From positions 1-44,074 of the forward strand of contig JACPXM010000007.1 in the NCBI GenBank assembly GCA_016196545.1: a DNA stretch of 44,074 bases. Direction: 5' to 3'. Source of the stretch: Candidatus Omnitrophota bacterium. Lineage in GTDB: Bacteria > Omnitrophota > Omnitrophia > Omnitrophales > Aquincolibacteriaceae. Below are positions 1-44,074 of this stretch, in pieces. The position numbers and the translations under genes were made by a program. The notes under the pieces are model-generated. The model did no database searches and was not told where the DNA came from. It was given only the letters and a program-made list of their open reading frames with translations. Numbering within the stretch: position 1 is the stretch's first letter; every line of letters starts with the position of its first letter.

Positions 1-1292
1 GTACTCTTGCAATAATCAAGCTTCATGGGAATAATCCCACGAAAAAGTGCAAGACGGCGGCAAACCTCTGGGAGCGGTGTAAAAGCCAGGATGGACAGTG
101 TCCGTTCAAATTTAGAAACTGAAATCGCCGTTTTACCGCTTTGCGTAAATGCGACGATCGCTCTTGCATCAATGTCTGCCGCAGCATTTTGGGCCGCATG
201 AGCAATGGCACAAATCGGATGGTCCTTGCGTCTAACCATTTTTCTGGGAACCACTTCCTGCAATTGCAGATGCCGCTCGGCTTCAAGGATAATTTCCGTC
301 ATCATACGGACAACTTCAACCGGATATTTCCCGATCGACGTCTCCCCTGAAAGCATGACGGCATCCGTACCATCAAAAACCGCATTGGCCACATCCGATG
401 CTTCCGCACGCGTCGGACGGGGATACTCCATCATTGATTCAAGCATTTGAGTCGCTGTAATCACGGGAAGATAACTTTGATTCGCACGCTCAATCAGTTT
501 TTTTTGGATTACCGGGACCTTCTGGACCCCAAGTTCAATCCCCAAATCACCTCGAGCAATCATGATTCCATCCGCAACAGCAATAATCGCTTCAAGCTGT
601 TCAACCGCTTTGGGCTTTTCAATTTTTGCAATGATGGGTATTTGTTTTCTAAAGGTCTTGAGGCAATCCTGCACTGCTTCAATATCCTGCGCAGTCCGCA
701 CAAAAGAAAGCGCGACATAATCCACCGCTTCGTCGGCCGCAATCTTAAGGACGGCATGATCCTTCTCCGAAAGCGCCGGTAAAGTCATCGGCGCATTCGG
801 AAGATTAATCCCCTTATTCTCACCCAAAATACCCCCGGTCAAAACCTCGCACGTTACTTCCTTGTCACCAACCTCCAGAGCTCTCAGATCCATCAAGCCA
901 TTGTCTAGAAGAACGGGATCACCCTTTTTTACCATACGCGGCAACTCAGTACAGGAGGTTGTAATATGGCACCTTCCATTACTCTTCCCCTCCTGGGAGT
1001 CAGAAACAATAGAAACAATCTGCCCTTTCTTGATCACAATGGGCTGTTGATCCTTCAAGGCGCCAGTGCGAATCCGCGGCCCCTGCAAATCAATGAGTAT
1101 GGGGATCTCTTTGGCGAGAGATTGTGAAATATGACGAATTCGCTTTATCCAATCAAGCAACCCTTCTAAAGAGGTATGCGAGGTATTGATTCTAAGCACA
1201 TCGACACCTTCCCGAATGAATGCTTTTAGAATTTTTTCGGATTCGCAGGCCGGGCCTACGGTCGCCACAATTTTTGTTTTTTTCATGCTCAT
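1..1292 (-). CDS. pyk: Pyruvate kinase, 3' end truncated by window edge
   Basis: Minus-strand reading gives MSMKKTKIVATVGPACESEKILKAFIREGVDVLRINTSHTS...IPILIDLQGPRIRTG... and, near the window edge, LSGETSIGKYPVEVVRMM, a typical pyruvate kinase sequence. AGGA lies upstream of the ATG at 1292; an alternative in-frame ATG at 1346 overlaps the stop of the MFS gene (ATGA). Confidence 0.93.
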   Translation of the reverse strand, partial: MSMKKTKIVATVGPACESEKILKAFIREGVDVLRINTSHTSLEGLLDWIKRIRHISQSLAKEIPILIDLQGPRIRTGALKDQQPIVIKKGQIVSIVSDSQEGKSNGRCHITTSCTELPRMVKKGDPVLLDNGLMDLRALEVGDKEVTCEVLTGGILGENKGINLPNAPMTLPALSEKDHAVLKIAADEAVDYVALSFVRTAQDIEAVQDCLKTFRKQIPIIAKIEKPKAVEQLEAIIAVADGIMIARGDLGIELGVQKVPVIQKKLIERANQSYLPVITATQMLESMMEYPRPTRAEASDVANAVFDGTDAVMLSGETSIGKYPVEVVRMMTEIILEAERHLQLQEVVPRKMVRRKDHPICAIAHAAQNAAADIDARAIVAFTQSGKTAISVSKFERTLSILAFTPLPEVCRRLALFRGIIPMKLDYCKS

Positions 1293-1342
1293 CGCATTTT
1301 CCTGACGGCCCATCTTTAAAAGAGGAACGACAACAGCGCTTT

Positions 1343-2578
1343 TCATCGATTGCGGCTGTCTTCTAAAACAGGTTGAGGTACGGGTGTCACCGCCGGTAAA
1401 AGATCCATACATGACCAGCCTTTCTGGACCGCGCGCAGTAACACCAACGCCGATAAAGCGGTTCCGGCAAAAATTAGAAATCCCACTCCGTAAGAACCCA
1501 TGGTCTGTTTAAAAAATCCAAGCAAGGTCGGAAGAAAAAATCCTCCAAGCCCTCCGGCGGCGCCGACAATCCCCGTCATCACCCCGATTTCTTTCTGAAA
1601 CCGTAAAGGGACGAGTTGGAATACGGAACCGTTTCCCATCCCCAAAGCTGCCATCACCAGAAAAATGAGAAACACCGTTGCCGCAAGCGGCGGAAGAAAA
1701 GAAATTCCAAACATCAATAAAGCCACGCATCCAAAGAGAACACTGAGAATCCGGACACCGCCAAAACGGTCGGCCAGATACCCGCCCACCGGACGGATAA
1801 AACTCCCGGCAAACACACAGAGTGCAGTAATTTGGCCGGCCATGACTTTGCTTAAACCAAATTGGTCATAAAAGAAAATTCCAAGGAAACTGGCCATTCC
1901 TACAAAACCGCCGAAAGTAACCCCGTAAAAAAAACAAAACCAGAAAGTATCGGCTTCTTTAAAAACCAAAAAATAATCGGCAAGTTTTTTCGGTTTTGGC
2001 TGCGTAGGACTTTCTTTAGCCAAGAAAATAAAAACCAAAAGCGTGAGGGTCACGGGGATAAGCGCAAGACCAAAAACATTCCGCCATCCCACGATTTCTG
2101 CCAAAACAGGTGCAAATAAAGAAGCAAGAACAGTCCCGCTGTTGCCCGCTCCCGCAATACCTAGTGCCATGCCTTGATGCTCCGCAGGATACCACCGGCT
2201 TGCAAGTGGAAGCGCCACGGCAAAACTGCCGCCAGCGATTCCCAAAAGCAATCCAAAGGCCAGGACGGTTTGAAAATGAGGCGCAAAAAGCCAAATCCCT
2301 AAAAGGGGGGTAAAAACAATAAGCTGCCCCAAAATTCCTGTTTTTTTGGGGCCCAGATGATCGACTAAAAAACCCAGCGGAAGGCGGACCAAGGATCCTC
2401 CGAGAATGGGAACTGCGGCCATAAAACCCTTCTGGGCCGGCGTAAGCCCAAATTCTTTTGAAATATAAACGCCGAGCACGCCCATCAAAACCCACACCAT
2501 AAAACTGATGTCAAAATAAAGAAAAGCAGAAAATAATGTCGGAGGATGCCCGCTTTTTAAAAAATCCTTAATTCTCAT
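1343..2578 (-). CDS. NarK/NasA-type MFS nitrate/nitrite transporter
   Basis: 12-TM MFS protein (VSKEFGLTPAQKGFMAAVPILGGSLVRLPLGFLVDHLGPKKTG) with GNSGTVLASLFAP and GAAGGLGGFFLPTLLG, resembling the glycine-rich nitrate signature motifs; in a nitrate assimilation cluster. Confidence 0.9.
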   Translation of the reverse strand: MRIKDFLKSGHPPTLFSAFLYFDISFMVWVLMGVLGVYISKEFGLTPAQKGFMAAVPILGGSLVRLPLGFLVDHLGPKKTGILGQLIVFTPLLGIWLFAPHFQTVLAFGLLLGIAGGSFAVALPLASRWYPAEHQGMALGIAGAGNSGTVLASLFAPVLAEIVGWRNVFGLALIPVTLTLLVFIFLAKESPTQPKPKKLADYFLVFKEADTFWFCFFYGVTFGGFVGMASFLGIFFYDQFGLSKVMAGQITALCVFAGSFIRPVGGYLADRFGGVRILSVLFGCVALLMFGISFLPPLAATVFLIFLVMAALGMGNGSVFQLVPLRFQKEIGVMTGIVGAAGGLGGFFLPTLLGFFKQTMGSYGVGFLIFAGTALSALVLLRAVQKGWSCMDLLPAVTPVPQPVLEDSRNR

Positions 2579-2592
2579 AGTTTCGTCTCCTT

Positions 2593-3978
2593 TTAAAAGG
2601 TAAGAACGGTTTGTGTATATAAAAAATTGGCGTCATCATGAGCGCCTGTGTCCTTGGCAAAAGGCCCCGCGAAAAAATGCGAATAACCGAGCATAAGATT
2701 CAAATGCTCAGTAAGTTTGTAAGTGCCCAAAAGATCAAGTTCCTCTCCCAATTGAGTGTCTGCATTCGCATTAGGCGCCCTGAAAGTGCCGCCTGCGGCG
2801 TTAAACCAGGCCGATTCCTTGGCATCCAGAAGGAACCAATGAAAATCTGAGGAAAGCTGAAGCCGGGTATGAGGTTTCACGCTTGTACCCACCATAAAAT
2901 CATTCATGTTTTTGAGAGAGAGAAAATCCATGAATCCATACTTGTTGTGGTTTGTCGGAAAAAGATTATCGAAGGTCTGGGATTTTCCATCGGTCGGATT
3001 GCGGTCGCCGGACGCGTGATTGTATTCGCCGTAAATCCGCGGCGTCCATGGCAGTTTCGACAGTGTATAACCGAGTGCCTGATGAAATGCCCAGGCCGCG
3101 ATTTCATCATGCGACCGGCTGCCAAGTTGAACCGCGTATTCAGTACCGTAATCAAAATCATATTCTTTCCCCTTAAACCGGTTCCCAAATGTGTACTCTT
3201 TAAGGGAACCATGCTCACCCGTCCGTTCCCCTGCGACGGTTCGATCTGTGTTGTCGCGGATAAAAAGAAAAGTGTCCAAGATTTGGCCCATATATTTCCG
3301 GAAAGGTTTCGTGCTGAGATAGATCCCGTAAGAATTGTCGCCATTCTGGGCCTGATCCCACTTTTCTTTTTCCACTTTCACTATGCGTGAGCCAAAAATA
3401 TCCAGTTGCACTTGGGGATTCGGATTAAAAATGAGTTTTAGAGCATCGAAAACACGGGCCGGATTCGTCCAATCAGAAGGACCGACGAAACGCTCATCCC
3501 CATAAGAAAGCACCTGGCGCCCGGCTTTTAAAGTTACGGGAGCCAGATGCCAGGGACTTTTGACCTCCGCAAAAAGCTGGCGAAGATCCAGCCAGTTCAC
3601 AAAGGTATTGGTTTTATCAACCTGGCTTTGAGCGAAGCTATGAGCCTCCTGGCCTTCAACAAAAAAATGCAAGGGCGTCTGGCCGGTATCCGAAAGATAG
3701 GAGACATCCATATTCAAACGATTCCGGAGTAAATGGAGAGAATCGTCTTCATAAGTGTTGTCGTTTAAATTGAAATCATCGCGATATTCGTAACGATAAC
3801 GCGATTGACCACCGATTTTAACTTTAACGCGGCTGTCGAAAAAAAGACGCGACTTAAAGAGGTCGTCGAGCTCTCGATCCAATCGATTAAAGATTTCCGG
3901 TTGTTGGGCTGCCATACAATGTAAAGGGCGGAAGAATATCCCCAAAATCAGCACGATGATGCTTCCCATGCGTTTCAT
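2593..3978 (-). CDS. Alginate-export-type outer-membrane beta-barrel porin
   Basis: Signal peptide followed by KIGGQSRYRYEYRDDFNLND...LLRNRLNMDVSY and LKAGRQVLSYGDERFVGPSDWTNPARVFDALKL, typical of the alginate_exp porin family; C-terminal aromatic residue. Confidence 0.8.
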   Translation of the reverse strand: MKRMGSIIVLILGIFFRPLHCMAAQQPEIFNRLDRELDDLFKSRLFFDSRVKVKIGGQSRYRYEYRDDFNLNDNTYEDDSLHLLRNRLNMDVSYLSDTGQTPLHFFVEGQEAHSFAQSQVDKTNTFVNWLDLRQLFAEVKSPWHLAPVTLKAGRQVLSYGDERFVGPSDWTNPARVFDALKLIFNPNPQVQLDIFGSRIVKVEKEKWDQAQNGDNSYGIYLSTKPFRKYMGQILDTFLFIRDNTDRTVAGERTGEHGSLKEYTFGNRFKGKEYDFDYGTEYAVQLGSRSHDEIAAWAFHQALGYTLSKLPWTPRIYGEYNHASGDRNPTDGKSQTFDNLFPTNHNKYGFMDFLSLKNMNDFMVGTSVKPHTRLQLSSDFHWFLLDAKESAWFNAAGGTFRAPNANADTQLGEELDLLGTYKLTEHLNLMLGYSHFFAGPFAKDTGAHDDANFLYTQTVLTF

Positions 3979-4032
3979 GTTTCTCCTTTTTTCACGAATC
4001 CTACTTTCTGCATCGTTGCAGTAAAATAGAAT

Positions 4033-4062
4033 CGTTTGAAAACATAAACGCCTTTGCTTATG
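4033..4062 (-). promoter_or_regulatory. Candidate second ANTAR-type hexaloop hairpin in the nasA-porin intergenic region
   Basis: Minus strand CATAAGC[AAAGGC]GTTTATG: 7-bp stem and AAAGGC hexaloop (A1, G4), the same loop as in the nirB leader. The 3' arm overlaps a weak CGTTT...AAACG hairpin followed by ATTCTATTTT. No clear partner hexaloop was found. Confidence 0.45.
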
Positions 4063-4108
4063 GGTCGTTCTTCCCTTGTTAGGTTGATTTCCATCATTCC
4101 CTGCAACT

Positions 4109-6307
4109 TTACTCCAGCTTGTAAACCCGTACCGCCGCTTGTTTGTAATTGGGTTCGCGGGAGTAGGGATCGCACATGCTTACTGTTAAATTATTGGCAT
4201 TCGCTTCCGCATAATGAAATGGAATAAAGATTTGGCCTGGAGCGACCGTCTCCGTCACGCGCAAGACGATATGCGAAATCTTTCCGCGTCTGGACTCCAC
4301 GCGAACATAATCCCCGTGCTGGAATTTTAGCTTTGCGGCATCGCGGGCATTCATTTCCACCCAGGCTTCCGGCGACAAATTATTAAGAAGAGGGATTTGT
4401 CCTGTTTTGGTGCGCGTATGCCAATGCTCGACCGTTCTTCCCGTATTGAGCCAAAAAGGATATTCCTCATTCGGAGTTTCCGGAGGCGCCTCATTTTCCA
4501 CCACCCAAAGTTTTGCGCGGCCATCTTGGGTTTGGAAAACTCCATCCTGATAAAGGGGATGGCTTTTGCGGGGATCTCGCGTGGTCTTTTCACCGTAAGG
4601 CCATTGAATACCTCCCAATTTTTCAATCAATTCATAACTCATCCCGGAATAATCGCAAAGTCTGTCGGCAGATACTTTTTTCCATTCTTCAAAAGCATGT
4701 TCCGGTTTTGTCCATCCTGGAAAGAGTCGCTCAGAAACTCCCAACTCTTTGGCAATGGAAAGAAAAATATCGAAATCTGATTTGGCTTCGCCGGGCGGTT
4801 CGACGGCTTTATTGACCTTACTCACCCGCCGTTCTGAATTGGTATAAGTCCCCTCTTTTTCACCCCACACCGCAGCCGGCAGAACAAGATTCGCAATCTC
4901 ACTTGTCGGAATAGGATGATAGCCGTCCTGAACGACAAGAAACTCCAGCCTTTCAAGGACTTCCAAGAGATAATTTTGGTTTGGAAAAGACACAAGAGGG
5001 TTGGTAGCAATAATCCATAATCCTTTGATTTTTTTGCTCAGAACCGCTTCGATAATATCCGGATAGGCTAGTCCTCGGGAGGATGGAATGATTTCCTGCT
5101 CAACCCCCCAAAGTGCCGCGAGTTCAGCGCGATGGCCTGGATCTTCAAATTTACGATATCCGGGAAGGCTCGAGGCAAATCCCGATTCGCGGGTGCCCAT
5201 AGCATTACATTGTCCGGTAATAGAAAAAGGCGAGGCCCCAATCCTACCGACATTGCCGGTGATCAAGGCAAGGTTGCAAATCGTATTCACCGTTACCGTG
5301 CCCTGCGTGCTGTGATTCACGCCCATGGTCCAACCGATGAAAGGAGCTTTGGCTTGAGCGTAAAGCATGGCCACTTTTCGAATCTGCCGGGCCGAAAGGC
5401 CTGTGATTTCACTCACATAATCCGGCGTATATTTTTCAAGATGCTTGCAAAGCTCTTCAAAACCCTGTGTGTGTTTTTCGATATAGGCTTGATTGGCTTT
5501 TCCCGCTTTAATAATCACATGCATGATTCCATTGAGTAGCGCGATGTCCGTCCGTGGCTTTAAAGGAAGAAAGATATCGGCCATCATGGCCGTTTTCGTC
5601 ACACGCGGATCTGCAACAATGACTATTTTCTTACGATTCTTTTCAAGGCGATAACAAAGAATGGGGTGATTGTCCGCAATATTGGCACCGATCAGAAAAA
5701 CCAAATCCGCTTTTTCCAAATCCTCATAATTGCCTGGAGGGCCGTCACTTCCAAAAGATCTTTTATAGCCAGACACTGCGCTGGCCATACAAAGTGTGGT
5801 ATTACCATCATAATTATTGGTGCGAAATCCAAGCCGCACTAACTTTCCGAGGGTATAAAACTCTTCAGTCACAAGCTGCCCGGTGCTGATCACACCAAGG
5901 GCGTCCGGTCCGTAACGGCTTTGAATGGAACGGAATTTTTCCACCAAGGTCTGAAGAGCTGCTTCCCACGTGACTTTCTGAAATTTTCCCTTTCCACCTT
6001 TCAGCAGAGGCCACTTCGCACGATTAGGGGCGGTGATCGCATAATGTTCGGCAAGTCCTTTGGGACAAAGACGGCCTTCATTGACGGGATGGTCCGGGTT
6101 TCCGCGAACGCTCACGGGCTTGCCCTTTTTAACGCCGATAAACATTCCACATCCGACAGAGCAATATCCACAGGTGGTCGACACCCAGTGATCCGGTATT
6201 TTAGCCTTTGCCATATAGCCGAACTGCTCATCAACATCATAGGCATATTTTTCCTTTTGAATATCAATGCCCAGTCGCTTCTTTGTGGAGTTTAAAAATT
6301 TTTTCAA
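4109..6307 (-). CDS. nasA: Assimilatory nitrate reductase catalytic subunit (molybdopterin oxidoreductase, NasA-type)
   Basis: N-terminal [4Fe-4S] motif CGYCSVGCGMFIGVKKGKPVSVRGNPDHPVNEGRLCPKG; molybdopterin-binding and C-terminal dinucleotide-binding domains (LNTGRTVEHWHTRTKTGQIPLL); located next to nirBD and an MFS nitrate transporter. No obvious Tat signal. Confidence 0.9.
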   Translation of the reverse strand: MKKFLNSTKKRLGIDIQKEKYAYDVDEQFGYMAKAKIPDHWVSTTCGYCSVGCGMFIGVKKGKPVSVRGNPDHPVNEGRLCPKGLAEHYAITAPNRAKWPLLKGGKGKFQKVTWEAALQTLVEKFRSIQSRYGPDALGVISTGQLVTEEFYTLGKLVRLGFRTNNYDGNTTLCMASAVSGYKRSFGSDGPPGNYEDLEKADLVFLIGANIADNHPILCYRLEKNRKKIVIVADPRVTKTAMMADIFLPLKPRTDIALLNGIMHVIIKAGKANQAYIEKHTQGFEELCKHLEKYTPDYVSEITGLSARQIRKVAMLYAQAKAPFIGWTMGVNHSTQGTVTVNTICNLALITGNVGRIGASPFSITGQCNAMGTRESGFASSLPGYRKFEDPGHRAELAALWGVEQEIIPSSRGLAYPDIIEAVLSKKIKGLWIIATNPLVSFPNQNYLLEVLERLEFLVVQDGYHPIPTSEIANLVLPAAVWGEKEGTYTNSERRVSKVNKAVEPPGEAKSDFDIFLSIAKELGVSERLFPGWTKPEHAFEEWKKVSADRLCDYSGMSYELIEKLGGIQWPYGEKTTRDPRKSHPLYQDGVFQTQDGRAKLWVVENEAPPETPNEEYPFWLNTGRTVEHWHTRTKTGQIPLLNNLSPEAWVEMNARDAAKLKFQHGDYVRVESRRGKISHIVLRVTETVAPGQIFIPFHYAEANANNLTVSMCDPYSREPNYKQAAVRVYKLE

Positions 6308-6319
6308 TGGGCCCCTACC

Positions 6320-7975
6320 TTAGTCGTGAAAAAAAGCCCCCGGCATATTTTTAGGAACCACTGTCACAAAAAATAAATACCTTCCCAAAAATTCTCCAAC
6401 GAGAGAAAAAAGAAAACAAACGAACCCAAGCCCAAGAAAGGCACTCCCCGCCAACGGGCCTGACTGCAAAAAGGCGAACAGCACAAAAGGGGAAATAAAA
6501 GACCCCAACACAAGCGCTGACAGCCGTATGAGAAAAAGCTTTTTGAACCGATGAATCAGAAGAAAGCTTGAGCCGTAAAGTTCATTCGACTCCATCCATT
6601 TAAACGAAAACAGTCTGGCTAGAAGAACGATCATTTGAAAAAAACCAGCCATGGTTGAAACCGCCAGAAATGCAAAAACCGGGGCCTTGGCAGCAAAACT
6701 TAGCGGGCCGGTGATCCGAAGAAAAACATAAACGCCATAAACTAAAAGGGCGAACAAAGGTCCTAAAATAAACCCCGTAAGAAAAAATCTCAGGGGGGTC
6801 CGGATCGTATTCCAGGCCGGTCTCGCAGGAACAAGATAGATTTTGGCGCTCGCATAGACGCCGGCGAGCCCAAAAATAACGACCACGGCACCAAGAAAAA
6901 CTATCGCATCATCGGGAATATTCCATTTCCAAAAATGCTTTGCCAATTCAAGCCCCGCATAAACTCCTCCCGTTTTGGAAAAAAGCGTAAAGAGAAGCAC
7001 TTCTCGCGACAGCCAGGAACGCTTCCACATCCGCAGGGCTTTATACGCATAAAGCGGCCGCCCCAGATGAAAAACAGCCGCAAAAAGCGCGACGCTCGTC
7101 ATCAAAAGCATGCCGACTGCTCCAAAGGGAAGAAAATCTTGAAGCGGTTTCAGAAAACCGATCCACCTTGAAAAAAATTCCAGCAGCCACAGCGTCATAA
7201 AACCTCCGGTGGCGAGCTGAGTCAAAACCGTCATCACGATTAAGGATGTGTGCGGCTTTTCGGGTTCAATGCGATGGCGGTTGGCACGAAGCAAATTTTC
7301 TGGGACATTGTCGGGAATCGTAATCCGAGTTGTTGAAATCGTCATTCTGGAATCCGGGACATGCGGCGCATCCGCTTCCTTGTGATTCTGCCGCCATTCT
7401 TCCACATTCACTTTTTCAATTTGAATGGCTCCTTGGGGACACGCCGCCACACAGGCTGGGAGTTCTCCGGCCTTCAAACGGCTGTGGCACATATCGCATT
7501 TCGTGACAATATTACGTTCAGGATTGTACTGAGGAACACCGTAAGGGCAGTTCCAGCTGCAATAACCGCAACCGATGCATTCTTCGGCTTTATGTTTGAC
7601 AATCCCATCTTCCAGTTTCACATAGGCATCTGTTGGACAACCTGTCAGGCATGCCGGATCAAGACAATGATTGCATGCCATGGAAAGATGAAAGCGTTTC
7701 GTATCCGGGTAAATACCTCCCTCCATTTCTCCGACCCGGCGCCAATTCACCGTGGCAGGATTGTTGTTCTGTTCGTTACATGCGACGACACAACATTGAC
7801 ATCCGATACAGAGGGTCATATCAAAGTGAAAGCGATATTGTTCCCCCTTCTTCAGCGGTTCTGCAGGGATGAGATTTTTCGGTGAGTAATAACCGTCTTT
7901 ACTGACACGGTTTTTAAGCGGCAGCTCACTTGAGTCCAGCAAATCAATCAAATTAAATTCTTCTGTTACGCTCAT
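6320..7975 (-). CDS. DmsB-like ferredoxin fused to DmsC-like membrane anchor
   Basis: N-terminal cysteine clusters CIGCQCCVVAC, CNHCLDPACLTGC, CIGCGYCSWNCPYG, CDMCHSRLKAGELPACVAAC, then a multi-TM domain (FHLGRPLYAYKALRMWKRSWLSREVLLF) typical of DmsC. Start overlaps nirD stop (ATGA). Confidence 0.9.
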   Translation of the reverse strand: MSVTEEFNLIDLLDSSELPLKNRVSKDGYYSPKNLIPAEPLKKGEQYRFHFDMTLCIGCQCCVVACNEQNNNPATVNWRRVGEMEGGIYPDTKRFHLSMACNHCLDPACLTGCPTDAYVKLEDGIVKHKAEECIGCGYCSWNCPYGVPQYNPERNIVTKCDMCHSRLKAGELPACVAACPQGAIQIEKVNVEEWRQNHKEADAPHVPDSRMTISTTRITIPDNVPENLLRANRHRIEPEKPHTSLIVMTVLTQLATGGFMTLWLLEFFSRWIGFLKPLQDFLPFGAVGMLLMTSVALFAAVFHLGRPLYAYKALRMWKRSWLSREVLLFTLFSKTGGVYAGLELAKHFWKWNIPDDAIVFLGAVVVIFGLAGVYASAKIYLVPARPAWNTIRTPLRFFLTGFILGPLFALLVYGVYVFLRITGPLSFAAKAPVFAFLAVSTMAGFFQMIVLLARLFSFKWMESNELYGSSFLLIHRFKKLFLIRLSALVLGSFISPFVLFAFLQSGPLAGSAFLGLGFVCFLFSLVGEFLGRYLFFVTVVPKNMPGAFFHD

Positions 7976-8367
7976 TCTTCAACCGGATTGGAAACTTGAG
8001 AATTTTGATCCTGCCCCGAAAGATCACATTCCTGGTAAGACGCCTCTTCAAATGCAAGATAAATTTCGTTTCTCGCCACTTTTACCGGAAATGTTTTGAC
8101 CCGCCCGGTTCCGCCACTGAGCGCGCAGCCGTTTTCCAAATTGATTTTCCAATTATGCAGCGGGCAGAAAACATTTTTTCCAGCCACGATGCCATCCGCC
8201 AAAGGACCGCCCTTATGCGGGCATTGATTCTCAACCGCAAGATATTCCTCTCCCAAATTAAAAAGAGCTACGACGTGCTGGCCATATTGAACCTGCCGCC
8301 CTTCTTTTTCTGGAATAGCTCCTACCCCCGCGACTCGAAACCATTTGATTTGTTTTGTGCCGTTCAT
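7972..8367 (-). CDS. nirD: Nitrite reductase small subunit / Rieske protein
   Basis: Rieske motif CPHKGGPLADG...CPLHNWKINLENG; start MNGTKQIKWFRVA overlaps the nirB stop (ATGA). Confidence 0.92.
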   Translation of the reverse strand: MNGTKQIKWFRVAGVGAIPEKEGRQVQYGQHVVALFNLGEEYLAVENQCPHKGGPLADGIVAGKNVFCPLHNWKINLENGCALSGGTGRVKTFPVKVARNEIYLAFEEASYQECDLSGQDQNSQVSNPVEE

Positions 8368-10805
8368 GACACACTTCCAATCAAAGCTTCCGCTTCCTTT
8401 GGAAGCACAAAATCCTTGAATTGCATGGGATGAACGGGTTTTGAGGCCTCTCCCCACGGATTCACAACTTTAGCTCTGGCCCTGGCCAAACGATCGAGCA
8501 GGCCTTTTTTTGTTTCCTCGGAAGCCAGGACTGTTTCGCGACGGATTTTTTCGAGGCCCACTCGCACCACAAAATCATAAGTCCGTTCGATGTACTCTCC
8601 ATTTTCACGATAATATTGAAAAAAGAGCAGTGCGGCCTCCAAAGCCTCTTCGGTTGTTTTGACAGTCACTAAAATATCCGCAGCCCGAACGATTTTTCCT
8701 GCCGCACCGCCGATGACAACCTGCCATCCGCCCTCCATTCCTACGAGCCCAATATCTTTGACCGTTGCTTCAGCACAGTTTCTTGGGCAACCCACCACCC
8801 CCATTTTGACTTTCGCTGGCGTGTAAAGGCCTTCCAAAAGAGTTTCGAGTTTGATTCCGGTCTCGATCGAGTTTTGAGTTCCGTAGCGGCAGAAATCCGT
8901 TCCCACACAGGATTTGACCATTCGCACAGCCTTGGCATACGCATGCCCGGATTTCATACCAAGATCCGCCCATACCTTGGGGAGATCCTCTTTTTTAATT
9001 CCGAGAAGGTCAATGCGCTGACTGCCCGTCACCTTGACCATTGGGACTTTGTATTTTTCCGCCACGTCGGCAATTTTGCGCAATTGTTCCGGACTTGTTA
9101 CGCCGCCATGCATGCGTGGAATCACAGAAAAAGTCCCGTCCCTCTGAATGTTCGCGTGCACGCGATCATTGATAAATCGAGCCGAGCGGTCTTCTTTGTG
9201 ATCTCCACAGTGAACTTCATCCACAATAAAACTTAAGGCGGGTTTACAAAAAGAACAACCGATGGCATTTCCGTAAATATCTAAAACATCCTGCACGGAT
9301 TTTAGTTTCTGCGTTTCAATCATCGTCCGGAGCTGCTCTTTGGGGAAAGGGACGCAGGCACATAACGTTTCCTTTTTCTCTTCCTGAAATTCAGAACCCA
9401 GTGCGGCCACCAAAATATCCTGAACAAGGCCGGCACAGGTGCCGCAACCCGAAGAAGCTTTCGTGCAGGCTTTCACTTGGGAAACAGTTTTACAGTCTTG
9501 ATCTTTGATCGCAGAAAGAATTTGTCCCTTCGAAACACCAATACATCCGCAAATGGTATCGGTATCCGCCCGCGACATCACATCCGAGGGAGATCCGCTA
9601 GCCGCCACTGACTCCCCAAAAAGAAGCCCTTTTCTCCCTTTGCTGATCAATTCCTTTTTTCGCATTAATTCAAGCAGCTTGTTTGCATCGGAGGCATCCC
9701 CAATCAAAATAGTTCCAATCACCCGGTCATGTTGAAACACAATTTTTTTATAAATACCCAACCCCTGATCTTGGTAAGCCGCGATTTCTTTGTCCGGTCC
9801 ATCCGCTTTAAAATCTCCGGCAGAGAAAAGTTCGATTCCCATAATTTTTAGTTTGGTTGCCAAAACGGAACCTTCATAAACCATCCCTTTGTCTCCCGTC
9901 ATAGTTGCTGCCAGCACTTTCCCTTGGTCATAAAGAGGCGCTACAAGACCGTAAACTTTGCCCCGGTGTTCAACGCATTCGCCAACCGCAAAAATACTCG
10001 GATCGTTTGTTTCCATCATGTCGTTCACAACGATTCCACGATTGACTTCTAAACCCGCTTTTTTTCCAAGTTCGACATTGGGCCGTATGCCGCACGCGAT
10101 CACAACCATATCGGTCTCGACCTGAGAGCCGTCTTTAAACAGAACCCCTTGAACATTTTCCTCCCCTAAAATCTGAGTCGTGTTTTTATTCAAAAGGATT
10201 GAAATCCCTAGTTTCTCAATCTCACGCTTGAGAAAATTTCCTCCAACTTCATCGAGCTGCACATCCATAAGCCGGTCCAGCAAATGCACAACAGTAACGG
10301 GTACTTTCTGATTCGAAATTCCGCGCGCAGCTTCAAGCCCCAAAAGGCCGCCGCCAATCACTAAAGCATGTTTCGAGGTTTTGCAGGCAGCGAGAATATT
10401 TTCCGTGTCCGCCATATTGCGGAAAGTAAACACACCTTTTTTATTAACTCCTTCAATAGGCGGAATGAAAGGATTGCTGCCGGTCGCTAAAAGCAAAAGA
10501 TCATATGAAAACGTTCGGCCATCTGCGGTATGAATAACTTTATTTTTAGGATCGACATCAATGACTTTAGCTTCCAAACAAAGCATAATTTCATTTTGCT
10601 CATACCATTCCTTACTATTAATGTAGATCTCGTTCAAATTTTTCTCGCCGGCAAGAACGGAGGAAAGGAGAATCCGGTTATAGTTGTAATAAGATTCTTC
10701 ACTTAAAACAGTGATTCTGAAATTGGGTTTTCTTTTCAGAATCTGATCCACGCAAGCAATGCCGGCCATTCCATTACCAACAACTATTAAATGTTTTTGT
10801 TCCAT
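8364..10805 (-). CDS. nirB: Nitrite reductase [NAD(P)H] large subunit
   Basis: FAD/NAD-binding N-terminus (VVGNGMAGIACVDQIL), BFD-like [2Fe-2S] regions (CGCIGVSKGQI, CGTCAGLVQDI, CSFCKPALSF), and sirohaem/4Fe-4S region CVGTDFCRYG...GCPRNCAEATVKDIG. Confidence 0.96.
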   Translation of the reverse strand: MEQKHLIVVGNGMAGIACVDQILKRKPNFRITVLSEESYYNYNRILLSSVLAGEKNLNEIYINSKEWYEQNEIMLCLEAKVIDVDPKNKVIHTADGRTFSYDLLLLATGSNPFIPPIEGVNKKGVFTFRNMADTENILAACKTSKHALVIGGGLLGLEAARGISNQKVPVTVVHLLDRLMDVQLDEVGGNFLKREIEKLGISILLNKNTTQILGEENVQGVLFKDGSQVETDMVVIACGIRPNVELGKKAGLEVNRGIVVNDMMETNDPSIFAVGECVEHRGKVYGLVAPLYDQGKVLAATMTGDKGMVYEGSVLATKLKIMGIELFSAGDFKADGPDKEIAAYQDQGLGIYKKIVFQHDRVIGTILIGDASDANKLLELMRKKELISKGRKGLLFGESVAASGSPSDVMSRADTDTICGCIGVSKGQILSAIKDQDCKTVSQVKACTKASSGCGTCAGLVQDILVAALGSEFQEEKKETLCACVPFPKEQLRTMIETQKLKSVQDVLDIYGNAIGCSFCKPALSFIVDEVHCGDHKEDRSARFINDRVHANIQRDGTFSVIPRMHGGVTSPEQLRKIADVAEKYKVPMVKVTGSQRIDLLGIKKEDLPKVWADLGMKSGHAYAKAVRMVKSCVGTDFCRYGTQNSIETGIKLETLLEGLYTPAKVKMGVVGCPRNCAEATVKDIGLVGMEGGWQVVIGGAAGKIVRAADILVTVKTTEEALEAALLFFQYYRENGEYIERTYDFVVRVGLEKIRRETVLASEETKKGLLDRLARARAKVVNPWGEASKPVHPMQFKDFVLPKEAEALIGSVS

Positions 10806-10843
10806 TTTAGGCTCCCTCGTTCCCTATGAGCTTTTAAAAGCAA

Positions 10844-10879
10844 AAAGGCGTTCAACGAATCTATCCGCTGAACGCCTTT
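10844..10879 (-). terminator. Intrinsic terminator in the nirB leader (attenuator)
   Basis: Minus strand AAAGGCGTTCA-GCGGATAGATTCGT-TGAACGCCTTT followed by TTGCTTTT: perfect 11-bp stem plus U-rich tract, between the ANTAR gene and nirB. Confidence 0.88.
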
Positions 10880-10915
10880 GCTCAACTTTTGAACTGGAAC
10901 GCCGTTGCCCCAGTT
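10867..10915 (-). promoter_or_regulatory. Dual-hexaloop ANTAR RNA antiterminator
   Basis: Minus strand P1 AACTGGGGC[AACGGC]GTTCCAGTT (10892-10915) and P2 GTTGAGC[AAAGGC]GTTCAGC (10867-10886), 5-nt linker, both loops with A1 and G4. P2 shares bases with the 5' arm of the terminator. Confidence 0.88.
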
Positions 10916-10953
10916 TTTCAAATTTTAAAAACGGGTTTTACTTGCTTGTTCGA

Positions 10954-11667
10954 CTAATTCGCAATTTCCTCCGATAAAATAATTGCTTCCGCAATATCCT
11001 TCAAAGAATGGCCTTTATCCATGCTCTGTTTTTGGAGTATCCTATAGGCTTCTGCCTCACTGATGGAGTGCCTCTTAATCAAAATACCTTTGGCACGCTC
11101 AATCCGCTTACGGGCTTCAAGTGCTTCAACTGCGGTAATCTTCTCTGTTAAAAGATTTGTGTTTTCAATCGCGACCGCGGCCTGATTGGCAACCCCAACG
11201 AGAAGCTGAATTTCCTCTTCGCCAAATTCATGTTCCGTTGTTGTATAACAGTTTAGGACCCCAATCACCCGGTTTTTTATCATCATGGGAACCGAAACAA
11301 GTGACCGTAAGCCCTCTGTTTTTGCAATTTCCGGATATTTGTAACCGCTTTCCGCGGTAACATCGCGTACTGTAATCGGAACTTTTTTCTGAACAACCCT
11401 TCCGACGACACTCTCACCGACTTTAATCGGAGGCTTGGTACGGTAATGCTCACTTAAACTTTGGGTGGCTTTAATCACAAGCTCCTGTTTTTCTTCATCC
11501 AATAACATGAGTGAACAAATTTTAGATCCCATGAGGTCTGCCGTCATTCCCACCACAAGCAAAAGAATTTCTTCAACGTAGCGGTTGGACGTAATAGCAC
11601 GGCTAACTTCATAAAGGAGATCGAATCCTTTATGCTTTTTTGACTTGAGGCCATCATATTCAGTCAT
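10954..11667 (-). CDS. GAF-ANTAR domain transcription antiterminator
   Basis: N-terminal GAF domain (ADLMGSKICSLMLLDEEKQELVIKATQ...VSVPMMIKNRVIGVLNCYTT) and C-terminal ANTAR (ARKRIERAKGILIKRHSISEAEAYRILQKQSMDKGHSLKDIAEAII). Confidence 0.93.
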   Translation of the reverse strand: MTEYDGLKSKKHKGFDLLYEVSRAITSNRYVEEILLLVVGMTADLMGSKICSLMLLDEEKQELVIKATQSLSEHYRTKPPIKVGESVVGRVVQKKVPITVRDVTAESGYKYPEIAKTEGLRSLVSVPMMIKNRVIGVLNCYTTTEHEFGEEEIQLLVGVANQAAVAIENTNLLTEKITAVEALEARKRIERAKGILIKRHSISEAEAYRILQKQSMDKGHSLKDIAEAIILSEEIAN

Positions 11668-12306
11668 CGCTCACTATGGACCAGCTTTTCTGCTCAAATA
11701 CTTTTAATCTTTCAAAAGTCTTCACAAAAAGGTAACTAAAAAGGACATTTTTGTAAGAGAAGTCTGCTCTTTTCTCTCGTATGACTATTTATTGTAGGGA
11801 GTATGCCCCCTGATATACATAAATCATGCCAAATAATTTTATTTTTAGCCTTATCATCCTAAATCAAGGCCTTTTTCTTTCTGCCCCCCCCATTGAACAA
11901 CAACGATTTCAAGAACCTGCCTTATTGATCTCTTAAACACTTTGAGGGCAGGTTTCTGGGCAATTCCCAAATCAGTGGAAATAATTTCCTTTCTATAGGA
12001 AAGCACATGGAAATAGTTATTTTTTGCCTGGATAACTAAATATAATTATCTTTTGGAAGGAAATCAAAAGGTTGAAAAAAAAGTAAGAATACAACGCGGA
12101 AGCTAGGTCTTAGTTTTTGTAACTTCTTATTCATCAATGCCATACATAACAAGTCCGCATGTTTGGAATAAAAATCATACGGAGCTTTGTCCATCGGTCA
12201 GCCAAAAGTTTTAATGCTGACTTTTAATGGTTTATCTTGTGTGTTCATGAGTAGTTAGTAAAATTTATTGAGTTTGTCGAGCCGATGAATTCACATGACT
12301 GTGACT

Positions 12307-13086
12307 TCACTTAAGAATTCTAACAATTTCCGCAAGAAAAACATCTACATCATGTGAAAAATTGACTTGGGTTCTGTTCGGCAATACTTCTTTTTTTCTG
12401 ATCTGGCAATGAAGGTGCTGATCTGCGATTTTCCGAGATGAATTCTCAAGATGCTGCATTGATTCTCGAAATGATTTGGATCCACCGTAATTAGAAGCGA
12501 CCTGAGCAAAGGTTTTCTGTCCAAAAATCGGCGGCACATGATCAATGACTGCTCGAGTCAGTTGAATGACTGATATATAAGATTCGTTTTGAAATGCTAG
12601 ATTTATTTCTTTTAAAATCTGGAGAAGCCTTGATAAATCAAAATCAGAATGCCTTAAAGCCTTTAACTGCTGCATTCGATCGTAATTGATAAAAGAATCG
12701 TGAGAAGGCCCTTTAAGTTGTCCGTGTGGTTGTTCTGGCAAATCACCTGATTCATAAATACCGATTGCTTTATTTAGAGCATCTAAAATACTATCTGGCG
12801 GAACAGCGTAAGGACCGCCTTCGTTGTGAAACATATCGTCTATCAAATCCATGCTGAAAAGGAACCCACCAGCTACAGGTGCTGCCCTACCAGACATACG
12901 GGTAGGCACATTAGCATTACTCAGATATTTTTTCATTTTCGTCGATTGCCTTGTAATCGCTTCTCTAATTGTTTTTAGCTGTTCTTCGGAGACGGAACTA
13001 TAGTGATCGAATCTATGTTGAAAATACAAAGAGACATTTTTTTTAAAATTATCTATTTCTGAGATTATCTTTTTATATTCAGTCAT
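12307..13086 (-). CDS. Hypothetical protein, second gene of an overlapping two-gene module
   Basis: 259-aa ORF; start overlaps the upstream ORF stop (ATGA); C-terminus HLHCQIRKKEVLPNRTQVNFSHDVDVFLAEIVRIL; no family assigned. Confidence 0.6.
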   Translation of the reverse strand: MTEYKKIISEIDNFKKNVSLYFQHRFDHYSSVSEEQLKTIREAITRQSTKMKKYLSNANVPTRMSGRAAPVAGGFLFSMDLIDDMFHNEGGPYAVPPDSILDALNKAIGIYESGDLPEQPHGQLKGPSHDSFINYDRMQQLKALRHSDFDLSRLLQILKEINLAFQNESYISVIQLTRAVIDHVPPIFGQKTFAQVASNYGGSKSFRESMQHLENSSRKIADQHLHCQIRKKEVLPNRTQVNFSHDVDVFLAEIVRILK

Positions 13087-13712
13087 TTGGCGTTAGCTGG
13101 GTCAACTCGTTCTTTCAAAAAGGTATTCTGAAAGTCTTCGATCCAATCAGGAAACATTACCGCATTATATTCGTTCTTATCTTCAAAGCTTTCATACCGA
13201 AGAGCCTTGATATGCTTTCCATAAAACTTTTTCCATATGCCTTCCCTGTCTTCGTTTATGTATGGCTTCGGAACACCCTCTGCAGCACATATCGAATCCA
13301 TATCTATAGCGTCAATACTGGTCTTTAAGGTCAGCTTCCAAAGAACTTTGTTTTTGGCATCACTCTCTTGAAGAGCGACATGAACTTTATACGTAACGCA
13401 AGTACTCGCAGTCCCTACGCCGATTGCCTGCCCATTCTCATATAACGATGCAAACTCCTTGGGACCAGGATATTGTGAAGGTTGTGAGGAAAACCTGGAG
13501 TATAGACCGCTTGGAATAACTGGGTCTATACCGTCATCCACAACTCTATAAAAAATTGTCCCCGCTTGCATAGTCATTTTGTGTAGGTTTAAGTCAATCT
13601 TATCGATATCGATGTCGCTCAAATTCTTATGCATAGGTCTTCCCAATAAACGCCGCAACCCCTTCCGCCAAAGCTTGGCAAACCTGTATTGCATTCGAAA
13701 TATGATGGTCAT
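13083..13712 (-). CDS. Hypothetical protein, possibly a divergent RES-like (NAD-processing) domain
   Basis: 209-aa ORF with FYRVVDDGIDPVIPSGLYSRFSS...FASLYENGQAIGVGTASTCVTYKVH, loosely resembling RES-domain spacing; the family is uncertain. Confidence 0.5.
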   Translation of the reverse strand: MTIIFRMQYRFAKLWRKGLRRLLGRPMHKNLSDIDIDKIDLNLHKMTMQAGTIFYRVVDDGIDPVIPSGLYSRFSSQPSQYPGPKEFASLYENGQAIGVGTASTCVTYKVHVALQESDAKNKVLWKLTLKTSIDAIDMDSICAAEGVPKPYINEDREGIWKKFYGKHIKALRYESFEDKNEYNAVMFPDWIEDFQNTFLKERVDPANAK

Positions 13713-13794
13713 CCGAAAGTTTTGATACTGTCACGCAGCGGCCTAATTCCCTTATTCTGGACAATCATTTTTCTATTTTGATTCCTCCTCACTT

Positions 13795-15042
13795 TCATGG
13801 ATATTTTGAGTAAGCCAAGCTAAGGCCGGCCAGATACCAAAATGCCATCACCGACGGGGCATTGTGCATCACGGTATCGACCATGGCAAAGAGCAAAAAA
13901 TTGAGGGCGCCGGCAAAAAGCCCGAGGCGGAGGATGCGTGCGGATTCCGGCTCCTGAGGATTTTTTCGAAAATGAATTGCGAAAAGCCGCAGCAAGAATA
14001 AAACAAAACAGAGAAGGCCCGGGAGCCCGATTTCCGCGGCCATTTGCAAATAGCCATTGTGCGCATAGTAATTTCTGACACGCCAGTTTTGTGTCATGTC
14101 GTATTTGGTATGTGCCTTTGCATAGGTGTTGATTCCGGTTCCAAAGACCGGGCGGGCTTTAATGACTTGAAGGGCGCGGTCCCAAAGCACCTGGCGCTCA
14201 ACCACCGACTGCTCCGCGCCGTGCTGATCCAAATGGATCATCATTCTCTTGGGAACAAAGGTCACAAGCACCGTACAGACAATGATCCCTGCGCCCAGCC
14301 ATTTCCATTTCCTCAAATAAATAAGCATCAAAAAAAGCCCGGCACCAAAGGCCAAGACCGCCCCTCGGGATCGTGTCAAGAATAATAGGGTGCAAGCCAA
14401 AAAAAATAAAATCCACGAAATCCACAACGCTGGCCCTTTTTTACCCTTTGTCTTATGCAGCGCCAATGCAAAAAGGAACGGGGCTGTGCTGATGAGATAA
14501 GAAGCAAATAACCCATAGCTTTTAAAGGATGCTGAAACACGCGGCCGCGAATCCATGATTTCAGCCATATAGCCGCGAAGAAGGTCCGTCCCCGCAAAAT
14601 ACTGATAACATCCGTCCGCGACAAGCACACCATAAAAGAGAAGAAACACGGTTTCAAGCACGGGCCGCCGACCAGCCTCTGCAAAAAATTCGGCAGCCAT
14701 CCAAAAAATCGCAACGTGCTGGAGCATTTTCAAAAGGCCGCGGAAACTTTCAGAGGGAAAATCCGAAAGAACTGCGGAAAAAACCGCTGCCACAAACCAA
14801 AACCCGAGAAAGAGCTTAATTTGGGGATCCAGGCGAATCCTATAATCCTTCTTCTTTCTTTTCCAAACCAGGAAGAAAAAAAGCGCGAGGACAAAGGCAA
14901 TTTCGACAAGCGCGGTGGAAAACGCAAGACCCGCCCAAAGCGCAAGAAGCGAGGCGGTCATTAAATTGATTTGCAGCTTTGCAGGTTTTATCCAAACCGT
15001 GGTCATGAGCCTCCATTTTCGCCAAACTTTCCTCGCTGTCAA
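13795..15042 (-). CDS. O-antigen ligase / polymerase family membrane protein (Wzy_C)
   Basis: Multi-TM protein with FGTGINTYAKAHTKYDMTQNWRVRNYYAHNGYLQMAAEIGLPGLLCF, the typical Wzy_C motif. Confidence 0.88.
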   Translation of the reverse strand: MTARKVWRKWRLMTTVWIKPAKLQINLMTASLLALWAGLAFSTALVEIAFVLALFFFLVWKRKKKDYRIRLDPQIKLFLGFWFVAAVFSAVLSDFPSESFRGLLKMLQHVAIFWMAAEFFAEAGRRPVLETVFLLFYGVLVADGCYQYFAGTDLLRGYMAEIMDSRPRVSASFKSYGLFASYLISTAPFLFALALHKTKGKKGPALWISWILFFLACTLLFLTRSRGAVLAFGAGLFLMLIYLRKWKWLGAGIIVCTVLVTFVPKRMMIHLDQHGAEQSVVERQVLWDRALQVIKARPVFGTGINTYAKAHTKYDMTQNWRVRNYYAHNGYLQMAAEIGLPGLLCFVLFLLRLFAIHFRKNPQEPESARILRLGLFAGALNFLLFAMVDTVMHNAPSVMAFWYLAGLSLAYSKYP

Positions 15043-15108
15043 TCCTCGATTTGCCTAGTATTTTACATTTTGACTGTTTCTCAAGAACCTGCCTCCTCGC
15101 CCTCCCCC

Positions 15109-15183
15109 ACACCCGGTGTGTCGACGGTTCCTACACCCAACCACCCTGACACCCGGTGTGAAATGCTTTTACACACCGGGTGT
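15109..15183. repeat. Cluster of ACACCCGGTGTG elements (two direct, one inverted)
   Basis: ACACCCGGTGTG at 15109-15120 and 15149-15160; its exact inverse CACACCGGGTGT at 15172-15183. Each copy contains the internal dyad ACACC-C-GGTGT. Confidence 0.9.
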
Positions 15184-15248
15184 AGGAGAGGTGCGGCTAT
15201 TGTCAACAACCTGCTGCCGTCAGATAGACGCCCATGCAGGGTTTTTCT

Positions 15249-15277
15249 TGAAGCACAATGAACACAAGCTTTATAAT
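15249..15277 (+). promoter_or_regulatory. Candidate sigma70-type promoter
   Basis: TTGAAG, about 18 nt, then TATAAT, upstream of the deoxyhypusine-synthase-like gene. Confidence 0.5.
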
Positions 15278-15304
15278 GACAGTATTTTAACCAAGGAGGA
15301 CCGT

Positions 15305-16318
15305 ATGGCGACTGTGGCTCAGAAAACAAAGAAAAAGGTCTCTGAAAGGGGCGGGGCGATCAAAAATTTTATCAAGCATCACTTCCGCCACTTTAATGCG
15401 GCCGTCATCGTGGATGCTGCCGAGGCCTGGGTCCAATATTTGGAAGACGGCAACAAAATGTTTTTCACCATGGCGGGCGCCATGAGCACGGGCGAACTCG
15501 GGCTTTCGCTTGCGGAAATGATTCGCCAAAATAAAATTCACGGCATTTGCACCACGGGCGCTAATCTCGAAGAAGATATTTTTAATCTTGTGGCCCATGA
15601 TTTTTATAAGCGGGTTCCCCAATACCGCAACCTTACGCCGAAAGAAGAATTAGAACTTCGGGACAAAGGGTTAAATCGTGTCACCGATACTTGCATTCCG
15701 GAAGAAGAAGCAATGCGAAGGATTGAACGGGAGGTGCTCAAATTCTGGCAAAAGGCAGATCAAGAAAAGAAGCGCTGTTTTCCTTACGAATATATGTATC
15801 AGCTCTTGAGAAGCGGCGCCATTGAAAAATGGTATCAAATTGATCTCAAAGATTCGTGGGTCGCAGCCGCGTGTGAAAAAAACTTGCCGATTTTTACTCC
15901 GGGCTGGGAAGATTCCACCCTCGGTAATATCTTTGTCGCCAATGTCAGACGCAAGGAGGTGTCCGAGTTTCACGTCGTAAAATCCGGCGTCGAGCAAATG
16001 GATTTTCTGATTGATTGGTACAAGCAAAATACGAAAACCGGAAGTCTTGGTTTTTTTCAAATCGGCGGAGGCATTGCAGGTGACTTTCCAATTTGCGTGG
16101 TCCCGTTGATTCAGCAGGATTTAAAGGAAAACTGCAAACTCTGGGGCTATTTTTGTCAAATTTCCGACAGTACGACCTCTTACGGTTCTTACAGCGGCGC
16201 TGTCCCCAATGAGAAAATCACCTGGGGCAAGCTCGACATCAACACCCCACGTTTCATCATTGAATCAGACGCCACCATCGTCGCTCCCCTCGTCTTCGCC
16301 TATGTCCTCGGACAATAA
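15305..16318 (+). CDS. Deoxyhypusine synthase-like protein
   Basis: MATVAQKTKKKVSERGGAIKNFIKHHFRHFNAAVIVDAAEAW...FTMAGAMSTGELGLSLAEMI...ICTTGANLEEDIFNL...QIGGGIAGDFPICVVP...EKITWGKLDI, typical of the bacterial DHS-like family. Start at 15305 has AAGGAGGA upstream; the tracked ORF start at 15116 is too long. Confidence 0.92.
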   Translation: MATVAQKTKKKVSERGGAIKNFIKHHFRHFNAAVIVDAAEAWVQYLEDGNKMFFTMAGAMSTGELGLSLAEMIRQNKIHGICTTGANLEEDIFNLVAHDFYKRVPQYRNLTPKEELELRDKGLNRVTDTCIPEEEAMRRIEREVLKFWQKADQEKKRCFPYEYMYQLLRSGAIEKWYQIDLKDSWVAAACEKNLPIFTPGWEDSTLGNIFVANVRRKEVSEFHVVKSGVEQMDFLIDWYKQNTKTGSLGFFQIGGGIAGDFPICVVPLIQQDLKENCKLWGYFCQISDSTTSYGSYSGAVPNEKITWGKLDINTPRFIIESDATIVAPLVFAYVLGQ

Positions 16319-16320
16319 AC

Positions 16321-16343
16321 CAAAAGGTACCAGGTACCTTTTG
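16321..16343. repeat. 23-nt inverted repeat between convergent genes
   Basis: CAAAAGGTACC-A-GGTACCTTTTG, perfect 11-nt arms with a 1-nt centre, between the DHS-like stop (16318) and livF stop (16348); may act as a bidirectional terminator. Confidence 0.85.
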
Positions 16344-16347
16344 CATT

Positions 16348-17052
16348 TTATCCGCCGAGATAGGCTTCGATGACGGTAGGACTGGCGAGGAGTTCGGAAC
16401 CACTGCCTTCAAGCTGAATGCGGCCGCTTTCAAGGACGTAGGCGTAATGCGCGAGTTCGAGCGCCCGGAGCGCGTTTTGCTCCACCAGAAGAAGCGTAAT
16501 CCCGCGCTCATTAATCTGCTGAATCAAATCAAAGACCAGGTCCACCATTTTGGGCGCAAGGCCGAGGCTCGGCTCATCCAAAAGCAAGAGCTTGGGCCGG
16601 GCCATCAGCGCGCGGGCCATGGCGAGCATTTGCTGCTCCCCACCACTCAAATTTCCTGCCAAATGGCGCAAACGCTCGCGAAGCGCGGGAAAAAGATCCA
16701 AAAATTCTTCTTTGTCATGGGCCAGCTCTTTTCCAGGAGTCCGGGTATAAGCGCCCAAATCCAGATTTTCCTCCACCGTCAAATGCGCAAATACCCGTCT
16801 TCCCTCCGGAACCTGCGTGATGCCAAGCCGCACAATGGCATCCGGCGCCAGCCTTTCGATCGAATAGCCTTCGAATTGAACGGAGCCCTTTTTGGATGCC
16901 ACAATGCCTGAAAGCGTCATAAGAAGCGTCGTCTTACCCGCCCCATTGGAACCAATCAGCGTGACGATTTTCCCGGCAGGCACTTCGAGTTTGACGCCCT
17001 TGAGAATTTCGATTTTTCCGTAGCCGGAATGAAGCCCCGTCACCTTTAGCAT
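16348..17052 (-). CDS. livF: Branched-chain amino acid ABC transporter ATP-binding protein
   Basis: Walker A GSNGAGKTTLL, signature LSGGEQQMLAMARALMARPKLLLLDEPSLGLAP. Confidence 0.93.
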   Translation of the reverse strand: MLKVTGLHSGYGKIEILKGVKLEVPAGKIVTLIGSNGAGKTTLLMTLSGIVASKKGSVQFEGYSIERLAPDAIVRLGITQVPEGRRVFAHLTVEENLDLGAYTRTPGKELAHDKEEFLDLFPALRERLRHLAGNLSGGEQQMLAMARALMARPKLLLLDEPSLGLAPKMVDLVFDLIQQINERGITLLLVEQNALRALELAHYAYVLESGRIQLEGSGSELLASPTVIEAYLGG

Positions 17053-17849
17053 CGCTTGACCCCCTTTCCCAAATACGCCTCAATCACCTTGGGATTGGAT
17101 TGAATTTCCTGCGGCTTGCCCTCCGCAATTTTTTTCCCGTAATCAAGCACCACCACGTGATCGGAAACCGGCATAACAACTTTCATGTCATGTTCGATCA
17201 GAAGAATCGTCACCCCTTTATCCCGGATGACGCGGATTAAATCAAGGAGATCCTCTTTTTCTTTAGGGTTCATGCCCGCCGCGGGTTCATCCAAAAGGAG
17301 CAGTTGGGGCTCGCAAGCCAAGGCTCTTGCGATTTCGAGTTTTCGCTGCTGCCCGTAAGCGAGATTACGCGCCAGCTCCCTCGCCCTTCCCGTCAGTTCA
17401 AAAAAAGCAAGAAGGCGGCGGGCTTGCTTGTAAATCTTTTTTTCCTCGACTTCCACCCACCGGGGACGCAAAAGAGAGCCCCAAATGCCTGTATGTCCCT
17501 TGGCATGGGCGCCGACCATCACGTTTTCAAGCGCAGTCATGTTTTTAAAAAGGCGAATGGTCTGGAACGTGCGGGCGATGCCAAGCCTTGCAATTTCATG
17601 GGCGGATAAGTGATTGAGCTGGGCTTGGGCATCCCCGTAATAAATATTGCCTTCATCAGGCGTATATAGTCCGGTGATGCAATTAAAAAGCGTGGTCTTC
17701 CCGGCGCCGTTAGGCCCAATCAGGCTTATGACTTTACCTCGCTCCACCGTAAAATTAATTTTTTCCAGCGCCGTCACACCGCCAAAGCGTTTGGAAAGTT
17801 TTTCAATGGAAAGGACAAAATCCTGGGAAAGTTTGCGCTCGGGTTTCAT
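17046..17849 (-). CDS. livG: Branched-chain amino acid ABC transporter ATP-binding protein
   Basis: Walker A GPNGAGKTTLFNCITGLYTP; LAYGQQRKLEIARALACEPQLLLLDEPAAGMNPKE, typical LivG. Confidence 0.94.
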   Translation of the reverse strand: MKPERKLSQDFVLSIEKLSKRFGGVTALEKINFTVERGKVISLIGPNGAGKTTLFNCITGLYTPDEGNIYYGDAQAQLNHLSAHEIARLGIARTFQTIRLFKNMTALENVMVGAHAKGHTGIWGSLLRPRWVEVEEKKIYKQARRLLAFFELTGRARELARNLAYGQQRKLEIARALACEPQLLLLDEPAAGMNPKEKEDLLDLIRVIRDKGVTILLIEHDMKVVMPVSDHVVVLDYGKKIAEGKPQEIQSNPKVIEAYLGKGVKRC

Positions 17850-18838
17850 TGCTTGCCCCCCCGCGTACTGAATTCCCCAGATTGGTACAAGTCCCCCAAA
17901 AGACCCTGGGGACGAAAGAGCATCACAAGAATCATGGAAAGCCCGAAAAGCAGCATACGGTAAATTTCAAATCCGCGCAAAAATTCCGGCAAGATGCTAA
18001 GCAGCACAGCGCCCAGAATTACACCGTAAATATTGCCCAGCCCTCCGAGCACCACCATCGCGAGCACCATGACGGACAAAATAAAATCAAAGCTGTCGGG
18101 GGAAACACTCCCTTGCTTAGCCGCGAAAAGCGAGCCGGCCAAGCCCGCCACAAATCCTCCGAGGGCAAAGGCGGAGAGTTTGGCCCAGATCGGGTCAATC
18201 CCCATAAAGCCGGCCACAAGCTCGTCTTCGCGAAGTGCGCCCCAGGCGCGGCCCAAGCGCGAATTTTCAATGCGGCGCATAAAAAAGATAACGACCGTGA
18301 TCAGCGCGAGCGTCAAAAAGTAATACGGCTCGGAATTCACGCCAAAATCATAAGCCATGAAGGGAAGCGTTGGATGATCAATCCCCAAAAGACCGTTGGG
18401 ACCGCCGGTGAGGGGATCTAAATTATTGAGCGCGATCCGGACAATTTCACCGGCGCCGAGAGTAACAATCGCCAGATAGTCCCCAGAAAGACGAATCGCC
18501 GGAGTGGCCAGAAGGACTCCGAAAAGCGAGCCCGTAAAAGCGCTGAAAATAAGGCCAGGCCAAAAGGGAATATTCCAGTGAAGATTCAAAAGTGCATAGG
18601 CATAGGCACCTACCGCAAAAAATGCGGCAAAACCAAGATTTAAAATCCCCGCATAGCCCACAATGACGTTCAAGCCGAGGGCCAGCAGGACAAAAATACC
18701 GGCGCTGGCCATGACATCAATGTGATACGGGTTGGAATCCAGAAAAGGAATGGAAATCGCTAGAACGAGCCAAAGAAAAGGGCGGTAAGGCCGAAGGACT
18801 TTTAAAATTTTCCTTCTCCGCGCGGCCTTGGATTTCAT
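17846..18838 (-). CDS. livM: Branched-chain amino acid ABC transporter permease
   Basis: LGLNVIVGYAGILNLGFAAFFAVGAYAYALL, typical LivM; overlaps livG by 4 nt. Confidence 0.93.
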   Translation of the reverse strand: MKSKAARRRKILKVLRPYRPFLWLVLAISIPFLDSNPYHIDVMASAGIFVLLALGLNVIVGYAGILNLGFAAFFAVGAYAYALLNLHWNIPFWPGLIFSAFTGSLFGVLLATPAIRLSGDYLAIVTLGAGEIVRIALNNLDPLTGGPNGLLGIDHPTLPFMAYDFGVNSEPYYFLTLALITVVIFFMRRIENSRLGRAWGALREDELVAGFMGIDPIWAKLSAFALGGFVAGLAGSLFAAKQGSVSPDSFDFILSVMVLAMVVLGGLGNIYGVILGAVLLSILPEFLRGFEIYRMLLFGLSMILVMLFRPQGLLGDLYQSGEFSTRGGKQ

Positions 18839-19785
18839 AATTTCTTGACCACACGCGTTCCCAAGAGGCCCTGGGGCCTAAAAAGCAGGATTAAAATCAG
18901 AATAAAAAACGCAAACACATTTTTCCATTCCGAGGAAAGATAACCCGCGCCGAGGCCTTCCAGCACTCCGATTAAAATACCTCCGATCAAAGCCCCCGGA
19001 ATATTTCCGATGCCTCCAAGCACAGCGGCCGTAAATGCCTTCAGGCCGGCCAAATAGCCATCGTGAAAATTAATCGTGTTGTAATACATTCCAAACATCA
19101 AGCCGCCGGCACCGGCCATGGCAGAGCCGATCACAAAGGTCTGGGTAATCACACGGTTCACGGGAATGCCCATCAAATAGGCCGCCTGCCTGTCCTCGGC
19201 CAGCGCACGCATCGCCTTGCCCGTTCTCGTGTGCATGATCACAAGATTGAGAAGTCCCATCAAAATCAAGGCTGCGGCCGCGATAATCATTTGAAGATTG
19301 GTGAAAGTCACGGCACCGAAGGAAAACCGGTGAATGGGGATTAAATTGGGAAAATATTTGTCTTGAGGGCCGTAGAGAAGCATCACAGCATTTTGCAAAA
19401 GGAAAGAAACGCCAATGGCTGTAATAAGGGGCGCAAGGCGCGGGGCGTTATGAAGGGGGCGATAAGCGGTTTGTTCCACCAAGGCGCCGAGTGCGGAGCA
19501 TCCCAACATCGTGAAAATAAAAATGAGTGGGACTAAAATCACAAGGCCCGCGGGCCCAAAGGCAAACCCTTGAATCGCAAGGTAAATGGTCAGGCCTAAA
19601 TAGGCCCCGACCATAAAAATCTCGCCATGCGCAAAATTAATCAACTGGGCGATCCCATAAACCATGGTATAGCCCAGCGCAATCATCGCGTAAATGATCC
19701 CTAGGGTGAGGCCATTGATGATTTGCTGGAAGAAAATATCAAGCGCCGACAAAGCGTCACTCGGAGCGTTGCGAGGCAATCCCAA
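18835..19785 (-). CDS. livH: Branched-chain amino acid ABC transporter permease
   Basis: FFQQIINGLTLGIIYAMIALGYTMVYGIAQLINFAHGEIFMVGAY, typical LivH; true start may be downstream of the ORF-track start. Confidence 0.93.
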   Translation of the reverse strand: MGLPRNAPSDALSALDIFFQQIINGLTLGIIYAMIALGYTMVYGIAQLINFAHGEIFMVGAYLGLTIYLAIQGFAFGPAGLVILVPLIFIFTMLGCSALGALVEQTAYRPLHNAPRLAPLITAIGVSFLLQNAVMLLYGPQDKYFPNLIPIHRFSFGAVTFTNLQMIIAAAALILMGLLNLVIMHTRTGKAMRALAEDRQAAYLMGIPVNRVITQTFVIGSAMAGAGGLMFGMYYNTINFHDGYLAGLKAFTAAVLGGIGNIPGALIGGILIGVLEGLGAGYLSSEWKNVFAFFILILILLFRPQGLLGTRVVKKL

Positions 19786-19830
19786 GATTTAGATCGCTTC
19801 GCCGGCAGCACGTTCCCGCTGTGACGAATA

Positions 19831-20964
19831 TCATTGGGCAGGCTCCACATAATCGAGTTTGCCTGAATGGACTTTAAATATCCCTAAAACCTGATTTTTA
19901 TTATCCCCTTTTTCATCAAATGCAATGATGCCCGTGATGCCCGTAAAACTCGGCGTCGAGCGCAGTGCCTCCAGAATTTTTCCGCGGTCTTTGACGCCGG
20001 CCTTTGTCAGGGCGCTCATTAAGATATTCGCGGCATCATAACCGTAGGCCGACCACAGGCCGACGGGTCCGTATTTAGCTTCGTAATTTTGAATAAATTT
20101 TTCTGCCGCTGGAACTTTTTTCATGTCTTGGCCCACCATGGTCGCGTAAGTACCCTCGGCAATCTCGGGGCTCGCGAGTTCGATAAACATGGGGCTTGCG
20201 ATTCCATCTCCTCCCATGAATAAGGAAGGAATTTGGAGCGAGCGGGCCTGCCTTATCAGCAAGGCGCCTTCCGGGTAAATGCCTCCAAAATAAATCATAT
20301 CCGGATTGAGGGGTTTTATTTTGATTAGGAGTGGCGTGAAATCTTTATCCCCCTGAGTAATGCCCTCATGGGTCAAAACGCTTAAGCCCTGCTTTTTTGC
20401 TTCTTTTTCAAATTCATCGGCGAGACCTTTGCCGTAAGTGGTTTTATCATCGATGAGAATCACAGTTTTAATCCCGAGGGAGGAAGCCGCGTAACGGGCC
20501 CCGCTGGGCCCTTGAATGTCATCGGTGGCCGAAACACGGAAAAAGGTGTTAAAGCCCTGTTTGGAAATATCCGGATTCGTGGAAGCAGGTGTGATTTGAA
20601 CCATTCCCGCAGCGTAATAAATTGCGGAGGCGGGCTTGGTACAACTTGAATTAAAATGCCCAATGACGCCCATGACATCGCGGTCTGCAGCAAATTTTTT
20701 GGCTACATTAACTGCCTGAGAGGGATTATGCTGATCATCCTGAGACATGACCTGAAACCGGTAGCCGGGTATTGCAAACCCATTTTCTTCAGCCTGCGCT
20801 ACGGCCAACTCCACGCCCCGGCAGTTTTCGAGCCCGATTTGTGCCTGATCCCCGCTCAAGGGCGCGGCGCATCCGATTTTGATCACAGGGGTCTTTGGAT
20901 TACCGCCACAGCCTGCGAGGATGAGGATTAAAACGACACGTGGAAATTGTAGGATTCTTTTCAT
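19831..20964 (-). CDS. livK: Branched-chain amino acid-type ABC transporter substrate-binding lipoprotein
   Basis: Lipobox LILAGCGG; IKIGCAAPLSGDQAQIGLENCRGVELAVAQAEENG; periplasmic-binding fold next to livHMGF. Confidence 0.93.
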   Translation of the reverse strand: MKRILQFPRVVLILILAGCGGNPKTPVIKIGCAAPLSGDQAQIGLENCRGVELAVAQAEENGFAIPGYRFQVMSQDDQHNPSQAVNVAKKFAADRDVMGVIGHFNSSCTKPASAIYYAAGMVQITPASTNPDISKQGFNTFFRVSATDDIQGPSGARYAASSLGIKTVILIDDKTTYGKGLADEFEKEAKKQGLSVLTHEGITQGDKDFTPLLIKIKPLNPDMIYFGGIYPEGALLIRQARSLQIPSLFMGGDGIASPMFIELASPEIAEGTYATMVGQDMKKVPAAEKFIQNYEAKYGPVGLWSAYGYDAANILMSALTKAGVKDRGKILEALRSTPSFTGITGIIAFDEKGDNKNQVLGIFKVHSGKLDYVEPAQ

Positions 20965-21011
20965 AGCCTTTTTGTGTCAGTCTATTGACATCTTAAAAAG
21001 AAGCAAGCCAA

Positions 21012-21062
21012 ATAACCTACCGGTTCCAGGTTGCCGGCGGCAACCTGGAACCGGTAGGTTAT
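21012..21062. repeat. 51-nt near-perfect palindrome (25-bp arms, 1-nt centre)
   Basis: ATAACCTACCGGTTCCAGGTTGCCG-G-CGGCAACCTGGAACCGGTAGGTTAT, in the divergent intergenic region between livK and the APC permease gene. Confidence 0.97.
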
Positions 21063-21197
21063 CGGCATCCCTTTTATTAAGCTCAAATTGACCTTTCATA
21101 AGGATCGGGACAGCCCCTTTGAGGCATAATTTATTTTCTCGATTACCTCACTCATTTTACCTATAATTGGCGCTTCAATCAGGAGGTTCGCCCAAGC

Positions 21198-22925
21198 GTG
21201 CTAGCACTTAAGAGAGTTGAAAGGCCTCGAGAACTGAAATGGTATCAGGCGGGCGCCATGCTCTACGGCGACTGGGGAACCAGTAAAGCCTATGTTCTGG
21301 GCATTGCCTTTGCCCTTTCCGGACATGCCTCATGGTTTTTCCTTGGTATTATGTCGGCACTCACCGCCGTTGTCGGCATTTGTTATATGATTATCTGCCG
21401 CATTTATCCCGATGGCGGCGGCGTTTATTCTTCGGTCAAACATCGCTCTCAAAATCTGGCCGTGATTGGCGCCCTGCTTTTAATTGCGGATTATGTCGTC
21501 ACGGCCTCCCTGAGCGCGCTGGACGCCTTTCATTATTTTAATGTGCCCCATCCGGAACGCTGGGCCATTGCCTCGATTCTCATGATCGGAATCATTAACT
21601 GGATTGGCCCCACCAAAGGAGGAAGTATCGCCGCCGTGATTGGGGTTGCAGCCTCAGCGGTAGCGGCCGTCCTTTTCATTTCCACCTTGCCTTCACTTCC
21701 TCATGTTGAACTTTCCATGCCCAAAAGCGGCTGGAATTCAAATTGGTCCGTCTTTGTCGGAATTATCCTCGCCCTTTCTGGCGTCGAGGCCGTTGCCAAT
21801 ATGACAGGCATTATGGTTCATCCCGTGGAGCGCACCGCCAAAAAGGCCATTTGGCCAGTTCTCTTGGAAGTTTCAATACTCACGTTCTTATTGGGTATTG
21901 CTATGAATGCGATTCCGGGACTCACGGATCACACCGAAGACATGCTTCGCGCGCTGGGAAATCATTATATCGGTCCCTGGTACGGGAATCTCATTTCTAT
22001 TGTTTTCGGATTTTTGCTTTTATCCGCGGTCAACACCGCGGTTTCCGATCTCGTCAGCATTCAGTTTTCTCTCGCCAAGGATCGTGAACTTCCCCCTGTT
22101 TTTGGGATACTCAACCGCTTTGGAATGCCGGGATTGGCCCTTATCGTCGCAACAGTCGTCCCGATTTTAGTTTTGCTCTTTGAGCATGATCTCGTCCATC
22201 TTGCTTCTTTCTATGCCATCGGAGTCGTCGGGGCCATTACGTTAAATTTAGGCTCTTGCGCCACAAATTTCGGAATTCGGCTAAAAAGGAGGGAGCGTCT
22301 TGTTCTAACGGTCACTTCCATTGTCCTGCTTCTGGTTTGGGTGACAATTGCGGTTCAAAAACATAACGCGCTTTTATTTGCGCTTACCGTTTTAGGGGTG
22401 GGACTCACTTTAAGATTTGCCGCGCAAAAAGTTATGGTTCCGGCCGCCATTCCCGAAGAATTGCTTTCCGTCAATGTCTTATCGGTTTCCGAGGCCAAGG
22501 AAATTACCCCGCTTTACAATAGTTCCACCCTGGTTGCCTTTAAGGGGATTAATATCAGCCTTCTCGAAGAAGCGGCACTTCGTTCAAAGGCCTTGGGAGA
22601 AAATGCAGTGTACCTCAATTATGTGGAAGAAAGCCCTCCCTCCCTGGATCTCCCCACAGAAATGGCACCTTCCGTGCAATCCATTGAGTTGCTAAAGAAG
22701 GCTCAAACGATTTTGGAAGAAAAAGGGCTGACGGCGGTTCCAATTTGGAGGCTTGGGGAAGATCCGGGAAAATTAATTGCAAACACCGCCAAAGAACTAG
22801 GTGTCAAAACCGTGATGATTGGCACCACGAAACGCAGCGCCCTCATTAATTTACTGCGCGGAGACGTACTACGAACCCTCGCCAAAAATCTTCCCGCAAG
22901 CTGTCACTTGGTAATAAGCGGCTAA
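21198..22925 (+). CDS. APC-family amino acid permease with C-terminal UspA-like domain
   Basis: Multi-TM APC signature (ICRIYPDGGGVYSSVKHRSQNLAVIGALLLIADYVVTASLSALDAFHYF); C-terminal soluble domain (GKLIANTAKELGVKTVMIGTTKRS...LPASCHLVISG). GTG start. Confidence 0.85.
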   Translation: MLALKRVERPRELKWYQAGAMLYGDWGTSKAYVLGIAFALSGHASWFFLGIMSALTAVVGICYMIICRIYPDGGGVYSSVKHRSQNLAVIGALLLIADYVVTASLSALDAFHYFNVPHPERWAIASILMIGIINWIGPTKGGSIAAVIGVAASAVAAVLFISTLPSLPHVELSMPKSGWNSNWSVFVGIILALSGVEAVANMTGIMVHPVERTAKKAIWPVLLEVSILTFLLGIAMNAIPGLTDHTEDMLRALGNHYIGPWYGNLISIVFGFLLLSAVNTAVSDLVSIQFSLAKDRELPPVFGILNRFGMPGLALIVATVVPILVLLFEHDLVHLASFYAIGVVGAITLNLGSCATNFGIRLKRRERLVLTVTSIVLLLVWVTIAVQKHNALLFALTVLGVGLTLRFAAQKVMVPAAIPEELLSVNVLSVSEAKEITPLYNSSTLVAFKGINISLLEEAALRSKALGENAVYLNYVEESPPSLDLPTEMAPSVQSIELLKKAQTILEEKGLTAVPIWRLGEDPGKLIANTAKELGVKTVMIGTTKRSALINLLRGDVLRTLAKNLPASCHLVISG

Positions 22926-23233
22926 ATCTTGCCGTCCCAGCGCCCGCCCTGACGCGCAATCAATGCATCCCAACCCGACCAAAAGCGGAAGATTCCGGTA
23001 AGTCCCAAAACTGCGTGAGTCACGTTTTTTTTGGTTTCATTATCATTTAAATACTGACCCAAGCCCGGCCAAATGATGAGCGATGCAAGCCCTGCGATGA
23101 CCGTCTTGCCATTCATATCCCCGTGCTTGGCGGTATTCTCGGCAAAGGCTCCGTTTGGAACTGCCATTACTGCAATTATCCCTAACATGAGATACACAAC
23201 TAATTTCTTCATTTTATCCTCCTTTGGTTTCAT
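22922..23233 (-). CDS. Small exported hypothetical protein
   Basis: N-terminal signal peptide (MKKLVVYLMLGIIAVMAVPNGAFA) and hydrophobic segment; downstream of dsbD. Confidence 0.6.
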   Translation of the reverse strand: MKPKEDKMKKLVVYLMLGIIAVMAVPNGAFAENTAKHGDMNGKTVIAGLASLIIWPGLGQYLNDNETKKNVTHAVLGLTGIFRFWSGWDALIARQGGRWDGKI

Positions 23234-24431
23234 TAACCGGTTTCAAGGTTTTTAAAATATCCAAAAATTCCTGAGCGGAAACAAACCCCGTAATGCGGGC
23301 GGCCTTCTTTTCCTCTCCCTTTTCATCGAGAAAAAGCAGGGTAGGTACCCCAATGATATCAAATTTATCTATGACGTCTTGGATTTCTTTAGTATCGGCC
23401 TCTGTCAAATCGACTTTAAGGCGCATAAAATCTTCCAGTGCCGTGATCACACGCCTGTCGGTGTACGTGTACTGGTCCAGTTCATGGCATGGGATACACC
23501 AGTCTGCAAAAAAATCCATGACTACCTTTTGGGATGCAGATTTGGCGTTTTCCAACTTTTCAGGCGAATACGGTTCCCAGATCACACCCTCACGGGGCAT
23601 CAGGATAAACCCCAGAAGGCCGCCGAGCACCGCTAAAAAACCAAGCAGCTTTTTCCCCATCACAAACTTTTCCGAGTAAATGCTGGACCGTTCCATAAAT
23701 CCCAGATAAATGCCCCCCGCCATAAGTGCCGCAGGCCCCAGCCATTTGATAAGATCGGGATTGAAGGCAAGGAAAAGATAAAAAAGGCTCAAAGCGAGTA
23801 AAATCACGCCGTAAAGTTTTTCCATCCACACGAGCCACATCCCGGATTTGGGAAGGCGGTGCAAAAGCCCGGAAAATGTCCCTAACACCAGATAGGGCAT
23901 CCCAAGACCCAGCGACAAAATAAAAAAAACCAAAAATGCGAAAGTGGGATCCTGACGGGTTCCCACAAAGGTCAAAAGCGCGAGGATCGGAGGCCCAATG
24001 CAGGGCGCCGCAAAAACACCGACAAAGAGCCCGGAAAGAAAAATCCCCAGAAGCCCCTTGCGGTGGGATTCCTCCCCTGCTTTCTGAATCATCCAAGATG
24101 GAAGTTGAAAGGTATAAACCCCAAAGAGGCTCATGGCAAGGATTCCAATAATCCCCGCGATGGCGACTAAAACCCATCGGTTTTGAAGCAATCCACCGAA
24201 CAAAGATCCCGTCAGCGCCGCGCCGACTCCCAGCGAGGTGTAAGTCACGGCTATGCCCAGCACATAGACCAGCGCGTGTCCAAAGGCCACGGTCTTTGAA
24301 GTATGCTGATGTTTTCCGAAAAGCGCGGCCGTTACCGAAAGCATCGGATAAACACAAGGGGTTAGATTAAGCGCAAGGCCTGAGAAAAAAATTCCCAAAA
24401 AAGAAAGGGGTCCGCCCGGCAACTCCATCAT
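23214..24431 (-). CDS. DsbD-like thiol:disulfide interchange protein (transmembrane plus thioredoxin domains)
   Basis: GLALNLTPCVYPMLSVTAALFG and FAAPCIGPPILALL in the TM domain; C-terminal thioredoxin motif DFFADWCIPCHELDQYTY. Start at 24431 overlaps the MFS stop (ATGA). Confidence 0.9.
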   Translation of the reverse strand: MMELPGGPLSFLGIFFSGLALNLTPCVYPMLSVTAALFGKHQHTSKTVAFGHALVYVLGIAVTYTSLGVGAALTGSLFGGLLQNRWVLVAIAGIIGILAMSLFGVYTFQLPSWMIQKAGEESHRKGLLGIFLSGLFVGVFAAPCIGPPILALLTFVGTRQDPTFAFLVFFILSLGLGMPYLVLGTFSGLLHRLPKSGMWLVWMEKLYGVILLALSLFYLFLAFNPDLIKWLGPAALMAGGIYLGFMERSSIYSEKFVMGKKLLGFLAVLGGLLGFILMPREGVIWEPYSPEKLENAKSASQKVVMDFFADWCIPCHELDQYTYTDRRVITALEDFMRLKVDLTEADTKEIQDVIDKFDIIGVPTLLFLDEKGEEKKAARITGFVSAQEFLDILKTLKPVNETKGG

Positions 24432-25615
24432 AGGCGCCCTTTGAGATCGTGAGGATGATGCGTCATAAAAATTGCGATAAAACCCGAAATCCCAATGCTC
24501 AAGATCGAGCAAAGGAAGACCTGCTCCAAGCTTAAAACCTGATGCTCGCTTAAAAATCCGGTCCCAAATGTGCCCACGCCCACCCCGCTCATAAGCCCTG
24601 CCATCACAAGACCTGGCAATAAATCCCGGTGCTCGTCAAAATACTGAGTGGAAAGACTGATTGTGAGCGGCAAAAAATAGGAACATCCCAGACCAACTCC
24701 CGCGTAAGCCCATAATAAAGAAGAAGCGTTGTTTGTTTTAAGGATCGCCTGAAGGCTTGCCATCATCACAAAGGGAGAAATCCAATAAAGCTTACGTGCA
24801 TCTATACGAAGCGTTAAAAGACCCGCCCCAAGTCTTCCGGCCGTCATCAAAGCCCAAAAAAGCGCCAGCGCATAAGAGGCCACTTCCAGCGAGAAGGCCC
24901 TCGACTGATTCAAATAAGCTGTACTCCAATTCCCAACAATGGATTCCGTAATCCCGTAAAAAAATGCGGCGGCGGGAAATAACCACAAAGCGAAAGGAAT
25001 CGGAGGAATTTTTTCTTCCTCCATTTTTTCTACAGGAATCAAGGCCGGCTCTGGAACCACGCGCTGCCAAAAAGAAACAGCCATAATAACTAAGATGAGG
25101 GCAAATGCGAGCGCGCAGCCTCCCGTCCATATTTTCCTTTCAAAGAAAAAATTTACCGCAACCGGAGCTAGCGCTGCCCCCAATCCAAGAGTCCCGTGAA
25201 GCCCCGTCGTAACGCCGTCGCGTTTTTCGGGGAAAAGCTCCACCACAAAAATATTCATCACCGTAATCAAGAGGCCAAAACCCGTTCCCAGAAAAAAATT
25301 GCCGGTCATGAGAAGCCAGAAACTCATCTCGGGCGTCCGGTAAGTTTCCGCAGTCGCCAGCATAAGGACAAGATAAATCAAGTTGCTTCCGAGGCCAAAG
25401 TAATAAACATGGGTGCGGCCCATACGATGGAGAAACCAAGGGATGCCCAGCATGGTCACGATCGAACCTATGATTTCCGGAAGAAATAAAAGGCCGTATT
25501 GTTGATCCGAAAGTTGATGATAGCGGGGCGAGGTGAAAATAAAACTCGTGGAAGGGAGCAGGATAAGGCAAAAACCCTGAGCCAGAGAGGCCAGGTAATA
25601 AATAAAGACTCTCAA
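24428..25615 (-). CDS. MFS transporter
   Basis: 12-TM protein with an MFS-like loop (GIPWFLHRMGRTHVYYFGLGSNL). Confidence 0.8.
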   Translation of the reverse strand: MRVFIYYLASLAQGFCLILLPSTSFIFTSPRYHQLSDQQYGLLFLPEIIGSIVTMLGIPWFLHRMGRTHVYYFGLGSNLIYLVLMLATAETYRTPEMSFWLLMTGNFFLGTGFGLLITVMNIFVVELFPEKRDGVTTGLHGTLGLGAALAPVAVNFFFERKIWTGGCALAFALILVIMAVSFWQRVVPEPALIPVEKMEEEKIPPIPFALWLFPAAAFFYGITESIVGNWSTAYLNQSRAFSLEVASYALALFWALMTAGRLGAGLLTLRIDARKLYWISPFVMMASLQAILKTNNASSLLWAYAGVGLGCSYFLPLTISLSTQYFDEHRDLLPGLVMAGLMSGVGVGTFGTGFLSEHQVLSLEQVFLCSILSIGISGFIAIFMTHHPHDLKGRL

Positions 25616-25618
25616 GAC

Positions 25619-27505
25619 TTATTTTCTCGGGCTTTGATAATAAACGTTACCCACAAAAAAGGGGCCAAGCGACTGCATATACCGTGCGGTTTGCTGGGTC
25701 TTTCGCATGGCTTCGACCAGCTTGGACAAATAATGAAGCTCGGGACCGACAAGGCCCAGCACAAATTCATTGTCCCGCGCGTCCAAGCCGTAACAGGCAA
25801 GGCGAAGGTCCGCGGCATAACCTGCCTGACCGAAATTGCGGCCAATCATAGCATGCTCCCACAAAATTTTATCCTGTTCCGCTTTGGAAAGGAGCGCGAA
25901 TTCTGGCTTGCGGCGAAGAGGATACCAAATCGCCCAGGGCCAATCAGGATTCAGGGCCGTGCGTCTCGGTTTCTGAAGCAGCCAGTCTTCCAGGGCCGCT
26001 TCCCGGCCTGCCGCATAAGTTCTTCCGAACATCGTTAGCTCGGCTTTAGGAGTCAAATTTTCAAAGGGTGGTTGCTGAAAAAGTTTTCGTACCTCACGAG
26101 TGAACATTTCGGGATTTTCCGAAAGAATCAAGGCGCCGACACCGTACGGATCATTCACATCCGCATAGAGCACTCCTTCAAGACCCGAGGCTTGAAAGGT
26201 TTTTGCCAAGGAATCCACATTCCTGCAGCCTGTAAAACATTGCAGCTGAAAATAAAGCCGCCTGTCCAGGGCTTGAATCACGCCCGATTTCGGCTGTCCG
26301 GTTTCACGCAAATCCCGTGAGTCCCCTTGATAATAGAGGTCGCGGTCCGGGACAATCTCCCAGCGCCTCGCAACTTCGGAAAGTTCCTGTGTCAACGGCC
26401 ATTGATCCGCCTGAGGTTTTCCTGAATATTGCGTCGTGGCTCCCTTTAAAGACATTGAATTCCGATTATCACCGATTTTTGTGATGGCCTCAACGATGTC
26501 GCGCGGCAACGGAGGTGCCAGGGAAAGTTTGACCAGCTCCTCAAGTTCGATTTCAACCGGTTTGGCGTCCGGTCCCGCCTCTTGAACCAAGGTCGGGATC
26601 ACGCAATCCACAGCAGGCTGAGCGAGCGTCCAGCGCGAGGCAAGTTGCAAAAGCGTCATCGGAAATTCGCGCGCGGTTTCACGCATTTTCTCTGCCTTCG
26701 GAAGCGCAGTTTCAATCCAGCCCTCGGGCCGAAAGGCGCGATGATCCTGACGGCTGAGTTTATGGCCCGGTTTTAAATCGCCGTGAAAGATGCCGCCAGA
26801 GTCCACGACACGCGCGATGACTTTGACTGCAAATTTTTCCGCGGCAGGAAGCGAGAGCATTCCAGGCCACGGCTCCAGTGGATTTAAAATAATCATGGCC
26901 CAATCGATTAAATCATGAAATTTTTCAAAACATTGAATGAGATCCAACGCAAAACCGTTGGCCGGACCCGGGGCAAGGCCGAGTCGATGCGTAATCCCCT
27001 GTTTTTTGAGCGATTCCAGGCCTTTCCAAACGGCCTCGCCCGTATATCCCGTAAAGTCGGGATTATGAAGAAGCAGCAAGTCAAAATAGGCCGTACCCAG
27101 TCTTTCAAGGGATTTTCCGGAGGCCATCGCAAGAAAATTTGCGTATTCATTTTCAGGACGAAGATTTGGGTCCGTAAAACGCGGAAAACCTTTTTCTGCC
27201 TGGCGCTTTCCTTTGTAGAAATCATGTCCAATGAGTCCAATAAGGCAATAACTTGAGCGCGGATAACCGCCCAGGGCTTTTCCCATCAACTTATCCGCTT
27301 CCCCCTCACCGTAAACATCGGCGGACATAAACGTGCGAATGCCACTTTCATAAGCACGTTGGATGAGCCTTAGGAGCCGCAATTCGCCGATATCTTCGCC
27401 GAAATTCATGAAATGGCCGCCAGACCAGATGCCGAAGGCGGCTTCACCCGGCTCAAGGCCTTTGATTTCAGTTTTCTGAGAAATGTTTTTTAACTGGGTA
27501 GGCAT
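25619..27505 (-). CDS. Aldo/keto reductase domain fused to chlorite dismutase/HemQ-like domain
   Basis: N-terminal AKR (FGIWSGGHFMNFGEDIGELRLLRLIQRAYESGIRTFMSADVYGEGEADKLMGKAL...YFDLLLLHNPD); C-terminal Cld-family region WAIWYPLRRKPEFALLSKAEQDKILWEHAMIGRNFGQAGYAADLRLACYGLDARDNEFVLGLVGPELHYLSKLVEAMRKTQQTARYMQSLGPFFVGNV in one uninterrupted ORF. Confidence 0.87.
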   Translation of the reverse strand: MPTQLKNISQKTEIKGLEPGEAAFGIWSGGHFMNFGEDIGELRLLRLIQRAYESGIRTFMSADVYGEGEADKLMGKALGGYPRSSYCLIGLIGHDFYKGKRQAEKGFPRFTDPNLRPENEYANFLAMASGKSLERLGTAYFDLLLLHNPDFTGYTGEAVWKGLESLKKQGITHRLGLAPGPANGFALDLIQCFEKFHDLIDWAMIILNPLEPWPGMLSLPAAEKFAVKVIARVVDSGGIFHGDLKPGHKLSRQDHRAFRPEGWIETALPKAEKMRETAREFPMTLLQLASRWTLAQPAVDCVIPTLVQEAGPDAKPVEIELEELVKLSLAPPLPRDIVEAITKIGDNRNSMSLKGATTQYSGKPQADQWPLTQELSEVARRWEIVPDRDLYYQGDSRDLRETGQPKSGVIQALDRRLYFQLQCFTGCRNVDSLAKTFQASGLEGVLYADVNDPYGVGALILSENPEMFTREVRKLFQQPPFENLTPKAELTMFGRTYAAGREAALEDWLLQKPRRTALNPDWPWAIWYPLRRKPEFALLSKAEQDKILWEHAMIGRNFGQAGYAADLRLACYGLDARDNEFVLGLVGPELHYLSKLVEAMRKTQQTARYMQSLGPFFVGNVYYQSPRK

Positions 27506-27694
27506 TTAAGAAGCTTTGGGAGGATTTTGATTCTGATCGGAGGAGCCGTCTTTCAGTGATTTTTTAAACTCCCGTATTCCTTCTCCGAGGGCACGACCTA
27601 TTTCGGGCAGTCGTTTGGCGCCGAAAAGCAGTAACACAACCGTAAGAATGACGACTACTTCCAAAGGCCCAGGCATATTCATAAAAGCCTCCAA
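27506..27694 (-). CDS. tatA: Sec-independent (Tat) translocase TatA-like protein
   Basis: MNMPGPLEVVVILTVVLLLFGAKRLPEIGRALGEGIREFKKSLKDG, textbook TatA/E. Confidence 0.93.
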   Translation of the reverse strand: MEAFMNMPGPLEVVVILTVVLLLFGAKRLPEIGRALGEGIREFKKSLKDGSSDQNQNPPKAS

Positions 27695-27749
27695 AATTGG
27701 GGATTAAGATGTCTGTAGGATAGCAAAAATTCGGCACTTGCTCAACTTG

Positions 27750-27831
27750 TTACTTTTTGACTTTTTCGAGCATTTCCTGGGCGTGCTGGCGGGAAATATC
27801 ACTTTCTTTTTGGCCGCTCATCATTTGCGCT
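27750..27831 (-). pseudogene. Duplicated 3' fragment of recN (last 26 codons plus stop)
   Basis: Reads AQMMSGQKESDISRQHAQEMLEKVKK-stop, versus AQMMSGKSETDISRRHAEEMLEKVKK-stop at the end of intact recN (31110-31191). Gapless alignment with about 14 mismatches over 80 nt. Confidence 0.9.
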
Positions 27832-27832
27832 C

Positions 27833-28299
27833 TCACTTACTTCGTTTTACCTTCATCCCAGGAGGAATTGAAAACAAAGCTGCATCTAATGGGACATTTT
27901 CTTCAATCTTTATAGCTTCTCTCGTCTTAAAACTGCCGAATTCATTTTTTTCTTCTTTTAGCGTAATTCCATACCAAGACCAAATCTTTGTCTGATTCTC
28001 GTCGGCAAAAAGTTTTCCTTGGTAAACCTTGCACGTTTTGTCCAATATTTTTTCTTCACCCCGTAGATTTTTTTCCTCTAGCAACAAGTCAAACCATACG
28101 GGAGATGATACAGCGGGAATAAGATCTTGCCCTCCCGGAATGGTATACCTTGATAAATGCAATAGCCAATTTGATAAAAAATCATGCCCATAAAACTGGG
28201 CCTCATTTTTTACAGGGTCAACGTAGTAAGTCCTATCACTGTTACGAATGGCTGCTCTCTCCGATGTAGGTGGCTCACTCTTAAACTTTTTTTCTATAG
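27833..28299 (-). CDS. Hypothetical protein, 5' end displaced by IS insertion
   Basis: Open frame continues upstream of the tracked ATG (28162): IEKKFKSEPPTSERAAIRNSDRTYYVDPVKNEAQFYGHDFLSNWLLHLSRYTIPGG..., running into the IS end at 28300. Confidence 0.5.
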
Positions 28300-28349
28300 T
28301 GGCCCCGGTTGTCTAGACCGTTTTTTGTATCGATTTTAGATATTATTTG

Positions 28350-29189
28350 TTAAGCCACCGGGTTGGGATTTTGGGCCACCTCCAGCCCCGAGTACACAAG
28401 CCACGGGGTTTTGTAATCCAGCGATTGATGATGCCGCTGCAAGTTGTAGAAATCGAAGTATTCTTTGAGCCCCGCCTCAGCGTCCGGAATTGTTTCATAG
28501 CCTTTCAGGTAAACATTTTCGTATTTAACGCTGCGCCACAATCTTTCCACAAAAATGTTGTCCAGCGCGCGGCCGCGGCCGTCCATACTGATTTTGATGC
28601 CACGATTCAAAAGCACTCGCGTGAATTCCTCGCTCGTGAACTGGCTGCCCTGGTCCGTGTTGAAAATCTCTGGTGTCGCATACCCAAGCGCCTCTTTCAA
28701 AGCTTCCACGCAAAAATCGCTGGTTAGCGTGTTAGAAATTTTCCAAGCGAGCACATACCGGCTTTTCCAATCCATCACGGCCGCCAAATACACGAATCCC
28801 TGCCGAAGCTTGATGTAGGTAATATCCATGCTCCAGACTTGGTTGGTGCGATTGACATTCACTCCGCGGAGCAAATACGGATATACCGGATGACCGGGAT
28901 GCGGCTTTGAGGTGTTTCTCTTGGGAAATATCGCCTCAAGGCCCATCAAACGCATCAACCGGCCCGCGCGTTTGCGGCCCACAAAAGACCCGCGGCTTTT
29001 GAGCTCACGCGACATTCTTCGGGCACCGTAAAACGGCCACTTCGTGTAAATCTCGTCGATCAGATTCATCACCGCCTGATCTTCGGGACTTACCGGCATC
29101 GGCTCGTAATAAAAACCAGAGCGGCTGCAAAAAAGCAGCTCACACTGACGCCTCACACTCACAGGAGATGATTCCTCACGCTCAATCAA
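28350..29189 (-). CDS. IS3-family transposase OrfB (integrase core, DDE)
   Basis: GRKRAGRLMRLMGLEAIFPKRNTSKP...NQVWSMDITYIKLRQGFVYLAAVMDWKSRYVLAWKIS...IFNTDQGSQFTSEEF...NIFVERLWRSVKYE. Confidence 0.95.
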   Translation of the reverse strand: MIEREESSPVSVRRQCELLFCSRSGFYYEPMPVSPEDQAVMNLIDEIYTKWPFYGARRMSRELKSRGSFVGRKRAGRLMRLMGLEAIFPKRNTSKPHPGHPVYPYLLRGVNVNRTNQVWSMDITYIKLRQGFVYLAAVMDWKSRYVLAWKISNTLTSDFCVEALKEALGYATPEIFNTDQGSQFTSEEFTRVLLNRGIKISMDGRGRALDNIFVERLWRSVKYENVYLKGYETIPDAEAGLKEYFDFYNLQRHHQSLDYKTPWLVYSGLEVAQNPNPVA

Positions 29190-29209
29190 AGCACGCCTCT
29201 CGTCCAGAC

Positions 29210-29503
29210 TCAGATGTTTAATTTTTTTTTGAGCCAGTTGTTTTCCACCTGCATCCGGCCCACGTTTTTGTAAAGATCCTCGATCAACTCTTTTTGGTCC
29301 TTCATCTTTTCGGCTCCGCCGGAAGGACTTGAGAAAAGCTCGGCCAGCCGGTCCTTGACCACGGCTTTCCAGGTGTTGATCTGCGAGACGTGCACTTCGT
29401 ATTCGGCGGCAAGCTCGGCCATTGTTTTGTCGCCCCTCAACGCCGCCAGAGCCACTTTCGCTTTAAATTCATCCGGAAATTTCTTGCGCATTTGGACCTC
29501 CAT
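29210..29503 (-). CDS. IS3-family transposase OrfA (HTH)
   Basis: MRKKFPDEFKAKVALAALRGDKTMAELAAEYEVHVSQINTWKAVV; ends in an A9 run (CTCAAAAAAAAATTAAAC), a likely -1 frameshift site producing OrfAB. Confidence 0.93.
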   Translation of the reverse strand: MEVQMRKKFPDEFKAKVALAALRGDKTMAELAAEYEVHVSQINTWKAVVKDRLAELFSSPSGGAEKMKDQKELIEDLYKNVGRMQVENNWLKKKLNI

Positions 29504-29528
29504 TTATTGGGCCTGATTATATCTAACT

Positions 29529-30422
29529 TCAGGCTACTTTTTGGTCCAGTTTTCCGGGGCCACTATAGTCAATATACCTGACTTCGACACTTTTCATATC
29601 GGAGAATTTGCCTTTCTCTCTTACTTGATAGACAATTTTCACGGTCTTAAAAGGCGGCTTAGTGAATTGCGGAAGAGACCCATTTTTTTGAATATGCGAC
29701 ATAGCAAGATCGACTTGGTATCGTTTCGTAGAAACATCAACCATGTCATGCAGAAGAAAGATAACCATCCAAATCAAAAAAAATCCATAAACTGTTCTTT
29801 TATCCCAGCTCTTTAAAATGTAACCGTCATTTCCATTAATTCGCTCCGCTTGCTTATAAGCATCAATAGAAGCCCAGAGTATTATCCCTGTGACAAAAGG
29901 AAAACCAATCGATATTGGTAATATTAGAAGTTTTCGAGAAGAAGACCCTATCATAGTCAAAAGGGAAGAAATGGAAAATAGAAGCAAATATCCAAAACCC
30001 TTTAATTTCTGCGAATTATAAAATTGCCCTACGCCGGGAAACAGTACGGACAGAAAGACGGCCAAAAAGGGTTCTTTCCCTCGCTTCGGTATTTGAAAAG
30101 AGTGTTTCTTATTGTACTTTTTAGTAGTGGCATGAGCATCCACCAATACGTAAATCCAAAAAATTAGACCTGCGTAGCTTAAAACCCGGGCAGCTATTTT
30201 TAGATTGGGCAATGTAACAAGTTCAACAAACGGTCTCCAAGTTATGACAAACAATAAGGGGATTTCCAATAAAATCCCAAGAAGAATAAAAACCAAGCCT
30301 TTAATTTTCTTTCCACCGTAAATTTGACCCATTCCGGGGAAAATTTGGGAAAGCACAACCGCCAGCCATGGTTCTTTCCCGACTGCACCTTCTCTAGAAA
30401 AAATAAAGGATCGGGTATGCAT
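29529..30422 (-). CDS. Membrane protein with duplicated TM2-like segments; C-terminus altered by IS
   Basis: Internal repeat KEPWLAVVLSQIFPGMGQIYGGKKIKGLVFILLG / KEPFLAVFLSVLFPGVGQFYNSQKLKGFGYLLLF; the final codons (after RYIDY) read into the IS end. Confidence 0.65.
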   Translation of the reverse strand: MHTRSFIFSREGAVGKEPWLAVVLSQIFPGMGQIYGGKKIKGLVFILLGILLEIPLLFVITWRPFVELVTLPNLKIAARVLSYAGLIFWIYVLVDAHATTKKYNKKHSFQIPKRGKEPFLAVFLSVLFPGVGQFYNSQKLKGFGYLLLFSISSLLTMIGSSSRKLLILPISIGFPFVTGIILWASIDAYKQAERINGNDGYILKSWDKRTVYGFFLIWMVIFLLHDMVDVSTKRYQVDLAMSHIQKNGSLPQFTKPPFKTVKIVYQVREKGKFSDMKSVEVRYIDYSGPGKLDQKVA

Positions 30423-30431
30423 AAGTTAAAC

Positions 30432-30761
30432 CTAGAGAATTTTTTTAATCTCTATAGCAAGATCGGGGAGCTTATTTTTAATAACATCCCAAATAATCTC
30501 GGTGTCGATCCCAAAATATTCGTGAATAAGAATATCCCGAAGACCGGCTATTTTCTTCCACTCAACAGACGGATATTTTGTTTGAATTTCTTTGGGGATT
30601 TTTTTGACCGCTTCACCGATAATTTCCAGATTGCGGACAACGGCGTCAAGGGTTTTAAGATCGCTGGAAAATTGCTCCCTGGTTAGGCTGGAGGTATAAG
30701 TTTGGATTCGAGAAGCGGCTTCGAGAATATCGTCCAAATAGACTTTATAATCACGCGGCAT
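30432..30761 (-). CDS. hepT: HepT-like HEPN toxin (DUF86)
   Basis: MPRDYKVYLDDILEAASRIQTYTSSLTREQF...LRDILIHEYFGIDTEIIW; exact RX4HXY motif (RDILIHEY). Confidence 0.9.
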   Translation of the reverse strand: MPRDYKVYLDDILEAASRIQTYTSSLTREQFSSDLKTLDAVVRNLEIIGEAVKKIPKEIQTKYPSVEWKKIAGLRDILIHEYFGIDTEIIWDVIKNKLPDLAIEIKKIL

Positions 30762-31041
30762 CAACAAGATCCTGAAGAATTCGAGTCTTAAGGCGGGGCT
30801 TAATGGCACTGAATAAAACAAGGTCCACACGGCAGCCAAACAAATCCTCAAGATAATGCTTCAAATTCATGTAGGAGTCAAAAGTCTTTGGCTCCAGCTC
30901 AACGGCAAAGTCCAAATCACTGGAGACGTTTTGTTTGCCACGCACAAAGGATCCGAAAAGCCCCAAACGCTTGACCCCTAATTTTCGAATGTCTGTCTGA
31001 TGATCCCGAATGGTTTTTAAAACTGATTCCTTATCTTGCAT
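30751..31041 (-). CDS. mntA: MntA-like minimal nucleotidyltransferase antitoxin
   Basis: Exact GSX10DXD motif (GSFVRGKQNVSSDLD); overlaps hepT by 11 nt. Confidence 0.9.
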   Translation of the reverse strand: MQDKESVLKTIRDHQTDIRKLGVKRLGLFGSFVRGKQNVSSDLDFAVELEPKTFDSYMNLKHYLEDLFGCRVDLVLFSAIKPRLKTRILQDLVDAA

Positions 31042-31109
31042 AATCAGCCTCCTTTCGAATTGACAAATCGATCATGAGTATATTCGATCCAATACGGAAT
31101 AAAAAGAAG

Positions 31110-32774
31110 TTACTTTTTGACTTTTTCGAGCATTTCCTCAGCATGGCGGCGGGAGATATCGGTTTCGGACTTTCCGCTCATCATTTGCGCGAGCTCTTTC
31201 ACGCGTTCCTCACCTTCAATGACGCGGTACTGGGCAAAGGTGCGCTTGTCCTTAATCGTCTTAAAAACCTTGATGTGGCGCTCTCCGAAAGAGGCGATTT
31301 GGGGAAGATGCGTGATCACAAACACCTGATGGCTTTGTGTAATTTCCTTCAATTTATTGCCCACCACCGTACCCAGCCGACCGCCGATATTGGCGTCGAT
31401 TTCATCAAAAATCAAAGTCGGAACGGGGTCGGCCTTCATCAGCGTTTTTTTCAGGGCAAGCATCACGCGCGAGGCCTCGCCACCAGAAATGATTTTCGCG
31501 AGGGCCTGCGCCGGCTCGCCGGCATTTAAGGAAATCATAAATTCTGCTGCGTCTTGGCCGAGGGGCCCAAAATCAGCGGGGGAAAAATCCATGCGGAATT
31601 CGGCGTGAGTCATCCCCAAATCCAAAAGCTCTTTTTCAATTCCCTTTCTTAAATTTTGAGCCGCTTTTTTTCGAGCATCCGTCAACACGCGCCCGGCGGT
31701 TTGAATTTGGGGAAGAAGCGAACTGATTTTTCTCTCGGTTTCCTTTTCATAAACCCCAGAATGGGTAAGATCGTCAAATCGCTTTTTTGTTTTCTCATAA
31801 AAAGAACCGGCTTCGGCAAGTGTCGGGCCGTACTTTTTTTTGATGCGGTTTAAGTCGCTCAACCGCGACTGGATTTCCTCAAGACGCTCCGGGTCCGCGT
31901 CAAGCTTTTCCAAATAATCGCGCAGGGAACGAATGAATTCCTCAAGCTCAAGACGCGCGGTTTCAAATCCAGCCTTCAGAGGTTCCAGAGAAGAATCGAT
32001 ACGGGATAAATCTTGAAAATATCGGGAAGCCTCCCCCGCATTGGACGACGCCGAACCTTCCCCTTCTTCCAAAAGATTTAGGATGCGCACGGTTTTTTCC
32101 CGGATTTTTTCCGAGTGGGCAAAGCGCACGCGCTCGGATTCAAGCTTCAAGTCTTCCTCCGGGTCGGAAATCCCCGCATTTTTTATTTCCTCGATTTGAA
32201 ATTTGAGTAAATCAAGCTCGCGCTCCCGGCCCTGTTGAAGGGACAAAAGCTCATCTCTTCTTCGCAAAAGAGAGGAGAATTCTTCATAAAGCGTACGGTA
32301 TTCTTGAAGGGGCCGCGCGGAAGGCCAAAGCCCGTCCAGCACGGGAAGATGCGTCGCCGGGTCCAGGAGCATTTGATGATCATACTGCCCATGAATATCC
32401 ATTAAATATTTTCCTAATTCACGCAAAGTTGAAATATTCACGGTGCGGCCGTTTACCCACCCACGGCTGCGCCCCTGCCAGGAAAGGTCGCGGCGCAAAA
32501 TTAAAAGCGAATCACCGTCTTCAAAATATTCAGAGAACGAAGGTTTTTTTAAAAATTCCTTCGCAGGTTCAAACACCGCCTCCACAAGACAGCTTTTTTT
32601 TGAATCGCGCACATATTCTGCGTCCGAACGCTCACCCATCACAAAACGCAATGCGTCTATCAAAATCGATTTTCCCGCTCCAGTTTCCCCGGTCAAAATA
32701 TTCAGATCCCGGATAAATTCAAGCGTCACGTCATCGATCAATGCAAAATTTTCGATGTGAAGACGCGCGAGCAT
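31110..32774 (-). CDS. recN: DNA repair protein RecN
   Basis: MLARLHIENFALIDDVTLEFIRDLNILTGETGAGKSILIDALRFVMGERSD; C-terminal ISGGEASRVMLALKKTL...LIFDEIDANIGGRLGTVVGNKL. Confidence 0.96.
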   Translation of the reverse strand: MLARLHIENFALIDDVTLEFIRDLNILTGETGAGKSILIDALRFVMGERSDAEYVRDSKKSCLVEAVFEPAKEFLKKPSFSEYFEDGDSLLILRRDLSWQGRSRGWVNGRTVNISTLRELGKYLMDIHGQYDHQMLLDPATHLPVLDGLWPSARPLQEYRTLYEEFSSLLRRRDELLSLQQGRERELDLLKFQIEEIKNAGISDPEEDLKLESERVRFAHSEKIREKTVRILNLLEEGEGSASSNAGEASRYFQDLSRIDSSLEPLKAGFETARLELEEFIRSLRDYLEKLDADPERLEEIQSRLSDLNRIKKKYGPTLAEAGSFYEKTKKRFDDLTHSGVYEKETERKISSLLPQIQTAGRVLTDARKKAAQNLRKGIEKELLDLGMTHAEFRMDFSPADFGPLGQDAAEFMISLNAGEPAQALAKIISGGEASRVMLALKKTLMKADPVPTLIFDEIDANIGGRLGTVVGNKLKEITQSHQVFVITHLPQIASFGERHIKVFKTIKDKRTFAQYRVIEGEERVKELAQMMSGKSETDISRRHAEEMLEKVKK

Positions 32775-33607
32775 CAGTCCTCTGCTTTTTCAGATTGCGA
32801 AATTTTATCCTGCAGAAGCCGGACCAGCCGGACAGAAAAAGAGCGGCTGACAAAACGGTTTCCGAAAGCCAATAATTTATTTTTGAATCCGGGGATTACC
32901 AGGGACTTCCCCTTCATCATCCCCTCGTAACCGATTTCTGCCACTTTTGAGGCAGACATCATACCCAACTTGAACAGTTTGGAGTCCTTCATACCCGCCC
33001 TTTCGCGGAATTCGGATTCCGTAGGACCGGGGCAAAGGCAGGTGACGGATACACCCTTGGAATTTAGTTCATTATGAAGCGCCTCAGAAAAGGACAACAC
33101 AAAGGCCTTCGTCGCGTAGTAAATTGCCATCATAGGCCCGGCCTGAAAGGCCGCGGTGGAGGCGACATTCATAATTTTTCCCCATCCCCGCTGGGCCATG
33201 CGAGGCAGAAAAAGTTTAGTCAAATGAACCAAGGCCCCCATATTGAGCTCCATCATCTCAAGCTCTTCATCGAGATCGGTTTCAAGAAAAGTACCGTGAA
33301 GGCCAAAACCCGCATTATTAATTAAAACATCGGGCTCCCATTGTTCGCGGGTAAGTTCGATAAATATCTCGCCCGGGGCAAGCGGCTTGGAAAGATCCTT
33401 GGCGAGGACATAAATCTTAATGGGATGAAGGGCATGCTGTGACTTGATTTCCTGAGCCACGGCTTCAAGGCGGGCTTTGTTTCGGGAAATGAGAATTAAA
33501 TCGTAGCCTTTGCGCGCAAAAAGCCGGGCGAATTCAAGCCCTATCCCCGCAGATGCTCCCGTGATGAGAACGGATTTTCTTTCCTGATAAGGAGGGTTCG
33601 ATTCCAT
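32774..33607 (-). CDS. Short-chain dehydrogenase/reductase
   Basis: Rossmann TGASAGIGLEFAR; NNAG; active site YYATKAF. Confidence 0.92.
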   Translation of the reverse strand: MESNPPYQERKSVLITGASAGIGLEFARLFARKGYDLILISRNKARLEAVAQEIKSQHALHPIKIYVLAKDLSKPLAPGEIFIELTREQWEPDVLINNAGFGLHGTFLETDLDEELEMMELNMGALVHLTKLFLPRMAQRGWGKIMNVASTAAFQAGPMMAIYYATKAFVLSFSEALHNELNSKGVSVTCLCPGPTESEFRERAGMKDSKLFKLGMMSASKVAEIGYEGMMKGKSLVIPGFKNKLLAFGNRFVSRSFSVRLVRLLQDKISQSEKAED

Positions 33608-33661
33608 GCCCCTTAAACTATCAAAAAATGACGTGTTTCTCCACGTAAAATATTTTTGAGA

Positions 33662-34039
33662 TCAGGCGGCTTGAGGACGCATCGCTTTCACGATCGCTTC
33701 TTGGAGATCTTCCATCGTCACGGGCTTCATCAAAACTATATCCGCTTGAGGAGCCGTATCTTCCGTTATGGTTCCGGAAAGCATGATCACGGGCAATTTA
33801 GGATTCAATTTTTTGATCCGTAGGACGAGTTCATCTCCCGTCATGAAGGGAAGCGCGCGGTCCGCGATGATCAAATCATAATTCCCTCTATTCCCTTGAA
33901 ATTTTTCGAAGGCTTCAAGGCCCGTATCTGCGGTTTCCACTTTATGGCCGCCGCGCTCCAGAAACATCACGATGATGTCACGCACATGCGGATTGTCCTC
34001 CACATAAAGAATCCGGTGTTTCTCGCTCCCAGGGACCAT
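33662..34039 (-). CDS. Single-domain response regulator (receiver)
   Basis: RILYVEDNPHVRDIIVMFLERGGHKVETADTGLEAFEKFQ...IIADRALPFMTGDELVLRIKKLNPKLPVIMLSG; likely start MVPGSEKHRILYVEDN at 34039. Confidence 0.85.
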   Translation of the reverse strand: MVPGSEKHRILYVEDNPHVRDIIVMFLERGGHKVETADTGLEAFEKFQGNRGNYDLIIADRALPFMTGDELVLRIKKLNPKLPVIMLSGTITEDTAPQADIVLMKPVTMEDLQEAIVKAMRPQAA

Positions 34040-34043
34040 CGCT

Positions 34044-34913
34044 TTAGGAACTTTCTCTTTCTCGATCGTCCGATCGAGAAAATGAAATTGAAAAGGTTGT
34101 CCCTTTATTTTTTTCGCTTTGAATAAGCACGGACCCTCCATGCCTTTGAATTACACCGTAGACAACAGAAAGTCCCAGTCCCGAACCGCTATCCCCTTTG
34201 GTCGTAAAAAAAGGTTCCCAGCATCGCCTTTTCACTTCTTCATCCATTCCGATACCTTGGTCGCAAACTTCAAGCACAACTTCGTACGCATTGGCATAAG
34301 TCCTAAGCATCAATTCCCCACCTTGGGGCATAGCATCCACGGCATTAAAGATAAGATTGGTAAGGACTTCACGGAGCTGGACGTCGTCGCCTTCAATCAA
34401 GGGAATATCCCCCAGCTCCTTTCGAACGGTGATCTGCGCTCCCTTAACGAGCGCCTGACTTTTCCATTTAGGCTGCGTTAAGGAGATCATCTCTTCAATC
34501 ATGGGATTTAAATGAACCGACGTAAAGGGTTCGTTTTGCTCCCGGGTGTAGAAAAAATCCCGAAGCCTCTTGACAATCCCTGCGGCGTGGCGCGCAGCGG
34601 CATTCATGATCTGCAAAAATTGAAGCAGCGTTTTGCGATCTTCACGCGCCTGGGGATCCTTTAAAAGAAGCTCGCTATAACCCAAAATCGGCGACAGCGC
34701 ATTATTGAAATCGTGGACAATACCGCTTGCCATTTGGCCGAGGGCACGAAGCCGCTCCTGCTGAACAAGCTGGTATTGTGTCTTACGGAGTTCTTCAAGT
34801 GCCTTTTCAAGCTGTTGGGTTCTTTCCGATATTTTTTTTTCGAATTCGGCCTTGACCTTTTCAACATTTTCTTGCGATCCTGAAAAACTCATAGCTTTCC
34901 TTCCTTGACACAC
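34044..34913 (-). CDS. Soluble histidine kinase
   Basis: LGQMASGIVHDFNNALSPILGYSELLL (H-box), N/G boxes (LTNLIFNAVDAMPQGG, GSGLGLSVVYGVIQRHGG). Confidence 0.92.
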   Translation of the reverse strand: MCQGRKAMSFSGSQENVEKVKAEFEKKISERTQQLEKALEELRKTQYQLVQQERLRALGQMASGIVHDFNNALSPILGYSELLLKDPQAREDRKTLLQFLQIMNAAARHAAGIVKRLRDFFYTREQNEPFTSVHLNPMIEEMISLTQPKWKSQALVKGAQITVRKELGDIPLIEGDDVQLREVLTNLIFNAVDAMPQGGELMLRTYANAYEVVLEVCDQGIGMDEEVKRRCWEPFFTTKGDSGSGLGLSVVYGVIQRHGGSVLIQSEKNKGTTFSISFSRSDDRERESS

Positions 34914-35034
34914 CTTAACTTAATGTTCTGTAGTCAATTTTTGTGCCAATTGAACAGCAGCGAAGAATTTTAGAGAGAAGAAAATAGGGAGGAGTTTTGC
35001 CGCGGGTTTTTAGCTGACTTTAAAACTGTGCAAA

Positions 35035-36789
35035 TCAAACCAATGAGGCATTTCTAGGTTGAAATTCATTTTTTAATTTTTGCGGTTGAGAGACGGGTAA
35101 ATCAACCAAAAAAAGCGTGCCTTTGTCCGCCCTGCTGATGACGGAAATATTTCCTGCATGATTTTCCACAATTTTTTTTGCAATGGCCAGGCCCAGCCCC
35201 ATGCCGCCGTGTTTGGTGGTAAAAAAGGGTTTAAATATCTCATGAACTTGATGCGCGGGAATACCGGAACCGGTATCGCGAACTGAAATACGCACCTGCG
35301 AAATTTCGGAATTACAATCGGATTTGAGCAACAAGATTCCCCCTTGGGGCATGGCTTGAATCGCATTTTGAATCAGATTTTCAAAGAGCTCGTACAATTG
35401 ATCGCGATCCCCTTCAACTCCAGGACAATACGGTACCGTTTCCACCTTGAAAACGATCCCTAAGCGACCGGCAGTTTCCGCGTAGCGTTCCCGCAGCGAT
35501 TCAAAAATAGTTTCCAAACTTAATTCCTCGAGGTCTGATTTTTTAGGAGCTGCGATTTGCGACAGGCTATTGAAAATCTTCTCCAAATTTTCAATCGCTG
35601 CTGAAAATTCTTTTTCAAAGCGCTGGATAAAAATTGGATCCGTCTTACGCTCTGGAAGAAGCTGGGAAAAGGTCTTAAGCGCTACAATGGAATTTTTAAA
35701 CTTGTGGGAAATGGTGGTTGCGGCCGCGCCAATAGCCGCCAAATGTTCCCGTTCGCGAGCCCTCTTTAAACGCCGGCTCATTTGCTTGAACCGCAAAAAA
35801 AGCCGACCCAACTCATCGGAGGATTTGGGAGGAATTTCGAAATCAAAATCGCCAACCGCGACGCGCCGGCTCCAGGCTTGTAATTCCCGAACAGGCTGAA
35901 CCATCATTTTTGCAAGTCGGAAACTGACCAAAATAGAAAGAATCAAGGAAACAAAAATAACAGACCAAATGAGAAATTTCATAGGGCGCATGAATTCATA
36001 AGCCTCTCGAGTCTCAATCTGAAGACCCACAAATAAGGGCAAAGGGCCTTTCACGGGCGCATAGGAAACCAAGTTATCGTTTTTTCTCCACGTTCTCTCG
36101 TGAAAAATTTCTTGGGTGGGTAAAACCGTATTTTTTAAAACAAGTCTGCGGTCCGGATGAGCCACCAAAAGACCTTCTTTTGTCACCAAAAAAGCTCGGC
36201 CGGTACGGCCTATTTGAATACCGTCCACGATTTCCCAAAGTCCTCTCAGATTCACTTGAGCCATCAACACTCCCGCAATCTCCCCTTTGAATTGATAAGG
36301 AAAGGCCACGGAAAAATGCGGCAGATAATTATCGCTGATATAAACCGAGGATACAGAGGTACGGCCGTGTCGCGCTTCCCGGAAAATTTTTTCACGGTTG
36401 TATTTCTTTTTAGGATACCCAGGATTGGAGGAAGCAATTTCCTCGCCTTTTAAATTTAAGGAAAGAATTTCTTCGAAAAAAGGGTATTCCAGCGACAATT
36501 CCACCAAAAGGGTTTCCTGGTCCCATGCACTTGACCCCGTTCTCCCCAGAAGTTGGCCTGCGGTTTTTAAAAGTTCTACAGGCCGCGCTATAAATAAAGA
36601 GATTTCCCGCGCCGCACGGACAGCAATAGCCTGATGACTTTCCTGGATGTTGGCCTTTAGAACACGCGCCGAAATTTGATTGAGCGTGATCCCTAAAAGG
36701 GAAAGCAATCCGATCACTAGAAGGCAGATGACAAGCGCCAGTTTGACCGCAATTTTTTGAGGTATTAATTTTCTGAGAAACTGAATCAT
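35035..36789 (-). CDS. Membrane sensor histidine kinase (Cache-like sensor, HAMP, HATPase)
   Basis: TM, extracytoplasmic Cache-like region (GRTGRAFLVTKEGLLVAHPDRRLV), TM, HAMP, H-box TTISHKFKNSIVALKTFSQLL, HATPase (FENLIQNAIQAMPQGG, GMGLGLAIAKKIVENHAG). Confidence 0.9.
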   Translation of the reverse strand: MIQFLRKLIPQKIAVKLALVICLLVIGLLSLLGITLNQISARVLKANIQESHQAIAVRAAREISLFIARPVELLKTAGQLLGRTGSSAWDQETLLVELSLEYPFFEEILSLNLKGEEIASSNPGYPKKKYNREKIFREARHGRTSVSSVYISDNYLPHFSVAFPYQFKGEIAGVLMAQVNLRGLWEIVDGIQIGRTGRAFLVTKEGLLVAHPDRRLVLKNTVLPTQEIFHERTWRKNDNLVSYAPVKGPLPLFVGLQIETREAYEFMRPMKFLIWSVIFVSLILSILVSFRLAKMMVQPVRELQAWSRRVAVGDFDFEIPPKSSDELGRLFLRFKQMSRRLKRAREREHLAAIGAAATTISHKFKNSIVALKTFSQLLPERKTDPIFIQRFEKEFSAAIENLEKIFNSLSQIAAPKKSDLEELSLETIFESLRERYAETAGRLGIVFKVETVPYCPGVEGDRDQLYELFENLIQNAIQAMPQGGILLLKSDCNSEISQVRISVRDTGSGIPAHQVHEIFKPFFTTKHGGMGLGLAIAKKIVENHAGNISVISRADKGTLFLVDLPVSQPQKLKNEFQPRNASLV

Positions 36790-36815
36790 AAAGGGTTTTT
36801 ATCAAAAAGCATGCC

Positions 36816-36847
36816 AAAAAAATGGCCGCGGCGCTTATGCCGCGGCC
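36816..36847 (-). terminator. Intrinsic terminator downstream of the radical SAM gene
   Basis: Minus strand GGCCGCGGC-ATAAGC-GCCGCGGCC followed by ATTTTTTT: perfect 9-bp GC-rich stem plus T tract. Confidence 0.87.
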
Positions 36848-36881
36848 TATATTACTCTTTAAATGGAATCGGGGAAAGTTC

Positions 36882-38255
36882 TTAAACGGTGAGGGCGGGC
36901 TGCTTTTCTCGCTCCCTTTTCTTGGCCATCAGCTGCTCGTATTTGATTTTAATGTAATCGTGAATTGTTTTATCGAAGAAATCCCTTTCACAAAAGACAT
37001 TTTTGTAGCTTCCAGTTTGAAGTTCCGCATGATAATTACACCCGCCCGCACAAAAAGGCACGTATTGGCAATCCTGGCATTTGCCCTTCCACTCGACAAG
37101 GTCAAACGACATGAAATCCTTATAGCGATCGTTCAGTTTTAGATCGGAAACATTCCCGCAAGATTTATCATAATGCCCCACCATGGCAGGACATTTAAAA
37201 ATCACGCCGTCGGGATCAATAATGACTTGGTGTTCGCCCGATTTGAAGTGGCATACGCCTCCCCCGTCGAGAGACCTTGAAGTGGCAAAACCGCGTCGCA
37301 TGAGCTCCTTTTTAATCTGAATCATTTTTTCACCATGGCCTGGGTCGCAGGCATAAGTGGCAACCGCTTGAGAGTCATGCGGCATGGGATCGCGACGTTC
37401 GGTAATGGGCTTGAAATCAATCATTGCGATTTTTTCTTTTAAGCCTTCGGCTTCAAAAAAATCTAAAAGTTTGTAAAGGCTTTCGTAACTATGGGTGTTG
37501 AAATTGCTCGCCAAAATGACTTTGGTTTTATGCGCCACGGCCTTGATATTCCGTATGAGAATGTCAAAACTCCCTTTTCCGCTGATAAAAGGACGGTATT
37601 GGTCGTGTTGCTCTTTATCCCCGTCCAGGGTAATCCGAAGGCTTTTAAGCCCCCAGCCATTGAGCCGATCCACTAAAGCCTCTGTCACAAGAGATCCATT
37701 GGTAATAATATTGAATTCAAAATGCCAGGGGGTCGTGGCGGTCCACTCATGCATTTCGCGAGCAATGTATTCCAACATCGGGACATTCAAAAGGGGTTCG
37801 CCTCCGTAGAAAACAATTTCTATTTTTTCCGGATTGACCTCCATAGCTTTGTTTTTTAACCATAACACGATTTCCTGGGCCTTTTCTTGACTCATGAACC
37901 TTTTCTGCTCTTTCACCTTGCCTTCGAAGCAATAAGGACAGGCAAAATTACAAAAATAAGTGGTCAGAACATAGGCCTCCAGTTTTTTCGAATTGTAACG
38001 GATCGTTTCGAACCAATCTCGCATAATGTCGAGTTCATCAGCATCATCGCGCAACGTAATCCCCATTTCCTCAAGCTTGGTAAGAATGGGACGCGCCTCT
38101 TCAGCGACAGCGGTAACCGCTACGGGCATTTCGCGGAGCAGGGACCGTATGGCATCGTTGAGAACCAGCAGAGCCTGCGTGCGGGTATTGTAGGCTAAAT
38201 GTTTTCCAGGTTGGGGATAATCATCGACAATAATGGTGAACTGAGAAATTTTCAT
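36882..38255 (-). CDS. Radical SAM/SPASM peptide maturase
   Basis: Radical SAM CNFACPYCFE (CxxxCxxC); C-terminal SPASM cysteines (CHFKSGEHQVIIDPDGVIFKCPAM...CQDCQYVPFCAGGCNYH...C); N-terminal ~80 aa resembling a PqqD/RRE-like region. Confidence 0.9.
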   Translation of the reverse strand: MKISQFTIIVDDYPQPGKHLAYNTRTQALLVLNDAIRSLLREMPVAVTAVAEEARPILTKLEEMGITLRDDADELDIMRDWFETIRYNSKKLEAYVLTTYFCNFACPYCFEGKVKEQKRFMSQEKAQEIVLWLKNKAMEVNPEKIEIVFYGGEPLLNVPMLEYIAREMHEWTATTPWHFEFNIITNGSLVTEALVDRLNGWGLKSLRITLDGDKEQHDQYRPFISGKGSFDILIRNIKAVAHKTKVILASNFNTHSYESLYKLLDFFEAEGLKEKIAMIDFKPITERRDPMPHDSQAVATYACDPGHGEKMIQIKKELMRRGFATSRSLDGGGVCHFKSGEHQVIIDPDGVIFKCPAMVGHYDKSCGNVSDLKLNDRYKDFMSFDLVEWKGKCQDCQYVPFCAGGCNYHAELQTGSYKNVFCERDFFDKTIHDYIKIKYEQLMAKKREREKQPALTV

Positions 38256-38304
38256 AAGGAACGCTCCAATTTTTTAGACGCGTGGGAGGATTTATTAATA
38301 TTCC

Positions 38305-38332
38305 AAACGGGCTGCGAATAAGCAGCCCGTTT
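38305..38332 (-). promoter_or_regulatory. Hairpin between putative precursor and maturase genes (possible attenuator/processing site)
   Basis: AAACGGGCTGC-GAATAA-GCAGCCCGTTT, perfect 11-bp stem with a 6-nt loop; no strong T tract on the minus strand. Confidence 0.75.
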
Positions 38333-38339
38333 TCTTCAT

Positions 38340-38438
38340 CTACTCTGGGAATCCAACAAACCAAATATCCGACACACAACAGTTAGTGACAATTCCTTTC
38401 GCATCTTTTGCAGTGTCAATAACCACGATATCTTCCAT
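38340..38438 (-). CDS. Putative RiPP precursor peptide, 32 aa
   Basis: MEDIVVIDTAKDAKGIVTNCCVSDIWFVGFPE with a near-perfect Shine-Dalgarno (AAAGGGGGTGAT, 3 nt before the ATG); between the SBP and the radical SAM/SPASM gene. Not listed as its own ORF in the track. Confidence 0.75.
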   Translation of the reverse strand: MEDIVVIDTAKDAKGIVTNCCVSDIWFVGFPE

Positions 38439-38463
38439 CCCATCACCCCCTTTCCACTCAGAT

Positions 38464-40104
38464 TTACTCTTGCTTATATAATTTTCTAAGAAGATAAAAT
38501 GGGATGAAGGGACCGAAAAAATTATCCGCAGGAATAATATCCTTGGAGGAGGCGTGAAACGAGTAGGGAATATAAAGAAAAACAGCGGGAATATCCTTCG
38601 CAATCGTTTCCTGCAATTGATGATAAGTGATTTTCCGCTCCTCCCGGTCATTCATTCTTCGTGCCGCCTCAAAACCTTTTGAAACCTCCGGATTTTCATA
38701 ATTTCCCAAATTAAACGATCCCCCCGGAAAATAATGACTGACAACATCGGGATCCGGATCCATATTATTAAATGTCGTTAAGAAAATTTGGAAAGGAGCA
38801 TTTGGCTGATAGACTTGGGAATGAAGCTCCTTGTAATCGGAAAACGTATGAATTTTAAGAGAGATTCCGATTTCTTGAAGCTGCTGGCGAATCAGTTTGG
38901 CCATCCGCATCAAATGCTCGTTTTCTGAACTTACCAAAAGATTCAAGTCTAATCCCGAAACACCTTCCTCCTTGAGCAGCCTCGCGGCACTTTCTGCAGG
39001 ATGCCTCTGAACACGAATATTCGAAGAATAAGCCCAAGAGGCAGGGTGGAAGGGACCCTCAATCAGAATGCCCTGATCGCCTTCAAGCTTGTTCCGCATT
39101 TCATCACAGTTAATGGCCAAACGAATGGCTTCGCGAAGATTTCTTTTTTTTAACCGTTCATCCTTAAAATTAAATAAAAGCATATACCCGCCCGGAGCCA
39201 GTGAAGTAAAAACATGAAAGGAGGAATTCTCCCGAATTTCTTGAAAATCATCGCGGTCCAGATAAAAAACCAAATCTACATCTCCACGAAGAAAAGCGGA
39301 CCATACGTGCTTCTTTGAAGAAAATATCTGGACACTGACTTGATTCAAATAGGGCCTGCCTTCAAAATAATTTAAATACGCCCTGAGACGCATGGAACCA
39401 TTACTCTCCTCACCCTCAAAAATAAACGGGCCCGTCCCAATGGGTGATTTTGCAATGACATTTAAATCATCTTTCGTGTGAATCAATTGATTCTTGGGAA
39501 CAATGCTGACGCGCCATATTGAAACTAAAAAGGGGGAAAAAGGCTCTTTCAGTATGGCCTGAAAAACATAGCGTGAAGGAATCTTCCATTCTTTGACACG
39601 GTCAAACTGTTTTGAAAACGCGGGACTAATGTTTTTATCGCTCATAAGCCGGAAGCTATGCAATACATCCTCAGAGGTGCATTCCTGACCGTTGTGAAAC
39701 TTTACGCCGCTGCGCAGGTAAAAGGTATAGGTTAAACCATCCTTTGAAATTTCCCAACGTTGCGCCAAATCCGGTTCGAATTCTCCGGAGGGTGAAACTC
39801 GGACTAGTTTGTTAAAAATTAAATCCATCAAGGGCGCGGAAATGGTGTCGGTGACGTTAAACGGGTCGAGGGGTGCAGGCTTTTGATGTGTGCCTAAATA
39901 AAGGGTGCCTCCGTAGCGCGGCTTTGGCGACGAGACGGCGGAAGGCGCTGCATATGCGGGCTGCACGGCCGCTGAAGCAATCATGAGACCTGCCAACAAA
40001 ACCCCCTTCACAGGGAAAAAAACCTTGGCATAAAAAGCACGAAATCCAAAGGGCGTTGGCAATGTCTGTGCCATTGAATATTTTAAAAGAGCGCAATCAA
40101 TCAT
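38464..40104 (-). CDS. Family 5 extracellular solute-binding protein (Dpp/Opp-type)
   Basis: PRYGGTLYLGTHQKPAPLDPFNVTDTISAPLMDLIFNKLVRVSPSGEFEPDLAQRWEISKDGLTYTFYLRSGVKFHNGQECTSEDVLHSF, typical SBP_bac_5. Confidence 0.92.
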   Translation of the reverse strand: MIDCALLKYSMAQTLPTPFGFRAFYAKVFFPVKGVLLAGLMIASAAVQPAYAAPSAVSSPKPRYGGTLYLGTHQKPAPLDPFNVTDTISAPLMDLIFNKLVRVSPSGEFEPDLAQRWEISKDGLTYTFYLRSGVKFHNGQECTSEDVLHSFRLMSDKNISPAFSKQFDRVKEWKIPSRYVFQAILKEPFSPFLVSIWRVSIVPKNQLIHTKDDLNVIAKSPIGTGPFIFEGEESNGSMRLRAYLNYFEGRPYLNQVSVQIFSSKKHVWSAFLRGDVDLVFYLDRDDFQEIRENSSFHVFTSLAPGGYMLLFNFKDERLKKRNLREAIRLAINCDEMRNKLEGDQGILIEGPFHPASWAYSSNIRVQRHPAESAARLLKEEGVSGLDLNLLVSSENEHLMRMAKLIRQQLQEIGISLKIHTFSDYKELHSQVYQPNAPFQIFLTTFNNMDPDPDVVSHYFPGGSFNLGNYENPEVSKGFEAARRMNDREERKITYHQLQETIAKDIPAVFLYIPYSFHASSKDIIPADNFFGPFIPFYLLRKLYKQE

Positions 40105-40235
40105 AACGTTGAATAAAGCTTTGATTTTAAAAGGAAAAATAATAAGACTAAGATAAATAACAAATCGAATCGAGGAAAATTAAAATCAAACACTCGTGCA
40201 CAATATTCGGGATTTGTCGAGACTCTTGTGCAGGA

Positions 40236-42173
40236 TCAAAAACCATACTTCGCTCCGGCTTCAAAATTCCTTTCTGGATTAGGGTCCCGACTGCCGTCAA
40301 AGGAAAAGTCGTGATTGAAGAGGTTCTCCCCTTCGACAAATACGGAAAATCGGCCATACAGGATTTTGGGGAATTTAAGAACCGCCTTGCTATCAAAAAT
40401 GAATGCCTGATCCTTGGGATTCGTAAATCCCGCGTATTGAACCAAATCCGTATAACGACCAGCAAGATGGAGATTTAGAATCATTCCCCAGAATGCCTTG
40501 GAGTAATTGAGTTTAATGTCCTGAGTAAAGCGAGGCCGGCTTTGCAAGGGTCCGGCCGAACCCGGCTCTACGGCTAAGACATACATTGTGCCATAGGAAC
40601 CGGAAATTCCTTGCCAGGGGCCAAGCCCAATTTCGGTTTCGAAACCTGTTCGTCTTTCCTCATCAATATTGACGGGCTGCCTAAGGCCATCGGAGCGGAC
40701 AATGGTTTGAATGCTATCTTCGAGAAAAGTCTGAAAAAATACGGCTTTCCCGAGAATTCCATTACGGGGTTCGGTCTCAAAGCCAAAATTGTAGACAATG
40801 GCCTTCTCAGCCTCCAAATCGGGATTTGCAACAGTCGTCGCTGCGCTTAGATATCGATCCACTAAGGAAGGCGCATTAAACGCCCGTGAAACATTACCCC
40901 GTAACAAGCTCCTCCAAAAAGGCAGATGATAAACAAGCCCTGCACTTGGATCAAAATAGGTGCCGTAACTGTTGGTCGCATCGAGGCGGGATCCGAGTGT
41001 GGCATCCCAATTTTTCCAGGAAAGCTGATAATTGATAAAATAGCCTTGGCGCGTGCTTTCTTTATTGACATTAAACGGGCTCGTGGCTGCCCGGAAAACC
41101 GCGTCCCGGTATACTTCCACGCCGATATCAGCTCCCGTCACGAGGGTCTGGGATTCGGTGATGTCCCATATATTCTTCACAGAGGCTTCATGAATCATGC
41201 TGCGCGCCTTCGCAACTTGAAAAAAAGTGTAGCGCGGCAAAAGCAACGTATCGCGGCGGAAAGTTCTTTCCGATAATTTATAAAAAAATTCTGAATACAC
41301 ATTTCCGCCATGCTCCATCACAAGCCCTGCGCTGCCATAACGCGAATAGACCTTTCTTTTTGCAGAAAGATTCAAATCGGGCAAATCAAATTCGCTTACC
41401 TTAGAACCGGAGTATCCGAAGGATCCCTTTAGAGAAAGTCCTTCAATCCCGGGAATCGTAACTTCGCTTTTTAAAAATCCCCTCTTCTCCAGCTCATCGC
41501 TATTCGGACGAAAGCCCCCGGCCTCGGTATAACTTCCCATGCCGTAATAACCCAGAGGCCCGGCCGAGCCCCAAATTTCCCCTTTCTCACGCTGAGTGCC
41601 AAATTCTCCAAAGCTGAGAGTGGTTTCTCCCTTCGGCATCAAGGATTTTCCAACAGGCCTCGTAATAACGTTAATGACTCCGCCCATGGCCGAACCCCAA
41701 ACACTTGAGGACGCTCCCTTAATCACTTCGATTTTCTCCACAATTTCGAGTGGAATCTGAGACAAATCCGCAATGCCTCCCGTAGTGGTTGCATTAAAGG
41801 TAATGCCATCCACCATCACGCGCACTTCACGCGCCTTGGAGCCATAAATTTGAGCCGTGGCGTTTTGTCCAATGTGTCCGTCATCTTGAACCACAATGCC
41901 GTTAATCAATCCAAGTGCTTCATCCAAATCCTGAACGGGCCAGCGGTCAAGTTCTTCACGGGTCACCACCGTCACATGATCCGTCACTTGAGGAAGGGCT
42001 TGGAGGCTTCGTGTGGAACTAAAAAAGGAATCCTTAGAATACAGAAAATCCGACTGAGAGGATAAGACTTCCGAAGGCGGACTGGATAAAACGCGGCGAT
42101 CACTATGGGCCATGAGAGGAGGAATTAAAAGAAATAGGAGCGGGAGTGAAAAGAACAAAAACCGGTACATCAA
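40236..42173 (-). CDS. TonB-dependent outer-membrane receptor
   Basis: Plug domain (VTDHVTVVTREELDRWPVQDLDEALGLINGIVVQDDG...VMVDGITFN...IEKIEVIKGASSSVWGSAMGGVINVITRP-type motif) and beta-barrel ending in an aromatic residue (GAKYGF). Confidence 0.93.
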   Translation of the reverse strand: MMYRFLFFSLPLLFLLIPPLMAHSDRRVLSSPPSEVLSSQSDFLYSKDSFFSSTRSLQALPQVTDHVTVVTREELDRWPVQDLDEALGLINGIVVQDDGHIGQNATAQIYGSKAREVRVMVDGITFNATTTGGIADLSQIPLEIVEKIEVIKGASSSVWGSAMGGVINVITRPVGKSLMPKGETTLSFGEFGTQREKGEIWGSAGPLGYYGMGSYTEAGGFRPNSDELEKRGFLKSEVTIPGIEGLSLKGSFGYSGSKVSEFDLPDLNLSAKRKVYSRYGSAGLVMEHGGNVYSEFFYKLSERTFRRDTLLLPRYTFFQVAKARSMIHEASVKNIWDITESQTLVTGADIGVEVYRDAVFRAATSPFNVNKESTRQGYFINYQLSWKNWDATLGSRLDATNSYGTYFDPSAGLVYHLPFWRSLLRGNVSRAFNAPSLVDRYLSAATTVANPDLEAEKAIVYNFGFETEPRNGILGKAVFFQTFLEDSIQTIVRSDGLRQPVNIDEERRTGFETEIGLGPWQGISGSYGTMYVLAVEPGSAGPLQSRPRFTQDIKLNYSKAFWGMILNLHLAGRYTDLVQYAGFTNPKDQAFIFDSKAVLKFPKILYGRFSVFVEGENLFNHDFSFDGSRDPNPERNFEAGAKYGF

Positions 42174-43570
42174 ACTAAGGATTTGTGATCGCTGGATTGC
42201 TTGAGCTGCTTTACATCGATTTGTAGCGCATCTAATTTAGCAAGGAGTGTATTCCGGTGAATGCCCAAAATCTCGGCGGCCTTACTCTGATTCCATTCAG
42301 AATATTCGAGGATATTTAAGATCACCTTGCGTTCATAATCATCCAAAATTTCCTTAAAGGAAAAAGGTTCACGGTATTCGGTAAACTCGCCTCGCGGCAC
42401 GGCTAAGTCGAGAGGTAAATGGGCCTTTTGGATGCAGGGTCCCTCCATTAAAACCACAGCCCGTTCCACAACATTTTTGAGCTCGCGGATATTACCGGGC
42501 CAGTTGTAATCCTGCAATGTCGATTTGGCCTCTTCAGAAAACCCGCTTGCGGGTTTGTTAAATTTTTTTGAAAATTGGCGCAAGTAATGCTCCGCTAAAA
42601 TCAAAATATCCCCTTGGCGATCCCGAAGCGGCGGCAAATGGATATGGACCACTTTTACGCGATAATAGAGGTCTTCACGAAACTGACCGGTTTCCACCAT
42701 TTTTCGCAAATTGCCATTGGTCGCTGCCACAATGCGAACATCAATCGGAAGAACCTTAATGCTACCCACCCTCTCAATTTCCTGCTCCTGAAGGACTCGC
42801 AGCAATTTTACCTGAAGGGTCTCCTTCATGGCTGAAATTTCATCGAGAAATAAAGTCCCGCCTTGGGCCATTTCAAACTTTCCAATTTTTCGCTCCAAGG
42901 CCCCCGTGAAAGCCCCCCGTTCATGCCCAAAGAGCTCGCTTTCCAGCAAATTTTCAGGAATGGCGCCGCAATTAATGGCTTTGAAGGGGCGGTTTTTTCG
43001 CGAGGACTGATAATGAATCGCTCGAGCCACGAGCTCTTTGCCCGTTCCACTTTCGCCGGTAATAAGGACAGTGCTGTCTGTCAAGGCAACCTTGGAAATT
43101 ATTTTTAGAATTTCCTTTAATTTCGGATCCCGGCCCACCATGGGATGGCTATCGTCGAGCTGCTGGACATCATCACGCAGGGAGACGATTTCTTCGGCCA
43201 TGGATTTTTTCTCAAGCACACGGCGGGTCATCAGAAGAATTTCGTCTTTATCGAAGGGTTTCGTAATGTAGTGAAACGCACCTAACTCCATGGCACGCAT
43301 GGCCGAACGCGCCTTGTCATCCGCCGTAAGCATGACCACGTCGACGGTAGGATCGAGGGCTTTGATTTGTCGCAATACTTCAAAACCATCGAGTTCCGGA
43401 AGAGTAATGTCGAGAAATACTAAATCGACGGGCTCAGACCTCAATCGCGAAAGGGCATCGCGGCCGTCCTTGGCAACTACCAGCTCAAAACTATCACCGA
43501 GTAATAAATCGAGGGAATCAACGGTCGGCTTTTCATCATCGACTATCAGAATTCGGCGCTTTTTTTTCAA
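42170..43570 (-). CDS. NtrC-family sigma54-dependent response regulator
   Basis: Receiver (ILIVDDEKPTVDSL...LVFLDITLPELDGFEVL), AAA+ (GESGTGKELVARAIH, ESELFGHERGAFTGA), Fis-type HTH (WNQSKAAEILGIHRNTLLAKLDAL). Overlaps the TonB receptor gene by 4 nt. Confidence 0.95.
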   Translation of the reverse strand: MKKKRRILIVDDEKPTVDSLDLLLGDSFELVVAKDGRDALSRLRSEPVDLVFLDITLPELDGFEVLRQIKALDPTVDVVMLTADDKARSAMRAMELGAFHYITKPFDKDEILLMTRRVLEKKSMAEEIVSLRDDVQQLDDSHPMVGRDPKLKEILKIISKVALTDSTVLITGESGTGKELVARAIHYQSSRKNRPFKAINCGAIPENLLESELFGHERGAFTGALERKIGKFEMAQGGTLFLDEISAMKETLQVKLLRVLQEQEIERVGSIKVLPIDVRIVAATNGNLRKMVETGQFREDLYYRVKVVHIHLPPLRDRQGDILILAEHYLRQFSKKFNKPASGFSEEAKSTLQDYNWPGNIRELKNVVERAVVLMEGPCIQKAHLPLDLAVPRGEFTEYREPFSFKEILDDYERKVILNILEYSEWNQSKAAEILGIHRNTLLAKLDALQIDVKQLKQSSDHKSLV

Positions 43571-43667
43571 AGGGGGAGTGATCCTTTTCTGCTAGTTCGA
43601 ATTATCAATTAGGGCATCATCATAGAGGGACCTGGCAGTTAAGGCAATCTTATTTTTAGGAAGGCTG

Positions 43668-43742
43668 TCGGGGTGGAGTGATTTGAACACTCGACATCTT
43701 GCTCCCAAAGCAAGCGCTCTAGCCAGGCTGAGCTACACCCCG
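43668..43742 (-). tRNA. tRNA-Pro (UGG)
   Basis: CGGGGTG acceptor, D arm GCTC..GAGC, anticodon stem-loop CTTGC-TTTGGGA-GCAAG (anticodon TGG), T arm GAGTG-TTCAAAT-CACTC, CACCCCG-A. CCA not encoded. Confidence 0.95.
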
Positions 43743-43755
43743 TTGAAGATTCTTT

Positions 43756-44074
43756 TTAAAAGATTGAACGCTCCTTATAAATACTGAGAATCAATCCAGC
43801 TGCCAAGGCACTCATCAAGAGGGAGGAGCCACCGTAGCTGATAAACGGCAGAGTGATTCCCGTAATGGGAACAAGGCCGATGCTCATGCCAATATTAATA
43901 AATACCTGTGTAAAAATCATGGCACAAATACCGGCCGCAATGAGCTTGGCTTTAATATCCGTCGTTTTTTCCATAACCAGAAACATGGAAGAAAATAAAA
44001 GGCCGTAGAGACCCAAAAGCAGAAGGGATCCCATATATCCCCATTCTTCCCCAATGACGCAGAAAATAAAATCA
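43756..44074 (-). CDS. RodA/FtsW family cell-shape/division protein, C-terminal part
   Basis: GICAMIFTQVFINIGMSIGLVPITGITLPFISYGGSSLLMSALAAGLILSI, typical RodA/FtsW; frame stays open to the window end. Confidence 0.9.
   Translation of the reverse strand, partial: DFIFCVIGEEWGYMGSLLLLGLYGLLFSSMFLVMEKTTDIKAKLIAAGICAMIFTQVFINIGMSIGLVPITGITLPFISYGGSSLLMSALAAGLILSIYKERSIF

Follow-up and report, generated by a model that had tools for sequence, protein, structure and literature searches.

A predicted ANTAR-controlled attenuator in the nirB leader of a nitrate operon from an uncultured Omnitrophota bacterium

Locus and gene order

The window analysed here, a stretch of 44,074 nucleotides from an uncultured Omnitrophota bacterium (contig JACPXM010000007.1), carries on its minus strand a run of nitrate and nitrite genes headed by a gene for a GAF-ANTAR protein (Table 1). 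Read along that strand, the order observed is the GAF-ANTAR gene, 38 nt, a first hairpin (P1), a 5-nt linker (CAAAA), a second hairpin (P2), an intrinsic terminator, and then nirB, whose start codon lies 38 nt beyond the end of the terminator.

Table 1. Features of the nitrate operon, its regulator gene and its leader in the window
Feature	Position	Strand	Remarks
Weak sigma54-like -24/-12 site TTGGCATGATTTATGTA, 5' of the regulator gene	11816..11832	minus	10/13 consensus positions
GAF-ANTAR protein gene, predicted antiterminator	10954..11667	minus	237 aa; Pfam GAF_2 3e-22, ANTAR 8.7e-21
P1 hairpin	10915-10892	minus	AACTGGGGC-AACGGC-GTTCCAGTT, 9 bp, hexaloop AACGGC
P2 hairpin	10886-10867	minus	GTTGAGC-AAAGGC-GTTCAGC, 7 bp, hexaloop AAAGGC
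Intrinsic terminator	10879-10844	minus	16 bp with G-U pairs, U-rich tail after
nirB, large subunit of NAD(P)H nitrite reductase and first of the structural genes after the switch	8364..10805	minus	TIGR02374 888 bits
nirD-like Rieske protein gene	7972..8457	minus	TIGR02378 82.1 bits, cut-off 74.65
4Fe-4S/DmsC-like electron-transfer and membrane-anchor protein gene	6320..7975	minus	
nasA-like molybdopterin nitrate reductase gene	4109..6307	minus	Pfam; under every NCBIfam cut-off, with NasC at 532 bits
Possible second ANTAR-type element, before the porin gene	4008..4062	minus	R1 17.7 bits; 0.1% of shuffles
Outer-membrane porin gene	2593..3978	minus	Alginate_exp family
narK-like nitrate/nitrite transporter gene	1343..2578	minus	TIGR00886 294.6 bits, just below cut-off 311.7

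The arrangement recurs in relatives as a GAF-ANTAR gene, a dual-hexaloop terminator, and then nirB, P-II/nirA, narK or porin genes. Behind the element lie nirB, nirD-like, Fe-S/DmsC and nasA genes in L149 and L151, nirB in L159, P-II and nirA in L033, L035 and L050, narK and then nirB in L046 (where the first loop, GTAGTC, is without A1), and a porin gene in L150; in L158, read on the downstream side, the element stands ahead of P-II and nirA. In the genome G083 a porin gene on a separate contig is provided with a sigma54-like site and a dual-hexaloop terminator of its own (L167/L171), and the regulon can therefore span several transcription units.

Elsewhere in the window, two adjoining genes at 12307-13712 (minus strand) have no NCBIfam match, the first being without a Pfam match as well, and a deoxyhypusine-synthase-like gene, here in a bacterium, lies at 15116-16318 (plus strand) and scores under all family cut-offs.

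The leader RNA and its predicted action

Both hairpins of the nirB leader carry a hexaloop with A at position 1 and G at position 4 (A1/G4), just as an earlier note on this DNA had read them, and the two loops are 21 nt apart. The terminator, which that note took for a perfect 11-bp stem, does contain the 11 quoted perfect pairs but is longer, at 16 bp including G-U pairs. Its 5' arm is made up of hexaloop 2, the 3' arm of P2 and the next bases, so that P2 and the terminator are mutually exclusive, and the claim that this arm is built from the second hexaloop hairpin is borne out by the overlap. The presence of dual hexaloops and an overlapping terminator before nirB is confirmed as real.

Folding was among the checks that the note had proposed. 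The 148-nt leader is much more stable than its shuffles (z -4.3), and none of 5000 dinucleotide shuffles yields a pair of A1/G4 hexaloop hairpins whose stems reach 9 and 7 bp. Folded separately, P1 has an energy of -11.4, P2 of -3.4 and the terminator of -23.5 kcal/mol; by itself the terminator exceeds P2 in stability by a wide margin, so that the default is likely to be termination, and read-through therefore needs something that holds P2. An extra hairpin just 5' of P1 in the minimum-energy fold was considered as a possible competitor of P1; it is not evident when the sequence of L149 is inspected. An Rfam search of the leader matches no family.

From its sequence, the nirB leader is very probably an ANTAR-controlled transcription attenuator, providing nitrogen control in the style of NasR and NasT with a GAF input, and the original prediction of an ANTAR antitermination switch is in this sense supported. 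Transcription would pass through the GAF-ANTAR gene into the leader, where by default the P2 region would refold into the terminator and RNA polymerase would halt before nirB. On receipt of a signal by the GAF domain, the ANTAR protein would bind both hexaloops as a dimer and stabilise P2, the 5' arm of the terminator would be kept from pairing, and polymerase would continue into nirB, nirD, the electron-transfer gene and nasA, perhaps also into the porin and narK genes. The sequences show the anatomy of the RNA, its conservation in a recurring gene order and the retention of the residues that read the loops; RNA binding, dimerisation, antitermination and the signal are what we infer from this arrangement.

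The terminator is strong on its own and closes the regulator gene, as would be expected if it were no more than an ordinary intrinsic terminator belonging to that gene and the hexaloop hairpins were accidental. Such an account is very improbable, given that paired hexaloops recur in many relatives at the same site, on the same strand and with different stem sequences, and are absent from shuffles; it would also leave the downstream operon without an evident promoter in the 38-nt gap before the hairpins.

It is also conceivable, though unlikely, that binding of the protein to the hexaloops affects translation or the stability of the RNA, or leads to repression instead of activation. ANTAR targets near ribosome-binding sites are noted in the passages of Ramesh et al. 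2012 (PMC3369931) drawn on here, and the possible element before the porin gene is of such a form: its hexaloops, AAAGGC (on 7 bp) and AACGAT (on 4 bp, capping a long hairpin), come just before the ribosome-binding site, with no U tract and no terminator. In the nirB leader, however, the terminator ends 38 nt short of the start codon and shares bases with P2, as it does in every relative aligned, and attenuation is the best fit.

The porin element of the window may represent a non-terminator type of ANTAR target. A similar arrangement precedes the porin gene of G083 (L171, 372-404), with other stem letters and with GAGGGT replacing the second loop. The regulon of the organism itself was sought with the covariance model (R1, below) only, in an assembly that is 72% complete, and within that assembly the nirB leader is the only convincing target. 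Another candidate (C26, 18.9 bits) was rejected, as it lies inside a histidine-kinase coding sequence.

Recurrence in relatives

A scan for dual hexaloops with an overlapping terminator finds 16 matches in 874 kb of ANTAR-gene loci, whereas a single shuffled copy gives none; among the weakest matches one or two are probably chance, and a weak match at position 18959 of the window was set aside as such. Eleven elements taken from the scan make up the alignment A2, from which the covariance model R1 was built. A2 has two-sided changes at 8 of 10 pairs (4 of 5 in each stem), a figure that is partly circular because the scan that picked its members required paired stems.

The covariance-model search that the earlier note had suggested recovers the element beside GAF-ANTAR genes in relatives. 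All 53 matches of R1 with E up to 1 in 83 loci have the same orientation as the ANTAR gene; for the 42 non-seed matches, p = 2e-13 if they are treated as independent, which is only a guide because related loci are not. Among 49 matches checked, 37 fall within 600 nt of an ANTAR gene (22 downstream, 15 upstream). Across 47 genomes of the order, R1 at E <= 1e-3 matches in 8 of 18 that bear an ANTAR gene against 1 of 29 that lack one (p = 0.001). Orthologous leaders matched from outside the set used to build the model include those of L149, L158, L159, L161 and L167, the first of these being the nearest relative (regulator 90%, nirB 83% identical).

Compensatory variation had been expected in both hexaloop stems, and it appears in one of them. 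In the alignment A4, which holds nine leaders (eight from genomes of the order that bear an ANTAR gene, together with L162), P1 has two-sided changes at 3 of 5 pairs, but P2 has one-sided changes only; two-sided changes in P2 are found in the pairing-selected A2 and not in leaders of the nitrate clade. The P2 stem is therefore less proven than P1, and not independently proven, although an absence of two-sided change fits its double duty. Across the nine leaders, 99% of cells in the 13-bp terminator core are paired.

Some observations count against control of these leaders by an ANTAR protein. Adding 20 nt between the hexaloops abolished antitermination by EutV (PMC8934654), whereas the spacing among relatives runs from 13 to 35 nt in most and reaches about 52 nt in L151. 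Another is that a convincing element occurs in G034, a 92% complete genome in which no ANTAR gene was found.

The element of G034 (L162, minus strand, near 1540) is a good dual-hexaloop and terminator structure before a gene of no assigned function. In L151 (5406-5480), a GACT/AGTC pairing within the linker might bring the two distant loops together.

The GAF-ANTAR protein

Pfam finds GAF and ANTAR in one chain, with ANTAR at 73.9 bits over 27.3. The N-terminal part is GAF and has no Pfam match to a NIT domain, so the earlier reading of a GAF in place of a NIT sensor was right. This is the only ANTAR gene found in the organism's own genome (72% complete). The residues with which EutV holds the flipped loop base G4 (R142, K149, E160 and Y164; PMC8934654) are all kept in an alignment to 6wsh, where an offset of 2 between the numbering of the paper and that of the PDB chain is read from the letters. 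At the EutV backbone contacts R168, N173, R175 and R177 the Omnitrophota protein has Q, D, G and S instead, a difference that counts against the proposed mechanism. Of the NasR residues, R340 and K347, which are needed for RNA binding, align to R and K, and K345 aligns to R, given a 27-residue PDB offset likewise deduced from the letters.

In the tree, the regulators of seven nitrate-clade loci form one group with 100/100 support, and a second nitrate-linked group (L035, L050 and L046, with L037) is separate from it. A literature search found no GAF-ANTAR protein that had been characterised with RNA; the term GAF-ANTAR is used in one paper.

All seven nitrate-clade regulators have a sigma54-like site scoring at least 10/13 within 330 nt upstream, against none of 75 other GAF-ANTAR loci. 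A random segment reaches that score by chance at a rate of 4%, and the seven sites amount to fewer than seven tests because the seven share ancestry. In the site of the window, GT replaces GC in the -12 part. The organism's own genome encodes sigma54 and a P-II protein. By analogy with Klebsiella, where Ntr control is combined with the nitrate-responsive NasR (PMC5424462), and as NtrC control is combined with NasT in Paracoccus (PMC5424462), a sigma54 promoter, well kept in relatives and weak in the window, probably adds control by nitrogen limitation at initiation.

The signal

Two signals can be proposed for the same switch, and general nitrogen status and nitrate or nitrite are about evenly balanced as candidates. 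Quite possibly, the GAF domain reports nitrogen status, in the form of glutamine or 2-oxoglutarate. It best resembles the GAF domains of PtsP (NCBIfam 67.6 bits; PDB 3trc and 3ci6) and NifA (61.5 bits), of which that of PtsP binds glutamine (PMC4848567), and sister GAF-ANTAR genes that have the element adjoin genes for NAD synthetase, glutamate dehydrogenase, glutamate-synthase-like proteins and glutamine synthetase. Resemblance among GAF domains predicts the ligand poorly, however; the clade's own sigma54-like promoter could already carry nitrogen status, and every member of the clade is tied to nitrate genes.

With a chance falling just short of even, the GAF domain may instead bind nitrate or nitrite, making the protein a functional replacement for NasR. 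The clade is linked exclusively to nitrate and nitrite genes, NreA of staphylococci provides a precedent for nitrate binding by a GAF domain (PMC8139620), which also speaks against the nitrogen-status reading, and Klebsiella pairs its Ntr control with a regulator that responds to nitrate (PMC5424462). The domain does match the NreA family, but very weakly, at 21.4 bits, far under the cut-off of 175.

Several loci from Nitrospirales and Syntrophobacterales, L079, L069, L098, L101 and L105 among them, have a GAF-ANTAR gene, a P2-like hexaloop with a terminator, and a gene for glutamine-dependent NAD synthetase. At these NAD-synthetase loci P1 is often poorly defined.

Relation to known systems

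The mechanism proposed for the nirB leader is already established for NasR, NasT, AmiR and EutV, and GnfR of Geobacter may be a further parallel. The Omnitrophota protein would work like NasR and NasT, and by its sequence belongs to neither family. In the sources as drawn on here (PMC3369931, PMC5424462), NasR and the nasF leader of Klebsiella oxytoca likewise combine a one-component ANTAR protein with a dual-hexaloop leader and overlapping terminator, in a nitrate-assimilation operon with Ntr control as a second layer; NasR has a NIT sensor, however, whereas the Omnitrophota protein has a GAF domain and its host is an uncultured member of that phylum. NasT-NasS and the nasA leader of Paracoccus and relatives share the placement of the regulator gene directly upstream, with the attenuator between regulator and nas genes, and the control of NasT by NtrC (PMC5424462) may be compared with the sigma54-like site of the nitrate clade. 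NasT depends on a separate sensor, NasS, in contrast to a sensor within the ANTAR protein itself. EutV and the eut leaders of Enterococcus faecalis are alike in their A1/G4 dual hexaloops, the overlap of P2 with the terminator and the residues that read G4, but EutV is a phosphorylated response regulator for ethanolamine. Nor is the sensor of the NreA type of GAF nitrate receptor, by the family cut-off given above.

The ANTAR-target RNA, including its overlap with a terminator, was defined by Ramesh et al. 2012 (PMC3369931), whose covariance searches in diverse bacteria, in the passages drawn on here, place elements before genes for nitrate/nitrite transporters, nitrite reductase, P-II and glutamine metabolism. 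The mechanism is therefore not new, since the predictions of 2012 already covered dual-hexaloop ANTAR targets ahead of nitrogen genes, among them nitrite reductase. In the same passages no case from Omnitrophota is named, and no GAF-ANTAR protein is described as characterised. What is new is confined to the host, a GAF input in the setting of nitrate genes, the coupling to sigma54 in this clade and the breadth of the pairing between GAF-ANTAR genes and the element.

A wider generalisation, to which we give somewhat less than even chances, is that GAF-ANTAR proteins exert post-initiation nitrogen control over several phyla, reading nitrogen status or nitrate through the GAF domain and releasing terminators before genes for nirB/nirA, P-II, glutamate dehydrogenase, glutamine synthetase and NAD synthetase, with the present operon as its sigma54-coupled nitrate branch. 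If true, no ANTAR antiterminator with a GAF input would have had a defined RNA target before this one. For an uncultured phylum, the predicted nirB switch supplies a rule for the timing of nitrate use that is concrete and testable, and it offers a clean pair of regulator and target for the GAF-ANTAR proteins, a group treated as uncharacterised in the portions of the ANTAR literature drawn on here. The element recurs before nitrogen genes in several phyla, and the ligand of the GAF domain is therefore a well-posed question.

At one of the related loci (L035, 37-1191), the ANTAR protein apparently has two tandem GAF domains and is encoded before P-II, nirA and a molybdenum-cofactor cluster.
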